Shown here: one piece after another, positions 1 through 64,000 of the stretch
Position numbering within the stretch: position 1 is the stretch's first letter
How the letters are laid out: each line of letters opens with the position of its first letter
Assembly: GCA_013619125.1 (NCBI GenBank)
Contig: JABXKS010000064.1
Span: forward strand, 1 to 64,000
Length of the DNA stretch: 64,000 bases
Direction of reading: 5' to 3'
Origin: Clostridiales bacterium
Lineage (GTDB): Bacteria > Bacillota > Clostridia > Tissierellales > GPF-1
Translations under genes and position numbers: made by a program
Notes under the pieces: model-generated
What the model was told of the DNA's origin: nothing
Seen by the model: the letters and a program-made list of their open reading frames with translations, nothing else
The model's database searches: none

Positions 1-42
1 TTTCTGTTCATTGATTTCTGTTCATTGATTTCTGTTTCATTT
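1..42. repeat. 14-bp tandem repeat
   Basis: Two exact copies of tttctgttcattga (1-14 and 15-28) are followed by a third, imperfect copy with one inserted T (about 29-42). The array touches the window edge, so it may continue to the left. It lies about 140 bp downstream of the acetyltransferase stop codon; I see no gene in 43-181. Confidence 0.75.
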
Positions 43-181
43 TCTTCTCCAAGGTTTATCCTAACCATATTATTCAAATCATTAAGATGGAAGTATTCCT
101 AGATCACATCGGGTACTAATTCCACAGGTGGTGAACTGACATCCTCATCAGCACAATGTGTTTCGCCTTTCAGGCTTCTAC

Positions 182-1066
182 TTATTTCCACATGGTACTC
201 GTGGCATACGGCCGCAATCCAATGCTGTAATAGAATTGTTGAGAAGAGCCGACCAGCACCGTCTTAGCGCCAAGCTCCCCAACCCGTTTGATTCCTTCCA
301 GAACCACCGCCTTGCCCAATCCCATTCTGCGATAGGCAGGAACCGTTGCGACCGGTTCAATGACCGCATAGCCCGCTTCTTTGTCATACCACATCCCACA
401 ATAAGCAACGAAGTTCCCTTCCGGATCAACTGCCGCAATCTTCAAATTCAAATCAACATTCGGGCGGATCATGCTATCACTTAAGTCCTTTTCAACTTCT
501 TTTGAAAAATCAAATTCCCCTTCGCCGTTCATCTCGTGATTAAAACCCCGCCATAGAACACGACCATATTGATAGAGATTATACGTTTCCTTCATGGAAG
601 TCAAAGTGAAACCTTCCGGCAGCTCATAATTCATTGAGGTTTGTTCCAAATAGAAAATGGCATCACTCTCTTTACTGCCAGTCGCAACAAATCCCTGCTT
701 AGCGGCAATCTCCTGAAACGACGCGTCGGTATCTGCAATCATAATGCCGAATTCCCCGTCTTTTGCCAAGAACTCTTTTACATAACGTAGCATCTCATCT
801 TTCAAATCTGCGTATTGAGGCAAGGTGATGCAAAAAGCCGTTCCCAACTGGCAGTCATGGGTAGCCAGTCCAACGATTGCTCCATTCTCTTCCCATATGC
901 CGATCTTGCCAACTGACTCTTTATCCAAATAACTATGAGTTGTCATCCAGTCCCATCGGGTATAGGTGAATTCGCAATACCCCGCTTTTATCAGAAACGC
1001 TCTGACTAAATAATAGTCATCGGTAATCCCCGCCTGGTTCGTGTAATTCCTAAATACAATGGACAT
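182..1066 (-). CDS. GNAT-family N-acetyltransferase, probably two-domain
   Basis: Predicted acyl-CoA-dependent N-acetyltransferase of unknown substrate. The protein is 294 residues, about twice a single GNAT domain. The C-terminal half shows the acetyl-CoA-binding motif A: VATVPAYRRMGLGKA contains the R-R-x-G-x-G type pattern. The N-terminal half looks like a degenerate GNAT fold, as in other two-domain members. The start at 1066 is chosen because AAGGAGG sits a few bases upstream; an upstream in-frame ATG at 1132 lacks such a site. It is monocistronic and its downstream region lacks an obvious terminator hairpin. Substrate cannot be inferred from context. Confidence 0.8.
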   Translation of the reverse strand: MSIVFRNYTNQAGITDDYYLVRAFLIKAGYCEFTYTRWDWMTTHSYLDKESVGKIGIWEENGAIVGLATHDCQLGTAFCITLPQYADLKDEMLRYVKEFLAKDGEFGIMIADTDASFQEIAAKQGFVATGSKESDAIFYLEQTSMNYELPEGFTLTSMKETYNLYQYGRVLWRGFNHEMNGEGEFDFSKEVEKDLSDSMIRPNVDLNLKIAAVDPEGNFVAYCGMWYDKEAGYAVIEPVATVPAYRRMGLGKAVVLEGIKRVGELGAKTVLVGSSQQFYYSIGLRPYATSTMWK

Positions 1067-1210
1067 AGTCAAGCCTCCTTCAAGATTCGCTCTAAACCCT
1101 TCATCATTCAACCACATCATCTCAGCTACCATTCTATCATTTTTTTATCTTTTCTATGTAAACGAAAGCAAATTTCATCATTTTCTAAATATAGTCTAGT
1201 TTATGAAAAA

Positions 1211-1254
1211 CAAAAGAACCGAGACCGGTAGAATTGTTCCACCCATCTCGGTTC
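1211..1254 (-). terminator. Rho-independent terminator of the stalk-domain hydrolase gene
   Basis: A 9-bp stem, GAACCGAGA (1216-1224) paired with TCTCGGTTC (1246-1254), is followed on the minus strand by a T-rich run (TTTTGTTTTT). It starts a few bases after the stop codon of the 1266 gene. Confidence 0.85.
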
Positions 1255-1265
1255 CGTTTCATCTT

Positions 1266-2864
1266 TTATTTTATTCTGACACGCACGTGGTCCGAATCGA
1301 TAACCGGATAGACCGGCGTTTCTGTTTCACGATTGAGATCAAAGACCTTAATCATATATGATGAGTCGTCTTGATCCCCGCCATGTCCCTTCTTCTCATT
1401 GGTCACAAAGGCGCCGGCACCGCCCAGTTCAAAGAAAGTATTTTGCGTGTTTTCCCATCGGGTTGGCAGCATATTTCTGCCAAAGTGTTTGATGATCAAA
1501 TCCTTTTCATTCTGCTCGTAGGGGGTTGCATAGTCCAGTGTATCATTTTTGTCCAAACCTCCCATGTAGAAGATCTTTGCCACCCGGTTGTACGCTTCCA
1601 TATTAAAAGTTTTTCCCGTGATCTTTTCATTGTCTGCCGTTCCTACGGGGTACATCAGTCGATCACCTTGATAGGAGTCTGCCGGCATCATCACAATGCT
1701 GTTCACAGCCCCGGCATACGCCGCTTTCACCCGTTCCGGATATAGCGCAATATATCGATTCACATAGTTCCCCGAAGCAGAGAATCCGTACATAAAGACC
1801 TTTTCTTCATTCACATTTTGATTGTTCGCGTTTAAGAGCTCGATCGCATGATCCATCATAGCATTAAGCTGCTCATCGAGGTTGTACATTTTCTCAACCT
1901 CAGCTTTTGTAATTTGGTTCTGTGCCATCATCGCTTGATAAGAAGAATCCTGATAATCCTCTAGAAACCACTCATCCATAAAGATCGTGTAGCTGTCCAA
2001 CGAATGCGTATAGGGTCCTCGACGATCAAAGTACAAATCCGGACGCGGGAAGATTGGGATCAGCCGTGGCAACCACAGCTCCTCCTGCAATTGATAGGAA
2101 GGCACTTGGTCATAGATCCCTTGCAGAGCATCATTCACATGATCCTCTAGGTTGTTCGATGTTTGCCCAAAATTGTTGGGTTCCACCAAAAGATACCGTT
2201 CTTTCCCTTGGTTCTTCTCTTTATATTGATTGCTTGGAAAGCTGATCACGTACGGATAATTGAATCCTTTTCCCGGCTCTGCTGCAATGTAATAGGTCGT
2301 ATACTCCCCGGTTTCGATAAGCTCCGGATACTGCGTTGTTTCAAAAGTTACTGTAAGTGTTGCACTTCCTTTTGTGAATACCTTCAATGTGTATTCACTG
2401 CCCGGCGCCAAGACATTCTGTATGTTCTCTTGATAATTGTTGAGAAGAAGCTCCTTACCGTTGATTCCATACTTCACAAATTGTGTCTGGCCATCCCTCT
2501 CAATCTCAATCGCTTCAATCATTTCTTCGCTGATATCCAATTCGTCCAAGTTGATTTTCGGATTATACGCATCAACTTTGTTTTTCAGGACAAGAGTTTG
2601 AGTATCGTAATCATCGATACGCACAAGTGACTCGGCCTGATCCCACGAGACTTTTTTCCCCAGTATTTCTGCAAACGCTCGCAGTGGAACATACGTCGTA
2701 TCCTCGTATGTCATGCTCCTCTGCTCCATGTTCTCTCCATTGATCTCAATCCCAATTTTATTAAACACAACAGCGATTGTTTCATCGCTCGTAACCGAAA
2801 ACACCGCAGTCGTTGTTAGGAAAATACCGATCAACAGTATAAACCCTTGGATTCTCTTTTTCAT
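1266..2864 (-). CDS. Secreted alpha/beta hydrolase with N-terminal stalk domain
   Basis: Predicted exported esterase-like protein of 532 residues. A signal peptide (KKRIQGFILLIGIFLTTTAVF) is followed by a copper-amine-oxidase-N1 'stalk' domain, recognisable from TYVPLRAFAEILGKKVSWD. A middle beta-rich region follows. The C-terminal alpha/beta hydrolase domain carries the nucleophile elbow GFSASGNYVNRY and a late GHGGDQDD segment that may supply the catalytic acid or histidine. This resembles the PHB-depolymerase/feruloyl-esterase type of hydrolase; the real substrate is unknown. The start is set at 2864, where GGAGG lies just upstream and the signal peptide begins; the longer reading frame to 3002 would bury the signal peptide. 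Confidence 0.75.
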   Translation of the reverse strand: MKKRIQGFILLIGIFLTTTAVFSVTSDETIAVVFNKIGIEINGENMEQRSMTYEDTTYVPLRAFAEILGKKVSWDQAESLVRIDDYDTQTLVLKNKVDAYNPKINLDELDISEEMIEAIEIERDGQTQFVKYGINGKELLLNNYQENIQNVLAPGSEYTLKVFTKGSATLTVTFETTQYPELIETGEYTTYYIAAEPGKGFNYPYVISFPSNQYKEKNQGKERYLLVEPNNFGQTSNNLEDHVNDALQGIYDQVPSYQLQEELWLPRLIPIFPRPDLYFDRRGPYTHSLDSYTIFMDEWFLEDYQDSSYQAMMAQNQITKAEVEKMYNLDEQLNAMMDHAIELLNANNQNVNEEKVFMYGFSASGNYVNRYIALYPERVKAAYAGAVNSIVMMPADSYQGDRLMYPVGTADNEKITGKTFNMEAYNRVAKIFYMGGLDKNDTLDYATPYEQNEKDLIIKHFGRNMLPTRWENTQNTFFELGGAGAFVTNEKKGHGGDQDDSSYMIKVFDLNRETETPVYPVIDSDHVRVRIK

Positions 2865-3004
2865 ATGTCCTCCATCGTTTCGTCTCATTTTTTCTATTTT
2901 ATAGTAAATTCTACCATTCAACAAGAAACTATTTCCGAACACATCAATAAGAATCAAACAAGGAACCCAGCGAACAAATATGCCGAGAACAAATTCTTGC
3001 ATTT

Positions 3005-3038
3005 TACAAAAAAACTGCCATAAGATCTATGGCAGTTT
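3005..3038 (-). terminator. Rho-independent terminator of the second stalk-domain gene
   Basis: An 11-bp stem (3012-3022 with 3028-3038, AAACTGCCATA type) with a 5-base loop is followed on the minus strand by TTTTTTTG. It lies directly after the stop of the 3048 gene. Confidence 0.9.
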
Positions 3039-3047
3039 CTCAATCAA

Positions 3048-4166
3048 TTAATTATCCAGCGCGCTCGCATCTATTTGAATCGTTGATAAATTATACGCTG
3101 TCGCGTCTCGTACCGTTAATTTGACTTCATGGTAGTAAACCTCGGACTTGCCTTCAAAACCGGAATCTGTACCGATCATCAAATAGACAGCACCATTTTC
3201 ATCCGTTGTCGCACGGAAATAATGCGCAATCGTTTTATATTCAAAAGCCTCTGAATAATCCTCCGACGCTTTTTCCATATTCGATACAATCTTCAGATCC
3301 TTTCCGCTTTGACTTTGATTGGCTTTATCGACATTTTCGAATCTGATATGATTGAGCGCATCCTTCACAAGCTGCGGTTCTTCCGATACAAATCCCGCCT
3401 TCACTTCAACAGCGGATCCCGGTGATCCGCCAATTCCCATCATCCCCTTTGGTACATTGGTGCCAAGATCGAATTGCAGCTTCAAGATATATTCTGTATT
3501 CGGCTCCAAGCCTTTGACTTCTCTATAGAATCCCATAAACATGTCATCCGAATGATTGTTACCGATAATCTTGATCGCTTTCCCATCGCTGTCAAATGAG
3601 TCTACAATTTCATGTGTGTATTCATAAAAATTGTTTTCCATGTAGTTCTCTGGCACATCCGCAACAATTCCTTTGACTTCAGGATCCTCTGCACTAAATT
3701 CATAATCGTAGCATCCCTCGAGAATGGTTTGACTTCCATCAATGGTTACCTCAACCGATAAGACTTCGCTAAAAAATGTGACAGGTACAAAAGTCCTTTC
3801 CTGTGAAATTTCAGGCGCTATACCAAGAGCGAAAGACTGCCCGCCCAACTTCAGGTATTCATCTGTCCCAATGGTTATTTGTATATGATCGACTCCTTTT
3901 TGCAAGTCGATTCTTTGAGCATCCTCATCCCAACCGACAACAAATCCAAGATTTTCAGCGATCGATCGTAGCGGAAGCATCCAGATCCCATCCCGCTCGT
4001 ATGGTTGTACCGTATAGCTCGAAAATACAAGTTCTTCACCATTGACGATCAATTTGACTTCATCATTGGAAACTTCATTGATTGGCGTTACCCCTGTATC
4101 CATCGCAAAAACTCCATTGCTCAACAACATGATCACCAACATAGCTGTTCCGATAATTCTTTTCAT
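3048..4166 (-). CDS. Exported stalk-domain protein with C-terminal beta-sandwich-like region
   Basis: Function unknown. The 372-residue protein starts with a signal peptide (MKRIIGTAMLVIMLLSNGVF), then a stalk domain of the copper amine oxidase N1 type with the typical WMLPLRSIAENLGFVVGWD and RTFVPVTFFSEVL repeats. The C-terminal ~200 residues are rich in beta-type sequence and aromatic residues and could be a carbohydrate-binding-like or adhesion module; I do not recognise a catalytic motif. ATG 4166 is chosen over an upstream TTG because AGAGGA precedes it. It is transcribed in the same direction as the stalk-domain hydrolase at 1266-2864, but a terminator separates them. Confidence 0.7.
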   Translation of the reverse strand: MKRIIGTAMLVIMLLSNGVFAMDTGVTPINEVSNDEVKLIVNGEELVFSSYTVQPYERDGIWMLPLRSIAENLGFVVGWDEDAQRIDLQKGVDHIQITIGTDEYLKLGGQSFALGIAPEISQERTFVPVTFFSEVLSVEVTIDGSQTILEGCYDYEFSAEDPEVKGIVADVPENYMENNFYEYTHEIVDSFDSDGKAIKIIGNNHSDDMFMGFYREVKGLEPNTEYILKLQFDLGTNVPKGMMGIGGSPGSAVEVKAGFVSEEPQLVKDALNHIRFENVDKANQSQSGKDLKIVSNMEKASEDYSEAFEYKTIAHYFRATTDENGAVYLMIGTDSGFEGKSEVYYHEVKLTVRDATAYNLSTIQIDASALDN

Positions 4167-4303
4167 CTCTATTCCTCTTTTCAAGTATTTAATTTTTCAG
4201 ATACCTAGTACCCTTACATCTTCTAAACTAGACGCAATTACCCATCAAAAAGTTTCAGTTTGTCGGCTTGCTAAAGGAATCTTGAATTTGAACATGATAT
4301 AAA

Positions 4304-4352
4304 AATAAAGGTGCAAGCATTCAACCTACTGGTTGCTGCTTACACCTTTATC
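4304..4352 (-). terminator. Second, tandem terminator downstream of fba
   Basis: A long imperfect hairpin: ATAAAGGTG(T)AAGCA pairs with TGCTT(G)CACCTTTAT, with an inner CAACC/GGTTG stem, and is followed on the minus strand by TTTTTATAT. It lies just beyond the first fba terminator and would block read-through into the stalk-domain gene. Confidence 0.7.
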
Positions 4353-4379
4353 GTACAAAAAGAGCCCGAAGGCTCTTTT
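4353..4379 (-). terminator. First terminator of fba
   Basis: AAAAGAGCC / GGCTCTTTT hairpin (4358-4366 with 4371-4379) with a 4-base loop, next to the stop codon of the aldolase gene. Confidence 0.85.
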
Positions 4380-4382
4380 CAT

Positions 4383-5246
4383 TTATGCTTTGTTAATAGA
4401 TCCGAAGATCTCCATTTTTTCTTTTACTGTTGCCTTGATCGCTTCGAAGCCAGGTCCTAAGATTTTTCGAGGATCAAATCCCTTACCAACCAAGTCTTTC
4501 TTCGCTTCAAAGTATTCACGAGTCGCTGCTGCGAACGTCCATTGGCACTCTGTGTTTACGTTGATTTTCGCAACGCCTAGAGAGATCGCTTCTGTGATCA
4601 TCTCTACAGGGATACCAGTTCCACCGTGAAGAACCAAAGGCATATCGCCAGTTTTCGCTTTAATCTCAGCCAAAGCGCCGAAATCAAGTCCCGCCCAGTT
4701 TTCTGGATATGCGCCGTGAATATTGCCAATGCCTGCGGCTAACAAATCAACACCCAAATCAGCAATTAATTTACACTCAGAAGGATCCGCGATTTCGCCA
4801 GCACCAACAACGCCGTCTTCTTCGCCACCAATAGAACCAACTTCCGCTTCTACTGAGATGCCCTTTGAATTTGCAATTGCAATAATCTCTTGTGTTTTTT
4901 TGATGTTTTCATCAATAGCATAATGAGAACCATCGAACATTACAGAAGAAAAACCAGCTTCCATCGCCGCTTGTGCGCCTTCGTAGCTGCCGTGATCCAA
5001 ATGCAATGCAACAGGAACCGTAATTTTTAATCCTTTCAGCATGCCGTTTACCATGCCTACTACAGTATCAAATCCGCCCATGTACTTTGCAGCGCCTTCA
5101 GATACACCCAAAATAACTGGTGAATTGTTTTCTTGTGCTGTCAATAGAACCGCTTTTGTCCACTCAAGATTGTTGATGTTGAAATGACCAACTGCATATT
5201 GCCCTGCAACAGCATCCTTTAACATTTTTGTTGTTGTAACTAACAT
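4383..5246 (-). CDS. fba: Class II fructose-bisphosphate aldolase
   Basis: Zinc-dependent aldolase that cleaves or forms fructose 1,6-bisphosphate (or a related ketose bisphosphate) in glycolysis and gluconeogenesis; cytoplasmic. The 287-residue protein has the family's metal-binding HLDHG, the GGEEDGV loop, the later zinc/phosphate motif VLHGGTGIP and the phosphate-binding INVNTE. The start is set at MLVTTTKML (5246) because the second aldolase in this window also begins with MLV and because the AAAGGAGG site is better spaced than for the adjacent ATG at 5249. Single-gene unit with an extended -10 promoter at 5348-5356 and two tandem terminators. A glycolytic role is most likely here; tagatose-bisphosphate aldolase activity cannot be excluded. 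Confidence 0.9.
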   Translation of the reverse strand: MLVTTTKMLKDAVAGQYAVGHFNINNLEWTKAVLLTAQENNSPVILGVSEGAAKYMGGFDTVVGMVNGMLKGLKITVPVALHLDHGSYEGAQAAMEAGFSSVMFDGSHYAIDENIKKTQEIIAIANSKGISVEAEVGSIGGEEDGVVGAGEIADPSECKLIADLGVDLLAAGIGNIHGAYPENWAGLDFGALAEIKAKTGDMPLVLHGGTGIPVEMITEAISLGVAKINVNTECQWTFAAATREYFEAKKDLVGKGFDPRKILGPGFEAIKATVKEKMEIFGSINKA

Positions 5247-5347
5247 CATGAAACCTCCTTTAGATCTTCATACACACCCTATGTGTAAAACATGTAAACA
5301 TTAAGAAAGAAGATACTTAACAGTATCCCCTAATCTCATACGGCTAT

Positions 5348-5356
5348 ATTATACCA
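5348..5356 (-). promoter_or_regulatory. Extended -10 promoter of fba
   Basis: On the minus strand TGGTATAAT combines a perfect -10 hexamer (5348-5353) with an upstream TG. I see no good -35. The start codon lies about 100 bp downstream, leaving an untranslated leader of roughly 95 nt. Confidence 0.65.
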
Positions 5357-5596
5357 TAATTTTTGCAGAAAATTTCACTAAATCACGACTTCTTGTCAGT
5401 TTTCATCTCGGATAACATTACTACGCAAAATATCTCATTTATCTTCGATCGATTTCTTAAAAACTATCCCCTTTATGATTCTACACACCGAATACCATGA
5501 TCTTTCAAAAAATTGATCCATCATGGTATATGCAACGAATTTGTTTCATTCATCAATTCAGGCGCAGCATTCGCACTCCTTGATCTTTTTGAATTA
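5357..5596. other. Intergenic region with an inverted repeat
   Basis: No gene is visible. The one structure is an inverted repeat, TACCATGAT at 5493-5501 with ATCATGGTA at 5520-5528. It lies about 70 bp past the stop of the START-fold gene but has no T-run outside the stem, so I cannot call it a terminator. Confidence 0.5.
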
Positions 5597-6034
5597 CTAA
5601 TGTTTCATTTCGCACATGGTCTTCCAGTTCTCAATAGAATGCAACATCGATCGCTCGATCAGTTTCTCAGCGACCTTGCTGTCTGCAATTTTATCCATAA
5701 GCTTATTTGTCATGGAATAGTGCATCAGCATTTCAACATGGGAGCCATCGCCTTCTTCAACAACATTAATAATCTGATCGCCTTCCATAGCGCCAGTGAT
5801 TCTTCCTTTCCAGTGATGGTCGTTGCTTTCAACAACTTCAATCTTAACAGGAACATGTACACCCATTACCGAATATTCTGCTTCAACAATTGTCCCCTCT
5901 TCACCATGGCCGGTAAGCGTTTTATGCCCGCTTAGGTTCACATACCACTGTTCCCATTTCTCGGGATCTTGCCCGAACATATGCACCTCATGTACAGGTG
6001 CGTCAATATGGATATCACTTCTAATCGTTTTCAT
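5597..6034 (-). CDS. SRPBCC (START-like) family protein
   Basis: A 145-residue protein that looks like a polyketide cyclase/dehydrase or START-like fold protein: N-terminal DIHIDAPVHEVHMFGQDPEK matches the typical 'apV..VF..L.DP..w..W' opening, followed by alternating beta strands and a long C-terminal helix. Such proteins bind hydrophobic ligands in a deep cavity; the ligand is unknown. The start at 6034 is preceded by GGAGGTG; an upstream extension to 6106 lacks support and would overlap a hairpin at 6095-6114. It is flanked by hairpins and appears to be a single-gene unit. Confidence 0.7.
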   Translation of the reverse strand: MKTIRSDIHIDAPVHEVHMFGQDPEKWEQWYVNLSGHKTLTGHGEEGTIVEAEYSVMGVHVPVKIEVVESNDHHWKGRITGAMEGDQIINVVEEGDGSHVEMLMHYSMTNKLMDKIADSKVAEKLIERSMLHSIENWKTMCEMKH

Positions 6035-6087
6035 CGTTTCACCTCCATCTTCAGCCTTTCGAATTAAAAGACTGAAGCGTTGCAAAA

Positions 6088-6114
6088 AACAAATGACTGC
6101 CCACACGGGCAGTC
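6088..6114 (-). terminator. Orphan terminator-like hairpin
   Basis: A perfect 8-bp stem, GACTGCCC with GGGCAGTC (6095-6114, loop of four), is followed on the minus strand by ATTTGTTTTTTG. The nearest upstream gene on that strand ends at 6490 and already has its own terminator, so this hairpin ends no recognised gene. Confidence 0.7.
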
Positions 6115-6428
6115 AAGTCATCAAATCCATCTATTATTTTCTCGCTCGCTATGTTTTCGCATCGCTGTCTTCATTTTATAAATCTAATGCAAATCCTACG
6201 CCATTTATACTTTACCCGTGGTCAATTAATCCAAACATCAACACGGTAAACCGCTATATTACGTTAACCTTTTACAAATATAACAATATATTCAAAATAA
6301 GTTAGTTTTTTTCTGCGTTCAATCCTGTTTTGCCACATTCGTAATCATTTCGATGAAAATAACTGTTGTTTCCGCTGCTCCTTATTCGTGTTTCGACCTA
6401 CTGGGCTTTTAAAGCGCTGCTCCCGTAC
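6115..6428. other. Intergenic stretch between two terminators
   Basis: No convincing gene. The only reading frame noted is a 17-codon one on the minus strand near 6120-6175 without a ribosome binding site. The orphan terminator at 6088-6114 suggests that a short transcript could cross this region, but I found no strong promoter. Confidence 0.4.
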
Positions 6429-6476
6429 AAAAAAAGAACCAAGCGTCACGGTGTTTAAGCCGCGACTCCCGGTCCT
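6429..6476 (-). terminator. Terminator of the ABC exporter operon
   Basis: An imperfect GC-rich hairpin (arms about 6436-6450 and 6460-6475) is followed on the minus strand by seven T residues. It ends the MarR-exporter operon a few bases after the stop at 6490. Confidence 0.8.
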
Positions 6477-6489
6477 GTTTCATCAAATG

Positions 6490-8379
6490 CTAACTAACCT
6501 TTTCACCTTCGAATTGCGCATTGTACAGATCCGCATAGAAACCATTTCTATCCAACAATTCCTGATGATGACCCTGTTCGACAATATCACCGTGATCCAT
6601 AACCAAGATCAAGTCTGCATCTCGAATCGTTGATAAACGATGGGCAATAATAAAGCTGGTTCTGTTCGTCATCAGGCGACCCATCGCCGTTTGAATCTGA
6701 ACCTCAGTTCTTGTATCCACTGAACTTGTCGCCTCATCTAAGATCAGAATCGTTGGATCGGAAAGAATCGCTCTGGCGATGGTAATCAACTGCTTCTGCC
6801 CTTGCGATACATTCGATGCATCTTCGTTCAGAATCATGTCATAGCCATCCGGCAACATATGAACAAAACTGTCCACGTGGGCGGCTTTTGCAGCCTCAAT
6901 CACTTCTTCATCGGTTGCATCAAGGCGGCCATAACGGATGTTCTCCATAATGGAACCATTGTACAACCAAGTATCTTGCAGTACCATGCCAAAATGATCC
7001 CGTAAATCGTCTCTTGTGTAATCACGAATATCTTCACCATCCACGAGAATTGCACCTTCATTTACATCATAGAATCGCATAAGCAATTTAACCATGGTGG
7101 TTTTCCCCGCACCTGTCGGCCCAACGATGGCAACCTTTTGACCGGGTTGAACGTCTACAGAGAAATCATTCACAATAATCGTTTCTGGTTTATAGCCGAA
7201 GTGCACATTCTTGAATGATACCTTTCCTACAACATTGTCCATCTCAACGGGTTCAGTTGTTTCTTTAATTTCTTCTGATTCATCCAAAAATTCAAATACA
7301 CGCTCCGCTGCAGCTGCGGTTTGTTGCAACACATTCGATGCACTGGCCAATTGAGAAATCGGCTGCGTAAAGTTCCGTACGTATTGGATAAAGGCTTGGA
7401 TATCACCAACCTCAATCGTCCTTTTCGCCGCCAAGGCACCACCGACAACGCATACAGCCACATAGCCGATATTTCCGACAATGGTCATCACAGGCATCAT
7501 TAACCCTGATAAAAATTGTGATTTCCATGCAGTGCCATATAACTTATCGTTAAATTCATGAAAGGCTTCCGCGCTTTTTTCTTCTCCGTTATAGGTCTTT
7601 ACAATCACATGACCACTAAACATCTCTTCAATATGGCCGTTTACATTCCCCAAGTATTTCTGTTGATCTTTGAAATACTTCTGTGATCGTTTCACGATGG
7701 CAATTACAATCACCATGGATGCGGGAATGATAAAGAGCGCAATCAATGTCATGGTGAAACTGATGCTTAGCATCATAATCAAGACACCGATTACCGTTGT
7801 AAACGAGGTGATGATCTGCGACATGGATCGACTCAAAGTCTGACTAACAGTATCAACGTCATTCGTCACTCTCGACAAGACTTCACCATGGTTGGTGCCG
7901 TCAAAATACCGAAGCGGCATACGGTTGACCTTTTTGGAAATATTCTTGCGCATATCATAACTTACCGTCATGGCAACACCTGCCATAATGTATCCCTGGA
8001 TATAAGAGAACAAGGAACTCAGTCCATAAAGCACCAAAAGGGTGATCATAATGCTAGCGATCGACTCGAAATCAATGCCCGTTCCCTTTCCAGTAACCTG
8101 TCCGATAAGTCCTTCAAATACTTTCGTCGTTGCTTTACCTAATAGTTTGGGTCCATAGATTCCAAAAGCCGCACTAGCGATCGCAAAGATGATCACAACC
8201 AGTATGGTCGCCTTATGCGGGCTTAAATATTCGATCAGTTTTTTCATGGTTCCTTTGAAGTCTTTCGCTTTTTCACCGGACATATTCATATGTCCACCGC
8301 CTGGTCCACCGCCGCCTGGTCCACGTTTTTGTCCGCCGGATGAACGAGTACCTGTTTCGTTTTGTTTGTTCTCGCTCAT
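6490..8379 (-). CDS. ABC exporter half-transporter (consensus-site subunit)
   Basis: Fused permease-ATPase of 629 residues that probably pairs with the product of the overlapping upstream gene as a heterodimeric multidrug-type exporter of the BmrCD/LmrCD/TM287-288 class. The N-terminus is a Gly/Pro-rich tail (residues 15-30). Six membrane helices follow, then an ATPase domain with Walker A GPTGAGKTTMVK, signature VSQGQKQLITIARA and Walker B ILILDEATSSVD, which keeps the catalytic Glu. The start codon overlaps the preceding gene by 4 bp (ATGA) and is preceded by AAGGAGGAG. Substrate is unknown; the MarR gene in the operon suggests induction by a toxic or signalling compound. Confidence 0.9.
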   Translation of the reverse strand: MSENKQNETGTRSSGGQKRGPGGGGPGGGHMNMSGEKAKDFKGTMKKLIEYLSPHKATILVVIIFAIASAAFGIYGPKLLGKATTKVFEGLIGQVTGKGTGIDFESIASIMITLLVLYGLSSLFSYIQGYIMAGVAMTVSYDMRKNISKKVNRMPLRYFDGTNHGEVLSRVTNDVDTVSQTLSRSMSQIITSFTTVIGVLIMMLSISFTMTLIALFIIPASMVIVIAIVKRSQKYFKDQQKYLGNVNGHIEEMFSGHVIVKTYNGEEKSAEAFHEFNDKLYGTAWKSQFLSGLMMPVMTIVGNIGYVAVCVVGGALAAKRTIEVGDIQAFIQYVRNFTQPISQLASASNVLQQTAAAAERVFEFLDESEEIKETTEPVEMDNVVGKVSFKNVHFGYKPETIIVNDFSVDVQPGQKVAIVGPTGAGKTTMVKLLMRFYDVNEGAILVDGEDIRDYTRDDLRDHFGMVLQDTWLYNGSIMENIRYGRLDATDEEVIEAAKAAHVDSFVHMLPDGYDMILNEDASNVSQGQKQLITIARAILSDPTILILDEATSSVDTRTEVQIQTAMGRLMTNRTSFIIAHRLSTIRDADLILVMDHGDIVEQGHHQELLDRNGFYADLYNAQFEGEKVS

Positions 8380-10601
8380 GCCAACTCCTCCTTCGACAAT
8401 TGTGAATACGCAATCTCTTGATACGTCTCACAGGATCTCATCAATTCGTCATGGGTGCCAATGCCCACCATCAACCCGTCATCCAGCACAATGATTTGAT
8501 TCGCATTTTTGATTGTTGAAATTCTTTGGGCAACAATCAATAGTGTCGACTCCCCTGTTTTCTCTTTGAGCGCTTGACGCAAGTCTCGATCCGTTTGAAA
8601 ATCGAGGGCGGAAAAACTATCATCAAAGATATAAATTTCCGGTCGTTTCACCAATGCCCTGGCAATCGATAGCCGCTGTTTCTGCCCGCCTGATACGTTC
8701 GATCCGCCTTGTGAAATTCGTGTTTCCATTTTATCTTGACTCTCTTCCACAAATTCCGTTGCTTGGGCTATGCTAATCGCTTCTTTCATTTCCGCGTCCG
8801 TAGCATCCTCTTTGGCAAACTGCAAATTGCTTTTGATATCTCCACTAAATAGAGCTGCCTTCTGTGGAATATAACCAATATGGTTTCTTAATTCATGTTG
8901 GGTGACTTCTCGAATATCAATCCCGTCCAAAAGGACTTGACCTTCGCTTACATCATAGAGCCGTGGAATCAAATTCACCAAGGTGGTTTTCCCAGAACCC
9001 GTTGATCCAATAATTGCCGTTGTCTCTCCAGGTCTCGCTGTAAAACTTAGTTTCTTCAACATATTTTCCTCCGCTCCAGGATATCGGAACGAAACCTCTT
9101 TAAACTCAAGTCTGCCCTGAACCGGAGCAGCAAACGTTTTGGGTGCAACAGGATCTTTGATCTCTGCTTCGACATCGAGTACTTCAGCAATCCTGCCTGC
9201 GGCAACAGAAGCACGCGGAATCATGATAAACATCATGGACATCATTAAGAATGCCATAATGATCTGCATCGCATACTGCATAAAGGCCATCATATCTCCA
9301 ACTTGCATGTTCGCGGCTGCAATTTCTTTCGCCCCAACCCATACAATCAGAATCATAACCGCATTCATCACAAACATCATGACCGGCATCAAGAATACCA
9401 TCACGCGATTCACAAACAAGTTCGTCGCTGTCAAATCACGATTGGCTTGATCAAAACGATCTTCTTCAAACTTCTGCGTGTTAAATGCGCGAATAACCAT
9501 CATGCCCGTCAATGCTTCCCGCATCACCAGGTTCACTCGATCGACTTGTTTTTGAACGATCTTGAATTTTGGCATGGCAATGGAGAACACAATGGCAATC
9601 ATCAGGATGAGTACCCCGACGGCTAAGGCAATGATCCACGACATGGAGCTATTGCTGTTCATCGCTTTGATCACGCCGCCAATCCCTAGGATCGGCGCGT
9701 AAAACACCATACGGATCATAACGACCATCAAGTTCTGCACCTGCATAATATCATTCGTTGATCTCGTGATCAGAGACGCTGTAGAAAATTGATCGAATTC
9801 AGCGTTGGAAAAACGGCTGACCTTGTCAAAAATCCTTCTTCGCAAATCTCTTCCCAAACCTGCCGCTACCTTCGCGGCGATAAAACCAACCGCAATGGAT
9901 GCAATGGCACCAAGCAGCGTGATCCCTAGCATAATCAAACCTGTCATCAGAATATAGTTCTGACGAACCTTATCAACATCAAAACCCATCTCTTCGTATA
10001 GCCCGATTGTTGCATTGGCGCCTGCTTGAAGAATCATTGCATCGCCAAGAGCTACAAACTGCTCATTTGAGGCTTCCATCATCTGAAGCCTTTGTTCCGC
10101 TGGCAGTCTCCCCAACATCATAAAGATATCGGTGCCTGCAGGAATTGTCTGTCCATTGATTTCGAAATCCGAACCGTCAGCGGTAGCGATCGCTTGCTGA
10201 ATGCCTGTAATCGCCAAAAGCGCTTTAGAAACTTCCAGCTCTAATGCGCTAGTTTCCTCTTCCGACAGTAATCGAAGCTGATAGTACGCGTCCTCATTGT
10301 TATTCGGATACGCCTCCGCTAATGAATCATATGCCGAAGTGCCCGGTTCAACCCGTTCATAAGCGGATTCGATTAACGTCTTATTTTCTGTTGTTACAAA
10401 CAGCGCCATCTTTTCCAAGTCCGCTTGACGGATCACTTCAGGCAATGCATTCTCATTACCGCCCTGCTGAATGCCGATATTTACAATGTTCGACATATAA
10501 TCCGGCAATGCCAGATCTGCCATTGCTTGTCCATAGAGCAATGCGATCGCAACAACGATCCAAAGCGTAAATGGCTTTAAATACTTAAGTAATTTTGTCA
10601 T
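8376..10601 (-). CDS. ABC exporter half-transporter (degenerate-site subunit)
   Basis: Fused permease-ATPase of 741 residues, partner of the downstream 629-residue subunit. About 160 extra residues (roughly 30-205) sit between the first and second membrane helices and are predicted to be extracytoplasmic. The ATPase domain shows Walker A GSTGSGKTTLVN, signature VSGGQKQRLSIARA and Walker B IYIFDDSFSALD. Here the normally catalytic Glu after Walker B is Asp, a hallmark of the degenerate site in heterodimeric exporters. It is translated right after the MarR-type regulator (gap about 23 bp) and overlaps the next gene by 4 bp, so the three genes form one operon. Confidence 0.9.
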   Translation of the reverse strand: MTKLLKYLKPFTLWIVVAIALLYGQAMADLALPDYMSNIVNIGIQQGGNENALPEVIRQADLEKMALFVTTENKTLIESAYERVEPGTSAYDSLAEAYPNNNEDAYYQLRLLSEEETSALELEVSKALLAITGIQQAIATADGSDFEINGQTIPAGTDIFMMLGRLPAEQRLQMMEASNEQFVALGDAMILQAGANATIGLYEEMGFDVDKVRQNYILMTGLIMLGITLLGAIASIAVGFIAAKVAAGLGRDLRRRIFDKVSRFSNAEFDQFSTASLITRSTNDIMQVQNLMVVMIRMVFYAPILGIGGVIKAMNSNSSMSWIIALAVGVLILMIAIVFSIAMPKFKIVQKQVDRVNLVMREALTGMMVIRAFNTQKFEEDRFDQANRDLTATNLFVNRVMVFLMPVMMFVMNAVMILIVWVGAKEIAAANMQVGDMMAFMQYAMQIIMAFLMMSMMFIMIPRASVAAGRIAEVLDVEAEIKDPVAPKTFAAPVQGRLEFKEVSFRYPGAEENMLKKLSFTARPGETTAIIGSTGSGKTTLVNLIPRLYDVSEGQVLLDGIDIREVTQHELRNHIGYIPQKAALFSGDIKSNLQFAKEDATDAEMKEAISIAQATEFVEESQDKMETRISQGGSNVSGGQKQRLSIARALVKRPEIYIFDDSFSALDFQTDRDLRQALKEKTGESTLLIVAQRISTIKNANQIIVLDDGLMVGIGTHDELMRSCETYQEIAYSQLSKEELA

Positions 10602-10624
10602 CTAATTTCCTCTCTTCAGTCGGC

Positions 10625-11065
10625 TTATTCGTCGTACATATCATCGAGTTTCATGAAAATACGATGAATCGATTCAAAGTTGACGACTAAGGTTTCTACT
10701 TCGTCGTCTGTTAGTTTCTCCGTTGACACACGTACCTGTTCTTTCATCCGTTTGTAATGTTCTTCAAGAAACATTCTCCCTTGATCGGTCATATATATTC
10801 TAGTTACTCGCTTGTCTTTCTCGCTTTTTTCCTTCCTCACCCATTGTTTGTCCACCAACTCGTGGACCAACTTTGTTAGATTTGGCTTTGAAATACATAG
10901 CTTTTCTCCATATGTATTCATTGGCAATCCATCGGCCATCATCAAATTGTTTAATAGAAGAAATTCCGTTCGCTTCAGTTCACTGGATTTATACTTCTTT
11001 AATAGCTTTCGATGAAAGAGGGGGATCATACCCAGTATTTGGCCCGCCAATTTGTCTCTACTCAT
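10625..11065 (-). CDS. MarR-family transcriptional regulator
   Basis: Winged-helix repressor, 146 residues, first gene of the exporter operon and probably its autorepressor. The centre has the MarR wing and recognition-helix pattern (KLCISKPNLTKLVHELVDKQW then RKEKSEKDKRVTRIYMTDQG). ATG 11065 is chosen because GGAG lies nine bases upstream; the ATG nine bases further upstream directly abuts the GGAG. A near-perfect 30-bp inverted repeat at 11131-11160, just downstream of a promoter at 11166-11194, is the likely operator. The ligand is unknown. Confidence 0.88.
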   Translation of the reverse strand: MSRDKLAGQILGMIPLFHRKLLKKYKSSELKRTEFLLLNNLMMADGLPMNTYGEKLCISKPNLTKLVHELVDKQWVRKEKSEKDKRVTRIYMTDQGRMFLEEHYKRMKEQVRVSTEKLTDDEVETLVVNFESIHRIFMKLDDMYDE

Positions 11066-11130
11066 CAATCTCATCTCCTTTCATTTCGGATGATAGATGT
11101 CTCTATAATCAAGAAACTTAATCTTCAAAT

Positions 11131-11160
11131 AGTTATATTTTATAGTTATAAAACATAACT
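11131..11160. promoter_or_regulatory. Probable MarR operator
   Basis: AGTTATATTTTATA and its inverted copy TATAAAACATAACT form a 30-bp AT-rich palindrome. It lies over or just downstream of the predicted transcription start of the marR-exporter operon, which is where an autorepressor would bind. Confidence 0.7.
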
Positions 11161-11165
11161 AATTT

Positions 11166-11194
11166 AGTTTAATCCCCTTTCTTACTTTTGTCAA
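11166..11194 (-). promoter_or_regulatory. Promoter of the marR-ABC exporter operon
   Basis: A perfect -35 TTGACA (11189-11194) and -10 TAAACT (11166-11171) are separated by 17 bp on the minus strand. Confidence 0.75.
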
Positions 11195-11202
11195 TTTATT
11201 TC

Positions 11203-11233
11203 CACAAAAAATAGGAGATCTGTTAAGACCTCC
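11203..11233 (-). terminator. Terminator of the ABC-2 transporter operon
   Basis: A 7-bp stem (GGAGATC 11214-11220 with GACCTCC 11227-11233, one wobble pair) is followed on the minus strand by ATTTTTTG. It lies between the ABC-2 operon and the marR promoter. Confidence 0.75.
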
Positions 11234-11247
11234 CATTACCCATTCTA

Positions 11248-11955
11248 TTAATTCACTTTGAATTTCCCAATTTGTAAAACGACGACCAACCAAAACATAC
11301 AACTGATCAACCCGAACATATACCCGGTCAATCGGTTTGGATCCAGTACGACCTGCGCAATCCAATAGGTTGGAAATCCCAACGACATCGTCTTGATGAA
11401 ATCCCCCTTCAGCAAATCGGCAAAAGCGAAGATTACAATGAGATTCAATCCTTTCGCATAGGTCAGTCCCTTGATCTTGTCGGTGGCTACCGAGAAGAAA
11501 ACCAGCCCAACAGCAATCGCCAAGAGGGAGAGGATTGCGATTGTCAACATCAGTGTTGGCAGCGTGAAGATATAATACCCCATGATCATATAACTGAGTA
11601 ACGCATGCAAAATAGTTGCTCCTACGGCAAACACGAGCCTGTTCGCGATATAGCCTTGCTTTGCCAATGGCGTCACACTCATCAGTTCAATGATTTTTGC
11701 ATCCTTGTCTTCCATCATCATAAATCCCATCACAATCCCGATCATCATCGGGCAGAAGATCAAGGCTAATGCCAAAGAATAGGGCAGGTACGGGGTGAAG
11801 CGTAGATTGAAGTACTGAAAGATCCTCGGCATCAGAAATAATGTTAGCAGTCTGAATATGATGGAAATCAGCACTGGACAAAGAAAGAGGATCATCATGA
11901 TCGGTTCTCGGGCGATTTGTTTCCAATCATTTTTGAGATGGATCAATTTGACCAT
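11248..11955 (-). CDS. ABC-2 type transporter permease subunit
   Basis: Membrane protein of 235 residues with about six hydrophobic helices; after the first helix comes a loop with MMEDKDAKIIELMSVTPL, a segment typical of ABC-2 permeases of the fluoroquinolone/antibiotic export type. It is the last of three genes (ATPase, permease, permease), so the exporter probably has two different permease subunits. The start at 11955 has GGAGG five bases upstream and overlaps the end of the preceding gene by 29 bp, which indicates translational coupling. The substrate is unknown. Confidence 0.8.
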   Translation of the reverse strand: MVKLIHLKNDWKQIAREPIMMILFLCPVLISIIFRLLTLFLMPRIFQYFNLRFTPYLPYSLALALIFCPMMIGIVMGFMMMEDKDAKIIELMSVTPLAKQGYIANRLVFAVGATILHALLSYMIMGYYIFTLPTLMLTIAILSLLAIAVGLVFFSVATDKIKGLTYAKGLNLIVIFAFADLLKGDFIKTMSLGFPTYWIAQVVLDPNRLTGYMFGLISCMFWLVVVLQIGKFKVN

Positions 11956-12667
11956 GTTGTCCTCCATAAACGATTCGCTCCTCAAACTGCTTCGTGGTGT
12001 AGATCAATAAGCCGCCATTGAGAAGGGCCATATAAATCATTTGAAAAGCTATCATCCCAATCGAATTAAAGTGGTATGCCCCATAGACCAATCGCAAACA
12101 TGCCACGATTGGAAAGAGGTTCAACACCGCTGCATCCCAAAACGGAATCAAGAGGAACGCTGGTGCCATCAATGCCAACATCCACGGCACCATTCTCAGA
12201 AAGAATTCATTGATTGTCCGGGATCTGCAAGCAATGAGAATGCCAATCTGCGTAAAAAAGAAGGATGTGAGGAGAATCCCCATAAGCAAATATATATAAT
12301 TCACGCTCTCTGAATAGGTCAACCGTGAAATCAACAACCCCGCCAAGACTGCAATGATCGATAGCGAAGCTACCTTGCTGATCACATACTCTATCGACTT
12401 TAAAGGCGTCACCACAATAGATTGCAAAATCCCCTGCTCCTTTTCCAAAAGCAGCATGCCACCGATAAAGAAGAGACCCAATACGGATGGATCCGAGAAG
12501 ATCACCAGGGGCACTGCAATATGACGAACATTTTCTGGGATCTGTGTCAGCACCAAAAGATAGAGAAAACTGATGATGAGATAGATGATGAAAAAGCCCT
12601 GCTTTCGTTCGAACTTGAGATCCGCAATCAACGCGTTTTTGATTCGCTTCATCGATTCCTTAATCAT
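11927..12667 (-). CDS. ABC-2 type transporter permease subunit
   Basis: A 246-residue membrane protein with about six helices. The segment LLEKEQGILQSIVVTPLKSIEYVISK has the pattern seen in ABC-2 permeases between helices two and three, and matches the equivalent segment of the next gene. The two permeases share this design and look like ancient paralogues. It starts with ATGA overlapping the stop codon of the ATPase gene, with GGGGAGG eight bases upstream. Confidence 0.8.
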   Translation of the reverse strand: MIKESMKRIKNALIADLKFERKQGFFIIYLIISFLYLLVLTQIPENVRHIAVPLVIFSDPSVLGLFFIGGMLLLEKEQGILQSIVVTPLKSIEYVISKVASLSIIAVLAGLLISRLTYSESVNYIYLLMGILLTSFFFTQIGILIACRSRTINEFFLRMVPWMLALMAPAFLLIPFWDAAVLNLFPIVACLRLVYGAYHFNSIGMIAFQMIYMALLNGGLLIYTTKQFEERIVYGGQHGQIDPSQK

Positions 12668-13518
12668 AGAAGCGACCTCCCCGTAAGCTGGATAAAGACA
12701 TCCTCGAGTGTCGCTTCCTGGCTGTGAATGGTGAGAATGTCACAGGTATCGACAATGCGATGAAATTCCAGATTGCCGCTCATCTCGGTTAAAGACAGCG
12801 TCATTGTTTCTTCCTTGCCCGCTTCGATATACGAAACCTTGACCATGGGATTTCCATACGTAACCATCAGGTTTTTGGGGCTGTCAATGACGGAGAGCAC
12901 TCCGTCATTGATAAATCCAACGCGGTCGCAGAGTTGCTCCGCCACCGTCATATTATGCGTCGTCAAGAAGATGGTTTTCCCTTCCCCTTTCAATTCCAAG
13001 ATCTTGTCCTTGATGATCTTGGCATTCACCGGATCAAGACCGGTTGTCGGTTCATCTAGAAAAATCAGATCCGGATTATGAAGAATGGAGCGGACAAAGT
13101 TCAAGCGCATCTTCATGCCCTTGGAGAATCCCTCCACCTTCTTGTCTTTGTCCTTAAGCAAGCCCACATGATCCAACAATTCTTCAATATTCTGTTCTTG
13201 ATTTCGGTAATAGGAACCGATCAACTTCAAGTTTTCACTGGCAGACAGCTTGGTATAAAGATTCGGGAAATCAAAGGCAACGCCAATCCGTTCATAAAAG
13301 TCCTTCTTCCATTCTCTCCGTTCTTTGCCAAGAATTTTGACTTTTCCGGAATATCCGCGCAGCAATCCGATGATAATCCGTTGCGTCGTCGTCTTTCCAG
13401 CTCCGCTTGGACCCAAGAATCCAAACACTTCCCCCTTTTCGATATGAAAATCAAGACCGCTTAGCACCTCTTTTTGACCATTATGATAGGTGAAATCCAA
13501 CTTTTCTACAAGAATCAT
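12664..13518 (-). CDS. ABC-2 type transporter ATP-binding protein
   Basis: ATPase of 284 residues that energises the two downstream permeases. Walker A is GPSGAGKTTTQR, the signature is EGFSKGMKMRLNFVRS (a variant of LSGGQ), Walker B is DLIFLDEPTTGLD and the switch His lies in FLTTHNM. The C-terminal ~70 residues form the extra domain usual for drug-export ATPases of this family. ATG 13518 has AAAGGAG eight bases upstream. It follows the TetR-family gene after about 70 bp, with a terminator-like hairpin between them, so it is either partly co-transcribed or has a promoter I did not find. Confidence 0.88.
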   Translation of the reverse strand: MILVEKLDFTYHNGQKEVLSGLDFHIEKGEVFGFLGPSGAGKTTTQRIIIGLLRGYSGKVKILGKERREWKKDFYERIGVAFDFPNLYTKLSASENLKLIGSYYRNQEQNIEELLDHVGLLKDKDKKVEGFSKGMKMRLNFVRSILHNPDLIFLDEPTTGLDPVNAKIIKDKILELKGEGKTIFLTTHNMTVAEQLCDRVGFINDGVLSVIDSPKNLMVTYGNPMVKVSYIEAGKEETMTLSLTEMSGNLEFHRIVDTCDILTIHSQEATLEDVFIQLTGRSLL

Positions 13519-13561
13519 CACTATACTCCTTTCAATAAAAATCATTCGATCTTTTTTAAAT

Positions 13562-13589
13562 GAAATAAAAAGTGCTCATTCATGAACAC
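13562..13589 (-). terminator. Terminator or attenuator after the TetR gene
   Basis: Stem GTGCTCAT (13572-13579) with ATGAACAC (13582-13589) and a following T-rich run on the minus strand. It abuts the stop codon of the TetR gene and lies just before the ABC-2 operon, so it may limit read-through. Confidence 0.6.
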
Positions 13590-14192
13590 CTAAAACGCTT
13601 TCAATATCCCCATGATGCCAATGGCAAAAAACAAAATCTCCTCAATAATCAGCTGCTGGCGCACCTCATCGTCTTCATTATTCTTCACAATCATCACCAA
13701 TCCAAAAATCAATTGCTCCGCCATCACCTTCGCCATCTGCGGGTTGGGATATCTCGGATTGAATTCCTCGATATGCGCCATAAAATGCTCTTCCATCACT
13801 GCAAGCAAATCCTCTTTGGCATGGGCAAACCTGGTGCCTTCGCTGCCTTCAATCAAGATGACGAAAGGAGTTGTAAAGGCTGGCATAACAGGAGTAATCA
13901 GCGTTTTCAGTTCTCGCCGCCAAACCTCGATATCCTTAAGATCCCACAGCTCATCATTGCTCTCCCATTGATGATGATTCTTAATCAACTGCACCATCCC
14001 GGTATAAGCGCCCTCAACAATGCTAGCAAATAACGCTTCTTTGTTTTCATAATAGTTATAGAAATTCCCCAGTGTCGTACCTGCCGTTTTAACAATCTGT
14101 CGCAAAGAGGCTTTTTCAAATCCCTTCTCCTGAAATTCATTTTTGGCCGATTGGAAAATTGCTTGTTGGACTGCTTCTTTTTTCATTTGCAT
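13590..14192 (-). CDS. TetR-family transcriptional regulator
   Basis: A 200-residue repressor-like protein. The N-terminal helix-turn-helix is clear: KASLRQIVKTAGTTLGNFYN followed by YYENKEALFASIV. The C-terminal ligand domain is not informative. It probably regulates the adjacent ABC-2 exporter genes. GGGTGA precedes ATG 14192 and a strong promoter (TTGACA-17-TAAGAT) lies at 14218-14246. The TetR protein at 35351 has a similar layout, with the same G-N-L/F-Y-x-Y recognition region. Confidence 0.85.
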   Translation of the reverse strand: MQMKKEAVQQAIFQSAKNEFQEKGFEKASLRQIVKTAGTTLGNFYNYYENKEALFASIVEGAYTGMVQLIKNHHQWESNDELWDLKDIEVWRRELKTLITPVMPAFTTPFVILIEGSEGTRFAHAKEDLLAVMEEHFMAHIEEFNPRYPNPQMAKVMAEQLIFGLVMIVKNNEDDEVRQQLIIEEILFFAIGIMGILKAF

Positions 14193-14217
14193 AAAAGATC
14201 ACCCGTCCTTTTTTAAT

Positions 14218-14246
14218 ATCTTAACGCGTTTCAGTTTCTTTGTCAA
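14218..14246 (-). promoter_or_regulatory. Promoter of the TetR gene
   Basis: TTGACA (14241-14246) and TAAGAT (14218-14223) with a 17-bp spacer on the minus strand, about 25 bp before the start codon. Confidence 0.75.
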
Positions 14247-14282
14247 CTCACTCGCCGTTTGATCCGAACTTTCTTTCACAGA

Positions 14283-14327
14283 AAAAAGAAGAGCAAACCA
14301 TCACCACCCATTGGTGATGGTTTGCTC
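14283..14327 (-). terminator. Strong terminator of the XRE/S24-like gene
   Basis: A perfect 16-bp stem (14291-14306 with 14312-14327, loop of five) is followed on the minus strand by TTCTTTTTTC. Confidence 0.9.
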
Positions 14328-14336
14328 TTTCCGGTT

Positions 14337-15014
14337 TTATAAGCTAAATTCAACCTTGATGCATCGGCCAATCACTTTGATCTCTGCCATCGCAACCAAT
14401 TCTGATGATGTATCAATTTGATTTTTAAAGAGTCGCGCTTGATTATTTTCCTTACGAATTTTTCGAATGACGCGTTGCTTGTCAATCTCGATCAAGTAAA
14501 TATTATTGTTTTGAATCTCTTTTGTCTTGAGGACCATAACAATATCACCCTTCTTGATGCGAAGTGCCTCTGCTTCCTGGTTGGATGCTTTCACAAATAG
14601 TATCTTCTCCGGATGATAACCTTCCACTTTTTTACCCAAAATCGGCAGTTCTTTATAGCCCACTACCTTGTTGTTCCTGCACTCGTGAATCGGGAATTTT
14701 TCAATAACACCTGCCAAGGCATTCGCCCATTGTTCGTTTGGCTCTACCGTAAAACCGGCGGGTTTTACAGGCCTTGAAACACGAGCTGGCCGTTGCGGTT
14801 CTTCTTCCTCTTTTTTCCCCGTCACATTAATAAATACAATTTCTTCCCCTAAGACACCCAATATTTTATCGGCGGTTGCCTCATTGATAATCTTCTTCCC
14901 AGTTTCAACTTGCATGATATAGCTCGCAGCCAATCCGCATTTCTTTGCCAGTTGCTTCTCTGATAAGCCTGCTTTTCGTCTCGCTTGTTGGATCTTTTCA
15001 GCTATTCTATTCAT
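14337..15014 (-). CDS. XRE-type regulator with S24/LexA-like C-terminal domain
   Basis: DNA-binding regulator of 225 residues. Residues 1-55 form an XRE helix-turn-helix (EKQLAKKCGLAASYIMQVET). A charged, Pro-rich linker follows, then a C-terminal half that resembles the beta-rich S24/LexA fold (LFVKASNQEAEALRIKKGDIV). The usual self-cleavage Ser-Met motif (GDSM) is replaced by KASN, so autoproteolysis looks unlikely; the domain may bind a ligand or dimerise. ATG 15014 is preceded by GAGGTG. It stands alone with a strong terminator, so its targets cannot be read from context. Confidence 0.75.
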   Translation of the reverse strand: MNRIAEKIQQARRKAGLSEKQLAKKCGLAASYIMQVETGKKIINEATADKILGVLGEEIVFINVTGKKEEEEPQRPARVSRPVKPAGFTVEPNEQWANALAGVIEKFPIHECRNNKVVGYKELPILGKKVEGYHPEKILFVKASNQEAEALRIKKGDIVMVLKTKEIQNNNIYLIEIDKQRVIRKIRKENNQARLFKNQIDTSSELVAMAEIKVIGRCIKVEFSL

Positions 15015-15097
15015 TTTCTTCACCTCGTATTATTCTTCTCTTATTTTACCATTTTATCATTCAATAATAAAACATGCACGATTTCTCGTGCATGTCT

Positions 15098-15880
15098 TTA
15101 CAGATTTGATTGAAATTCGTGTTTCGGATTCCGCTTCGACCACCAGAAGATCACTCCAATGCTCACACCAATTTCCAGAATAATGGTGAGAATCGTGCTA
15201 ATATCTTGATCCAACATAAACACGCCATTAAAACTGTTGGTGCTAGCATGAAAAAGAATACAAAGAAAAACGCTGCCGGTCACTTTTCGAATCGCAGCTA
15301 GTACAAAGGAAAAGCCAAAGACACTCACGGCAAACATGGAAAAGCCAATGGTCGATTGATAGGTGCCAATTATTGCCCATAGCGGCAAATGCCAAACGGC
15401 CCAAATCAACGCTACCATAATCGTGGCAGGCACAAAGGGGATTCTCTTTTCGAGCTCCGGTTGAAGGATCCCCCTCCAGCCAATCTCCTCAAGTCCACCG
15501 CCAATAATGTTTACAGGGATATACGCCAACCCCATATAGAGGGCCACGGTTTGATTGGATGCCCCCATAGCAAGAGGAATCAGAAAATGAAGCACCAAAA
15601 AACCAAAAATCATCGCATAGTGTTTTGCATCCGTTTTGAACTGGAAATATTTTTTCATAAACGACTTAAAACCGTCAATCTCGCCCCATCGCTTCAACAA
15701 GAAATACGAAGCAATGGGCGGCCCATTCCCACCAATCAAAAACAAAATCATGGCAAGGGGTGTGCCGTATTGCAAGGTTCCAAACCGATTGGCAATCACC
15801 ACCGTTCCCCAGCAGATCCACGTAATCGCAAAGGTCCAGAGCAAAAACTGAGCAACTCTTGATTTGGGTTCCGTTTTCAT
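15098..15880 (-). CDS. CPBP-family intramembrane metalloprotease
   Basis: Membrane protein of 260 residues of the CAAX-protease/bacteriocin-processing (CPBP, Abi) family. The three family motifs are present: EEIGWRG, the His of WAVWHLPLW, and HASTNSF near the C-terminus. These residues form the predicted active site inside the membrane. About seven hydrophobic helices are visible. The start has AAGGAGAG five bases upstream. It lies 13 bp after the TetR-family gene and is probably co-transcribed with and controlled by it. The protease substrate is unknown. Confidence 0.85.
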   Translation of the reverse strand: MKTEPKSRVAQFLLWTFAITWICWGTVVIANRFGTLQYGTPLAMILFLIGGNGPPIASYFLLKRWGEIDGFKSFMKKYFQFKTDAKHYAMIFGFLVLHFLIPLAMGASNQTVALYMGLAYIPVNIIGGGLEEIGWRGILQPELEKRIPFVPATIMVALIWAVWHLPLWAIIGTYQSTIGFSMFAVSVFGFSFVLAAIRKVTGSVFLCILFHASTNSFNGVFMLDQDISTILTIILEIGVSIGVIFWWSKRNPKHEFQSNL

Positions 15881-15893
15881 TTTGACTCTCCTT

Positions 15894-16559
15894 TTATTTG
15901 GCTTTTTTTTCTTCAACACCCAACATGTATAAAACCGTTCTCCCTAAAAGCTTCATACTTTTCTCTTCATCTACCTCGCCTGTTCCTGCCTGGTAACATC
16001 TAATCAGCACCACTTTATGCAACAATCCATCAATATAGGTGCCAACATACGCTACAATTTCCTCCAGCGGAACGATCGGTTCAAATTCCCCGGTCTCTAT
16101 TCCCTGTAGTATCTGCTGAAACAGGCATTGAAGCAAATATTGCCCAGCCACCTGCTCCGTCAAGTTTTCCACAATGCTTGCCGACTTTTCGGGATGATTC
16201 GCGACCATCACCGTTAACTCAAACTGAATTTTGCCGACAGTGTTCACATGTGCTTGAATATACTTCCCCAAGAATACAAGCAGCTCTTCTATGGCATTTT
16301 TTGAACATCTTGTCTTTGCCAAAATCTGATCAATTTTCTGAACCAACTCATTTTGAGTGGTGACTTGATTCACCATGGCGACGATCACCTGATCCACATT
16401 GTCATAATATTTATAAATACCACCACGGCTCAATCCCGCCTCGGTGATCACATCCAGCATAGTCATCTCATATAGTGGCTTTCGCTGAAAGACACGGAAT
16501 GCCGCATCGCGAATTTCTTCCTTTTTCTTTTCAATATATCTCTCACTTACCTTTGGCAT
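15894..16559 (-). CDS. TetR-family transcriptional regulator
   Basis: A 221-residue repressor-like protein with an N-terminal helix-turn-helix (TMLDVITEAGLSRGGIYKYY). It sits upstream of and apparently in operon with the CPBP protease. The start at 16559 is preceded by AGAGGTGAG. A perfect 26-bp palindrome at 16575-16600, between the promoter and the start codon, is the probable autoregulatory operator. The effector is unknown. Confidence 0.88.
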   Translation of the reverse strand: MPKVSERYIEKKKEEIRDAAFRVFQRKPLYEMTMLDVITEAGLSRGGIYKYYDNVDQVIVAMVNQVTTQNELVQKIDQILAKTRCSKNAIEELLVFLGKYIQAHVNTVGKIQFELTVMVANHPEKSASIVENLTEQVAGQYLLQCLFQQILQGIETGEFEPIVPLEEIVAYVGTYIDGLLHKVVLIRCYQAGTGEVDEEKSMKLLGRTVLYMLGVEEKKAK

Positions 16560-16574
16560 ATGCTCACCTCTTTT

Positions 16575-16600
16575 TATAAATGAGACTAGTCTCATTTATA
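16575..16600. promoter_or_regulatory. Perfect palindromic TetR operator
   Basis: TATAAATGAGACT and its exact inverted copy form a 26-bp perfect palindrome. It lies just downstream of the predicted transcription start of the TetR-CPBP unit and 15 bp before the start codon. Confidence 0.8.
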
Positions 16601-16608
16601 TTAATTTC

Positions 16609-16637
16609 ATCATATCGTAAAATAGGTAAGATGCCAA
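16609..16637 (-). promoter_or_regulatory. Promoter of the TetR-CPBP protease unit
   Basis: TTGGCA (16632-16637) and TATGAT (16609-16614) with a 17-bp spacer on the minus strand. Confidence 0.75.
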
Positions 16638-16650
16638 GCTTTTTTTACAC

Positions 16651-16692
16651 AAAAAAACCGAGAGCCTCGGGGGAGAAAATCCGCTGCTCTCG
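16651..16692 (-). terminator. Terminator of the xylFGH operon
   Basis: Stem CGAGAGC (16659-16665) with GCTCTCG (16686-16692), followed on the minus strand by GGTTTTTTTG, directly after the stop of the permease gene. Confidence 0.85.
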
Positions 16693-16703
16693 ATCCTTCG
16701 TTG

Positions 16704-17888
16704 TTACTTGTTCTTATTTCGTGTAGAAATATCAAACCATACCGCCAGCAAAAGGACGAGCCCTTTGATCAAGTATTGATATGATATGTCGAGGTTCAAT
16801 AAAGACATGCCGTTGTTGATGGATGCCATTACTAGTGCACCAATGATGGCGCCAAAAACGGTGCCTACCCCACCGCTGGCGGAAGCGCCACCAATGAATG
16901 ACGCAGCGATCGCGTCGAGTTCAAATAGGTTTCCGGCCGAAGGTGCAGCCGAGTTCAATCTTGCGCTATAAATCATGCCCGAAAGTGCAGCGAGCGTACC
17001 CATGGAAACAAAGACTTTAAATAATGTTTTACGGGCACTGATTCCCGATAATCTTGCGGCTTCAAGATTGCCACCGATTGCATAGATATGTCGGCCTAGA
17101 GGTGTTTTCTTTGTGATAAAGGTATAGAGACCAATGAGTAAAACAACAATAATTACGGTATACGGTATTCCTTTATAAAGTGCCATGGACAAGATAAATG
17201 CAAGGATCAAGCCACTGACAAGAATTAATTTACCAATAAAAAACTGGATGGGAAGCACTTCAAATCCATACCCGCGGCGTTTTTCCCGCTTATTGAATTC
17301 CATGATCGCATAGGCAACTACACCCACAACGCCGACCAACAAGGAAAGAAGATGGATCCCTTCGAAGTTCGCAATATCTGGTAAGTAGCCAACCGACATC
17401 CTGTTGAAGCTGTCAGAGAATGGCCCAATGGTTTGGCCACGTGTAATGGCAATAACCGCCCCGCGAAACATCAGCATACTGGCCAAGGTCACAATAAAAG
17501 CAGGTACTTTTCGGTATGCGATCCAAAAGCCTTGCCAGCAACCGATTAAGGCGCCAACGAGCAATGTAATCAAGACAGTTGGAATCGTCGGCAAGCCCAT
17601 TTTAACCTGTAAAATAGCCGCGATCGCGCCGGTGAAGGCAGCGATAGAACCGACAGACAAATCAATATGGCCGGCAATAATGACAAGGACCATGCCGGTT
17701 GCAAGCACGGCTATATATCCGGTTTGCAAATAAAGGTTCGTCAGATTTCGGGCTGATACAAAGATTCCATCCGTTAAGATGTTGAAGATCACCATAATGA
17801 CAAAGAGAGCGATAAACATCCCGTATTGCCGTATATTGCCTTTCATCAGATTCGTAAGTGTATTTAGGTTTTTTTGTTTTTTATCCAT
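16704..17888 (-). CDS. xylH: Xylose-type sugar ABC transporter permease
   Basis: Membrane subunit of a monosaccharide importer, 394 residues, close to the usual length of XylH/GguB permeases and longer than MglC/RbsC. About ten to twelve hydrophobic helices are visible, with the family segments GHIDLSVGSIAAFTGAIAA and AIGGNLEAARLSGI. Its start overlaps the ATPase gene by 8 bp. It is the last gene of xylF-xylG-xylH. Xylose is inferred from the XylF-like binding protein and the upstream LytS/YesN-type sensor; another pentose or galactose is possible. Confidence 0.85.
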   Translation of the reverse strand: MDKKQKNLNTLTNLMKGNIRQYGMFIALFVIMVIFNILTDGIFVSARNLTNLYLQTGYIAVLATGMVLVIIAGHIDLSVGSIAAFTGAIAAILQVKMGLPTIPTVLITLLVGALIGCWQGFWIAYRKVPAFIVTLASMLMFRGAVIAITRGQTIGPFSDSFNRMSVGYLPDIANFEGIHLLSLLVGVVGVVAYAIMEFNKREKRRGYGFEVLPIQFFIGKLILVSGLILAFILSMALYKGIPYTVIIVVLLIGLYTFITKKTPLGRHIYAIGGNLEAARLSGISARKTLFKVFVSMGTLAALSGMIYSARLNSAAPSAGNLFELDAIAASFIGGASASGGVGTVFGAIIGALVMASINNGMSLLNLDISYQYLIKGLVLLLAVWFDISTRNKNK

Positions 17889-19416
17889 TGGCTTTCTCTC
17901 CTTGACCGATTGAGTATTTCATAATTTCTTCTTGCGTCATTCGCTCTTTTGGTATTTCAGCAACCAACTTGCCTTCAAACATGACATATACCCGATCGCT
18001 CATTCCAATAATTTCGGGCAGTTCTGATGAAATCATGATGATCGATTTTCCTCGCGAAACATACTCATTCATAATCCCATAGATCTCATATTTTGACCCC
18101 ACATCAATCCCCCGGGTCGGTTCATCAACAATCAATACATCCGGAGATGTCAGCAAACATTTGCTCAAAACAACCTTCTGTTGATTCCCCCCACTTAGAT
18201 TCATGACTTTTTGCTCTACACTCGGGGTTTTTATTTGCAATGCCGTTCGGTATTCCTCGGCATTTTTAATTTCTTCATTATCATTAATGACATTTCGATG
18301 TGTAATTGCCTGCAAACTGGAGAGCGCAATATTACTCTTGATATCTTGGATCAGAATCAAACCTTTTTCTTTTCGGTCTTCCGTCAAGTAGTTGATTCCC
18401 GCTTCAATCGACTGCTTCGGAGAATTCAATTCAATCCGCTTCTCGTTCAATATCAAGTCTCCCTCGATTTTTGAACCAAATGACTTTCCAAAAATACTCA
18501 TGGCCAGCTCCGTACGACCCGCGCCCATTAAGCCTGACATGCCAATGATTTCGCCTCGTCTCACATAAAAATTCGCATCGTCGATCACCTTTTTACCACC
18601 GGAATCATATACATTCCAATTCTTGACTTCCATCAAAATATCTTCAATTTCAACATCTCTTGTCGGATATCGATTGGTCAATTCACGGCCGACCATCAGT
18701 CTGACGATTTCATTTTCGTCGATCTCTTGCTCACCGCGGTCCATTGTTGCAACGGTTTGTCCGTCTCGCAAGACCGTCACCTCGTTTGCCACTTCCATGA
18801 CTTCGTTCAGCTTATGAGAGATCATGATACATGTAATTCCCTGGTTTCGTAAGTCCTTCAATATTTCCAGCAGGTTCGCACTGTCATCATCATTTAGGGC
18901 CGCCGTCGGCTCATCTAAAATCAATAGCTTTACATCTTTTGCCAATTGCTTGGCGATCTCGATTAATTGCTGTTTTCCTACTCCCAATTCCTTCACTAGG
19001 GTATCGGGATTCACATCCAAATTTACTTTTTTCAAAACGCCTTGTGCCTTTAGGATGGTTTCATTCCAGTCAATCACAGCACCCTTTTTAATTTCATTCC
19101 CAAGGAAAATGTTTTCGTACACGCTCATTTCTGGAATCAACGCCAACTCTTGATAGATGATTGCAATTCCAACTTTTTCACTGTCTTTAATGTTCGAAAA
19201 CTCTTGGACCTCACCATTTAATACAATATCGCCTGTGTATGTTCCATGGGGATGGACTCCGCTCAATACTTTCATAAGTGTTGATTTACCAGCGCCGTTC
19301 TCACCAACAAGACAAAGGATTTCCCCTCTTTTAACTTTAAAATCAACGGCATCCAATGCCTTTACGCCTGGAAACTCTTTTGTTATATTCTTCATTTCTA
19401 GAATAAAATCCGCCAT
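17881..19416 (-). CDS. xylG: Sugar ABC transporter ATP-binding protein, two ATPase domains
   Basis: Energy subunit of 511 residues with two fused ATPase domains, as in XylG/MglA/RbsA. Domain 1 has Walker A GENGAGKSTLMK, a signature-like LGVGKQQLIEIAKQ and Walker B LLILDEPTAALN. Domain 2 lacks a consensus Walker A (GLMGAGRTEL instead) but has the signature LSGGNQQKVVLSKC and DEPTRGID, which is normal for the family. ATG 19416 is chosen because GGAGGGTGTGGA precedes it. A hairpin at 19472-19493 separates it from xylF. Confidence 0.88.
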   Translation of the reverse strand: MADFILEMKNITKEFPGVKALDAVDFKVKRGEILCLVGENGAGKSTLMKVLSGVHPHGTYTGDIVLNGEVQEFSNIKDSEKVGIAIIYQELALIPEMSVYENIFLGNEIKKGAVIDWNETILKAQGVLKKVNLDVNPDTLVKELGVGKQQLIEIAKQLAKDVKLLILDEPTAALNDDDSANLLEILKDLRNQGITCIMISHKLNEVMEVANEVTVLRDGQTVATMDRGEQEIDENEIVRLMVGRELTNRYPTRDVEIEDILMEVKNWNVYDSGGKKVIDDANFYVRRGEIIGMSGLMGAGRTELAMSIFGKSFGSKIEGDLILNEKRIELNSPKQSIEAGINYLTEDRKEKGLILIQDIKSNIALSSLQAITHRNVINDNEEIKNAEEYRTALQIKTPSVEQKVMNLSGGNQQKVVLSKCLLTSPDVLIVDEPTRGIDVGSKYEIYGIMNEYVSRGKSIIMISSELPEIIGMSDRVYVMFEGKLVAEIPKERMTQEEIMKYSIGQGEKANG

Positions 19417-19471
19417 TCCACACCCTCCATTGACTCGCTGAACGCTGCTCATCAAATTTCAAATGAAGAGC

Positions 19472-19493
19472 CAGGTGCTTTGTTGCGCACCTG
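19472..19493 (-). other. Hairpin between xylF and xylG
   Basis: CAGGTGC (19472-19478) pairs with GCACCTG (19487-19493). There is no T-run after it, so it is better read as an mRNA-stabilising or attenuating element that lets the binding protein be made in excess over the membrane subunits, as is common in such operons. Confidence 0.6.
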
Positions 19494-19520
19494 ACACCCC
19501 GTTTCTTTCAACCTACTATC

Positions 19521-20570
19521 TTAGTTTAATTCGTCTGCGTTGATGTATCCGCTATCGACTAGCATTTCTTGGAAGTTGTCTTGTGTCACTACTTTTGGCT
19601 CAAGCAATACAGACTTCACTTCGATCGATCCGTTGTCCACCATACCGTTGGTCTCAACAGTGTCTCCGTTTCCAATGGTTATTGCCATGTCAATGGCCGC
19701 TTTTGCAAGGGCTCTTGTATCTTTAAAAATTGTCATTGCTTGCTCGCCAGAACGAATTCGTTTGACTGCTGCCAATTCTGAATCTTGACCTGTAACAACC
19801 GGAACAGCCAAGCCAGCTGCTTTGAATGCTTCAATAATACCACCGGCAGTGCCGTCATTAGGTGCTAACACGCCGACAACATCTTCATCAGCATTGGCCG
19901 TTAAAATATTCGATGCTCTGTTTTGTGCGTTTGCTGGCACCCAGTTATCCGTTGCAACTTGTTGGAACTCTGTTCCGCCAATCACCTTATAATCGCCGCT
20001 GTCAATTTTCGGTTGAATCACACTCATTGCTCCTTGGAAGAACAATTTTGCATTGTTGTCTGTTGGCGCACCTGCAAATAGCATGATTGTTCCCGACTCT
20101 ACCGTATCCACAAAGTATTCGCCTTGCAATCTGCCAACCGCTTCATTGTCAAACGATAGGTAGTAGTCAAGAGAATCAGAAGATGTCACCAAGCGATCAT
20201 AAGAAATAACCGGTACATTTTCTTCGTGGGCTTTTTTAATCAATTCAGCTGATGCAGATGCATCATGTGGCGCTAGGATCAAAACATCGATGCCTTGCGT
20301 CAATAAATTCTCAACTTGTTGTGTTTGTTGTGCTTGATCGGCGTCAGCAATTTGAACTTTGATCTCATAGCCCAACTCTTCCGCGTATGCCACCATAGCT
20401 TCTTTATCTTTTACCCATCGTTCTTCTCGCTGGGTTGGAAGTGAAACGCCAATCACCAATGTTTTTCCATCTTCCTGTGCAGTCGGCTCGCTTGGTGCGC
20501 ATCCGCCCAACACTGGGATCACCAATAGTACAATTAGCGCTGCAATCATAATCTTAGAAAACTTTTTCAT
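19521..20570 (-). CDS. xylF: Xylose-type sugar-binding lipoprotein
   Basis: Substrate-binding subunit of the importer, 349 residues. The lipoprotein signal ends in the lipobox VLGGC (Cys about residue 24). The mature part is of the periplasmic-binding-protein I type and has XylF-like binding segments: PTQREERW, YDRLVTSSDSLDYYLSFDN, APNDGTAGG and TGQDSELAAVKRI. First gene of xylFGH. Upstream DNA has only a weak promoter (possible -10 at 20603-20608) and a catabolite-type site at 20654-20667, which suits activation by the neighbouring YesN-type regulator. Confidence 0.85.
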   Translation of the reverse strand: MKKFSKIMIAALIVLLVIPVLGGCAPSEPTAQEDGKTLVIGVSLPTQREERWVKDKEAMVAYAEELGYEIKVQIADADQAQQTQQVENLLTQGIDVLILAPHDASASAELIKKAHEENVPVISYDRLVTSSDSLDYYLSFDNEAVGRLQGEYFVDTVESGTIMLFAGAPTDNNAKLFFQGAMSVIQPKIDSGDYKVIGGTEFQQVATDNWVPANAQNRASNILTANADEDVVGVLAPNDGTAGGIIEAFKAAGLAVPVVTGQDSELAAVKRIRSGEQAMTIFKDTRALAKAAIDMAITIGNGDTVETNGMVDNGSIEVKSVLLEPKVVTQDNFQEMLVDSGYINADELN

Positions 20571-20602
20571 CTTTGCCCTCCATCTGTTTTAATTTCAACT
20601 TG

Positions 20603-20608
20603 ATCATA
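20603..20608 (-). promoter_or_regulatory. Possible -10 of the xylFGH promoter
   Basis: TATGAT on the minus strand with no good -35 at the right distance. Nearby 9-bp direct repeats (AAGTGTGTC, AAGTGTTTG) lie just upstream. The arrangement suits an activator-dependent promoter; low certainty. Confidence 0.35.
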
Positions 20609-20653
20609 TCCAAAATACGATCATCAAACACTTGACACACTTAACGGATAAAA

Positions 20654-20667
20654 AGAAATCGTTTTCT
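20654..20667. promoter_or_regulatory. Candidate catabolite-responsive (cre-like) site upstream of xylF
   Basis: Minus-strand AGAAAACGATTTCT matches the CcpA cre pattern (TGnAARCGnWWWCA) at all but the two outer bases. A related site sharing GAAAACGATT lies at 25904-25917 before the sensor operon. Confidence 0.4.
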
Positions 20668-20694
20668 AATCGCTGGAAAATGTTATCCCGACGC

Positions 20695-20732
20695 AAAAAA
20701 ACAGCACAAACTTAATGTTAAGTTTGTGCTGT
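20695..20732 (-). terminator. Terminator of the sugar-sensor operon
   Basis: A perfect 15-bp stem (20701-20715 with 20718-20732) followed on the minus strand by a run of T. It separates the sensor operon from xylFGH. Confidence 0.9.
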
Positions 20733-20743
20733 TTCGTACCTCT

Positions 20744-21811
20744 TTATTTTTGATTCGCATTGATATAGACGGATTCCCGGTCATGAAAACCTGATTCAAT
20801 AATAATTTCATCCATATTCGCTTGGTCAACCACAATCGTTTCAAGCTTGACATACGGAACCACATTGTTCTGAAAATCATTGTCGATGGACTCCAGATAC
20901 TCAAAAGGTTCATCCCTCATTAACAATAGCCCGTAATCCACCGCCGCCTGTGATAAGGCATTAAGCGGTTTGTAAATCGTTGCCCTCTGTGTCCCCTCAA
21001 CAATGCGTTGGCAAGCTGATAATTCGGCATCCTGCCCAGCCACCACAACCTCTCCCGCCAGGCTTCTCTCCGCCAGCGCCTGAATCGCTCCTGTTGCCAG
21101 CGTGTCATTCGCTGCAATAATGCCATCAATTCGCATCCCTTGATTCAAGGTTTTCTCTATGATGTCAAATGCTTTGCCTTCCCTCCAGCCAGCGGCCCAC
21201 ACTTCGGCAATGATATCGATCGAATCGGGATCGGATTGCTCCATGATGTTCTTGATTCCCTCATTGATCAATTTGGAATTGAAATCATCGGGATCACCAT
21301 TGATGATGACAATATTCTTTTTGCCGTCTGGCGTTTCTTCAATGCCATCCAGAACCTCACTAGCCAGGTTTTCACCAATCACCTTGTCGTCAAAAGACAA
21401 ATACAGATCGATTTCTCCCCCGGTTAAAAGCCGATCATACGCAATCACTTTGATTCCCTCTCGTTCCGCCAGCCGCAATTCTTCCACAAATGCATCGAAT
21501 TTGCCCGGCAAAATCACAAGCAAGTCCACCTTGGCTTGAATCAGTTCCTTTATTTGTTCTTTTTGCAACGCCACATCATCGTTGGCAATTTGCACATTCA
21601 CTTCGATTCCTTTTTCGTTGGCGTAGGAAACGAAGGTTTCCATATCCCGTTGCCATCGCTCCACCACCAAGCTGTCAAATGAAAGTCCTATGGTATAGTC
21701 GTCCTCTTCTGCTCTGGGCATTTGCGGTTCAAAGTCTTTTGCATTTCGAAAGAAAAAAACACCCACAGCAAGCAAAAGAATTGCACCAATAATCCATATC
21801 CCTTTTTTCAT
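20744..21811 (-). CDS. Membrane-anchored XylF-like sugar sensor (XylFII type)
   Basis: A 355-residue sugar-binding protein with an uncleaved-looking N-terminal membrane helix (IWIIGAILLLAVGVFFF) instead of a lipobox. The binding domain keeps XylF-type ligand segments: LVVERWQRD, YDRLLTGGEIDLYLSFD, AANDTLATG and GQDAELSACQRI. This matches XylFII, the xylose sensor described in Clostridium that contacts a LytS kinase, and the neighbouring genes are a LytS-type kinase and a YesN-type regulator. It is the last gene of the four-gene operon. ATG 21811 is favoured because GAGGG lies eight bases upstream; an alternative GTG is at 21820. Confidence 0.8.
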   Translation of the reverse strand: MKKGIWIIGAILLLAVGVFFFRNAKDFEPQMPRAEEDDYTIGLSFDSLVVERWQRDMETFVSYANEKGIEVNVQIANDDVALQKEQIKELIQAKVDLLVILPGKFDAFVEELRLAEREGIKVIAYDRLLTGGEIDLYLSFDDKVIGENLASEVLDGIEETPDGKKNIVIINGDPDDFNSKLINEGIKNIMEQSDPDSIDIIAEVWAAGWREGKAFDIIEKTLNQGMRIDGIIAANDTLATGAIQALAERSLAGEVVVAGQDAELSACQRIVEGTQRATIYKPLNALSQAAVDYGLLLMRDEPFEYLESIDNDFQNNVVPYVKLETIVVDQANMDEIIIESGFHDRESVYINANQK

Positions 21812-21816
21812 CCTTA

Positions 21817-23373
21817 TCACCCTCTAAACTCTGTTGGCGTGCAACCAACCGTTTTTTTGAACGTACGAATAAAATAATTATAGTCATTGTATCCAAGCTG
21901 ATCACTAATCTCTCTCACCGACATTTGATCCGCAGCCAGTAATTTTTTCGCCTCTTCCATCCGCAGGTCTTTGTGATATTCCTTAAAGCTCTTTGAAGTG
22001 TCAATCTTGAAGACGCGGCTCAAATACTGCGGTGTCACCCCAATCTCCTTGGCGGCCTCCTCAAGGGAGACATTCTGGAACCGATGCGATTCAATCAATT
22101 CAAGAGCACGCATGGTAATCTCCGAAAAGTTTGCACTCTCCAAATCCTTGTATAGTTTAAAGAGAATCCGAATATTCGTATCAAATTCAACAATCTTCGC
22201 AAGCGGTGTCAAGTTTAAAAACGCATTCAAATATGTTTTCGATTGATAGATTTCTTTTGACACAATATTGGTTTCCCTTGCAATCCGATAGATCAATACA
22301 TAGGTTTCCATCAATGCGCGAATCACCTGAGGCTCATAAGACGCCAGCAATGGTTCATATAAATTCACAACTTTTCTCAAAACATTTGTCATCTTTTCGT
22401 TCTTTTGAAGAAAGTACTCATACACCTTTTCCAGCAACTCGACAAAGACTTCGATATCTTTGCCTACCGCATGGCGTCCGTAGAAGACTTCCACATTTTT
22501 TCGACTGTATGTCAAATTGTAAATGGATTCTTCATAAGACATAAAAATTTCCGCAAGCTCTTTTTCGCTTCCGATGGAAATTCGCGTACTTAACCCGAAT
22601 TTCTTGAAGATATTCTTCTGAATTTTTTCGAACTCAAGAAGCAGGTTCTCGGTGGTTACCCCCTCCTCCACCTCAAAATATAGAAAAATGCGATCTGCCA
22701 CAACATTACCAATCAAACATTTATACTTGTACTTGATTTGAATTTTCAAGTACTCGGAGCATTCTTGAATCTTTGCGTTATAATCTTCAACCGTATTCCA
22801 GTCGACCGTCTCCTTTAGCGTTGGCACTTGAATCGTGATAAATCTGCCGCGCTCCAAGTCCAAGGAGAATATTTCGCGATAGAGGTGATGAGAAAACTTC
22901 CTGCCTTGAACAATGTTGACCAAGAAGTTGCTTTCCAATAATCCGATTGATTTGTAGTATCTCTCAATGCTCTCCAACTCTTTATCTCTTCGTTGGATTT
23001 CCTGTTCAATCGTTCCGATGGTTTTATCGATCATCTCCATCAATTTCTTTTTGGTGACAGGTTTTAAGATATAGTCCTCTACATTGTACTGAAAAGACTC
23101 CTGCGCATATTCAAATTGCTCATACGCAGATACGATGATGATTTTCACCTTCTGGTCAAATTTCCTGGCTTCTTTGATAAACTCCAGCCCACTCATGCCT
23201 GGCATGCGAATATCCGTAATTACGAGATGTGGTCTGAATGCTTCCAGTTTCAACAAACCCTCCACCCCTGTTCGCGCTGTCTCAATCTCGATATTTGCGT
23301 AATTGATTTTCACGATATGCGAGTAGGTGTCCAATACAATTGCTTCGTCATCAACGATCAGTAATCTATACAT
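21817..23373 (-). CDS. YesN-type response regulator with AraC DNA-binding domain
   Basis: Two-component response regulator of 518 residues. The receiver domain is at the N-terminus (LLIVDDEAIVLDTY; phospho-acceptor Asp in LVITDIRMPGMSG; Lys in DYILKPVTKKK). A long middle region (about 130-410) of unknown fold follows, typical of YesN proteins. The C-terminal ~100 residues carry an AraC double helix-turn-helix (EEAAKEIGVTPQYLSRVFK, then SDQLGYNDYNYFIRTFKK). It overlaps the kinase gene by 8 bp. It probably activates xylFGH in response to an extracellular sugar. Confidence 0.9.
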   Translation of the reverse strand: MYRLLIVDDEAIVLDTYSHIVKINYANIEIETARTGVEGLLKLEAFRPHLVITDIRMPGMSGLEFIKEARKFDQKVKIIIVSAYEQFEYAQESFQYNVEDYILKPVTKKKLMEMIDKTIGTIEQEIQRRDKELESIERYYKSIGLLESNFLVNIVQGRKFSHHLYREIFSLDLERGRFITIQVPTLKETVDWNTVEDYNAKIQECSEYLKIQIKYKYKCLIGNVVADRIFLYFEVEEGVTTENLLLEFEKIQKNIFKKFGLSTRISIGSEKELAEIFMSYEESIYNLTYSRKNVEVFYGRHAVGKDIEVFVELLEKVYEYFLQKNEKMTNVLRKVVNLYEPLLASYEPQVIRALMETYVLIYRIARETNIVSKEIYQSKTYLNAFLNLTPLAKIVEFDTNIRILFKLYKDLESANFSEITMRALELIESHRFQNVSLEEAAKEIGVTPQYLSRVFKIDTSKSFKEYHKDLRMEEAKKLLAADQMSVREISDQLGYNDYNYFIRTFKKTVGCTPTEFRG

Positions 23374-24898
23374 GCGTCACCTCAATCGGAATTCTGATTG
23401 TCACTTTTGTCCATTCTCCTTCTTTGCTCTCGATATCAAATACCTCGTTGGAGTCGTAAAACAACTCCAGTCGGCTCTTCACGTTATCAACACCCAACCC
23501 GGTGGTATGTCCGTGTTCCGGATCGATTGCCATTACATGCGATTCGATTAGTTGATCCAACTCCAACATCGATCGATTCTTAATCGCTTTTAACTGTTCG
23601 ATCGAGATGCCCGTTCCATTATCCAATACTTCAATCTTTGCACATTTCGCCTCACGTATTACAGAAATTTCCACCTTTCGCCCATACTCCTTATCTCTGA
23701 AGCCGTGAACAAACGCATTTTCAACAAGGGGCTGCAAAATCAAGGGTGGCATTTCCAGATTCAAAAGCTCTTCATCCAGATTAAAAACAAACTCAATTCC
23801 ATCCGCAAATCGCACCTTCATCAACTGATAATAGTTTTCAATATTCCTGATTTCGTCACGCAACGTTACCCTGTTTTCGAGGCCTTTTAGATTGTATCGG
23901 AAGAGCATCGCCAAATGATCCAGATAATCGGAGGTGCGCTCCGCCTCCTCAACCTCTGCCAAACCAACACCTGCGTTAAGCGTATTGTAAAGAAAATGCG
24001 GATTGATCTGCGATTGCAGCGCCTTCAGTTCCGCTTCTTTGACAATGTTCCCCATCCGTAGATTTTTGATCTCCGAGATCCTCAATTTATTTTCCGTGGT
24101 CGCCTTATCTTTAATATCCTCGATATACAGCTTAATGCTTCGTGCCATGTTGCCAAAGGATTCTAGCAACACCATCGCTTCATCGAAGTATAAATCTTCC
24201 CCCGTTACTTCATTATAATTTCCTTTTGAGATTTCTTTCGAGTACTTCGAAAGCCTCTCAATCGGGTGAATCACCTTATCCGTATAGTCATAGATAAAAA
24301 CAATACTGATCAAAATCAAGAGAACGGTAACCATCAAAAAGGATGTTGTCAATCGCTTGATAGATTCGGTCAAGTTATTATAGTTCGCAAGATTGACCGC
24401 AACCTCCGACAAACTGATCTCGTTCATTTTCTTTTCTATATAGGAGATCAAATCCTGGGTATTTTCGAAGGACTGAATATACTCTATGGTAAAACGACCT
24501 CGCTTAAATTCGATCGCTTGCTCCGCCTCATTCAAGTACTCTTTCAACATCTGACTGATATTGGTCAATTGCAATTTTGTCTCATCATAGCTCAACCCGG
24601 TATCATACTGTTCAATAAACGCTTCAATCTCCATTCGACGATCCAGATAGATAATAAAGGCATCTGAATCTTTTGTATCCAAATACTTCCCGATACTGTC
24701 GTTTGAATCCGCCAAAATCACTTCCAAACGACTTAACTCCTTATTGAGATCAAACATTTGACCGGTTCTCTCATTCACACTGATCGTAGAAAAGAAAACA
24801 AAAGCATACACCAGAAGAAAACAGATTAAAAGCAAAAAAACAAACCGAGTGATATGATTTCGAATACTGTTTCCAGTAAATACATTATTCAAGATCAT
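23366..24898 (-). CDS. LytS/YesM-type sensor histidine kinase
   Basis: Membrane histidine kinase of 510 residues. An N-terminal helix (RFVFLLLICFLLVYAFVFF) and a second helix near residue 200 (VTVLLILISIVFIYDY) enclose an extracytoplasmic domain of about 150 residues. A HAMP segment follows, then the His_kinase motif QSQINPHFLYNTLN with the phosphorylated His, and an ATPase domain (ENAFVHGF, DNGTGIS, GLGVDNVKSRL). The start at 24898 overlaps the preceding gene by 14 bp and has AGGTGA upstream. The extracytoplasmic domain probably receives the signal from one or both membrane-anchored sugar-binding proteins of the operon. Confidence 0.9.
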   Translation of the reverse strand: MILNNVFTGNSIRNHITRFVFLLLICFLLVYAFVFFSTISVNERTGQMFDLNKELSRLEVILADSNDSIGKYLDTKDSDAFIIYLDRRMEIEAFIEQYDTGLSYDETKLQLTNISQMLKEYLNEAEQAIEFKRGRFTIEYIQSFENTQDLISYIEKKMNEISLSEVAVNLANYNNLTESIKRLTTSFLMVTVLLILISIVFIYDYTDKVIHPIERLSKYSKEISKGNYNEVTGEDLYFDEAMVLLESFGNMARSIKLYIEDIKDKATTENKLRISEIKNLRMGNIVKEAELKALQSQINPHFLYNTLNAGVGLAEVEEAERTSDYLDHLAMLFRYNLKGLENRVTLRDEIRNIENYYQLMKVRFADGIEFVFNLDEELLNLEMPPLILQPLVENAFVHGFRDKEYGRKVEISVIREAKCAKIEVLDNGTGISIEQLKAIKNRSMLELDQLIESHVMAIDPEHGHTTGLGVDNVKSRLELFYDSNEVFDIESKEGEWTKVTIRIPIEVTHV

Positions 24899-25886
24899 CG
24901 AGTTCACCTGCCGTTTCTTGCCCCATAATTTTAAAAGGGATTGCCTGATACGCCGAAGTCGAGCGTTGATGACCCAGTTCATAGATCGTTTGAATCGCTC
25001 CGCTGCCAATCAGCTGAAAATCTTCGACAGCAGACGCCACTATGGTGCCTTTTTTTAAATAATTTACAATATCTGGATGCTGGCTGCTCGCAATAATTTT
25101 AATGTTGCCAATTTCATTGAGATCAATCAACGCCTTTGTGACACGCAAGGAATTGATTGGATCTGTGGCAATGATATAATCCAGCTTGTCCTGGTCCAAA
25201 ACAGACTTGACCGTTGACTCGATTCGCTGATTTTCTTCCAAAAACAAGGTTTGTATTTTACGTCCATCACTCTCCTTGATCGCAGATAAGAATCCATTCA
25301 GATAGTTATTGGTAGCTGCACCCTTCTTATCGGTATAATCGAAATCAAAAACAATCAGTACATTTTCTGCGGCCTCATCTGATAGAATCAGTTCGCCCAC
25401 ACTCAGACCCAAATTGTATTTGTTTGTTCCGATATAAGCGCTTCTCTCGCTGGTAATGGAATCATTCCCAACGACAACAACAGGAATTCCCCGCTCCTCG
25501 CTCTTCTTGATATACACTTCCGCCCGATCATTGTTGGCAAGCTTCAGTACGATGCCATCTACATGGGCATACATGCTGGCTTTGAAAGCATCTTCGATTT
25601 CATCTTCATTTGTGCCGTCCTCGATGGGCTCGATTTTCACCACAACATTCAAACTCTCGCTTGCGGTACTGACACCGTCCATAAATGTCGCATGAGCATA
25701 TGATTCCTCATCATCCGTAATAATCACATACTGCTGTTCTGGAATCTGAGTAAAGAGAGTACCGGCACCCGTCTCGGATGACCGAATTTGATAGGTAATG
25801 AAGCCGATATAGCTGACCAATGCAATCAACAAGATCGCCAGTATGAATTTTGTGAATTGAAAGTTCCTAACTCTCTGCTTCTTCAT
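24885..25886 (-). CDS. Second membrane-anchored sugar-binding protein (sensor)
   Basis: A 333-residue periplasmic-binding-protein-I/LacI-like protein with one N-terminal membrane helix (FILAILLIALVSYIGFITY) and no lipobox. It lacks the XylF-type binding segments found in the other sensor of this operon, but has the RbsB/LacI layout (GIPVVVVGNDS, NKYNLGLSVGELI, IIATDPINSLRVTKALIDL). It is the first gene of the sensor operon and overlaps the kinase gene by 14 bp. It may feed a second ligand to the same kinase. ATG 25886 follows GGGAG by five bases. Confidence 0.75.
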   Translation of the reverse strand: MKKQRVRNFQFTKFILAILLIALVSYIGFITYQIRSSETGAGTLFTQIPEQQYVIITDDEESYAHATFMDGVSTASESLNVVVKIEPIEDGTNEDEIEDAFKASMYAHVDGIVLKLANNDRAEVYIKKSEERGIPVVVVGNDSITSERSAYIGTNKYNLGLSVGELILSDEAAENVLIVFDFDYTDKKGAATNNYLNGFLSAIKESDGRKIQTLFLEENQRIESTVKSVLDQDKLDYIIATDPINSLRVTKALIDLNEIGNIKIIASSQHPDIVNYLKKGTIVASAVEDFQLIGSGAIQTIYELGHQRSTSAYQAIPFKIMGQETAGELDDLE

Positions 25887-25903
25887 TGCATCTCCCATTC
25901 GCC

Positions 25904-25917
25904 GCGAATCGTTTTCC
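25904..25917. promoter_or_regulatory. Candidate cre-like site in the sensor operon leader
   Basis: Minus-strand GGAAAACGATTCGC shares GAAAACGATT with the site upstream of xylF. It lies just downstream of the predicted transcription start, where CcpA would act as a roadblock. Low certainty. Confidence 0.35.
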
Positions 25918-25931
25918 GGGTCTTTTCATCT

Positions 25932-25940
25932 ATATTACCA
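25932..25940 (-). promoter_or_regulatory. Possible extended -10 promoter of the sensor operon
   Basis: TGGTAATAT on the minus strand, about 45 bp before the start codon, with only a weak T-rich -35 region. Confidence 0.45.
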
Positions 25941-25954
25941 TATTTTTATAAAGA

Positions 25955-25984
25955 TAAAAAAGGCGCGCGATTTCTCGAGCACCT
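25955..25984 (-). terminator. Terminator of the guanine deaminase gene
   Basis: GC-rich stem (25961-25969 with 25976-25984, one mismatch) followed on the minus strand by a run of six T. Confidence 0.8.
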
Positions 25985-25993
25985 TCATCCATT

Positions 25994-27241
25994 CTAAATC
26001 TGTTTTCCTTCGACATATCGCGCGCAAATATTTTGACTGTTCCCTGTGTATAAAAACTTCTCCAATCGTTCTTCAATCGAATAGAGTTTTGCGACCAAAG
26101 GGTGATCTTCAATCACCAAGGCGTCAAGGAAATATCCTTCCTCAAAACTGCCCGTCTTTCCAAAAAAAGCCCCCCCCGCCTTGGTTCCCATATAAAATGC
26201 TTCAGAGACACGAAGCGGTTCAACCTCAGGTGATTGTATATTTATCAATTTAGACAACTGAATCGCCCGCACCATGGCCTCATTCATTGCAAGCCGATGA
26301 CCACCCGCCACATCGCTGCCTAAGGTGATCTTCAATCCTCGATTCAAATATTCTCGAACCGGCATGATCCCGCTCCGAAGATTGATATTGGAATCGGGAC
26401 AATGAATCAAGATGACATCCCGCTCCTTAGCCTCCATCATCTCCTCTTCCTCCAGGTAGATCGCATGGGCCATGATGGCATTCTTCAATAGCCCGCTTCT
26501 CCCATAGAGATCGAGGTAATTTTTTGCGTCAGGAAAAAGTTCCCGCACCCATTCCACTTCCCGTTTCGTCTCTGACAAATGAGACTGAACGGGTACATCA
26601 TAATCATTCGCGATCTTGCCAAGCTCACCCAACAACTCCTGCGTACAGGACGGCGCAAACCGTGGGGTCAAGATGGGCTTAACCAACTTTTCATCCTTGT
26701 ATTTCCCGATCAAATATTTTGTTCCTTCCAAGGAATCTTCCATCGATTCCAGTATTGAATTCGGAGCATTCCTCTCCATGTTCACCTTTCCAATATATGC
26801 GCCAATCCCTTTTTCTTTTAAAATTTCAAACAAAATTTCCGTTGCCGCTGTTGAAGAGGTTGCATAGACGCATGCCCGCAAAGTTCCGCTGGCAACCAGA
26901 TCTTCCGCAAAGTATTCGTAGGCCTTCTGAGCAAAATTCAGATCTTTGAATTTCTTTTCTAATTCAAATGTGTACTCCGTCAACCACTCCAACAATTGCT
27001 TGTTCATCCCCAGACCCATTTGCAAATATTGCGGCGCATGAACATGGAGATCCACAAATCCAGGAATAATCAATCGATTCCCGTAGTCTTCGATCGGCAT
27101 GTCTGAATAGGCATCTGGTAGCGCTTTGTAAATCCCCACTACCTTGCCGTCAACAGAAACCAGATAACTGTTTTCAAACACCTCAAATTGCTCCATTTCC
27201 TTGGTATAAATAATGTTTCCCTTTACGATCAAGGCATTCAT
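25994..27241 (-). CDS. guaD: Guanine deaminase
   Basis: Amidohydrolase of 415 residues predicted to convert guanine to xanthine and ammonia in purine breakdown; cytoplasmic. Metal ligands are visible in PGFVDLHVHAPQ (guanine deaminases have a closely similar segment), in QSHLSE and in GSDVAGG. The segments GKVNMERNAP and PRFAPSC are characteristic of guanine deaminases rather than other amidohydrolases. Length is usual for the bacterial family. GGGAGG lies seven bases before ATG 27241. Single-gene unit with its own terminator; no other purine genes are adjacent. Confidence 0.87.
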   Translation of the reverse strand: MNALIVKGNIIYTKEMEQFEVFENSYLVSVDGKVVGIYKALPDAYSDMPIEDYGNRLIIPGFVDLHVHAPQYLQMGLGMNKQLLEWLTEYTFELEKKFKDLNFAQKAYEYFAEDLVASGTLRACVYATSSTAATEILFEILKEKGIGAYIGKVNMERNAPNSILESMEDSLEGTKYLIGKYKDEKLVKPILTPRFAPSCTQELLGELGKIANDYDVPVQSHLSETKREVEWVRELFPDAKNYLDLYGRSGLLKNAIMAHAIYLEEEEMMEAKERDVILIHCPDSNINLRSGIMPVREYLNRGLKITLGSDVAGGHRLAMNEAMVRAIQLSKLINIQSPEVEPLRVSEAFYMGTKAGGAFFGKTGSFEEGYFLDALVIEDHPLVAKLYSIEERLEKFLYTGNSQNICARYVEGKQI

Positions 27242-27352
27242 CCTACCCTCCCTGCATCTTTCCTGTTCACTTGCCTTTAAACAGCATAATTCTCTTACAC
27301 ACTCTATACCCGAGAAAATCCAGAAAAAGACAAATACACGATGTAGTCAATC

Positions 27353-27387
27353 CAAAAAAATTCCCTGAGCGAAATCTCACTCAGGGA
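27353..27387 (-). terminator. Terminator of the RNase HI-like gene
   Basis: Stem TCCCTGAG (27362-27369) with CTCAGGGA (27380-27387), followed on the minus strand by ATTTTTTTGG. It starts at the stop codon. Confidence 0.9.
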
Positions 27388-28170
27388 TTATTGTTCTTTA
27401 TTGGATGCGGCTCGCGCATACAGGTCACAAAGAGTGTTCTCAAAGTGATCGCTATGACCTTTCACCCATTCAAATTCAATATATTTGCCCTTGGACAACT
27501 CATTAAAACGCTGCCACATCTCAATATTCTTCACTTTCTCGCCGTTCACGGTCATCCAATCATTGAGCTCCCAGTTGACAATCCACTCCGTCAAACCTTT
27601 CCTCACATACTGAGAGTCTGTGACGATCCGAATTTTTTCCACATCCCTCAGAATTTCCAAACCCTTAATCACCGCCATCAATTCCAGCAAATTGTTTCCC
27701 AGACCGTTGACCGATTCCTGATACAACGAATACTCTCCATTCCTGTCCTCATGAATGACAGCAAGCCCGCCTTTCCCAGTTTTCTCCATTAAGGAAGCAT
27801 CCGTAAAAAGTTTGTCGATTTTCTCATCGGAATAAGCAATGACATAATTCTTCCAAGCCGCCCGCCGCTTGTCCAGCACCACTAGCTTTGATCGATCATT
27901 GTACGCTGCCACATCTTTTCCAAGCCAGAAAACAAAGGTCAGTCGAAACCCTGGATAAAAGGTGTCCAATCGTTTATTGTGCAACATGGTTCTCAATTGA
28001 TATTCATGCCGCTGAAGCCATGCTGAAAAATCAGTTTCCTCCAAATGACACAGTGCCTTTTTTGCAGGCTCAAAGAGAATATGCGCGTTTTCTTTGCCAA
28101 AAGCAATCCGAATCAAATAAGCTTGATTCACTTGCTCCACTATCTCCATTTTCATAATGATCGTTTCCAT
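27388..28170 (-). CDS. RNase HI-domain protein with unrecognised N-terminal domain
   Basis: A 260-residue protein. The C-terminal half is an RNase H type 1 domain with its four acidic catalytic residues in place (LFTDAS, NLLELMAVIKGLE, IVTDSQYV, and the final Asp in TLCDLYARA) and the GHSDH segment. It should cleave RNA in RNA-DNA hybrids. The N-terminal ~110 residues are not the viroplasmin-like domain seen in many bacterial RNase HI proteins, and I do not recognise them. METII at 28170 is chosen as start because AGAGGG lies six bases upstream. Single-gene unit. Confidence 0.8.
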   Translation of the reverse strand: METIIMKMEIVEQVNQAYLIRIAFGKENAHILFEPAKKALCHLEETDFSAWLQRHEYQLRTMLHNKRLDTFYPGFRLTFVFWLGKDVAAYNDRSKLVVLDKRRAAWKNYVIAYSDEKIDKLFTDASLMEKTGKGGLAVIHEDRNGEYSLYQESVNGLGNNLLELMAVIKGLEILRDVEKIRIVTDSQYVRKGLTEWIVNWELNDWMTVNGEKVKNIEMWQRFNELSKGKYIEFEWVKGHSDHFENTLCDLYARAASNKEQ

Positions 28171-28280
28171 GACAAACCCTCTTGCTTTATTATTTTCAAT
28201 ACTTGTACCCAATTCCCCAATAAACACTTCCGACAGCCATGGATTCCAACATAACAAAGAGATTCTTTTCAAATATCCAT

Positions 28281-28312
28281 AAAAAAAACATGCGCAAGTC
28301 TTTCACGCATGT
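28281..28312 (-). terminator. Terminator of the PHP gene
   Basis: Stem ACATGCG (28288-28294) with CGCATGT (28306-28312), followed on the minus strand by eight T. Confidence 0.9.
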
Positions 28313-28316
28313 CTCG

Positions 28317-29030
28317 TTATTCGTGATTCAAAAGTTCTTTCAACTTCTCAACACTCGTGTTGATGATCAATTCTTCTGGGAAGTCCACCTCTTCGATCAG
28401 AGCAAGGGCTTCATCGAAGCGTCCCACATCCAAATAGATATGCGCATCGCTGCCAAGAAGAATCTTCGCGCCGTGTTTCTTAGCCGCAATCAGCATTGCT
28501 GTTGCATTTACTTTTCCATTCTTTCGAACCGAATTTGGCACCAAAGATGAGTTATTCAACTCAAGAGCAACACCGGTTTCCTTCGCAGCCTTCGCCAATC
28601 GATCAAAATCCACTGGGATACGATCGTCGTCGGAATGTCCGATGATCTTAACGTGAGGATTCTTCATAGCACCTACAAAGGCGTTGGTGTTCTCCTCTTT
28701 CGAGCCAGTGGTGTAACAGGGTTGATGAATGCTGGCAATCACATAATCTACCTTGCTTAGTATAAACGGTACAATATCAATCTCACCTTCATAATTCGTT
28801 ATGTTTGCTTCAATCCCTCGAAGAATTTGAACACCCATCATCTCTGGGCGTACGACGCGGTAATTCGAAAACATATACGGATGTGCCGCTCCCGGCATGC
28901 CACCGCCATGATCACTGGTGCCTAAAACAGCCAATCCTTTTTCCGCTGCCGCTTCTATATTCTCCTTCAAGGTGCTGAAGGCGTGGCTACTCGCCACTGT
29001 ATGTGTGTGTAAGTCCATCACTAGTTTCAA
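28317..29030 (-). CDS. PHP-domain phosphoesterase (YcdX type), TTG start
   Basis: Predicted metal-dependent phosphatase or hydrolase of 237 residues. The N-terminal DLHTHTVASSHAFSTL gives the first metal ligands; further ligands lie in GTSDHGGGM, the Glu of GIEAN, ASIHQP, GHSDD and GSDAHIYLDVG. This set is the pattern of the YcdX branch of PHP proteins; the physiological substrate is unknown. The best start is TTG at 29030, seven bases after AAAGGAG; the first in-frame ATG is four codons further on and worse placed. Confidence 0.82.
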   Translation of the reverse strand: MKLVMDLHTHTVASSHAFSTLKENIEAAAEKGLAVLGTSDHGGGMPGAAHPYMFSNYRVVRPEMMGVQILRGIEANITNYEGEIDIVPFILSKVDYVIASIHQPCYTTGSKEENTNAFVGAMKNPHVKIIGHSDDDRIPVDFDRLAKAAKETGVALELNNSSLVPNSVRKNGKVNATAMLIAAKKHGAKILLGSDAHIYLDVGRFDEALALIEEVDFPEELIINTSVEKLKELLNHE

Positions 29031-29290
29031 TTCGCTTCTCCTTTACATCCCATTCCTTCATGCTTCTATCAAATCGCATCTTTACAACACCTTTACCCTA
29101 CCTTGAACTGCCAATTTCGTCAAATCATTTATGGGATTTTCACCAAATGATTAAGGAAGTCAATTCCTTGATCATTTGGTATGATTGCCATTTCTTCTTA
29201 ACAAAGGCTTTGAATCCATGAGATCCTCATCCTTTTTCGCAAAACTTCAGTTTTTTTTGCTTTTTTTAGCACAAGCGCTTGAAAATTTTG
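29031..29290. other. Divergent intergenic region upstream of the PHP gene and the riboswitch
   Basis: No gene is visible. It must contain the promoter of the minus-strand PHP gene, which I could not place. A short palindrome CAAGCGCTTG ends at about 29281, where it overlaps the region upstream of the plus-strand -10 at 29291. Confidence 0.4.
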
Positions 29291-29296
29291 TATAAT
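29291..29296 (+). promoter_or_regulatory. -10 element of the riboswitch operon
   Basis: A perfect TATAAT about 25 bp before the structured leader. The -35 region is weak, but a 10-bp palindrome (CAAGCGCTTG) lies in the -35/-10 spacer and could be an operator. Confidence 0.55.
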
Positions 29297-29317
29297 GAAA
29301 CCAATCATATATCGTCA

Positions 29318-29432
29318 GTACTCCGAGTCTTCTCACCTACCGCAATGCCATGGTGCTTAGACCGATGGGTTACAAGGGAAACCTTCTAGCCTCCCGTATT
29401 TGGAAAGGAGATGCTCAGGGACTTATTAGCCG
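29318..29432 (+). ncRNA. Probable molybdenum/tungsten cofactor (Moco/Tuco) riboswitch aptamer
   Basis: Structured leader before the metal-type ABC operon. Visible features: an AAGG-GAAA-CCTT hairpin capped by a GNRA loop (near 29374-29385), extended by GGTTA/TAGCC pairing, then CTCCCGTATTTGGAAAGGAG, a segment I recall from the Moco riboswitch upstream of E. coli moaA. A transcription terminator follows at 29440-29463, so ligand binding could control read-through. The call rests on this remembered conserved segment, on the helices and on the downstream importer; a covariance-model search would settle it. Confidence 0.65.
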
Positions 29433-29439
29433 CAATCAT

Positions 29440-29463
29440 TCCTCCTTTTTAGGGGGATTTTTC
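29440..29463 (+). terminator. Regulatory terminator of the riboswitch leader
   Basis: Stem TCCTCC (29440-29445) with GGGGGA (29452-29457), followed by TTTTTCTG. It lies between the aptamer and the first gene, about 35 bp before the start codon. Confidence 0.75.
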
Positions 29464-29497
29464 TGTTTCTGACGAATAACAAAAGGAGAGCTGTCTT

Positions 29498-30043
29498 ATG
29501 AAAAAGAACCTCGTCTCAACAATTGGTCTATTACTTTTACTTTGCTTGCTTGCCACCAGCGGATTTGCCGCAAATGGCGAACCCCTGACTCTTGAATCCT
29601 CCAGTCCAGAAAATGGCGCGGTTGATGTCGCAATGGAGCTGGATGAAATCGAGCTGATGTTTTCAAAAAATGTTGTTAATATGAAGGTCTCAGAAAACAA
29701 CAAGACCTGCATCGACTTCGTTGATGAAGACGGGAATACAATCCCCTTTGAACTGATTATGGCGGATGACCAAGTCGACCGTGAAAAACGAGACTATCTA
29801 ACCATACGACCCGAAGGTGCTTTATCGGAAGGAACAACCTACGTTGTGAAAATCAGCAAGGAACTCACTTCAAAAAGTGGCACTGCGCTGGAAGATGATC
29901 TTGAAATCTCATTTACAACCCTTGGTGGTCCTGTTGAGGATGAACCTGCAGGTTCCACGCCCAATATCGCACCCGTATTTATTGGTATAATTGGTGCCGT
30001 AATCATAGCAGGCGTTCTTGTTAGCCGCAGAAAAAAATCATGA
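29498..30043 (+). CDS. Membrane-anchored Ig-like (Big_5 type) surface protein
   Basis: A 181-residue protein with a signal peptide (about residues 1-25), one bacterial Ig-like domain recognisable from SSPENGAVDVAMELDEIELMF, and a C-terminal membrane helix (VFIGIIGAVIIAGVLVS) ending in positive charges. The opening pattern resembles SbsA/CopC-like domains. It is the first gene behind the riboswitch and overlaps the permease gene by 4 bp, so it may help capture or hand over the transported metal oxyanion; this role is inference. Confidence 0.65.
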   Translation: MKKNLVSTIGLLLLLCLLATSGFAANGEPLTLESSSPENGAVDVAMELDEIELMFSKNVVNMKVSENNKTCIDFVDEDGNTIPFELIMADDQVDREKRDYLTIRPEGALSEGTTYVVKISKELTSKSGTALEDDLEISFTTLGGPVEDEPAGSTPNIAPVFIGIIGAVIIAGVLVSRRKKS

Positions 30044-31071
30044 AACTGAAGTCAACGCGCAGACGTGCAATCCAGAAAGGTGCTCCCCTTCTTTTTGTGC
30101 TCTTGCCGCTACTCTTTATCATTCTTTCCATCTTCATCGGAAGGTATCCCATCTCTGCCCAAATGGTTATTGATACTGTATGGAGCAAAATAACAGGAAA
30201 TCCCGTTGCCGTTCCTGATATCGCTCAAGCAGTGGTATGGGATATTCGACTTCCACGCGCCATTTTAGGTGCTATGGTTGGTGGAGCCTTGGCAGTCAGC
30301 GGCGCTTCCCTTCAAGGACTCTTTCATAACCCGTTGGTTGATTCCGGCATTCTTGGGGTCAGCTCCGGTGCAGGATTTGGCGCTGCCCTAGGCATCATCC
30401 TATTCGACAACGTTGTGATGATCTATGTGCTTTCTTTTGCCTTCAGCCTGCTCGCAGTAATGTTGAGCTATATGATTGGACGCATCTACAGTACGGTACC
30501 GAATATCATGTTGGTATTGGGCGGCGTTATCGTCTCTTCGATTTTTTCCGCATTGATATCATTTCTGAAATATGTCGCGGATCCCTATGATCAATTGCCT
30601 ACCATTGTTTTCTGGCTGATGGGCAGCCTGGCCAATGCAGACTATCGGGAAATCAGCATCTCTCTTCTGCCCATCGCCGTAGGCACCCTGGGATTATTCG
30701 CTTTGAGATGGAGAATCAATGTCTTGTCCCTGGGCGACAAAGAAGCACGGTCCCTAGGACTGAATATTAGACTCTACAAGATGGCGGTTGTCATCTTCAC
30801 AACCCTGGCCACTGCCGGCGCCGTCAGTGTTAGTGGAATCATCGGTTGGATTGGTCTCGTCATTCCCCATATCGGGCGTATGATTGTGGGCAATGACAAT
30901 CGTTATCTCATTCCAGCCAGCATGTCCATCGGCGCTTGTTTCTTAATTTTAATCGACAACGCAGGCCGGATGCTGACTGGTAGCGAATTGCCCTTAAGCA
31001 TTTTAACAGCCTTAGTAGGCGGTCCCTTTTATGTGTACCTGCTGAAGCGAACCAAGGGAGGTGGATGGTAA
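30040..31071 (+). CDS. FecCD-type ABC transporter permease (MolB-like)
   Basis: Membrane subunit of a type II importer (BtuC/FecCD family), 343 residues, with about ten helices and family segments DIRLPRAILGAMVGGALAVS, HNPLVDSGILGVSSGAGFG and GFIGW-like ISGIIGWIGLVIPHIGR. The family imports iron-siderophores, cobalamin, heme and, as MolBC, molybdate or tungstate. The upstream Moco-type riboswitch favours molybdate/tungstate here. ATGA overlap with the preceding gene and TAATG overlap with the next indicate tight coupling. Confidence 0.85.
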   Translation: MKLKSTRRRAIQKGAPLLFVLLPLLFIILSIFIGRYPISAQMVIDTVWSKITGNPVAVPDIAQAVVWDIRLPRAILGAMVGGALAVSGASLQGLFHNPLVDSGILGVSSGAGFGAALGIILFDNVVMIYVLSFAFSLLAVMLSYMIGRIYSTVPNIMLVLGGVIVSSIFSALISFLKYVADPYDQLPTIVFWLMGSLANADYREISISLLPIAVGTLGLFALRWRINVLSLGDKEARSLGLNIRLYKMAVVIFTTLATAGAVSVSGIIGWIGLVIPHIGRMIVGNDNRYLIPASMSIGACFLILIDNAGRMLTGSELPLSILTALVGGPFYVYLLKRTKGGGW

Positions 31072-31916
31072 TGCATGTTATTGAAATTCAACATTTATCT
31101 TTTGCCTATCCACAATTGGATGCCCTGCAGGACGTTTCCCTCCATATGGATCAAGGGGAGGTACTCTGCCTGGTAGGTCCCAATGGATGTGGAAAAACAA
31201 CCCTTCTGGATCATTTGATTGGTGCCCATTCCATGCAAAAAGGGCAGATCTTTTTTGAAGGAAAAGACTTACGAAAAATGCGCACCAAAGAACTATCCAA
31301 GAAAATCGGATATGTGCCTCAATCGAGGCGCAACACCTTTCCCTATCAGGTATTGGATTTTGTGCTGATGGGCCGAACCCCCTATACCGGTGTGTTCGCC
31401 AGTCCAAATGAAAACGACATGCAAATCGCCTTGGATGCCTTGGATCAGATCGGAATTATTTCTTTTCAGGATCGAATCTTTACGCAATTAAGCGGCGGCG
31501 AACGGCAGCTAGTCATTCTGGCACGCGCCCTTGCACAAAAAACGCCCCTACTTTTGATGGACGAACCCACAGCTCATCTGGATTTTGCCCATGAGATGAT
31601 GATTTTGGAAACCATCGTGAAAATGATCAAAACCCAGAATTTATCGGTCATGATGGCAACCCATTTCCCGAACCACGCTTTCTATCTGCAAAGTAACGGG
31701 GTTCCTACTCGTGTTGCCATGATGAAACAGGGACGTATCTTACAAATCGGCCAACCCGACGAGGTGCTTACTGTACCCAATATCGAACAAGTCTTTGGCG
31801 TTAATTCCCAAATCCTTTCGATTCAAAATGGACAAGCCGGTGGATTAAAAACCATCGTTCCCACAAAAACTACAAACAAGAAGGAAAGGATGATGATATG
31901 CGACAAGATCGGATAA
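31071..31916 (+). CDS. ABC transporter ATP-binding protein (MolC-like)
   Basis: ATPase of the FecCD-type importer, 281 residues. Walker A is GPNGCGKTTLLD, the signature LSGGERQLVILARAL, Walker B LLLMDEPTAHLD and the switch His is in MATHFPNHAF. ATG 31071 is preferred over ATG 31065 because GGGAGG is then at normal spacing; it also overlaps the permease stop codon by one base. The 3' end overlaps the binding-protein reading frame by 19 bp. Confidence 0.87.
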   Translation: MHVIEIQHLSFAYPQLDALQDVSLHMDQGEVLCLVGPNGCGKTTLLDHLIGAHSMQKGQIFFEGKDLRKMRTKELSKKIGYVPQSRRNTFPYQVLDFVLMGRTPYTGVFASPNENDMQIALDALDQIGIISFQDRIFTQLSGGERQLVILARALAQKTPLLLMDEPTAHLDFAHEMMILETIVKMIKTQNLSVMMATHFPNHAFYLQSNGVPTRVAMMKQGRILQIGQPDEVLTVPNIEQVFGVNSQILSIQNGQAGGLKTIVPTKTTNKKERMMICDKIG

Positions 31917-32889
31917 AGAAACAAGTCTTGATTCTCCTATTGATGACGAGCCTTCTCCTAACGGCCTGTTCATCCGGACAATCGTCTACTCAGGAACCAT
32001 CGGTTGCAACATTCATTGTCTCCGACACCCATGGTCGCGAAGTGGCAGTACCCGATGAAATGGATTCCATCGGCACGCTCTTTGCCGTTGCCGGGCATAT
32101 CACAACCATGCTGGGAGAAGGCGAAAAAATAACGGCCATCAGCAATGGATTGCGCAGAGACAAGCTGCTTTTGGAAATCTGCCCGTCCATCGGGGAATCC
32201 GTGATTCCCAAAGTCAGCGGCAGCATCAACATCGAAGAGGTTCTAACAGCCGACCCTGATCTGATTTTTATTGATTCCGAGGTGGCGACCTTCGAAAAAG
32301 AAACCGCGAAATTCGACAAACTCCACATTCCCTATTTTGTTGTGGATTTCAACTCCATCGAGGAACAGCAATTTCTCGTTCAGCAGATGGGGATTGCATT
32401 GCAAGAAGAAACAGAAGCAAAAAGCTACATCGACTTTTATAACGACTGCATCGAACGCGTAGAAACGATTGTTGCGACGATCCCCGTAGAATAAACGTCT
32501 CATTGGATGATCCATTGGACTTTACGGACAACAAATATTTCGCCAGCTTGGAGCAGATCATGATGTGGAATCCCGATGTGATTCTCGTCAACGAAGACGG
32601 GGTCGATAACTATATCCGCACCAAGGATCAATGGAAAACCCTAAGCGCTGTCCGAAATGATCGCGTCTATTTGATGCCAAATGGTATTTCACGCTGGGGA
32701 CATCCGACCTCCATCGAGACGCCTTTGGCCATTCTATGGACGGCAAAAACGCTGTATCCCGACTATTTCGAAGACCTTGATGTGAAAGAAGCGGCACGAG
32801 GCTTTTACCGCGATTTCTTCGAGTATGAAATATCAGATGAGCTCCTTGAGCAAGTCATGATCGGAAAAGGCATGAGAAATATCAAATAG
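31898..32889 (+). pseudogene. Disrupted metal/oxyanion-binding lipoprotein (internal deletion plus frameshift)
   Basis: Substrate-binding protein of the importer, broken into two frames. Frame 1 (31898-32494) encodes a lipoprotein signal with lipobox LLTAC and the N-terminal lobe (SDTHGREVAVPDEMDSIGTL), and stops after ATIPVE. The C-terminal lobe continues in another frame from about 32491 to 32889 (INVSLDDPLDF, SLEQIMMWNPDVILVNEDG, NGISRWGHP). Together they give about 325 residues; related proteins are about 355-365, so roughly 30-40 codons are missing at about 32480-32495. A simple one-base error would not explain the missing segment. The second part could only be made alone from TTG 32503, which lacks a signal peptide. 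Confidence 0.75.
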
Positions 32890-32900
32890 AGGAGGACGAC

Positions 32901-33635
32901 ATGAAAATATTATTGACCATCGATGATACGGATAATCTAGAAAGTGCCGGAACCGGTGAGCTGTGTGAAATAATCGCTGCAAGCATTGAGGAAAAGGGGT
33001 GGGGTTCATGCTCCGGTGTGACCCGTCATCAACTGTTTATCCATGAAGACATTCCCTATACCTCCCATAACAGTTCCATGTGCTTTCGAGCGACGATCCA
33101 CGAGGATCATCTGGAATCAATTATCACGTATGCCTCTCACTTTTTAGAGACTGAAAGTGCGGAAGGCTCGGATCCTGGACTCTGCGTCTGCAACGAAGAA
33201 ACCTTGCAGGCTCCGCAAAAACTGATAGCATTCGGCGAAAGCGCAAAGAAAAAAGTGCTAACCAAGGCGGATGCCTATGGCTTGGCGAAAGAATTGGCCA
33301 TCCACCTTTCCGAACATGGGGGAACTGGTGATGGCGTCATCGGTGCCTTGGCTGGAACCGGCTTGCGGCTGACGGGAAATGACGGACGCTTCAAGGGTCA
33401 TCATCAAATTCCTTCGAACGCGGAAACAAGCACCGTTCAGGAATTGATGAATCATCCTGGCATCGATCGAGTGGAAGACATCAACAAAGGAGCCTTACCC
33501 CTTGATACTCCTGTCTTCTTATCCAAGAAAGTGAAAACAGTACTCTTGGATCATCAATCCATTTTGCTTCTCTATCGCGATCCTAAGGATCAGCAGTGGA
33601 AGAACTGCACCAAGCAGCATTTGAAAGGATATTAG
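32901..33635 (+). CDS. TiaS-like domain protein of unknown role
   Basis: A 244-residue cytoplasmic protein that starts with TIDDTDNLESAGTGELCEI, the DDTD signature of the TiaS (tRNA-Ile2 agmatidine synthase) kinase-like domain, and later has GTGDGVIGALAGTGLRL. It is much shorter than archaeal TiaS (about 400 or more residues) and lacks the OB-fold and zinc ribbon. Bacteria use TilS for that tRNA modification, so a tRNA role is unlikely. It lies in a Moco-riboswitch operon with a metal-type importer, 11 bp after the binding-protein remnant; a strong GAGGAGG site precedes ATG 32901. The actual reaction is unknown. Confidence 0.65.
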   Translation: MKILLTIDDTDNLESAGTGELCEIIAASIEEKGWGSCSGVTRHQLFIHEDIPYTSHNSSMCFRATIHEDHLESIITYASHFLETESAEGSDPGLCVCNEETLQAPQKLIAFGESAKKKVLTKADAYGLAKELAIHLSEHGGTGDGVIGALAGTGLRLTGNDGRFKGHHQIPSNAETSTVQELMNHPGIDRVEDINKGALPLDTPVFLSKKVKTVLLDHQSILLLYRDPKDQQWKNCTKQHLKGY

Positions 33636-33636
33636 A

Positions 33637-33846
33637 ATGGACAAACCTTTGTTTATCGCAAATAAGCATGGTCGTCCCGCCTATCAAGGCGGTCAAGAAG
33701 ACTGGGAAATCGTTCATGAAATAGCAAAGTCCTGCACTTCATTTCTAGTCGATGACGAGGATGAATGCGTTTCGGATCTGGATCCCTCTTGCTACAATTG
33801 TAAATACCGACGGTGGACATCAACTTCTTTTACCTGCATGAAATAA
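33637..33846 (+). CDS. Small Cys-rich protein, last gene of the metal operon
   Basis: A 69-residue protein that I do not recognise. The C-terminal half has five Cys (one in SCTS, one in ECVS, two in CYNC, and one in TCMK three residues from the end) and an acidic stretch DDEDE, which suggests metal binding. It begins one base after the stop codon of the TiaS-like gene, with AAAGGA upstream, and ends just before a bidirectional terminator, so it clearly belongs to the operon. Confidence 0.65.
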   Translation: MDKPLFIANKHGRPAYQGGQEDWEIVHEIAKSCTSFLVDDEDECVSDLDPSCYNCKYRRWTSTSFTCMK

Positions 33847-33847
33847 G

Positions 33848-33888
33848 AAAAACCCTCAAATCCGATTAAATCGGGCTTGAGGGTTTTT
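33848..33888. terminator. Bidirectional terminator between the metal operon and trpS
   Basis: Outer stem AAAAACCCTCAA with TTGAGGGTTTTT and inner stem TCCGAT/ATCGGG. A-run on the left and T-run on the right let it stop both converging transcripts. Confidence 0.9.
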
Positions 33889-33898
33889 CTTGACTCAG

Positions 33899-33932
33899 TT
33901 GAGTCTTAGACTTGATTGAGTCTTAAACTTGA
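33899..33932. repeat. 17-bp tandem duplication across the trpS stop codon
   Basis: TTGAGTCTTAGACTTGA (33899-33915) is repeated with one change as TTGAGTCTTAAACTTGA (33916-33932). The second copy holds the trpS stop codon; the first lies just outside the gene. Confidence 0.8.
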
Positions 33933-34921
33933 ACCAAACCAATCTTTTTCTTCACTTTTCTAAGGGTTTTCACAGCCATGCGACTTGCTTTTTCAGCATG
34001 CTCTTTCATAATCGCTTCCAAGCCCTTCTTATCGCTCATCAATTCTTCAAATCGCTTTTGAATCGGCTCAAGTTCTCCGATTACCACATCGGCAACAGCA
34101 TCCTTGAACGCCCCATATCCTTGCCCTTCAAACTTCGTTTCGATTGCCTCCAATGATTCACCTGTAATAGCTTGATAAATTTCCATCAAGTTCGCGATCC
34201 CAGCCTTGTTCTCTGGATCATACGCAACCCTGGCGTCGGAATCTGTCACAGCACTTCTGAATTTCTTTCGAATCACATTTGGCGAATCCAATAAAAGAAT
34301 ATATCCCTTGTCGTTGGTGTCTGACTTGCTCATCTTCTTCGTAGGTTCTTGCAGACTCTTCACCCGCGCGCCAGATTTTCCAAAATACCCCTCTGGTACA
34401 GCAAAAGTTGGGCTATAGGCATTGTTGAAGCGATCTGCAACATCCCTCGCCAATTCCAAATGCTGCTTTTGATCGGCGCCAATTGGCACCAAATTTGCTT
34501 GATACAAGAGAATGTCCGCCGCCATCAAGACCGGATAGTCAAACAATCCCGCATTGATATTATCTTCATGTTTTTGCGACTTAACCTTGAACTGCGTCAT
34601 GCGGCTCAATTCTCCAAAATAGGTATAATTATTGAGAATCCAACTCAACTCGGTATGTCCAGACACATGGGACTGCACGAACACCAAGGCTTTTTCTGGA
34701 TCAATTCCACAAGCCAACAATAAAGCGTATGCCTGGTAGGTTTGATGTCTAAGATCTTTTGGCACCTGGCGCACGGTCAAGGCATGCAGATCGACAACAC
34801 AAAAAATACTGTTGTATTCATTCTGTAAGTTCTTCCAATTGCGAATTGCCCCCAAATAATTGCCTAGGGTAAACACCCCAGTTGGTTGAATGCCGCTAAA
34901 AATAATCTTTTTTTCTTCCAT
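33923..34921 (-). CDS. trpS: Tryptophanyl-tRNA synthetase
   Basis: Class I aminoacyl-tRNA synthetase that charges tRNA-Trp, 332 residues, usual length. The ATP-binding HIGH-like motif is visible in SGIQPTGVFTLGNYLGAI (TxGN variant typical of TrpRS) and the KMSKS loop in KKMSKSDTND. The substrate region includes DLHALTV. The start has AAAGGAGG eight bases upstream. A T-box leader with a UGG specifier precedes it, so expression rises when uncharged tRNA-Trp accumulates. Confidence 0.96.
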   Translation of the reverse strand: MEEKKIIFSGIQPTGVFTLGNYLGAIRNWKNLQNEYNSIFCVVDLHALTVRQVPKDLRHQTYQAYALLLACGIDPEKALVFVQSHVSGHTELSWILNNYTYFGELSRMTQFKVKSQKHEDNINAGLFDYPVLMAADILLYQANLVPIGADQKQHLELARDVADRFNNAYSPTFAVPEGYFGKSGARVKSLQEPTKKMSKSDTNDKGYILLLDSPNVIRKKFRSAVTDSDARVAYDPENKAGIANLMEIYQAITGESLEAIETKFEGQGYGAFKDAVADVVIGELEPIQKRFEELMSDKKGLEAIMKEHAEKASRMAVKTLRKVKKKIGLVQV

Positions 34922-35079
34922 CTCAATTTCCTCCTTTCTCAACTAATGAATTCTGCCTTGAATCCTGTTCAAGTCAGACCATCTTCGTTTGAAAGCATAT
35001 TCGCAGATTGGTGCCTTACGCTCTGTGTTAGCAAATTCTACCCTTTGCTAATTGCTTAACGAAGATCTATTCATCGTAA

Positions 35080-35323
35080 ATAAAAAAAGTCCTTAAACCC
35101 ATATTGGGTTTAAGGACGAATCTCTCCGCGGTGCCACCTTTGTTGGATGCGACTTGCATCCCGCTTATCCCGTAACGGCGGGAACCGGGTCTGACTATGT
35201 ATTCATCAGCCATTTTGCAAGTCCATTCACCAAAAATCTCTAGACAAGGCTTCCACCATTCCCTGTTCGCTATCCTGATTCTTTTGGCTACTCTTCTTGC
35301 GCATCAATATTTCCTATCTAATT
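35080..35323 (-). ncRNA. Tryptophan T-box riboswitch leader
   Basis: The T-box sequence AGGTGGCACCGCGG is on the minus strand at 35126-35139; its TGGC matches the acceptor end of a tRNA with discriminator G, as in tRNA-Trp. A stem I region (about 35190-35310) contains a GGGAATGGTGGAAGCC segment and a TGG codon at 35230-35232 in the place expected for the specifier loop. A strong terminator follows at 35081-35117. The transcription start is predicted near 35323. Confidence 0.92.
35081..35117 (-). terminator. T-box controlled terminator
   Basis: A 13-bp stem (35089-35101 with 35105-35117) followed on the minus strand by seven T. Pairing of the T-box with uncharged tRNA would favour the alternative antiterminator. 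Confidence 0.9.
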
Positions 35324-35329
35324 GCATTC

Positions 35330-35358
35330 ATTGTAACAAATAACTATGTATTAATCAA
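35330..35358 (-). promoter_or_regulatory. Promoter of trpS
   Basis: TTGATT (35353-35358) and TACAAT (35330-35335) with a 17-bp spacer on the minus strand. The -35 overlaps the 3' end of the upstream TetR gene. Confidence 0.75.
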
Positions 35359-35977
35359 CCAGATTGTCCGTCTGTGCCGGAATTTGAAAATAATTTTCAA
35401 TCAATTGCATCAAGGCCAATTCTGCCTCTTCATCACTTTTCGATCCCTGAATCAAAACGATCAAGCTTTGCATAAATCCGCTGGCCAAAGCCTTTGTATA
35501 AATGGGTAAAATCGTTCGCCCTAAGACTCGCTCTCGCTCCACAAACACTGCATGAATCCACCCGACCATATCCTGCAAGGTATTTCCATACAGATAACCT
35601 TCACTCTTGGTCAACACCAAAATCGATTCGTCCCGATGCTTGCGAATGATGCGCACTAAAAATCGTGTCATATTCATTATGGCTTCCTGGTAGGGTTTGC
35701 CCTTCAGGTCAAAGACCCCCGTCGGCGGTGTCTGCAGGCTGACCCAGTCTTTGGTGGTTTCCTTCAAAATCTTGTCAATCTCCCCTAAAAAGGGATCCAC
35801 AATCGCGCCGAAAAGACTCGCTTTATTTTCAAAGTATCGGTACAGATTCCCCACGGTCATATCCGATTTCTGAGCAATCTGCCGCATAGATGTATTTTGA
35901 TAACCCGTAAGTAGAAAGGCAGCCTTCGCTTCCTTCATAATTCTCTTTTTAACGGATTCCTTTTGAATTTGAGGCAT
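35351..35977 (-). CDS. TetR-family transcriptional regulator
   Basis: A 208-residue repressor-like protein with helix-turn-helix TSMRQIAQKSDMTVGNLYRY and the following YFENKASLFGAIV. It begins 12 bp after the Fur-family gene, with AAGGGGGAAG upstream of the ATG, so the two are probably co-transcribed. I see no terminator between it and the trpS promoter. Its targets are not obvious; the nearby histidine operon is one possibility, but there is no direct support. Confidence 0.85.
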   Translation of the reverse strand: MPQIQKESVKKRIMKEAKAAFLLTGYQNTSMRQIAQKSDMTVGNLYRYFENKASLFGAIVDPFLGEIDKILKETTKDWVSLQTPPTGVFDLKGKPYQEAIMNMTRFLVRIIRKHRDESILVLTKSEGYLYGNTLQDMVGWIHAVFVERERVLGRTILPIYTKALASGFMQSLIVLIQGSKSDEEAELALMQLIENYFQIPAQTDNLVD

Positions 35978-35989
35978 CGTACTTCCCCC

Positions 35990-36406
35990 TTAGCTGTTCT
36001 TCTTCAGACAGTCTGGACAAATCCCCACAAAGTGTACAAATTGTGCTTGTACGTGAAACTCGCTCAATTCATCAGTGAAAATCTTTTCGATCTGAACCGG
36101 AACATCAAAAATCCGATGACATTGGGTGCATTTGAAATGCCCATGCCCTTCTGGATCCTTGATATCGTATCTCATTTCACTTCCTTCAATGGTGACCTCT
36201 TCCACCAACTCTTTTTCTACAAAGAGGTTTAAGGTGTTGTACACCGTCGTTTTCGACAAGGAAGGAATATCTGTAATTAAAGCATTGTAAATCTCCGCAA
36301 CCGTTGGATGGGTGCGGTTATTCATCAGATACTCATAGATACGAATCCGTTGATAAGAAGCTTTGATTCCCTGATTTCTCAAGAAAGAAGGAATATTTAG
36401 ATCCAT
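35990..36406 (-). CDS. Fur-family metal/peroxide regulator (Fur/PerR/Zur)
   Basis: A 138-residue regulator. The N-terminal winged helix contains RNQGIKASYQRIRIYEYL and SLSKTTVYNTLNLFVEKELV. The structural zinc site is formed by CTQC and CPDC (C-x2-C pairs), and regulatory ligands lie in HGHFKC and HFVGICPDC. I cannot decide between Fur, PerR and Zur by eye. ATG 36406 is taken as start since GGGGTG is then at normal spacing. An inverted repeat at 36436-36460 (TTACAA ... TTGTAA) just upstream may be its own operator. Confidence 0.87.
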   Translation of the reverse strand: MDLNIPSFLRNQGIKASYQRIRIYEYLMNNRTHPTVAEIYNALITDIPSLSKTTVYNTLNLFVEKELVEEVTIEGSEMRYDIKDPEGHGHFKCTQCHRIFDVPVQIEKIFTDELSEFHVQAQFVHFVGICPDCLKKNS

Positions 36407-36435
36407 CATTTCACCCCAATCTAATTTTGTATTCA

Positions 36436-36460
36436 TTACAAGTTTATCATAGTTTTGTAA
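36436..36460. promoter_or_regulatory. Possible autoregulatory operator of the Fur-family gene
   Basis: TTACAAGTTTAT and ATAGTTTTGTAA form an imperfect inverted repeat (9 of 12 positions) about 30 bp upstream of the start codon, between the histidine operon terminator and the gene. Confidence 0.45.
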
Positions 36461-36493
36461 AAGAGAAAAGCATCGGAGCAATTCCGACGCTTT
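36460..36493 (-). terminator. Terminator of the histidine-degradation operon
   Basis: AAAGCGTCGGA/TCCGATGCTTT hairpin (36467-36477 with 36483-36493) followed on the minus strand by TCTCTTTTAC. Confidence 0.75.
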
Positions 36494-36498
36494 ACAAG

Positions 36499-37116
36499 CT
36501 AAAATTGAGCTGAATTTAAGATTTTTGTTTCTTCCGCATTGGCTTTTCGCTCCAGTTCAAGAACTTCTTTTCGCATCGCTGCAACAAAAACTTCATCTTT
36601 AATAGACTGAAGATTGATTCTCACATTGAACAAGGCGGCTAAAATCGCATTACGTGCCATCATAGCGGCAACCAATCCATCGGATGCGGCATTCTGATTG
36701 CCCCGCTCAACAACCGTCTGGATCCCTGGGAACAATTTCATACCCAACCGCGCTGTTTCAATGGGCACACGGGAGGCTTCCTTGAATGCATTTTGCATGG
36801 TTTCTTTTCGAACGCTCTTCTGATCTTCCGTCTCTCTCGGCATGGACAAAGCATCCATCACCAAATGAAAGGCTTGCGCATCCTCATCCATTCCCCTTAA
36901 AAAGGCTTCTCGATATTCAGCAAAGGCAACCAAAATCTCTTGCATCTCTGCCTCTGAATCCGCATATTTTGCTTTCCCAATCGTTAGATTCGCCACCATC
37001 TCCGTTAAAGCTGCCGCAACAGCTCCACTTAATGCAGCTACACTCCCACCGCCAGGAACCGGCGCATTGGACGCGAGGGTTTCCATAAACTCATCGACTC
37101 TCTTTTCCTGTAACAT
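36499..37116 (-). CDS. fchA: Formiminotetrahydrofolate cyclodeaminase
   Basis: Converts 5-formimino-tetrahydrofolate to 5,10-methenyl-tetrahydrofolate and ammonia. The 205-residue protein is a stand-alone version of the FTCD C-terminal domain; SNAPVPGGGSVAALSGAVAA and the long helical repeats are typical. It is the last gene of the operon, 8 bp after hutI, with AGGAGG before its ATG. It completes the tetrahydrofolate branch of histidine (or glycine/purine) breakdown, feeding the fhs product at the other end of the operon. The formiminotransferase that should make its substrate is broken in this sequence. Confidence 0.9.
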   Translation of the reverse strand: MLQEKRVDEFMETLASNAPVPGGGSVAALSGAVAAALTEMVANLTIGKAKYADSEAEMQEILVAFAEYREAFLRGMDEDAQAFHLVMDALSMPRETEDQKSVRKETMQNAFKEASRVPIETARLGMKLFPGIQTVVERGNQNAASDGLVAAMMARNAILAALFNVRINLQSIKDEVFVAAMRKEVLELERKANAEETKILNSAQF

Positions 37117-37124
37117 GATTCCTC

Positions 37125-38366
37125 CTAATAGTCTCTCTGATAAACGACTCGACCCTTCTTCACAACGGTTTTTACACTGTTTACCCCAAGATGATAGATC
37201 AATTGAAAATAACTCGGCGCATCCAAGAGAATCAGATCCGCCTGCTTGCCAGCAGCCAAAGATCCAATGGTATCCAATCGATTCACTGCCGCCGCTGCAT
37301 TGATCGTCAGTGCCGTAATCACCTCTTCAATGGTCATACCCATCTGCAGACAGGACAATGCAATAATCAAGGGAATCGACTCGGAATGACAACTCCCGGG
37401 ATTCAAATCCGATGCCAAGGCAACCGAACAGCCCGCTTCAATCAAACGACGTGCCGGTGCATAGTCCGTCTGCAGGCTAAAGGCAGTCCCCGGCAAAAGG
37501 GTCGCAATGGTTCCCCCTTCTGCTAAGGCGCGCACGCCGTCATCCGTCACCTTTAACAGATGATCGGCAGAGGTTGCTCCCATGGACACCGCCAATTCCG
37601 CTCCTCCCAGAGGAACGATCTCATCGGCATGAAGTTTCAATTTGAAACCGTGACGATTCGCTGCTTCCAAAAGCTTTTGGGTATCTTCAATTTCAAAGAC
37701 GTTTTTCTCACAAAACACATCAAAAAACTCGGCTTTTGTCTTCTCACGGATCCCAGTCAAATCTTGAAGTATTGAGGCGATATACGCTTCTTTCTCCATT
37801 CCTTTCGGGATATCATGGGCGCCCATATACGTGTGCACCAAATCCACCGGGTGAATTTGATTGAGCTCTTCAGCTGCTTGCAATTGCTTGATTTCCGTTT
37901 CTAAGTTCAATCCATATCCGCTCTTGGCTTCCACCGTTGTAACGCCCATGCGAAGCATGGAATCCAACCGCTTGCCTGCCGCTTCAATCAGTTCATCTTC
38001 CGATGCCGCCCGCGTCTTCTCCACAGTGGCGGCAATGCCGCCGCCTCTGTTCATAATCTCCATATAGTCCATGCCTGAAAGTCGCCAAGAAAATTCCTCG
38101 GCGCGCTCACCGCCCCACACCAAATGGGTGTGAGAGTCGATAAACCCCGGTAAGACCGCGCGGCCCTCCGCGTCTAGTACCTTTGCATGGGCAAGATCAT
38201 ACTTGGCTTCCAGATCAATACGCGGCGCGATCGCCTCAATGAGGCCATTTCGAATCAGAATTTCGACTCCGGTGAGCCTACCAATATCCTGCATGGCGCT
38301 ACCGGATTTCGGTTGATTGGCATGACAAGTAATAACCTCTGATGGATTTTGAATCCATAACATCAT
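37125..38366 (-). CDS. hutI: Imidazolonepropionase
   Basis: Hydrolyses imidazolone propionate to N-formimino-L-glutamate, the third step of histidine degradation; cytoplasmic. The 413-residue amidohydrolase has metal ligands in PGFIDSHTHLVWGGER, KLHADEIVPLGGAELA and ASDLNPGSCH, and the family's GGGIAATVEKTRAASEDEL. Several starts are possible (GTG 38372, ATG 38366, ATG 38363); ATG 38366 lies nine bases after GGAG. It begins right after the formiminotransferase remnant and is followed by the cyclodeaminase, all in one operon. Confidence 0.93.
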   Translation of the reverse strand: MMLWIQNPSEVITCHANQPKSGSAMQDIGRLTGVEILIRNGLIEAIAPRIDLEAKYDLAHAKVLDAEGRAVLPGFIDSHTHLVWGGERAEEFSWRLSGMDYMEIMNRGGGIAATVEKTRAASEDELIEAAGKRLDSMLRMGVTTVEAKSGYGLNLETEIKQLQAAEELNQIHPVDLVHTYMGAHDIPKGMEKEAYIASILQDLTGIREKTKAEFFDVFCEKNVFEIEDTQKLLEAANRHGFKLKLHADEIVPLGGAELAVSMGATSADHLLKVTDDGVRALAEGGTIATLLPGTAFSLQTDYAPARRLIEAGCSVALASDLNPGSCHSESIPLIIALSCLQMGMTIEEVITALTINAAAAVNRLDTIGSLAAGKQADLILLDAPSYFQLIYHLGVNSVKTVVKKGRVVYQRDY

Positions 38367-38372
38367 TCTCAC

Positions 38373-39139
38373 CTACTCCATCAAATGGGTTTCAAGCACT
38401 TGCTCATACGAGAAGTCTTCAAGACCCATATAATAAACGGCCGAATCGATCAAGGCAGCCATCGGCGCCAATCCAATCAATTCTGTCCCAATCACGGAAA
38501 CCCCGTATCGAGCCGCTTCAAATCGCACCATCTCAACGGCTTGATAAAGCGCCGTTTTGGTGTAGTTGGTCATATTCATCGAAACCTGCACGATCCCACG
38601 ATCCTCTAGGGCAACGCCCATGGCTTTCACAAATCGCAATCCGCCGGAAGAATGACGCACCTTCTTGCCAATGGCTGACGCAATGGACAAATCATTGGTA
38701 TTCAAATTCACATTAAAGGCTACCAAAGGCATTCGCGCACCAACAGCGGTAACGCCCGCGGTTGGATGCGACGCCGCCGGACCGAAATCCGGTGTCCACT
38801 CTTTTTCCTTCAGTTTCTCTGCCATGGCTTCGAATCCGCCCTTTCGCACCTTTGCCAGGTTATCACATCCGTTGCGCCCATGCGCGGGTGCTGTCCCTGA
38901 TGAGTGGTCAAATTAATCAATTCCGTCGCAATTTTCACAGCGGCAAATAAGGCTTGCTTCAAGGGTTCAGGTTCCCCAACCACGGTTACAACCGAACGAT
39001 TGTGATCGGCGTCAGAGCTATAATCCAAAAGCTTCACGCCTGGATTTCCACGGAAGCAATCGATGATCTTTTCAACTTTTTTCAGATCTCGTCCTTCACT
39101 GAAATTAGGAACACTTTGATACAGCGCTTTTTTCTCCAT
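38373..39139 (-). pseudogene. Disrupted glutamate formiminotransferase (internal deletion plus frameshift)
   Basis: Should transfer the formimino group of N-formiminoglutamate to tetrahydrofolate. The N-terminal part is read in one frame from 39139 (YQSVPNFSEGRD, HQGQHPRMGATDVI) and runs out of homology near 38861. The rest continues in another frame (DNLAKVRKGGFEAM, HPTAGVTAVGARMPLVAFN, MNMTNYTKTALYQ) down to 38373. The family's middle segment between GATDV and the ...NLANIRKG-like part is absent: about 45 residues, some 130-140 bp, are missing at about 38858-38866, and the frame is shifted. The flanking genes are intact, so the operon as sequenced lacks this step. Confidence 0.8.
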
Positions 39140-39148
39140 GATTTCCTC

Positions 39149-41176
39149 CTATTCCCCCTTGACCAGTTTTGTCAATGCATCGACATCCGCCAGAAATGGA
39201 AGTGTGATATGATCTTTTCCAACAAATTCTTTATTATAAGCCATTGCTGTTTCAATGGCATGGGGATTTCTCGCCCAGCCGCGTCTGGCTACGCCGCCCA
39301 TGGCATCCCATGGAATAGCGGACTTGATCACTTCATCGACCCTTTCGCTGCCATCCAAGAGTAGACCGAATCCACCGTTGATGACCTTTCCAATGCCGAC
39401 GCCGCCACCATTGTGCAGGGCGATCATGGTCATGCCCCGCGCCGCATTGCCTGCAAAGCAATGGGTCGCCATCTCCGCCATAATATTGCTGCCATCTTTG
39501 ATATTGGAGGTCTCCCTAAATGGAGAATCCGTGCCTCCGGTATCATGATGATCGCGCCCAAGCATGACGGGGCCAATCTTGCCTTCCCTGACCAGCTCGT
39601 TGAAACGAAGGGCGATTTTCATTCGGCCCATGGCGTCCTGATAGAGAATCCTCGCTTGCGTTCCCACCACCAAGGCATTCTTCTTTGCGTCCCGGATCCA
39701 ATTGTAGTTGTCACGATCTTGAAACCTTCGATTCGGATCAATGCAATCCATGGCCGCTTGATCGGTTTTGTCGAGATCTTTTGGATCACCCGATAAACAA
39801 ACCCAACGAAACGGGCCATAGCCGTAATCAAAAAATAATGGCCCCATCAAATCTTCCACATAAGACGGAAACACAAATCCATCTATGGGATCCAACCCAT
39901 TCTTGCAGACCTCGGGCACACCCGCGTCAAAAACGGCTTTTAAAAAACTGTTTCCATAATCAAAAAAATAGGTACCCTGTTGCGCCAATGCCTGAATCGC
40001 CTTAAAGTGGCGTTTCAGGGTTTCGTCCACCATCGCTTCGAAACGCTCCTTATCCTCGGAAAGGAGCCGGGTTCGCTCTTCAAAACTCAAGTTAACGGGG
40101 CAATAACCCCCATCATACACCGCATGGCAACTGGTTTGATCCGACAATAGATCAATGGTTACCTCGTGCTCAGCCGCGTATTCCAAGAGATCGACGATAT
40201 TACCGTGATAGGCAATCGACAGGGCTTCTCCCTTCGCCTTGGCTTCCTCAGCACGGGCAAAAGCCTCTTCAGGAGATTCTTTCACCTCAGATACCCAACC
40301 CTGCTCATGGCGAGTTTTGATCCTTGATGCATCCACCTCCGCAACGATTCCAACACCGTTGGCTATTTCAACAGATTTTCCCTGCGCGCCCGACATGCCG
40401 CCAAGCCCGCTGGATACAAAGAGTAGTCCCGTGCAATCGGCATCCGCAGCGCGATCATCGCGCTGACGTGCCGCATTCAACAAGGTAGAATAGGTACCAT
40501 GCACGATCCCCTGGGGACCGATATACATCCATCCCCCTGCCGTCATTTGACCGTAATTGGCAACACCCAATTGCATGGCGCGATTCCAATTTTCCTGATT
40601 GTCATACATGCCGATCATCAAGGCATTGGTCAGAATCACCCGCGGCGCGTGTGTGTCGGAGTGAAACAATCCAACGGGATGCCCAGAAGCAACCACCAGG
40701 GTTTGATCTTCCTTCAACTCTTCCAAGTATCTTCGAATCAGTTGATATTGCATCCAGTTCTGACAGACCTGTCCCGTTTCGCCATAGGTCACCAATTCAT
40801 AGGGATAGAGCGCAATCTCAAAATCCAGATTGTTGTCGATCATCACCTGAATCGCTTTTCCCGCTTCCGTATTCCCCTTGTATTTTTCGATTCCCTTTCC
40901 TTTAATGGCTCCTTCCGGACGAAATCGATACCCATAAATTCGGCCATGGGTACGGAGTTCTTCCAGGAATTCCGGTGCCATCGTTTCATGCCATTTCTCC
41001 GGCAGATACCGAAGGGCATTTTGCAGAGCCAATACCGTTTCCTCTTCCGTCAAGGTGAAGGCTCGTTTTGGTGCGCGTCGTTTGTCAGTTTCAAAAACCG
41101 GCGGCTTGGGCAACTCCTTGCATACATCTTCGAGTTTCACATGCATCGCCTGATCAATCGCTTCGTTTCGAATCAT
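39149..41176 (-). CDS. hutU: Urocanate hydratase
   Basis: Converts urocanate to imidazolone propionate, using tightly bound NAD as electrophile. The 675-residue protein matches the longer urocanase form found in Clostridia and related groups. Visible family segments are SSGLGGMSGAQGKS (NAD-binding), YHGNIVDLLEYAAEH, TIDLLSDQTSCHAVY with the conserved Cys, YFFDYGNSFLKAVFDAG and LGRDHHDTGGTDSP. AAGGGGGA precedes ATG 41176. The histidine ammonia-lyase gene (hutH) is not in this window, so urocanate must come from a gene elsewhere. Confidence 0.95.
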   Translation of the reverse strand: MIRNEAIDQAMHVKLEDVCKELPKPPVFETDKRRAPKRAFTLTEEETVLALQNALRYLPEKWHETMAPEFLEELRTHGRIYGYRFRPEGAIKGKGIEKYKGNTEAGKAIQVMIDNNLDFEIALYPYELVTYGETGQVCQNWMQYQLIRRYLEELKEDQTLVVASGHPVGLFHSDTHAPRVILTNALMIGMYDNQENWNRAMQLGVANYGQMTAGGWMYIGPQGIVHGTYSTLLNAARQRDDRAADADCTGLLFVSSGLGGMSGAQGKSVEIANGVGIVAEVDASRIKTRHEQGWVSEVKESPEEAFARAEEAKAKGEALSIAYHGNIVDLLEYAAEHEVTIDLLSDQTSCHAVYDGGYCPVNLSFEERTRLLSEDKERFEAMVDETLKRHFKAIQALAQQGTYFFDYGNSFLKAVFDAGVPEVCKNGLDPIDGFVFPSYVEDLMGPLFFDYGYGPFRWVCLSGDPKDLDKTDQAAMDCIDPNRRFQDRDNYNWIRDAKKNALVVGTQARILYQDAMGRMKIALRFNELVREGKIGPVMLGRDHHDTGGTDSPFRETSNIKDGSNIMAEMATHCFAGNAARGMTMIALHNGGGVGIGKVINGGFGLLLDGSERVDEVIKSAIPWDAMGGVARRGWARNPHAIETAMAYNKEFVGKDHITLPFLADVDALTKLVKGE

Positions 41177-41202
41177 GTCGTCCCCCTTATCTATGTTTTT
41201 TT

Positions 41203-42882
41203 TTAGAATAACCCTTGAATCGTTCCCTTCTCATCGATGGTCATTTTCACCGCGGACGGCACTTTCGGCAATCCCGGCATGGTCATCACATTTCCTGTAT
41301 ATACGATCAAAAATCCGGCGCCAGCCTTGGCGCGAATTCGTTGTACATTAATTTTAAATCCTTCTGGGCGACCCTTTAAACGCGGATCATCCGATAAGGA
41401 CATCGGTGTTTTCGCCATGCAGATTGGATAGCGATCCAATCCCAATTCCTCCAGCTCCGCAATATGTTTCTCGCATTCCTTGGAAAATTTCACTCCGTCC
41501 GCTCCGTAGATCTCCTTGGCAATGATAATAATCTTCTCTCGAATAGAACGATTTGAATCATAAAGATAATGGAAATTATTATGGTTGCTTTCCACCAGTT
41601 CAATTACCTTTTCCGCCAAAGCCAATCCGCCGGCTCCACCTTTTTCCCAAACCTCCGCCAGAACGACTTCGATCCCGATTTCATGACACAAGCGATGAAT
41701 CAAATCCAGCTCTTCCCGGGTGTCAGTTGCAAATACGTTAATGGCCACCACGCAAGGAATTCCAAATTTCCGCACATTTTCCACATGCTTCTCAAGATTG
41801 GCAAATCCCTTCTTCACTGCTACCAGATTTTCCTCTGTTAAGCGTATTTTCTCCACCCCGCCATGGAATTTCAATGCGCGGGCAGTCGCTACAATAACAG
41901 CGGCATCCGGTGTCAAGTTCGCCTTGCGACACTTAATATTAAAAAACTTTTCGGCACCCAAATCTGCACCAAATCCAGCTTCAGTCACTACATAATCACC
42001 AAGTTTCAAAGCCATCTTGGTTGCCAATACACTATTACATCCATGAGCGATATTCGCGAAGGGTCCCCCATGAATAATGGCGGGTGTTCCTTCAATCGTT
42101 TGCACCAGGTTGGGATTCAAGGCCTCCCGAAGAAGAATCGCCAAGGCATCTGTCGCCTTCAAATCCTTACATCGAATTGGCTGAACATCATATGTATAAG
42201 CGACAATAATTCGATCCAATCGACGCTTTAAGTCTTCAATATCATTGGATAAACAGAGGATCGCCATAATCTCCGATGCAACCGTAATATCAAATCCAGA
42301 TTCTCGCGGTACACCATTCATGGGACCACCCAATCCAACATTCACATATCTGAGTGCACGATCATTCAAGTCCATCACACGCTTCCAAACAACGCGTCTT
42401 GGATCGATATTCAATTCATTGCCGCGATGGATATGGTTGTCCAAGAGCGCTGTCAACAAATTATGTGCCGATGTAATGGCATGAATGTCTCCGGTAAAAT
42501 GGAGATTGATTTGTTCCATTGGCAACACCTGCGAGTATCCGCCACCGGCGGCACCACCCTTGATTCCGAAAACTGGACCCAAAGAAGGCTCTCTCAGCGT
42601 TGTAAAGGTCTTCTTACCCAATTGATTCATGGCCATGCTCAAGCCGATATTCGTGGTTGTTTTCCCTTCCCCCGCTGGGGTTGGATTGATCGCTGTTACC
42701 AAGATCAATTTGCCATCCGGCTTGCCTTGCAAGCGTTTCATGGCATCCAAAGAAATCTTCGCCATATATCTTCCATATGGTTCCAACTCCGACTCTAATA
42801 TTCCGGCTTCCTTCGCAATTATGTCGATGGTTTTCATTTTTGCGTTTCTTGCAATCTCAATATCTGTTCCTACTTTAGCCAT
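41203..42882 (-). CDS. fhs: Formate-tetrahydrofolate ligase
   Basis: Joins formate and tetrahydrofolate with ATP, or in reverse releases formate and makes ATP from 10-formyl-tetrahydrofolate. The 559-residue protein has the P-loop-like [18 protein letters not shown], the [19 protein letters not shown] segment and the C-terminal [21 protein letters not shown]. The start at 42882 follows GGGGTGAAG; the ORF extends further upstream without a better site. As first gene of the histidine operon it probably runs in the ATP-forming direction during histidine fermentation. Confidence 0.95.
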
Positions 42883-43197
42883 GACTTCACCCCACTCATA
42901 ATCTCTTTCATATTCAATCAAATGATTCTCGTTCTATGCAACTATTTTCAGCGTTTTTAACGCCAGCAACAGCTCTGCCATCTATCATAATAACACTTTT
43001 CAGAAACTTTTAATATCCTTTAATTACAAACTTTTCACGAACGATTAATACCTTCCCTTTGTTTTCATACGCCATAAAGCGGCCAATTTCTTCCTTCAGC
43101 GGGTCGAGTACAAATATATGGTCAAAAACACGAATAATGCTCTCTTTTTTTCAACATTTAAAAAAACGTTTGCAAGAATCTTGCATTGAAAAGTGCG
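42883..43197. other. Upstream region of the histidine operon
   Basis: Contains the fhs leader and presumably its promoter; -10-like TATTAT/TATGAT sequences lie near 42985 on the minus strand but no -35 stands out. A 15-bp palindrome TGCAAGAATCTTGCA (43170-43184) lies near the distal end, followed on the minus strand by AACGTTTTTTT, and could be an operator or a second weak terminator of the aldolase gene. Confidence 0.4.
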
Positions 43198-43230
43198 TAA
43201 AAAAAGAACCCGTGGCAACCCACAGGTTCT
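43198..43230 (-). terminator. Terminator of the second aldolase gene
   Basis: AGAACCTGTGG/CCACGGGTTCT hairpin (43205-43215 with 43220-43230) followed on the minus strand by seven T. Confidence 0.9.
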
Positions 43231-43238
43231 GCTTAGTT

Positions 43239-44096
43239 CTATCTCCACGCCTGATTCACAGAATTGAACATGCGCATTTTGTCTTTCACCACTTCTTTCA
43301 TCGCTTCTTTTCCAGGCGTATTGATCTTGCGAGGATCATACTCATCTGGATTTTCCGTAATAAATTTCTTTACGGCGCGATGATAAGCTTGCCGAAGGTC
43401 AGTATCAATGTTGATTTTGTTGATGCCGGCAGCAATTGCCTTCTCAATGGATTCTTTCGGCACGCCTGATGAACCATGAAGCACCAAAGGAATATTTAGT
43501 CTCGCTTTGATTTGTGCAATGCGCGTAAAGTCAATCTTGGGATCGCCTTTGTAGGGACCGTGAGCCGTACCAACCGCAATCGCCAAATAATCAACGCCTG
43601 TTGCGCAGACGAACTCGTATGCTTCTTCCACCTCTGTATACGTCGCGTCTTTTTCGTCAACAGCAATATCATCTTCCACGCCGCCGATCTTCCCAAGCTC
43701 CGCTTCCACGCCTACACCCACTTGGTGCGCCATTTCCACAATTTCTTTCGTCTTTGCAATGTTCTCTTGGAAATCGTAATGAGATGCGTCAATCATCAAT
43801 GATGTCCAACCTGCTTGCAAGCATTGCACTTGACTCAAGAATTCTGTACCATGGTCCAAGTGGAGGACCACAGGAACGCTAGCCGCTTCCGCCGCTACCT
43901 TCACCATTGCAGCGATATATTTTACCCCTGCATATTTCAAACCACCTTGCGAGGCTTGAATAATCACTGGTGATTGCAGTTCTTCCGCCGCTTCGATAAT
44001 CGCTTGAATCGCTTCCATATTGTTCACATTGAAAGCACCCACAGCATAACCATTCTCATGAGCGTGCTTCATCACATCTTTGCCAGATACTAACAT
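43239..44096 (-). CDS. Class II ketose-bisphosphate aldolase
   Basis: Second zinc-dependent class II aldolase of the window, 285 residues. It has VVLHLDHGTEF, KIGGVEDDI, GTAHGPYKGDPKIDF, LVLHGSSGVP and INIDTDLRQAY, which suit a fructose-1,6-bisphosphate aldolase (Bacillus FbaA-like) rather than a tagatose type. It shares the MLV start and overall plan with the gene at 4383 but differs at many positions, so it is a paralogue rather than a recent copy. AAAGGAGG precedes ATG 44096. It lies 48 bp downstream of ybaK and may be co-transcribed with it. Confidence 0.88.
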   Translation of the reverse strand: MLVSGKDVMKHAHENGYAVGAFNVNNMEAIQAIIEAAEELQSPVIIQASQGGLKYAGVKYIAAMVKVAAEAASVPVVLHLDHGTEFLSQVQCLQAGWTSLMIDASHYDFQENIAKTKEIVEMAHQVGVGVEAELGKIGGVEDDIAVDEKDATYTEVEEAYEFVCATGVDYLAIAVGTAHGPYKGDPKIDFTRIAQIKARLNIPLVLHGSSGVPKESIEKAIAAGINKINIDTDLRQAYHRAVKKFITENPDEYDPRKINTPGKEAMKEVVKDKMRMFNSVNQAWR

Positions 44097-44144
44097 GAAT
44101 GATCCTCCTTTGCAATTGCCTATTTTCCATGGCCGCAAACCAAT

Positions 44145-44639
44145 TTATTGCGGGATTTCTCCCTCGGTTAGATCCGCCCATTGCGAACGAATCATTTCCT
44201 GCAGCTTTATCGGAGCCAAACAGACTTGAATCCCCCTGGCTCCACCACTCATACAAATTTTATCATACCCCTTGGCTGATTGATCAATCCATGTGGGGTA
44301 GCTTTTTTTCATACCAACGGGGGAACATCCGCCATGCACATATCCCGTTCGTCCCAGCAACTCTTGCATAGGGATCATTCGAATCCGCTTTGTACCCACC
44401 GCCTTGGCCGCTTTCTTCAAATCCAAGGAGCATGAAACAGGAACACAGAACACACAAATGTTTCCGTCTTCTCGTTGCGCGACAAGGGTTTTAAATACCT
44501 GTTCTGGCATCCGCCCCGTCTTTTCTGCAACACTCAGTCCGTCCATCAGACCGTCATCGATTTTGAACTCGCGTATTTCATAGGCAATTTTTTGGCGCTC
44601 CAATAGCCGGATCGCATTGGTTTTTTTCTTCTTGCTCAT
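44145..44639 (-). CDS. ybaK: Cys-tRNA(Pro)/Cys-tRNA(Cys) deacylase
   Basis: Trans-editing protein of the YbaK/EbsC family that removes Cys mischarged on tRNA-Pro. The 164-residue protein shows the family's opening NAIRLLERQKIAYEIREF, the central KTLVAQREDG with the conserved Lys, LKKAAKAVGTKRI, and the C-terminal GYVHGGCSPVGMKKSYPTWID. ATG 44639 follows GAGGG by about six bases. A promoter (TTATCA-17-TACAAT) lies at 44674-44702. Confidence 0.92.
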   Translation of the reverse strand: MSKKKKTNAIRLLERQKIAYEIREFKIDDGLMDGLSVAEKTGRMPEQVFKTLVAQREDGNICVFCVPVSCSLDLKKAAKAVGTKRIRMIPMQELLGRTGYVHGGCSPVGMKKSYPTWIDQSAKGYDKICMSGGARGIQVCLAPIKLQEMIRSQWADLTEGEIPQ

Positions 44640-44673
44640 CACTTTCCCTCTTCCTTCATTCGATTTCCCTTAC

Positions 44674-44702
44674 ATTGTACATCGAAATTTCACTTCTGAT
44701 AA
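44674..44702 (-). promoter_or_regulatory. Promoter of ybaK
   Basis: TTATCA (44697-44702) and TACAAT (44674-44679) with a 17-bp spacer on the minus strand, 35 bp before the start codon. Confidence 0.65.
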
Positions 44703-44727
44703 GTTCCTCAGACATTTTTTCGCGTAC

Positions 44728-44760
44728 TAAAAAGAACGCGAGAATTGAATTCACGCGTTC
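44728..44760 (-). terminator. Terminator of the oligopeptide transporter operon
   Basis: GAACGCG/CGCGTTC (44734-44740 with 44754-44760) with an inner GAATT/AATTC pairing, followed on the minus strand by TTTTTAG. Confidence 0.8.
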
Positions 44761-44768
44761 CGTTGCTT

Positions 44769-45740
44769 TTATCGTTCATCCATCAAATGGCAGGCCACAA
44801 AATGCTCTGGTTCCACTTCCTGCAAAACTGGAACTTCCAGCTTGCATCGTTCTGTCGCATAACGACAGCGGGTATGAAATCGACAACCCGATGGTGGATT
44901 GATCGGACTTGGTACATCCCCCTCCAACAAAATTCGGTTTTTTACAGCCTTCGGATCCGGAATCGGAACGGCTGACAAAAGCGCTTGCGTATAGGGATGC
45001 AAGGGATTGGCGTACATGGGTTTAGCTGGTGCCAACTCCATCATATTCCCCAAATACATCACCCCTACGCGATCCGAAATATGACGAATAACATTCAAGC
45101 CGTGGGCAATAAATAAATAGGTCAGACCAAACTCTTCCTGCAGATCATCCAAGAGATTCAAAACCTGCGCTTGAATCGACACGTCCAATGCCGATACCGG
45201 CTCATCACAGACAATCAATTTGGGTTTCAGCGCCAAGGCGCGTGCAATACCGATCCGCTGCCGTTGCCCGCCACTGAATTCATGCGGGTACCGGTTTCGA
45301 TAAAAGGATGGCAACCCCACCGTATTCATCAATCGCAAAACCTCTTGCTCCAATTCTTTCTTCCCAAGATTCAGATGCAGTTTCATAGGTTCTGTCACAA
45401 TTTGTTCAACCGTCATCCTTGGATTCAACGAGGCATAGGGATCCTGAAAAATAATTTGGATATCCCGAGCCAAGGCTCTCCGTTCACGGCCAGACTGATG
45501 AGTGATATTCTTTCCTTCAAAAAACAATTCACCGGCCGTGGGTTCCAGCAACTGAACAATCAATTTTCCCGTTGTGGATTTCCCGCAACCCGATTCCCCC
45601 ACTAAACCAAGGGTTTCTCCTGCGGCAATGGAAAAACTTAAGTCGTCAACGGCACGCACCATCTTTTTTCCTCTAGATAAAAAACCCTGTTCAACAGGAA
45701 AGTGTTTCGTTAAGCCCCGAACTTCCAATAATGGCTTCAT
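44769..45740 (-). CDS. Oligopeptide/dipeptide ABC transporter ATPase (OppF/DppF)
   Basis: One of two ATPases of the peptide importer, 323 residues. Walker [13 protein letters not shown], signature [15 protein letters not shown] and Walker [13 protein letters not shown]. The C-terminal oligopeptide-transporter domain has the Cys cluster [14 protein letters not shown], which in related proteins can bind an iron-sulfur cluster. Starts with ATGA overlapping the OppD-like gene. Last gene of the operon. Confidence 0.9.
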
Positions 45741-46711
45741 TCAACTTCCCCCTTTTCTTCATATAAAAAGCAACGTACTTCCCGATCGCCTATCATCTGG
45801 ATTTGCGGCATCTTTTGCTTGCAAATTTCCATAGACTGCGTACACCTCGGCTCAAAGGGACATCCTTCCGGCATATGCATCGGATTCGGTACATTGCCTT
45901 CAATCATTGTCAATCGACCTGACTCGCCTTCCATTTTTGGAATAGATGCAATCAAGCCCTGGGTATAAGGATGCTTTGGATCATCAAATAGATCCACCAC
46001 ATTTGCCATTTCCATCACCTTGCCGCAATACATAACTACAACACGATCCGCCGTTTCAGCGACAACCCCCAAATCATGGGTAATCAAAAGAATCGATGTG
46101 CCAGTCTCTTCCCGCAAACGATTCATCAGATCCAATATCTGCGCCTGAATGGTGACATCCAATGCAGTGGTTGGTTCATCGGCAATCAAAAGTTGCGGTT
46201 CCGTTGCCAAAGCCATGGCAATCATCACGCGTTGTCGCATCCCGCCGCTCATCTGATGAGGATAATCATCCACCCGAATCTCAGGGGATGGCAGACCCAC
46301 CTTATTCAGCATATCAATGGCAATAGCGCGTGCTTCTTTTTTCGAAATTTTATTGTGGCGACGAATCGCCTCCGTAATTTGTTTTCCAACTGGATACACA
46401 GGATTCAAGGAGGTCATAGGCTCTTGAAAAATCATCGAAATTTCATTTCCACGGACATCCTGCATTTCTTTGTTTGTCTTCTTCAACAGGTCCTCTCCAT
46501 CAAAGATGATTTCCCCGCCTTCGATTTTTCCCGGTGGCGATGGAATCAATCCCAGCACCGAAAGACTCGTTACACTCTTCCCACTGCCTGATTCGCCAAC
46601 CAAAGCGACAACCTCTTTTTTTCCAACCGAGAACGAAACGCCATCAACGGCTTTCGCGACCTTTCCTTTGATATGGAAGTGCGTCTCCAGTCCTTTTACT
46701 TCTAGTAACAT
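45737..46711 (-). CDS. Oligopeptide/dipeptide ABC transporter ATPase (OppD/DppD)
   Basis: Second ATPase of the importer, 324 residues. Walker [13 protein letters not shown], signature [15 protein letters not shown] and Walker [13 protein letters not shown]. The C-terminal domain has the cluster [14 protein letters not shown]. It follows the OppC-like permease after 9 bp with AGGAGGGG before the ATG, and overlaps the next gene by 4 bp. Confidence 0.9.
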
Positions 46712-46720
46712 ATGCCCCTC

Positions 46721-47623
46721 CTATCCTTTGCGGATCCGTGGATCTAATGCATCCCGGAGTCCGTCTCCCAAAAGGTTGAATGCCATTACCGTAAAGGTAA
46801 TTGCCAAACCTGGGAACAATACCAGATGATTCGCGTTAAAGAAATATGCCCGACCTGCGCCCAGCATGGTGCCCCATTCAGCTGTTGGAGGTTGTACACC
46901 CAGACCTAAGAATCCAAGGGCAGAGGTATCCAAAATCGCAATAGAAATTCCCAGCGTTGCCCGGACGATAATCGGTGGCAAAATATTGGGAATGACATGA
47001 TAGAGGATGATTCGCCAATCAGGGTTTCCGATGGCTCGAGCTGCTTGCACATACTCATTCTCCTTCACCGACAAAACGGATCCTCGGACAATTCGAGCAT
47101 ACTGCGGAATCGTCACGATACTGATAGCAATAATCGCATTTTCGATTCCCCGACCCAGAACAGACATAAAGGCGATCGCCAATAGAAGGGATGGAAATGC
47201 CAACATGATATCCATCAAACGCATCAAAATCATATCAATCTTTCCGCCATAGTATCCAGCAACGGCGCCAATCAACATGCCGCAACTCAAGGCAATACCC
47301 ACAGCCGACAAACCAACTCGCAAAGAGATAGCAGCTCCGGCAATAATTCGACTCAGCATATCGCGGCCCTGTTCATCGGTTCCCAACCAATGCGCACGAG
47401 AGGGTCCTTGAAGACTCTCTTTCAGGCTTCCGCCGTACAACGGATCGTACGGAGTTAAATACTTGCCAAATAGTGCAAAAAACACAAGCAATCCGACAAT
47501 AGCAAGACCAAACATAGCTGCCTTATTTTGTTTTAATCGATCCCACATGTCTCTCCAGGGAGAGACACCTTGCTCCACAGGGACAATTTCTTCGTTGCTT
47601 TCGTTCTTAACTTCTTCAGTCAT
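46721..47623 (-). CDS. Oligopeptide/dipeptide ABC transporter permease (OppC/DppC)
   Basis: Membrane subunit, 300 residues. A cytoplasmic N-terminal tail of about 35 residues precedes the first helix (MFGLAIVGLLVFFALFG). The permease segment includes HWLGTDEQGRDMLSRII, the typical opening of DppC-like domains, and the coupling-helix region RGSVLSVKENEYVQAARAIG. AGGAGGG precedes the ATG, 9 bp after the OppB-like gene. Confidence 0.9.
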   Translation of the reverse strand: MTEEVKNESNEEIVPVEQGVSPWRDMWDRLKQNKAAMFGLAIVGLLVFFALFGKYLTPYDPLYGGSLKESLQGPSRAHWLGTDEQGRDMLSRIIAGAAISLRVGLSAVGIALSCGMLIGAVAGYYGGKIDMILMRLMDIMLAFPSLLLAIAFMSVLGRGIENAIIAISIVTIPQYARIVRGSVLSVKENEYVQAARAIGNPDWRIILYHVIPNILPPIIVRATLGISIAILDTSALGFLGLGVQPPTAEWGTMLGAGRAYFFNANHLVLFPGLAITFTVMAFNLLGDGLRDALDPRIRKG

Positions 47624-47632
47624 TTGTCCCTC

Positions 47633-48637
47633 CTACGAATACTTGATACGTGGATCTAAAACACTATAGATCAAATCCACGCCCAAATTTACCAATACAA
47701 ATATGATCGACATCATCATAACGGTTCCCTGCACCACAGGATAATCCGATTTCAAAATGGATTCCACCGTGTAGGAACCGACTCCCGGCCATGAGAATAC
47801 CGTCTCGGTCAAAACCGCGCCGCCCAAAAGGCCGCCCATCTGCAAACCGATCACCGTGACAATCGGGATCATGGCATTTCGAAGGGCATGCCTTACAATA
47901 ACAAGCCGCTCCTCTATACCCTTTGCTCGTGCGGTACGAATATAATCCTGCCCCAAGGTTTCCAGCATCGTGGAGCGAGTCATCCGCGCGATAATCGCCA
48001 TGGAATACATGGCCAACGCTGTACCCGGCAAGATAATATGTTCCACCGCACTCTTAAATGCCGCTGTATTTCCGGTAAGAATACTGTCCAAGATATACAA
48101 GCCTGTCACATGCGCCGGATCATATCCCATCTGAATGCGACCAGATACCGGGAACCACCCCAGCTTTAAGGAGAAGACCACAATCATAATCAAACCCAGC
48201 CAGAAGATCGGCATCGACACCCCCATCAAACTGATCGTCATGGATGCGTAATCAAAGATGGTATTTCGCCTCACAGCTGAAATAACACCTAAAGTCACCC
48301 CAACAACTGAGGCAAAAATAATTGCAAATAAAGCCAACTCAATCGTCGCTGGAAAACGCGACATCACTTCCGTAAATACCGGTGTGTGTGTAAATAATGA
48401 GGTTCCAAAATTCCCGTGCAGCATCCCGGTCAAGAAATTCCAATACTGTTGAACCAATGGCAAGTTAAATCCCAATTCCTCGCGCAAGGCCGCCGCGTCC
48501 GCATCCGTTGCATGCTGACCCAAAATCGTCAGCGCCGGATCCGATGTGAATAAATGCATCACCGTAAAAACCAATACGGAAACACCAAACACGACGGGAA
48601 TTAGATACAATAATCTTCTTAAAATATATTTTCCCAT
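47633..48637 (-). CDS. Oligopeptide/dipeptide ABC transporter permease (OppB/DppB)
   Basis: Membrane subunit, 334 residues, with the family's N-terminal helix RRLLYLIPVVFGVSVLVF, the coupling region RSTMLETLGQDYIRTARAKG and the following ETVFSWPGVGSY. It follows the binding-protein gene after 57 bp that hold a terminator-like hairpin (48653-48685), which probably lowers expression of the membrane subunits relative to the binding protein. Confidence 0.9.
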   Translation of the reverse strand: MGKYILRRLLYLIPVVFGVSVLVFTVMHLFTSDPALTILGQHATDADAAALREELGFNLPLVQQYWNFLTGMLHGNFGTSLFTHTPVFTEVMSRFPATIELALFAIIFASVVGVTLGVISAVRRNTIFDYASMTISLMGVSMPIFWLGLIMIVVFSLKLGWFPVSGRIQMGYDPAHVTGLYILDSILTGNTAAFKSAVEHIILPGTALAMYSMAIIARMTRSTMLETLGQDYIRTARAKGIEERLVIVRHALRNAMIPIVTVIGLQMGGLLGGAVLTETVFSWPGVGSYTVESILKSDYPVVQGTVMMMSIIFVLVNLGVDLIYSVLDPRIKYS

Positions 48638-48652
48638 AGAAACCCCCTAAAC

Positions 48653-48685
48653 AAAAAAACCGGTGCCGTATTAAGGGCACCGGTT
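48653..48685 (-). terminator. Intra-operon terminator/attenuator after the peptide-binding gene
   Basis: Stem AACCGGTGCC (48658-48667) with GGCACCGGTT (48676-48685), followed on the minus strand by seven T. It lies between the binding-protein and OppB-like genes, so it acts as a partial terminator. Confidence 0.85.
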
Positions 48686-48694
48686 CTCAATTCT

Positions 48695-50251
48695 CTACTT
48701 GTCTACGCCAAACAGATTAACACGTCCTGTTGGATGCAATTCATATCCTGTAACGTTTGTTCTCCAAGCGCCAAGATCCAAAGCATGTGAGATTGGTACC
48801 CAAGGAACCTCTTGAGCCAACACTTCTTGTGCTTGCCTGTAAGTTTCCCAACGCTCTTCGCCGTTTGGTAATTCACGACCTTTGTTCATCAAAGCGTCAA
48901 ACTCAGGGCTTGACCAACCAGTATCGTTCAACCCGCCAATGCTAGCCCCTTCAAGCAATGTCAAAAAGTTGTCCGGATCCCCATTGTCGCCAATCCATCC
49001 CATGAAGTAAATATCGCCTTCATATTGGTTTACTTTGTCTCGATAATCTGTCCAAGGATATACAACAACTTCTGCTGTAACTCCAACTTCATTCAAATAC
49101 GCTTGAACAGTTTCAGCCAATTTTCCACCGGCTGGGTTGTAAGGACGTGGGTTTGAGTAGCAAATGATTTTGATTGGCGTTTGATCCAATCCCAATGCAG
49201 CAACTTCGGCCTTCGCTGCTTCAACATCATATTCCGTCAAACCGGGATCCCCGTTGTATCCAGGCATAAAGTCTGGGAAGAAGCTTTCCGCTTTTGTCGC
49301 ATATCCTTGATAAAGGAAATCTACGATTTCTTGCGTGTTGATTGCTTTTGCAATGGCAACACGTGCTTCTTTGTTATCAAATGGTGCGCGAGTGGTATTG
49401 AACGCCATGTAATTGATGTTCATGCCCGCTACCTTTTCAACTTCTACTTCTCCGCTAGATTCCAGTTGCTCCACATCGTTGAAGCTGATTCCGTCGATCA
49501 TGTCGACTTGACCTGACATCAATTCTGTTGCGCGAACCGCATTCTCTTTTGTTACCTTAAAGATCAATTTATCAAAGCTTGGTTTTTCATCGCCCCAGAA
49601 ATCTTCGTTTTTCAGAAGTGTAATGGATTCGTCTTTTTTCCAAGAATCAAATTTGTATGAACCAGTCCCAATTGGGTTTTCCGCTACATCATCACCAGGC
49701 TTATAGATCTGTACAGAAAGACTCATGGCCAAGTTTGCAATAAACGGTGTTGACGGTTTAGTCAATATAATTTTAACTGTCAGAGGATCGACTGCTTCAA
49801 CCGATACAACATCTGCAAATGTAAAAGATGCATACGGCATATCAGACGTTCTGTTGTCAGCCAATTGACGATCAAAGTTCCAAACAACATCTTCAGCAGT
49901 CAAATCGCTGCCGTCATGGAATTTCACGCCTTCACGTAGATGGAAGAGATACTCAGTTCCATCTTCTGAAATGTCCCAGCTCTCTGCCAACCAAGGCATA
50001 ATTTCAGTAGAACCATCTTTATAGCGTACCAGCGTATCTGCGATTTGATTCAATACCTTTGACGATTCTCCGTCTGATACAAACGCTGAATCAAGACTGA
50101 TAGAATCAGATCCCCGTGCATAAACGAAGATCTTAGGTTCCGCTTGTGCCGGCTCGTCGCCATCTGCTGCTGGTTGCGCGCCACAGCCCGCTGATAGAAT
50201 CATTGCCACCAAAAGTAGTAATGCAATCCATGTTTTTTTCATGTTTTTCAT
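48695..50251 (-). CDS. Peptide-binding lipoprotein of ABC transporter (OppA/DppA family 5)
   Basis: Extracytoplasmic substrate-binding protein, 518 residues. The signal peptide ends in the lipobox ILSAGC. The mature protein has the family-5 hallmarks: LAESWDISEDGTEYLFHLREG, VKFHDGSDLTAEDVVWNF and a C-terminal VPWVPISHALDLGAWR. The peptide specificity (dipeptide, oligopeptide, glutathione) cannot be read. First gene of the operon; promoter TTGACA-17-TAATAT at 50301-50329 and AAGGGG before the ATG. Confidence 0.9.
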   Translation of the reverse strand: MKNMKKTWIALLLLVAMILSAGCGAQPAADGDEPAQAEPKIFVYARGSDSISLDSAFVSDGESSKVLNQIADTLVRYKDGSTEIMPWLAESWDISEDGTEYLFHLREGVKFHDGSDLTAEDVVWNFDRQLADNRTSDMPYASFTFADVVSVEAVDPLTVKIILTKPSTPFIANLAMSLSVQIYKPGDDVAENPIGTGSYKFDSWKKDESITLLKNEDFWGDEKPSFDKLIFKVTKENAVRATELMSGQVDMIDGISFNDVEQLESSGEVEVEKVAGMNINYMAFNTTRAPFDNKEARVAIAKAINTQEIVDFLYQGYATKAESFFPDFMPGYNGDPGLTEYDVEAAKAEVAALGLDQTPIKIICYSNPRPYNPAGGKLAETVQAYLNEVGVTAEVVVYPWTDYRDKVNQYEGDIYFMGWIGDNGDPDNFLTLLEGASIGGLNDTGWSSPEFDALMNKGRELPNGEERWETYRQAQEVLAQEVPWVPISHALDLGAWRTNVTGYELHPTGRVNLFGVDK

Positions 50252-50300
50252 TTTTCCCCTTCTTTCTAAGATATTTCATTTGCGTAACATTTTATAATTA

Positions 50301-50329
50301 ATATTACCTCACATCTGTGTCTGTGTCAA
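50301..50329 (-). promoter_or_regulatory. Promoter of the oligopeptide transporter operon
   Basis: Perfect -35 TTGACA (50324-50329) and -10 TAATAT (50301-50306) with a 17-bp spacer on the minus strand. It lies downstream of the small-RNA terminator, so the transporter operon is transcribed independently of that RNA. Confidence 0.85.
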
Positions 50330-50401
50330 GTACAAAGCATGTCATTTTTGTAATTGTAATCGATATATGTAAAGGAATGTTCATAAATTGTCAGATATTT
50401 C

Positions 50402-50528
50402 TGTAAAGAAAAAACGCGAGAGGCCGACTCTCGCGTTTTTCTGACATCAAAAAGGGGGTTGACGTCACACCTATTGAAATAGCCTTACAGCTATAGCAAA
50501 CATACTCATGTCTTTTTCGTAACACTTT
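50402..50528 (-). ncRNA. Candidate small RNA with C-rich loop
   Basis: A short, self-contained transcription unit of about 125 nt: promoter at 50535-50563, strong terminator at 50403-50440, no convincing coding sequence (a frame from ATG near 50533 has no ribosome binding site and runs into the terminator). Predicted structure: an ATAGC/GCTAT hairpin, then GACGTCAA paired with TTGATGTC (about 50448-50471) exposing a CCCCCTTT loop, then the terminator. C-rich loops of this kind in Firmicute small RNAs pair with ribosome binding sites (GGGGG-type), so a trans-acting regulator is plausible. It is not the leader of the peptide operon, which has its own promoter downstream. Confidence 0.65.
50403..50440 (-). 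terminator. Terminator of the candidate small RNA
   Basis: Perfect 13-bp stem (50410-50422 with 50428-50440, loop of five) followed on the minus strand by TTTTTTCTTT. The A/T runs on both sides could also work in the plus direction. Confidence 0.9.
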
Positions 50529-50534
50529 GTTCAT

Positions 50535-50563
50535 AGTTTAGTGCATGATCGTATTAAAGTCAA
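50535..50563 (-). promoter_or_regulatory. Promoter of the candidate small RNA
   Basis: TTGACT (50558-50563) and TAAACT (50535-50540) with a 17-bp spacer on the minus strand, about 120 bp before the terminator. Confidence 0.8.
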
Positions 50564-50601
50564 GAACTAGATTCAAAGATTTCCGTTGAAAATGTTTTCA
50601 T

Positions 50602-50629
50602 TAAAAAACGCCCGGATCAACCGAACGCT
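50602..50629 (-). terminator. Terminator of the RND-Nudix-acyltransferase operon
   Basis: Wobble-containing hairpin (ACGCCCGG about 50608-50615 with CCGAACGCT 50621-50629) followed on the minus strand by TTTTTTAAT, just after the stop at 50635. Confidence 0.75.
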
Positions 50630-50634
50630 TTTTC

Positions 50635-51384
50635 TTATCTTTCCATCTTATATTTTTCCAAGTTCTGCTCAATGATGCCACGTACATGACCGCTTAATGC
50701 TTTCTTTTCACTGCGGTCCATATTCGCCGTTGGAATTGGCGCATCGATCACAACTCGCACCTTTGCCTTCTCGATCAGGTTGCTGCCTTTTTTCTGAATC
50801 CAATAGCTGCCTACCATGGTGACCGGCACGACCTCCGCCTTTGCCTTTAACGCCAAGTTCATGGCACCCGACTTAAAGGGCAGCATTTCCTCTGAGGTCG
50901 AACGCGTACCCTCTGGATAAATCATCATGGGATATCCGTTTCGAACAAACTCTGCTCCCTCTTGAATCGCCGCAAGGCTTTGCCTTAAATCTTTGCGATC
51001 AATCAAAACACAATGATCCAGTTTCATTAAGTACGGAACTATTGGTAATTTCGAAATCTCCTTCTTCGCGACAAATCCAAGGCTGCGATCCATAAATAAA
51101 AATGGAAAAAAAGGATCAGCGTGGCCCTGATGATTGCCCACCAAAACATAATGCCCATGCTTAGGTAAATTTTCCTGGCCAATAATCTCAACTTCTATGC
51201 CAATAATTTTCATCAAACGACGGACAAATCGCTTCAACATGGCAATCGTCACCTGGTCCGCTTCTTCCGCTTTCCCTTTTGCATTCAGCCGATTTATTTT
51301 GGGTGCCCACATGGGACCAATTCGCATCCATGTGATACCGATAATTGCATAAAGTATTGCTATAAGTTCCCGTATAACTGTCAT
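50635..51384 (-). CDS. 1-acyl-glycerol-3-phosphate acyltransferase (PlsC family)
   Basis: Membrane-associated acyltransferase of 249 residues, probably making phosphatidic acid from lysophosphatidic acid. An N-terminal hydrophobic helix is followed by the catalytic GNHQGHADPFF (H-x4-D), the FVAKKEI substrate segment, the MIYPEGTRST motif and VVPVTMVGSY. The start at 51384 follows GGAGG. It is the last gene of the RND operon, 24 bp after the Nudix gene; whether it functions together with the pump is unclear. Confidence 0.9.
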   Translation of the reverse strand: MTVIRELIAILYAIIGITWMRIGPMWAPKINRLNAKGKAEEADQVTIAMLKRFVRRLMKIIGIEVEIIGQENLPKHGHYVLVGNHQGHADPFFPFLFMDRSLGFVAKKEISKLPIVPYLMKLDHCVLIDRKDLRQSLAAIQEGAEFVRNGYPMMIYPEGTRSTSEEMLPFKSGAMNLALKAKAEVVPVTMVGSYWIQKKGSNLIEKAKVRVVIDAPIPTANMDRSEKKALSGHVRGIIEQNLEKYKMER

Positions 51385-51407
51385 AAAACCGCCTCCTCGT
51401 CTTTCCA

Positions 51408-51890
51408 TTATAGCACAATTTCACCATTCTTGGACCAGTCGAGAAAACGTCTAATCAACTGGCGGTCGGGCGGATTCAAATCTCCTTCTTTCGGCAAATT
51501 TTCTAAAGAAAACAATTTGATTTCCAGGGATTCCTCATCATGCACATGAGGGACTCCCTCCCATGTTTCACAAACGAAGAGACAGGCGACATTGTAGACC
51601 TGATCGCCATTGGGATACGTATGGAACAAGGCTTCTCCGGCTTCTACCCCAATCAGTTCGAGGGCTGTTGCTCGAACCCCTGACTCTTCAAACAATTCAC
51701 GTTTCGCCGTATCCTCCGGTTGCTCGCCAAATTCCATGGCACCTCCAAAGATTCCCCAGCAGCCATTGTCAGATCTTTTTTGCATCACGATCTCACCGGC
51801 AACCGCATCATACAAGACGACCCCTGATCCCGGCATAAAGATCGGTTTTTTTCCTACATATTTTCTGATTTCCTGGACATAATTCGCCAC
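51408..51890 (-). CDS. Nudix hydrolase, GTG start
   Basis: A 160-residue pyrophosphohydrolase. The Nudix box is complete: GGAMEFGEQPEDTAKRELFE followed by ESGV (G-x5-E-x7-R-E-L-x-E-E-x-G-V). The substrate (a nucleoside diphosphate derivative) is unknown. The best start is GTG 51890, eight bases after GGAGGAG; this makes a 37-bp overlap with the RND pump gene, so translation is coupled. Confidence 0.88.
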   Translation of the reverse strand: MANYVQEIRKYVGKKPIFMPGSGVVLYDAVAGEIVMQKRSDNGCWGIFGGAMEFGEQPEDTAKRELFEESGVRATALELIGVEAGEALFHTYPNGDQVYNVACLFVCETWEGVPHVHDEESLEIKLFSLENLPKEGDLNPPDRQLIRRFLDWSKNGEIVL

Positions 51891-54800
51891 TCTTTTCTCT
51901 CCTCCATCACGCTATATACAACTGGGATCACTATCAAGGTCAATACGGTCGAAACCAATAATCCAAAGATCAGAGCGATACTCATGGGTTGGAACAAACT
52001 GCTCCCCCCAATCGCTAAAGGAATCAATCCAATGACTGTTGTCGTTGTCGACAAGAGAATCGGTCGGATCCGTTTATTGACCGCCTCTTGACATGCCTTT
52101 TGTACATCGTGGCCCTGGGCTCGTTCCGAATTGATAAAATCAATTAAAACGATCGCATTGTTTACAACAATTCCCATTAAGGATACCATACCCAAGAGTG
52201 CTGTAAAAGAGAGGGGTTGACGGAAGATCGTAAGCCCTAAAATCGATCCCACCAAAGACAATGGTACCGTCGCCATAATAATCACCGGCTGCAGGAAGGA
52301 ATTAAACTGCACCAAAAGAATCAAGAACACCAAGGCCAAAGACAGGAATCCCAAGGGAATCAGGTCTCCAAAATAACGACTAACGGATTCCCGCTCCCCA
52401 TCATAGGAGAAGGTAATCCCCTTCCAATCCCTTTTTTTCAATTCCGTTTCCAGCTGATTTTCTATGGAAATGGGATCGTAACCCTTCCCCGCATTGGCAT
52501 AGACAGAAACAATTCGCTTTCCATCCTCATGACGAATAATCGGCAATTCACTCTTCAATTCAACATCGGCAATCTGCTTGAGCAGAATCTTGTTTCCCGT
52601 CCTCTGTGAATAGATCGCCAAGTTCTCCAAGTCTTCCAGGGTCTCCATGGTGCTGACCAAACGAATATTTGATTCCTTGCCCTCCTCGCGGAAAACCGAT
52701 ACCTCACGACCCCTAAGAGCCAAGTTCATTTCATTTTGAATATCATATTTGGTGATTCCCAAAGCGGCGGCTCGATCTGTATTCACATCCAGATAATACT
52801 CGTAGATTCGATTGGCCGCATTGTTTCCTACCTCAATGGAGCCCGGAATATCCATCAAAATTTCTTGCACATCTACCGCGGAATTCGCAAGCTTCGACAA
52901 GTCATCACCGATCAATTTAACAGACACACCATAGACACGCGGTTCTGCCAGCTGCAATTGACGCACAAAGGCTTGCCCACCCACTAATTCTTGATCCAGC
53001 TTTCGCTGCAATCCATTCACCAAATCCTGCTGATCCTCGTAGATTTCCGACTCCTCCAGGGAGTAGCGGAAAACAACTTGCGAGTAATCCGACGAGCGAA
53101 TCGGCGGGCTTAACGTCGTAACAAATTTCGGAAAGCCATCCCCAATGACTTGACTGACTTTCCCCACCTCAGAAAATTCCTTCATAATAGATACCGTTTG
53201 ATCCGACACTGCTTCCGTACGAGCAAGGTCCCCATCGACTTCCGAATAGACATCGACATATAGGAGATCCGTATCTTTAAAAGGAAATACGCTCATGGTC
53301 AAGAACAAAGCAAGACTTCCTATGGCAATGGCTACAACCAAAACACCAGCCAAAGTTCGTCCTCTGTGTTGCATCGCACGTACCAAAAGTCTTCCATATA
53401 GATCTTTCACCCGGCTCTTTTTAAGCCGCTCATGGCTTGGTTTGAAGAACATATACGCAAAGGTCGGCGTCACCAATAGAGCAATCGCGTAAGACGCCAG
53501 AAGCGCCATCATCACCACCAAAGGTAAGGCATGCATATATTTCCCAGCTGTATTGTTTAAGAGCAAGAACGGCGCGTAAGCCGCAATGGTGGTCATCGTA
53601 GAGGTCAGAATCGGAATCGCAACCTCCTTCACACCATCCACACAGGCTGTAAGACGGTCTTCCCCCACATCAATCCTCATTTGTATGGCATCGCCCACCA
53701 CAATGGCATTGTCGACCAGCATCCCCAATGCAATGATCAGAGAGGCAATTGAAATCTCATGAATTTTCAAATCCAATCCATCCATCCCTAAGAAAGTCAG
53801 GGCGATAGACAAAGGAATTGCCAAGGAAACGATAATCGCATTTCTTGGTCCCATTCCCACTAGGACTACCAGAATGACAAGTAAAATCCCCATAATCAGG
53901 TTGATCATAAACGTATTCACTGCCGTCTCCACATCATCCGGCTGATACACAATAGTATCAAAGCGCAAATCCTCCGGCAGATCTTTCTTGAGCGCCGCGA
54001 TGGTCGCTTCGACATCATCGCCGATCGTAATCACGTTTTTCCCCGACTCAAAATACCCCGTCAATAAAAGTGCCGGAACACCGTCATCCTTCACCTTGTA
54101 ATTAGACGAAGCCGGAACAAATTCGACTTCGGCAATATCCTTTAATCGAACGATCGCGCCGCTCTCTTGCGAGCCGTACACAATGGTGTTGGCAATCTCA
54201 TCGAGTTCAGAATACATGCCTGTGGCGCTGACTTGGATCTTCCCGTATTCATCCTCGATCACGCCGGATGGAATTGCTAGATTCGACGCGACAATCAACT
54301 TTGACAATTGATCATAAGAAATATTATATTGATTCATCTTTTTAAAATCGACAAGAATTTGCAACTCTTCTTCCTGCTTGCCGGTAATCTCAAACCGACT
54401 CACTCCGTCGATGGAAGTCAACGCTTCCTTTACTTCTTCCGCGTAGAGTTCCATTTCCTCATAGGTATAGTGGGTGCTGGACAAAGAAATCAGCATCCCC
54501 GCGGTTGAGATCAAATCCGTATTCACCTCAACAGGCAGGGCAAACGCCGGCAACTCCGCTTGCAAATCGGTCATCCGCCAACGCAACTCCGCCCATGTTT
54601 CATCGATTTCTTCATCACTCACACTTTCATTCAATTTAATAATCACAACAGAAACAGAATTCTTCGATTGCGAAGTTAGTTTATCGATACCCTCCAAGGC
54701 ACTCACTTCATCCTCGATCCGTTTGGTGACCATCTTCTCGATATCTTCCGGGTTCGCCCCAGGATACACGCAATACACCATGGCATAAGGCACACTGATA

Positions 54801-54922
54801 TCTGGCGATTCTTGCTTTGGCAGTTCGATATAGCGAACAAACCCGAAAAGCAATAGAAAAATAACAACCGTTATGGTGACTCGTCTTCGTTGAATGGCTC
54901 CTGCGATTATTCCTCGTTTCAT
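51854..54922 (-). CDS. RND-family efflux pump, inner membrane transporter
   Basis: Proton-driven exporter of the HAE1/AcrB type, 1022 residues. It has an N-terminal helix (VTITVVIFLLLFGFVRYI), two large extracytoplasmic loops, and two sets of membrane helices; SIASLIIALGMLVDNAIVVGD and SLMGIVVNNAIVLIDFIN are the paired central helices, the first with the proton-relay Asp. In Firmicutes such pumps (SwrC/YerP-like) export surfactants, fatty acids or drugs without an outer-membrane channel. It overlaps the adaptor gene by 4 bp and the Nudix gene by 37 bp. Confidence 0.92.
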   Translation of the reverse strand: MKRGIIAGAIQRRRVTITVVIFLLLFGFVRYIELPKQESPDISVPYAMVYCVYPGANPEDIEKMVTKRIEDEVSALEGIDKLTSQSKNSVSVVIIKLNESVSDEEIDETWAELRWRMTDLQAELPAFALPVEVNTDLISTAGMLISLSSTHYTYEEMELYAEEVKEALTSIDGVSRFEITGKQEEELQILVDFKKMNQYNISYDQLSKLIVASNLAIPSGVIEDEYGKIQVSATGMYSELDEIANTIVYGSQESGAIVRLKDIAEVEFVPASSNYKVKDDGVPALLLTGYFESGKNVITIGDDVEATIAALKKDLPEDLRFDTIVYQPDDVETAVNTFMINLIMGILLVILVVLVGMGPRNAIIVSLAIPLSIALTFLGMDGLDLKIHEISIASLIIALGMLVDNAIVVGDAIQMRIDVGEDRLTACVDGVKEVAIPILTSTMTTIAAYAPFLLLNNTAGKYMHALPLVVMMALLASYAIALLVTPTFAYMFFKPSHERLKKSRVKDLYGRLLVRAMQHRGRTLAGVLVVAIAIGSLALFLTMSVFPFKDTDLLYVDVYSEVDGDLARTEAVSDQTVSIMKEFSEVGKVSQVIGDGFPKFVTTLSPPIRSSDYSQVVFRYSLEESEIYEDQQDLVNGLQRKLDQELVGGQAFVRQLQLAEPRVYGVSVKLIGDDLSKLANSAVDVQEILMDIPGSIEVGNNAANRIYEYYLDVNTDRAAALGITKYDIQNEMNLALRGREVSVFREEGKESNIRLVSTMETLEDLENLAIYSQRTGNKILLKQIADVELKSELPIIRHEDGKRIVSVYANAGKGYDPISIENQLETELKKRDWKGITFSYDGERESVSRYFGDLIPLGFLSLALVFLILLVQFNSFLQPVIIMATVPLSLVGSILGLTIFRQPLSFTALLGMVSLMGIVVNNAIVLIDFINSERAQGHDVQKACQEAVNKRIRPILLSTTTTVIGLIPLAIGGSSLFQPMSIALIFGLLVSTVLTLIVIPVVYSVMEERKEWRIMSRKSENM

Positions 54923-56028
54923 TCTTCCATCTCCCGTACGGAGACAGCCTGTCCCTCTTCCACATAGGCCATTCCCATGACAACGACTTGATCACCAGGT
55001 TCAAGTCCTTCCACTTCAACAAAGGTATTTTCAATTTCCTTTCGGGTCACTACTTTTTTCTGAATTTCTCCATTCTCAACTACATAAACATAGTCGCCAG
55101 ACTCGTCGTTCATAATCCCTTGAATAGGGATCTGAATCGCCTGAACACGCTTCAGAATGAGATCCACATCAACCATCGTTCCCAAACGAAGATCCGACTC
55201 TTCCACCTTCACCTGCACCTCGTAGGTAAGAGTCGCCGCATCCGGCACCTCAGAAATCCAATCAACCGTCCCCGCACAAACCTGCTCGCCAAAGGTACAT
55301 CTAGCAATCTGTCCCACTTGCAGATCCACCACTTCATCCTGGGTAGCAAACAGCCGAACACGGCTTTCTGCGTCTCGAAGGACAATCACTGGATATCCCG
55401 CTCCCGCAAATTCTCCGGGTTCATTCAGGATGCTAACCACATAACCCGAGGCCGTTGCGCGAATGATACTCTCATCGGCAATCTTACCCGCGCCAGTGTA
55501 GCCCGCTTGCGCCTGCTCCCATACCTGATAGGCCGCGTTGCGATCTTTCAAAAGTGTATCCAGTTGCAACTTGGCCTGATCTCGTTCAAAGGCCGAAACC
55601 GCTCCCGATTGATACAGGGTTTCCATTTTTTCATAGGTATCTTGCGCAAACTTCACTCCAGCATTTACTTTTTCAACCTGAGACCGTGCCGCCTCCCATT
55701 GCGCGCGGCTGGCATCAACCTGCAATTGCACCGTTTCTGGATCCAGGGAAGCCAAAATTTGACCGGCTTCCACCCAGTCTCCTTCCGTAACCGAAATTGA
55801 GTCCACTTTCCCGTTAGCAGGAAAGCTCAACTTCTGCAAACTCTCTGTATCCATCACGCCAATATAGCTATGGGCATACTCCACCAATTTTGTTTCCACC
55901 GCAATCACACGAACACTCACAGGAATGGTTTCTTCCAAAGGTTCTGGCTCACAACCCGACAGCACAAAAATCCCTATGAGTGCCACCATAAGGATTGCAA
56001 TTCCTATTCTTCTCTTTTGTCTTCTCAT
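54919..56028 (-). CDS. RND efflux adaptor lipoprotein (HlyD/membrane fusion family)
   Basis: Periplasmic-adaptor-type partner of the RND pump, 369 residues. A hydrophobic leader ends in the lipobox FVLSGC, so it should be anchored to the outer face of the cytoplasmic membrane. Lipoyl-like halves (GKVDSISVTEGDWVEAGQIL and ATASGYVVSILNEPGEFAG) flank an alpha-helical hairpin (about residues 90-165), followed by beta-barrel domains. ATG 56028 is preferred to ATG 56061 because the predicted transcription start is near 56068 and GGGG lies nine bases before 56028. First gene of the operon. Confidence 0.85.
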   Translation of the reverse strand: MRRQKRRIGIAILMVALIGIFVLSGCEPEPLEETIPVSVRVIAVETKLVEYAHSYIGVMDTESLQKLSFPANGKVDSISVTEGDWVEAGQILASLDPETVQLQVDASRAQWEAARSQVEKVNAGVKFAQDTYEKMETLYQSGAVSAFERDQAKLQLDTLLKDRNAAYQVWEQAQAGYTGAGKIADESIIRATASGYVVSILNEPGEFAGAGYPVIVLRDAESRVRLFATQDEVVDLQVGQIARCTFGEQVCAGTVDWISEVPDAATLTYEVQVKVEESDLRLGTMVDVDLILKRVQAIQIPIQGIMNDESGDYVYVVENGEIQKKVVTRKEIENTFVEVEGLEPGDQVVVMGMAYVEEGQAVSVREMEE

Positions 56029-56074
56029 TCTGCTCATCCCCAATCGTAAACGTTTGTTCATTATTCGTACATTC

Positions 56075-56103
56075 AGCGTACCATGGCAACAAATATTCGT
56101 CAA
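56075..56103 (-). promoter_or_regulatory. Promoter of the RND efflux operon
   Basis: TTGACG (56098-56103) and TACGCT (56075-56080) with a 17-bp spacer and an extended -10 TG. The -35 lies immediately behind the terminator of the HAD gene. Confidence 0.6.
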
Positions 56104-56132
56104 TGAAAAAGAAGCTGATTACTCAGCTTCTT
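56104..56132 (-). terminator. Terminator overlapping the HAD gene stop codon
   Basis: AAGAAGCTGA/TCAGCTTCTT hairpin (56109-56118 with 56123-56132) followed on the minus strand by TTTCATTG. The stop codon TGA is part of the stem. Confidence 0.8.
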
Positions 56133-57355
56133 AAGAATTCTTCGATTCGCTCCATCAACACCTCAGGATCATCAGTTCCCTGTGCTAGTTTTTCAATGGG
56201 ACAAAGATCGTCTTGGGCTCGATTCATCACAAAAGGAGATACCGATTCATAGGCATATGTCACAAATTTTTCTTCTCTTAATATATCCAACGCAGACTCG
56301 CTGATCACAAAGGTAAACAGAGATTGAATGCCTGCCGACAAGGCCAGCATCGCAGCAGCCCGTCCAATCACGCGATCCGCTAGTACGGCACCCGTCAAAT
56401 CCACACCAGACAACAAAGCTTCATACATGGGACGAATCCCCTTCTTGTGGCTCTCAAACAGCACCTCTCCGTCTCGAGCAAAAGCAAGGGTACAGTCATT
56501 CTCTTTCAAATAAGAAACCGCCAACTCTTGATCTGCTTTCACTCGCGCTTCAACGATCTCTTCCACGGCTTCAATCATGGCTGCTACCGCCGACTGATCA
56601 TTGGAAGGCATCACCCGCTTGGCAATCTCCTTCAATCTTGGATTGGCATTTTCAACACACCAACCATTTTGAATGCTTTCCACCATCGAATAATCATTCA
56701 TATTGTCGCCCAACACAAAGACATTCTCTTCCTTCATCCGCAAACCCTTCATCACGAATTGAAGCGCTTCCGCCTTGGATACGCCCTTTGGCAACAATTC
56801 AATGGAGGTTTCATAGGACTGAACGATCTCAATCTCACAATTTTGTTTTCGAAGATACGCTTCCAATCCGATCATATCTTCCGTCTCTACGGAGAAAAGA
56901 ACCTTCGCCCATGATTCGCCCATTTCAGACAACTTTCTTCTTGGCAAGGTATCCGCACGATACAGTTCTGCATCTCGTCTGAAAATCTCGTTTTCCCGTA
57001 CCATCATCACCTGTCCCTCGGCAACAACCATCACACCGGCTTGGGGATACGCTTCCATCACTTGTCCTGTGAAGCCTTCGATTTGATGCGGTAAAAATCG
57101 TTCCATGATCATAAAATCAGAATTGAAATCATAAATCATACCACCATTGGAAATGATCGCCGGCACATTCATGATCAACTCATCCAAGAACGGTTCCACT
57201 TCTTCGCGAATTCTTCCCGTTGCAACGGTGAAGCGTCCTCCGTTCTCAATAAAATATCGAATCGCTATTGCGTTTTTCTCGCTCACCTGATGTTCCTCAT
57301 TTAGCAAGGTGCCATCCAGATCCGAAACCAGTAAATAACCTGTGAACTTTCCCAT
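56123..57355 (-). CDS. Cof-type HAD phosphatase fused to a DUF1893-like domain
   Basis: A 410-residue fusion. Residues 1-270 are a Cof/HAD-IIB phosphatase: motif I VSDLDGTLLNEE, motif II VATGR, motif III Lys in LPKGVSKAEAL and motif IV GDNMNDYSM. Residues about 280-410 (LKENDCTLAFARDGEVLFES, GRAAAMLALSAG, RAQDDLCPIEKLA) look like DUF1893, the TM1506-type domain with a cytidine-deaminase-like fold. Most Cof phosphatases are about 270 residues, so the extension is unusual. Substrate is unknown. Single-gene unit; a promoter may lie at 57392-57422 (TTGACC, 19-bp spacer, TACAAT). Confidence 0.8.
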   Translation of the reverse strand: MGKFTGYLLVSDLDGTLLNEEHQVSEKNAIAIRYFIENGGRFTVATGRIREEVEPFLDELIMNVPAIISNGGMIYDFNSDFMIMERFLPHQIEGFTGQVMEAYPQAGVMVVAEGQVMMVRENEIFRRDAELYRADTLPRRKLSEMGESWAKVLFSVETEDMIGLEAYLRKQNCEIEIVQSYETSIELLPKGVSKAEALQFVMKGLRMKEENVFVLGDNMNDYSMVESIQNGWCVENANPRLKEIAKRVMPSNDQSAVAAMIEAVEEIVEARVKADQELAVSYLKENDCTLAFARDGEVLFESHKKGIRPMYEALLSGVDLTGAVLADRVIGRAAAMLALSAGIQSLFTFVISESALDILREEKFVTYAYESVSPFVMNRAQDDLCPIEKLAQGTDDPEVLMERIEEFLRS

Positions 57356-57473
57356 TCATTTCCTCCATTTTTATGGCATATCTTTGTCTTAATTGTAACT
57401 TTTTTATGTATATCCAGGTCAAAAAGCGCTCAACCCTAGCATTCATCAAGCTTTGAAAGGTTTTTCCCTGTAT

Positions 57474-57503
57474 TTGACACCCCTTTCCAACTCCCCGTAT
57501 TAT
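57474..57503 (+). promoter_or_regulatory. Promoter of the MotA/MotB-like pair
   Basis: TTGACA (57474-57479) and TATTAT (57498-57503) with an 18-bp spacer, about 48 bp before the start codon. Confidence 0.75.
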
Positions 57504-57550
57504 GGAGATAGAATTTGACTCGGAATGGAGTCATCCCAAGGAGGAAAAAC

Positions 57551-58504
57551 ATGTTTGGCCTAATTCAACAATTAAACCCTTTAGCCATAACGATTATAAC
57601 ACTAATCGCCGTGGTATTTCTATTGGCATTTATTTCCACGATTCTTGTGAGAAATCGCTACGGCAAAATCAGCCGGGATTTTCATAGAAATCATAAATTA
57701 AAGAATCCTAATTTTTCTGAAATCGTTCTGACTAAGATTGCGGAAGATTATCGGAAAGCAGCGGAGTCCAACGGACCCGACGTCAACACCCAAGCCATTA
57801 TTGAAAAGTACTTCAACAATGAGCACAGCACCTTGTCTTTGGGAGAGCGGTTTGTCAAGCAAGCTGCTTCCATTATGATCATCCTAGGCTTATTGGGTAC
57901 CTTCTACGGATTGACCCTTTCCATCAGTGAGCTTGTCAATTTGTTAAGCCATGGAGGCGGAATGGAATTTACCAACGTTGAAGGTGTGGTCACTGGATTG
58001 ATTGATTCGGTTCAAGGCATGAGCGTTGCCTTTGTTACTTCTCTCTTCGGCATCACCGGCTCCATCGTTTTGACGGTTGTTTCCATCTTCGCCAATGTCG
58101 GCACCGTACGAGAAATGCTATTGGTTGAAGTCGAATCATACCTAGACAATGTAGTTGCAAAGGATTACTCCACTCGTATGCAAGAAGAATATCAAATGTT
58201 GGCACAAGCCGTTCAACAAGTATTCGACCGCTACGGTGATCAATTGTCCAACGACTTAATCAATTTGGCACAAGATTCCACCATCCAATTAACGAAGACG
58301 ACAAATGAGCTTAAAACCTCATCACAAGCTTTGATGCAAGCCATCACCATGTTTGCGGCATCTTTGGAAACCTTCTCGGTCAACACCCGAGACTTGACGG
58401 AATTCAACCACCATTTGAAGACCAATATCGAACGGATGAATGTAAGTTTTGCGGATTTCACAGATACGCTGAAGGATACAACAAATAACGTTCAAAGTGC
58501 GTAA
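57551..58504 (+). CDS. MotA/TolQ/ExbB-like proton channel subunit (ZorA-like)
   Basis: A 317-residue membrane protein. Three hydrophobic helices are visible: about residues 8-31 (ITIITLIAVVFLLAFIST), about 105-130 (SIMIILGLLGTFYGLTLSI; the G-x-x-G-T-x-x-G pattern is typical of MotA/ExbB/ZorA) and about 160-185. A C-terminal cytoplasmic tail of ~120 residues is predicted to be helical and is rich in Gln, Asn and Thr. With the next gene it forms a 5:2-type ion-driven motor. The tail is shorter than in classical ZorA. AAGGAGG precedes ATG 57551. Confidence 0.8.
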   Translation: MFGLIQQLNPLAITIITLIAVVFLLAFISTILVRNRYGKISRDFHRNHKLKNPNFSEIVLTKIAEDYRKAAESNGPDVNTQAIIEKYFNNEHSTLSLGERFVKQAASIMIILGLLGTFYGLTLSISELVNLLSHGGGMEFTNVEGVVTGLIDSVQGMSVAFVTSLFGITGSIVLTVVSIFANVGTVREMLLVEVESYLDNVVAKDYSTRMQEEYQMLAQAVQQVFDRYGDQLSNDLINLAQDSTIQLTKTTNELKTSSQALMQAITMFAASLETFSVNTRDLTEFNHHLKTNIERMNVSFADFTDTLKDTTNNVQSA

Positions 58505-58517
58505 GGGGTGATCAGCG

Positions 58518-59465
58518 ATGAAAATGCGACGCAGAAACTTTAAAGCAACAGAAGAGGCACCGAATTTTTGGCCTTCATTTACGGATATGATCTCCACGAT
58601 CGCCTTGATTCTTTTTTTCCTGATGCTTCTATCATATGTTCAAAACATCATAACCGGAACCAATCTAAAAACAAAAGAAGAACAATTACAGCTTGCCAAT
58701 GCGGATATCCAGGAAACCAAGAAAGAATTGATGATCCTGGAAGATCAATTGGATGAACTCAACGCAGAGATCGACGAAGGACAACGGATCCTACAGCTTT
58801 CCCTGATTCAAATGTCAGAGCAACAAAAGATTATCGGCAACTCCAATCGAGAATTGGCAGAACTCAGAACCAAGCTCGATCAATTGGCCGCCCTTCGTTT
58901 TGAAGTCTTAGAAGCCGTCAAACAATCCATCGAGGAAGAATTAGGCGGATTCACAACCAACGGAGAATCGGTTGTCACCATTGGTGAAAACGGAAACATC
59001 ATTCTCAACAGCAGCGTCTTGTTTGCACCAAGCTCCACAGAGATTACACAAGATGGTAAAGCGCTTATTGGAAAACTGGCAGACGCCTTTGAAAATATTT
59101 TGGACGATGATTCAATCCGACAATTTATCGACGTGATTGAAATTCAAGGTCATACAGACAAGCGTCCAGGCATGGATCCAAACCGAAAGCTTTCCACCGA
59201 CCGTGCATCGGCCGTTACAGATTATATGGCTTCGGTAAATCCAAATCTGGAAACCAAGTATGGGGAGTATATCGCGGCATCTGGATACTCAGAATACCGA
59301 CCAATCGACTCGAGTGAAACGGAAGAAGCTTGGGCGAAGAACCGACGAATTGAAATTGCCATTGGCTTGAAGGATCCAAACCTTCAGAATTTGATCAACG
59401 AATATCTCAATGGAACCGATCAACTGCTAGGCATCGCCTCAGCACCATCGGATGATTCCAACTAA
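58518..59465 (+). CDS. MotB/OmpA-like stator subunit (ZorB-like)
   Basis: A 315-residue protein. After a short positive N-terminus a single helix, FWPSFTDMISTIALILFF, carries the Asp (in SFTDM) that conducts protons in MotB/ZorB. A coiled coil (about residues 55-130) follows, then a C-terminal OmpA/MotB peptidoglycan-binding domain (IEIQGHTDKRPG, NRKLSTDRASAVTDYM, NRRIEIAI). It starts 13 bp after the MotA-like gene. No flagellar genes and no ZorC/ZorD/ZorE-like genes are next to the pair, so its job is unclear. Confidence 0.82.
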   Translation: MKMRRRNFKATEEAPNFWPSFTDMISTIALILFFLMLLSYVQNIITGTNLKTKEEQLQLANADIQETKKELMILEDQLDELNAEIDEGQRILQLSLIQMSEQQKIIGNSNRELAELRTKLDQLAALRFEVLEAVKQSIEEELGGFTTNGESVVTIGENGNIILNSSVLFAPSSTEITQDGKALIGKLADAFENILDDDSIRQFIDVIEIQGHTDKRPGMDPNRKLSTDRASAVTDYMASVNPNLETKYGEYIAASGYSEYRPIDSSETEEAWAKNRRIEIAIGLKDPNLQNLINEYLNGTDQLLGIASAPSDDSN

Positions 59466-59472
59466 TAGAAAC

Positions 59473-59519
59473 AAAAAAAGAAGGTTCCCGTTCATTATTG
59501 AACGGGAACCTTCTTTTTT
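59473..59519. terminator. Bidirectional terminator between the motor pair and the MATE gene
   Basis: A perfect stem of about 21 bp (about 59474-59494 with 59499-59519, loop TTAT) with A and T runs at the ends, suited to stop both converging transcripts. Confidence 0.92.
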
Positions 59520-59522
59520 GTT

Positions 59523-60866
59523 CTAAATTTCATCCACCAAGTTTTTTGCCCATCGATTGGTCAAAACCCGTGGCAGACCCATTGCAACTTTCGCGATCTC
59601 CATCAAGCTAACCAAAGCATATACCCATATCATCGGCCATTGCAGGATATAGGCGCCCAAGAAAGCCAAGGCCGTTCCCACAAACCAAACCGACCCCACA
59701 TCCACAACCAAAGCAAATCGTGTATCGCCTCCGCTCCTCAAAACACCGACAATGGTGGTCGCATTGACCATTCGTAACGGCATGGTAATTGCCATCACGG
59801 TCAACAAGCCACTGGCAATCTGCAAGGTCGCATCTTGCACCGTATAAAACTGTAGCGCAAACGGCTTGCTGAAAAATAAGACGGCGCCCAACACAAGGCC
59901 AACACCGCAGGCAATCATCAAGAACCAGCGACCCTCTTGCTTCGCCTCTTCGATCTTGCCTTCACCCAGGGTATTGCCAAGAATCACCGCACAGGCATTG
60001 GCAACACCAAACCCAAAGACGATAAAGAGTCCATTGATGGTATTGGCTATCTGAATGCTTGCCACGGCTTGGGTTCCAATATGAGCATAGGCGACCATAT
60101 GAAGGGTCATACCCAATGCCCATAGAAATTCATTAAAAATCACAGGACCCGAAGTCTTTAAGACCTTTACAACAAATTCCTTTGAGTAGGAAAAGTACAC
60201 CGATAGCTTCGCCAATAACGGACTAGCTTGACGCTTCATCAAGATGATGATCAAGAAAAATTCCATCCATCGAGAGAAGGCTGTCGCAATTGCAGCTCCC
60301 TGAACCCCCAATTGAGGAAAACCAAAGTTTCCATAGATCAGGCAATAGTTCAGAACCGTATTACTTGCCAAGGCGATCATGCTCACAATCATCGGCAATT
60401 TTGCATTTCCAATGGACCGAGAGGAAAAGCCAAAGGCGAAGGAAAGAGCTGTCGGCAAGTAGCACAACACCACAATGCGCAGATATTGACTTCCAAGACG
60501 AATCACCTCTGGATCATCGGAATAAAAACCCAAAACCAAATGAGGTGCCAGCCAACCCAGACTGGAAAATACCGCAGTTCCCATCAAACCAATGGTCAGC
60601 CCAAGTCCCAGGCTGCGATGAATATTAGGTATATCTTTTTTGCCCCAGAATTGTGCGATAAACACCGTCATTCCACTGAGGGTTCCGAACATCAATAAAT
60701 GAAACAAAAAGAAAAATTGATTGGCTAACCCAACGGCGGCAATGGATACCTCCCCCAGAGAACCAATCATAATCGTATCAACCAGATTCAGTGAAGATGC
60801 AATCAGATTTTGCAGGGTAACAGGTACCGCGATCGACAATAATCGTTTGATAAAATCCTTATGCAT
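59523..60866 (-). CDS. MATE-family efflux transporter
   Basis: Cation-coupled multidrug or metabolite exporter, 447 residues with about twelve helices. The N-terminal AVPVTLQNLIASSLNLVDTIMIG and the repeat-related segment GPVIFNEFLWALGMTLHMVAYAHIG mark the two halves of a MATE protein. AGGAGGAACC precedes the ATG. It follows the small 81-residue gene after 12 bp and is probably co-transcribed with it. Substrate is unknown. Confidence 0.9.
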   Translation of the reverse strand: MHKDFIKRLLSIAVPVTLQNLIASSLNLVDTIMIGSLGEVSIAAVGLANQFFFLFHLLMFGTLSGMTVFIAQFWGKKDIPNIHRSLGLGLTIGLMGTAVFSSLGWLAPHLVLGFYSDDPEVIRLGSQYLRIVVLCYLPTALSFAFGFSSRSIGNAKLPMIVSMIALASNTVLNYCLIYGNFGFPQLGVQGAAIATAFSRWMEFFLIIILMKRQASPLLAKLSVYFSYSKEFVVKVLKTSGPVIFNEFLWALGMTLHMVAYAHIGTQAVASIQIANTINGLFIVFGFGVANACAVILGNTLGEGKIEEAKQEGRWFLMIACGVGLVLGAVLFFSKPFALQFYTVQDATLQIASGLLTVMAITMPLRMVNATTIVGVLRSGGDTRFALVVDVGSVWFVGTALAFLGAYILQWPMIWVYALVSLMEIAKVAMGLPRVLTNRWAKNLVDEI

Positions 60867-60878
60867 CTTCGGTTCCTC

Positions 60879-61124
60879 CTACTTTTGCAGCTCTTCTTTC
60901 CAATCGTGAATCACGATTTCTACTGCCGCAATCTCCGCGCTGTTTGCTGCATCCATAATATCCCCACGTCCGCCCATATCGTCACCCATTCGACGATATA
61001 AACTTTCCAATAAACGTTCCAGATCTTCAGTGGTAAGGTTGGCATTTTGCTCCCGGTCAACCATCAAACTCTCATAGGTTTTATCAAATACAAGTTTATA
61101 ATGTTCCTCTAGACAATCATTCAT
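60879..61124 (-). CDS. Small acidic protein of unknown function
   Basis: An 81-residue protein, not recognised. It is helical and acidic (TTEDLERLLESLYRRMGDDM, then a Gly/Asp stretch GGRGDIMDAANSAEIAAVEI). AAAGGAG lies nine bases before ATG 61124, so it is likely translated. It precedes the MATE gene by 12 bp; no functional link can be read from sequence. Confidence 0.6.
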   Translation of the reverse strand: MNDCLEEHYKLVFDKTYESLMVDREQNANLTTEDLERLLESLYRRMGDDMGGRGDIMDAANSAEIAAVEIVIHDWKEELQK

Positions 61125-61237
61125 AAAAAACACTCCTTTTTCCTCAATCGAATCAATGATAAAATAGGGTTGGTTCTAATTGATTCAATCCTTATCTTAA
61201 CGGAAAGACTCAAGAATTTCAATGACTGGAGAAAAAA

Positions 61238-61873
61238 ATGACGAAAAGAGACGAGCGACTCAAAACCTTATATGCCTTCGATGCTGCCTATCAAGATCCA
61301 AACCTTTGCGGGATCGACGAAGCTGGCCGCGGATGTTTGGCAGGACCCGTGTTTGCAGCGGCAGTCATCTTGCCTGCACAGCCATGGCCGGAGGATCTCA
61401 ACGACAGCAAAAAAATTGCCGAACCCAAACGCTACCGCCTAGCAGACGAAATAAAAGAACTTGCACAATGGGGCATTGGCATGGCGACCGCCCAAGAAGT
61501 TGATACCATCGGGATTCAACAGGCAAACTTTCTTGCCTTTAAACGAGCCCTTCAACAGTTGAAAGACAACTTTCCGGTGTCCCCCACTGTTATTCTAATC
61601 GACGGAAACTATAAAAACACCGGTATTCAATCCGCCATAAGCGTTGTCAAAGGCGACACCAAAAGCGCATCCATTGCCGCTGCCAGTATCTTGGCCAAGG
61701 CTGGAAGGGATCAATATGTGATTGATCATTTTGACACCGTCGCACCCGAATACGGATTTGCCAAGCACAAAGGCTATGGAACCAAGCAACATCAGGAAGC
61801 AATCATCGCTCACGGACTCACTCCATGGCACAGACGAACATTTTGCCGCAAGTTTACAGGAGGCGAGAAATGA
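61238..61873 (+). CDS. rnhB: Ribonuclease HII
   Basis: Cleaves RNA in RNA-DNA hybrids and starts removal of single ribonucleotides from DNA; 211 residues. The signature GIDEAGRGCLAGPVFAAAV gives the first Asp and Glu; further catalytic Asp residues lie in LNDSKK and ILIDGNYK. GGAG lies seven bases before ATG 61238. It overlaps recU by 4 bp (ATGA). Confidence 0.95.
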   Translation: MTKRDERLKTLYAFDAAYQDPNLCGIDEAGRGCLAGPVFAAAVILPAQPWPEDLNDSKKIAEPKRYRLADEIKELAQWGIGMATAQEVDTIGIQQANFLAFKRALQQLKDNFPVSPTVILIDGNYKNTGIQSAISVVKGDTKSASIAAASILAKAGRDQYVIDHFDTVAPEYGFAKHKGYGTKQHQEAIIAHGLTPWHRRTFCRKFTGGEK

Positions 61874-62388
61874 CACGCTGGAATAGCTTCAATCATCGAG
61901 GCGACTATACCGAAAACCTAATCGATGAAATCAATCAACTGTATGAACGTCAAGAAATGGCCATCGTCACTAAGGTTCCGGTTCCTATCAAGGTTATCGA
62001 AATAGGCGACGGCGTTATCAACAAGGCGTTCTTCGAAAAGAAATCAACGGTGGATTATATTGGCATGTGTCAGGGCTTCAGCCTCTGCTTCGATGTCAAA
62101 GAAACCAATCAAAAGTACCTACCGTTAAAGAATATCCACGAGCATCAAATCGTCTATATGAATGCCTTTCAAAAACAAGGGGGGTGGGCTTTTATCATCT
62201 GTCATCTGAAGATCACTGGTGATTTCCACCTAATCCCAATGGAATTATTGAATTACTATTGGTACGAATCAACTCGGCAATCCATTCCTTTGGACGCCAT
62301 GGTAGAAAAGGGGTATCCGATCCCCATGGAACAAGGCTTGCCTAATTACCTCTCTGCCTTCAACACCTATATCAGCGCAAAAAAATAG
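61870..62388 (+). CDS. recU: Holliday junction resolvase RecU family
   Basis: Predicted endonuclease of DNA recombination, 172 residues. The family pattern is visible: STVDYIGMCQGFSLCFDVKET contains the catalytic acidic residues and the E/K pair, followed by LPLKNIHEHQIVYMNAFQKQ and GWAFIICHLK. AGGAGG precedes ATG 61870. It is somewhat shorter than Bacillus RecU (about 200 residues), as is usual in Clostridia. Confidence 0.87.
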   Translation: MTRWNSFNHRGDYTENLIDEINQLYERQEMAIVTKVPVPIKVIEIGDGVINKAFFEKKSTVDYIGMCQGFSLCFDVKETNQKYLPLKNIHEHQIVYMNAFQKQGGWAFIICHLKITGDFHLIPMELLNYYWYESTRQSIPLDAMVEKGYPIPMEQGLPNYLSAFNTYISAKK

Positions 62389-62412
62389 GGAAGCGAATTC
62401 GCTTCCCTTTTC
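62387..62412 (+). terminator. Terminator of rnhB-recU
   Basis: GGGAAGCG/CGCTTCCC hairpin inside a perfect 22-bp palindrome (62387-62408), followed by TTTTCC; it begins at the recU stop codon. Confidence 0.8.
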
Positions 62413-62582
62413 CTATGAAGGAAAATATCCCCAGGTCTGATAGGTTATTGGCAGAATTCTTATTGGCAATCTTTTGTCGTTTCATTAAAGGGTAACCTTT
62501 ATAGTCGAAATTCTAATGCGAATGAACCGTTCTTCAATTATCGTGTTAATTCTCAGCTTTTTCGCTACCTATTGAGACCGTA

Positions 62583-62591
62583 TGATATAAT
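62583..62591 (+). promoter_or_regulatory. Extended -10 promoter of the acetolactate synthase gene
   Basis: TGATATAAT: a perfect -10 (62586-62591) with upstream TG; no good -35. It lies about 33 bp before the start codon. The preceding region 62413-62580 has no gene; it shows a repeated TTATTGGCA and a small AAAGG/CCTTT hairpin. Confidence 0.65.
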
Positions 62592-62623
62592 ATTTAACAA
62601 TACTTAAAAAGAGGGGTGATTTC

Positions 62624-64000
62624 ATGAAAATAAAAGCGTGCGATGCGATTATAAAATGTCTCGAAGAGGAAAATGTAGAGATCTTATTTGGTTATCCAGG
62701 AGGTGCAGTCTTACCTTTATATGAATCGCTGAGAACGTCCAGCATAAAACATGTACTCGTAAGGCAAGAACAATCTGCAGCACACATGGCAAATGGTTAC
62801 AGTAAGGCCTCAGGAAATGTTGGTGTTTGCTTAGCAACATCAGGACCGGGAGCAACTAATTTAATAACAGGAATCGCAACTGCATACATGGATTCAATCC
62901 CACTAATTGCTATAACTGGACAAGTATCGTCAGAGCTGATTGGAAGAGATACTTTTCAGGAAGCAGATATTAGTGGAGCGAGTGAACCCTTTACAAAACA
63001 CAATTATCTCGTAAAAAATGCAGCTGAGCTTCCAAGGATCATGAAGGAAGCTTTTTATATAGCGAATACTGGAAGAAAAGGTCCCGTATTAATCGATATT
63101 CCTAGAGACATTCAAGAAGAAATCATTAGCTTCGCATATCCCTCTAAAGTAAGTATTAGAGGATATAAACCAACCTATACAGGGAATACAAGGCAGATCG
63201 ATAAAGCTGTCAAATATATAAATAATGCTAAGAAACCGATTGTATGCGTAGGCGGAGGTATTGCATCCTCTAATGCTAAAAAAGAATTAAAGGAATTTAT
63301 AGAAAAAACAAAAATACCTGTCATATGTTCACTGATGGGAATTGATGCTTTTCCGAATGATTCTGAATATTTTTCTGGACTATTAGGTTCTCACGGATAT
63401 CCTTATGTGAACAAAAGTATTCATGAATCCGATTTGCTTATCGTAATAGGCGCAAGATTTGCAGACCGATCAACACATATGCTTAAAAAAGAGGAAATCA
63501 CTCAAAATGTAATTCATATTGATATTGATCCTGCTGAAATTGGTAAAAATGTGTCTACCAATATTCCGATTGTAGGTGACGCTAAAAACATACTTACCGC
63601 ATTATTAGAATATGAATTTACGCTAAACACGGATGAATGGTTAAGCAGTTTACAAGAAAAACGTCTTGCATACAGAGAAAGAATATTACAAAAAACGGAT
63701 CATGGTGATATTAATCCTAGACGACTTGTAAAGATGATCTCTGAAGCCATGAATGACAATGGAATATTAACTGCCGATGTTGGCTTAAATCAAATTTGGG
63801 CAGCACACTGCTTCAATGCGACTAACGACAGGAAATATATGACATCCGGTGGGCTAGGAACAATGGGCTATAGTATTCCTGCATCAATTGGTGCCAAATT
63901 CGCAAATAACGAAGCTGACGTGGTTGCAGTTGTAGGTGATGGCGGCTTTCAAATGCTCTTAGGTGAACTTGCTGTGATTGCAGAACATAACTTAGGTATA
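62624..64000 (+). CDS. ilvB: Acetolactate synthase large subunit (partial, runs off the window)
   Basis: Thiamine-diphosphate enzyme that joins two pyruvates to acetolactate for valine/leucine synthesis. The first 459 residues are present. The N-terminal domain has FGYPGGAVLPLYESL with the catalytic Glu a little further on in RQEQSAAHMANGYSKASG; SGPGATNLITGIATAYMDSIP is the family signature; the cofactor-binding GDGGFQM of the C-terminal domain lies near the window end. GAGGGGTGAT precedes ATG 62624. Its base composition is lower in G+C than its neighbours (many AGA, ATA and AAT codons). It could be biosynthetic (IlvB) rather than catabolic, given the typical sequence. Confidence 0.92.
   Translation, partial: MKIKACDAIIKCLEEENVEILFGYPGGAVLPLYESLRTSSIKHVLVRQEQSAAHMANGYSKASGNVGVCLATSGPGATNLITGIATAYMDSIPLIAITGQVSSELIGRDTFQEADISGASEPFTKHNYLVKNAAELPRIMKEAFYIANTGRKGPVLIDIPRDIQEEIISFAYPSKVSIRGYKPTYTGNTRQIDKAVKYINNAKKPIVCVGGGIASSNAKKELKEFIEKTKIPVICSLMGIDAFPNDSEYFSGLLGSHGYPYVNKSIHESDLLIVIGARFADRSTHMLKKEEITQNVIHIDIDPAEIGKNVSTNIPIVGDAKNILTALLEYEFTLNTDEWLSSLQEKRLAYRERILQKTDHGDINPRRLVKMISEAMNDNGILTADVGLNQIWAAHCFNATNDRKYMTSGGLGTMGYSIPASIGAKFANNEADVVAVVGDGGFQMLLGELAVIAEHNLGI

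Follow-up and report, generated by a model that had tools for sequence, protein, structure and literature searches.

A probable small RNA gene with an exposed C-rich loop beside a peptide-importer operon, and its candidate targets

The locus lies on the minus strand of contig JABXKS010000064.1, from a Clostridiales bacterium, within a stretch of 64,000 nucleotides that was analysed as a whole and is called the window in the following. It occupies positions 50563-50409, between the terminator of an acyltransferase gene and the separate promoter, P2, of a peptide importer; the features are collected in Table 1. An earlier note on this DNA had proposed an independent minus-strand unit, from a TTGACT-17-TAAACT promoter to a terminator, for an RNA of ~125 nt with a 13-bp terminator stem. 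The unit is borne out by conservation of its promoter, loop and terminator, with small corrections: the RNA measures ~120 nt and the terminator stem 13-14 bp. The C-rich loop is likewise present and exposed, but the stem closing it has 9 bp, one more than claimed. Along the RNA, the predicted fold gives the order hairpin 1, linker, 9-bp C-rich hairpin and terminator.

Table 1. Features of the small RNA (sRNA) locus and of its candidate targets
Feature	Position	Strand	Remarks
Terminator of acyltransferase gene, AAAAAGCGTTCGGTTGATCCGGGCGTTTTTT	~50632-50602		Upstream of the sRNA unit
sRNA promoter P1, sigma-A-type	50535..50563	-	TTGACT 50563-50558, 17-nt spacer, TAAACT 50540-50535; both hexamers invariant in three congeners
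Small RNA, ~120 nt	50409..50528	-	From sequence, conservation and fold; 5' end inferred 7 nt past the -10, 3' end at the terminator U-tract
Hairpin 1	50474..50499	-	Stem largely preserved, loop and some stem positions variable among three species
Hairpin 2, loop CCCCCUUU at 50458-50451	50442..50467	-	9-bp stem UGACGUCAA/UUGAUGUCA; invariant in three species
Rho-independent terminator	50409..50441	-	13-14 bp stem AAAAACGCGAGAG/CUCUCGCGUUUUU, 5-nt loop UCGGC, U-tract; kept in three species
Peptide-importer promoter P2, TTGACA-17-TAATAT	50301..50329	-	Separate from P1, downstream of the sRNA terminator
Candidate site 1, oppA Shine-Dalgarno AAGAAGGGG	50256..50264	-	9 predicted pairs (one G-U) with loop CCCCUUUUU
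oppA	48695-50251	-	Downstream of P2
Candidate site 2, oppB Shine-Dalgarno AGGGGG	48643..48648	-	Permease gene 47633-48637; predicted pairing
Candidate site 3, oppF Shine-Dalgarno AAAAGGGGG	45748..45756	-	ATPase gene 44769-45740; predicted pairing
argR-like gene	G000:C2:77836, G001:C1:1908109, G002:C54:38200		

Promoter patterns resembling P1 occur 11 times in the region, against 9.3 +/- 2.5 expected from shuffled sequence, and the sRNA terminator was absent from the output of a terminator scan over the same region, probably because its T run is absorbed by its A-U pairs. Since promoter and terminator patterns are at chance level, the anatomy is not compelling by itself, and the unit was evaluated by comparison with two congeners, G001 and G002, the three genomes representing one genus; the locus of G002 lies on contig DAOUQF010000007.1 (Eubacteriales bacterium isolate CSMAG_119).

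In the three-way alignment the RNA (50402-50534) is 91% identical, with values of 100% for the C-rich hairpin 2, 97% for the terminator and 86% for the 29 nt of P1; the adjoining intergenic DNA before P1 reaches only 55%, and the coding sequences taken as comparators 69% (acyltransferase) and 79% (oppA). A run of 82 consecutive invariant columns extends from the 3' arm of hairpin 1 through the end of the terminator, and variability is highest in the 5' half of the RNA, which contains hairpin 1. Because promoter, RNA and terminator are conserved while the flanks diverge, the unit stands above chance, and the region 50402-50563 is almost certainly a genuine small regulatory RNA gene, preserved almost unchanged in sequence across three related species. 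A comparison with related genomes had been suggested in order to see whether the terminator alone is conserved: promoter, loop and terminator are all kept in both congeners. In these relatives P2 retains the -35 hexamer TTGACA, with TAGAAT or TAACAT as -10. An inverted repeat, TGAAAACATTTTCA (50587-50600), is found ~24 nt upstream of P1, and corresponds to TGAAATCCTTTTCA and TGAAATTCTTTTCA in the relatives; its outer bases are common to all three species and it resembles a cre site lacking the central CG. Judged by its sequence, it is a possible regulator site.

The sRNA is present in one copy per genome. A covariance model built on the three sequences matches just these three among 249 genomes of the order, and in a sample of 391 genomes from the class no genome but that of the window itself scores above noise (165.9 bits, the next best hit reaching 28.4). 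Hits outside the genus, with E values of 0.001-1, score like chance terminators; those inspected, at the order level, are coding stretches or ordinary terminators. Two of them, L076 and L090, contain AAAAGACATGAGTA inside a gene and were rejected as homologues. The search of plasmids and phages gave no match for the sRNA, and an exact match to the hairpin was not found in viral contigs. The Rfam search that had been proposed as a check, performed with cmscan at gathering score on the whole window, and up to E = 10 on 50240-50660, assigned the sRNA to no family.

Against shuffled sequences the sRNA has a folding z-score of -3.8, the two relatives reaching -4.3 and -4.8; the terminator contributes much to these values. 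The eight loop bases of hairpin 2 have a predicted unpaired probability of ~1.0 in all three species. Variation in hairpin 1 falls mostly in the loop; two stem positions exchange U-G with C-G and A-U with G-U, and a single pair is lost in one of the three sequences. The covariation analysis was uninformative, as it relies on only three near-identical sequences.

The loop CCCCCUUU is complementary to Shine-Dalgarno sequences of the AAAGGGGG type, and the three importer sites of Table 1 carry such sequences. Predicted duplex energies are -13.7 kcal/mol for the oppA site and -13.0 kcal/mol for the oppB site in all three species; the oppF site gives -16.3 kcal/mol in the window and -15.9 to -18.2 across the three species. 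When the sRNA and the oppA leader are folded jointly, the loop pairs with AAGAAGGGG, with a gain of ~7 kcal/mol over the separate folds. Among the 61 genes of the window, ranked by loop complementarity, oppF is first and oppA second, followed by a TetR gene (3), a formiminotransferase-like gene, hutU (5) and oppB. In each of the three genomes the importer is also the top five-gene run of the syntenic region, and only 1 of 150 shuffled loops equals the importer score of the real one. Its match to the anti-Shine-Dalgarno sequence is average (mean percentile 0.47), with oppA in the weakest quarter.

Correction for Shine-Dalgarno strength, by regression, was applied to a G001 sample of 487 genes in 520 kb (evenly spaced 400 kb plus the syntenic 120 kb), where the importer ranks first of 196 same-strand five-gene runs. 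Its lead is small (0.144, against 0.145 and 0.146 for the next runs), and five-gene runs overlap; moreover, the opp target had been spotted by eye prior to its test, and the ranking concerns sampled rather than genome-wide targets. As the three genomes are close relatives of one genus, the target sites that they share are not independent evidence. On these sequence comparisons the adjacent importer, through oppA, oppB and oppF, is most likely the best-supported target, and the fit of the loop to its sites suggests that the sRNA tunes food uptake.

The earlier note had named hutU and the TetR gene as targets and had called for target prediction against ribosome-binding sites. Complementary sites are indeed found at both genes, but AAGGGGG is a common Shine-Dalgarno variant, occurring at 93 places in the window's genome, and AAAGGGGG sites in general do not clearly exceed AAAGGAGG control sites in conservation; the opp importer is the better candidate. 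Counted by eye, ~17 of 29 AAAGGGGG sites are conserved, against 25 of 51 for the AAAGGAGG control, so that nothing across the genome points to a large conserved regulon. Sites of a further control, AAAGGGAG, are conserved less often, but this is a weaker Shine-Dalgarno sequence and hence an unfair control. For all peptide importers taken together, the enrichment corrected for Shine-Dalgarno strength has a z of -2.7 with opp and a non-significant -1.6 without it, so that nothing is claimed for importers other than opp.

Two individual sites were observed outside the operon. A second peptide importer (G000:C35, L152, L157, L165) includes a DppB-type permease gene with a AAAGGGGG Shine-Dalgarno in all three species, which is among the strongest loop matches, and an argR-like gene (MRKYARQSHILKLIKLHEIET) is preceded by AAAAGGGGG in each of the three. 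As far as sequence can tell, both are attractive candidates for further targets.

The results are best accounted for by a stand-alone, Hfq-independent sRNA of ~120 nt whose loop blocks Shine-Dalgarno sites, chiefly those of the downstream importer mRNA, and this reading is considered probable. The sRNA would be transcribed from its own promoter P1 and ended by its own terminator; its exposed loop would pair in the cell with G-rich Shine-Dalgarno sequences, ribosome entry would be blocked, and the presumed effect would be repression. The main target would be the importer mRNA encoded directly downstream, at the oppA, oppB and oppF cistrons, with possible additional ones in the second peptide importer and among amino-acid genes. 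The proposal of a trans-acting Shine-Dalgarno blocker, already contained in the earlier note, gains support from the conservation of promoter, loop and terminator, from the loss of the candidate peptides in relatives and from the failure to find an antiterminator.

A different possibility is that the RNA is a cis-acting leader with which the importer mRNA begins, a regulated terminator setting read-through into oppA. The RNA does lie directly upstream of oppA, on the same strand, in an order preserved in three species. This arrangement has to be set against the separate promoter P2 between terminator and oppA, and against the lack of a conserved antiterminator pairing: the best upstream partner reaches -5.7 to -9.1 kcal/mol, versus -18.4 kcal/mol for the terminator, and differs among the three species, so that the alternatives are weak and non-conserved. 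In addition, no Rfam leader matches, and conservation peaks in a short C-rich hairpin rather than in a fold of aptamer size; a leader is thus held to be improbable. A short peptide gene across the locus has a negligible probability. Two frames exist in the window, one of 47 codons (50391-50534) and one of 12 (MSMFAIAVRLFQ). In G001, however, the first, which crosses the terminator, ends after only 10 codons, in G002 the second is 7 codons long, and a convincing ribosome-binding site was found for neither. Each frame being broken in one relative, a conserved peptide is excluded, in agreement with the earlier note, which saw no ribosome-binding site in support of a peptide.

The RNA might also be trans-acting with its main targets elsewhere (argR, the second peptide importer, hutU, PTS genes), the adjacent importer being a neighbour whose Shine-Dalgarno sequences are alike. 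The presence of the argR and DppB-type permease sites in all three genomes speaks for this, as do the high window ranks of hutU and the TetR gene; the importer run, however, comes first in the syntenic region of each genome and also in the G001 sample, which makes the alternative rather unlikely. Binding of a protein or of another small RNA, as a sponge, through the invariant hairpin could explain why stem and terminator are also invariant, beyond what pairing with Shine-Dalgarno sequences needs. No specific partner was found, however, and a search for Hfq (PF17209) detected none in G000, G001 and G002 while giving matches in control genomes, e.g. B. subtilis; such a role is very improbable.

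The preferred reading, a blocker of importer Shine-Dalgarno sites, has parallels among known sRNAs. RsaE and RoxS, of Staphylococcus and Bacillus, are stand-alone sRNAs of similar size to the one described here, with unpaired C-rich motifs pairing with Shine-Dalgarno sequences. Their motifs are UCCC, whereas the present loop reads AACCCCCUUU and UCCC is absent from the RNA; here, moreover, the gene adjoins its proposed target operon. Within the opp3 operon RsaE targets several cistrons, and both opp3B and opp3A are bound at their ribosome-binding sites (PMC3861533). Assignment to the RsaE class, as first suggested, holds as an analogy but not as family membership: neither the RsaE nor the LhrC covariance model matches the window at gathering score or 50240-50660 up to E = 10. 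In Listeria, the CU-rich loops of LhrC cover Shine-Dalgarno regions, and oppA is a proven target, which is repressed (PMC5880928); for the present sRNA the same target is predicted. LhrC is multicopy and has three CU-rich sites (PMC5880928), in contrast to the single copy and single C-rich loop found here. FsrA and CsfG of Bacillus subtilis share C-rich regions with RoxS, in a similarly simple fold, and Firmicute sRNAs act mostly without Hfq (PMC8216469); the present sRNA differs in lacking a family match.

A promoter-to-terminator unit, deduced from conserved anatomy, and an accessible C-rich loop, predicted to be complementary to ribosome-binding sites, make the RNA a probable member of the functional class of C-rich-loop, Shine-Dalgarno-pairing sRNAs. 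It would be a new, genus-limited addition to this class and is, by the family test, none of RsaE, LhrC, RoxS, FsrA and CsfG. A more specific proposal is made tentatively, as plausible but short of probable: that a genus-specific, operon-linked C-rich sRNA represses the same-strand importer at several cistrons without Hfq, having converged on opp control independently of RsaE and LhrC. If true, the class of C-rich Shine-Dalgarno blockers would gain an sRNA unrelated in sequence, from a poorly studied group in which Hfq is not detected, which would suggest that sRNA control of peptide uptake arose more than once in Firmicutes.

Two other RNA elements were recognized in the window by the Rfam search. 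A T-box leader (35109-35313 on the minus strand, 108 bits, above gathering score) lies just downstream of the TetR-type gene 35351-35977, and a molybdenum/tungsten cofactor (Moco) riboswitch is located at 29310-29426 on the plus strand (69.6 bits).
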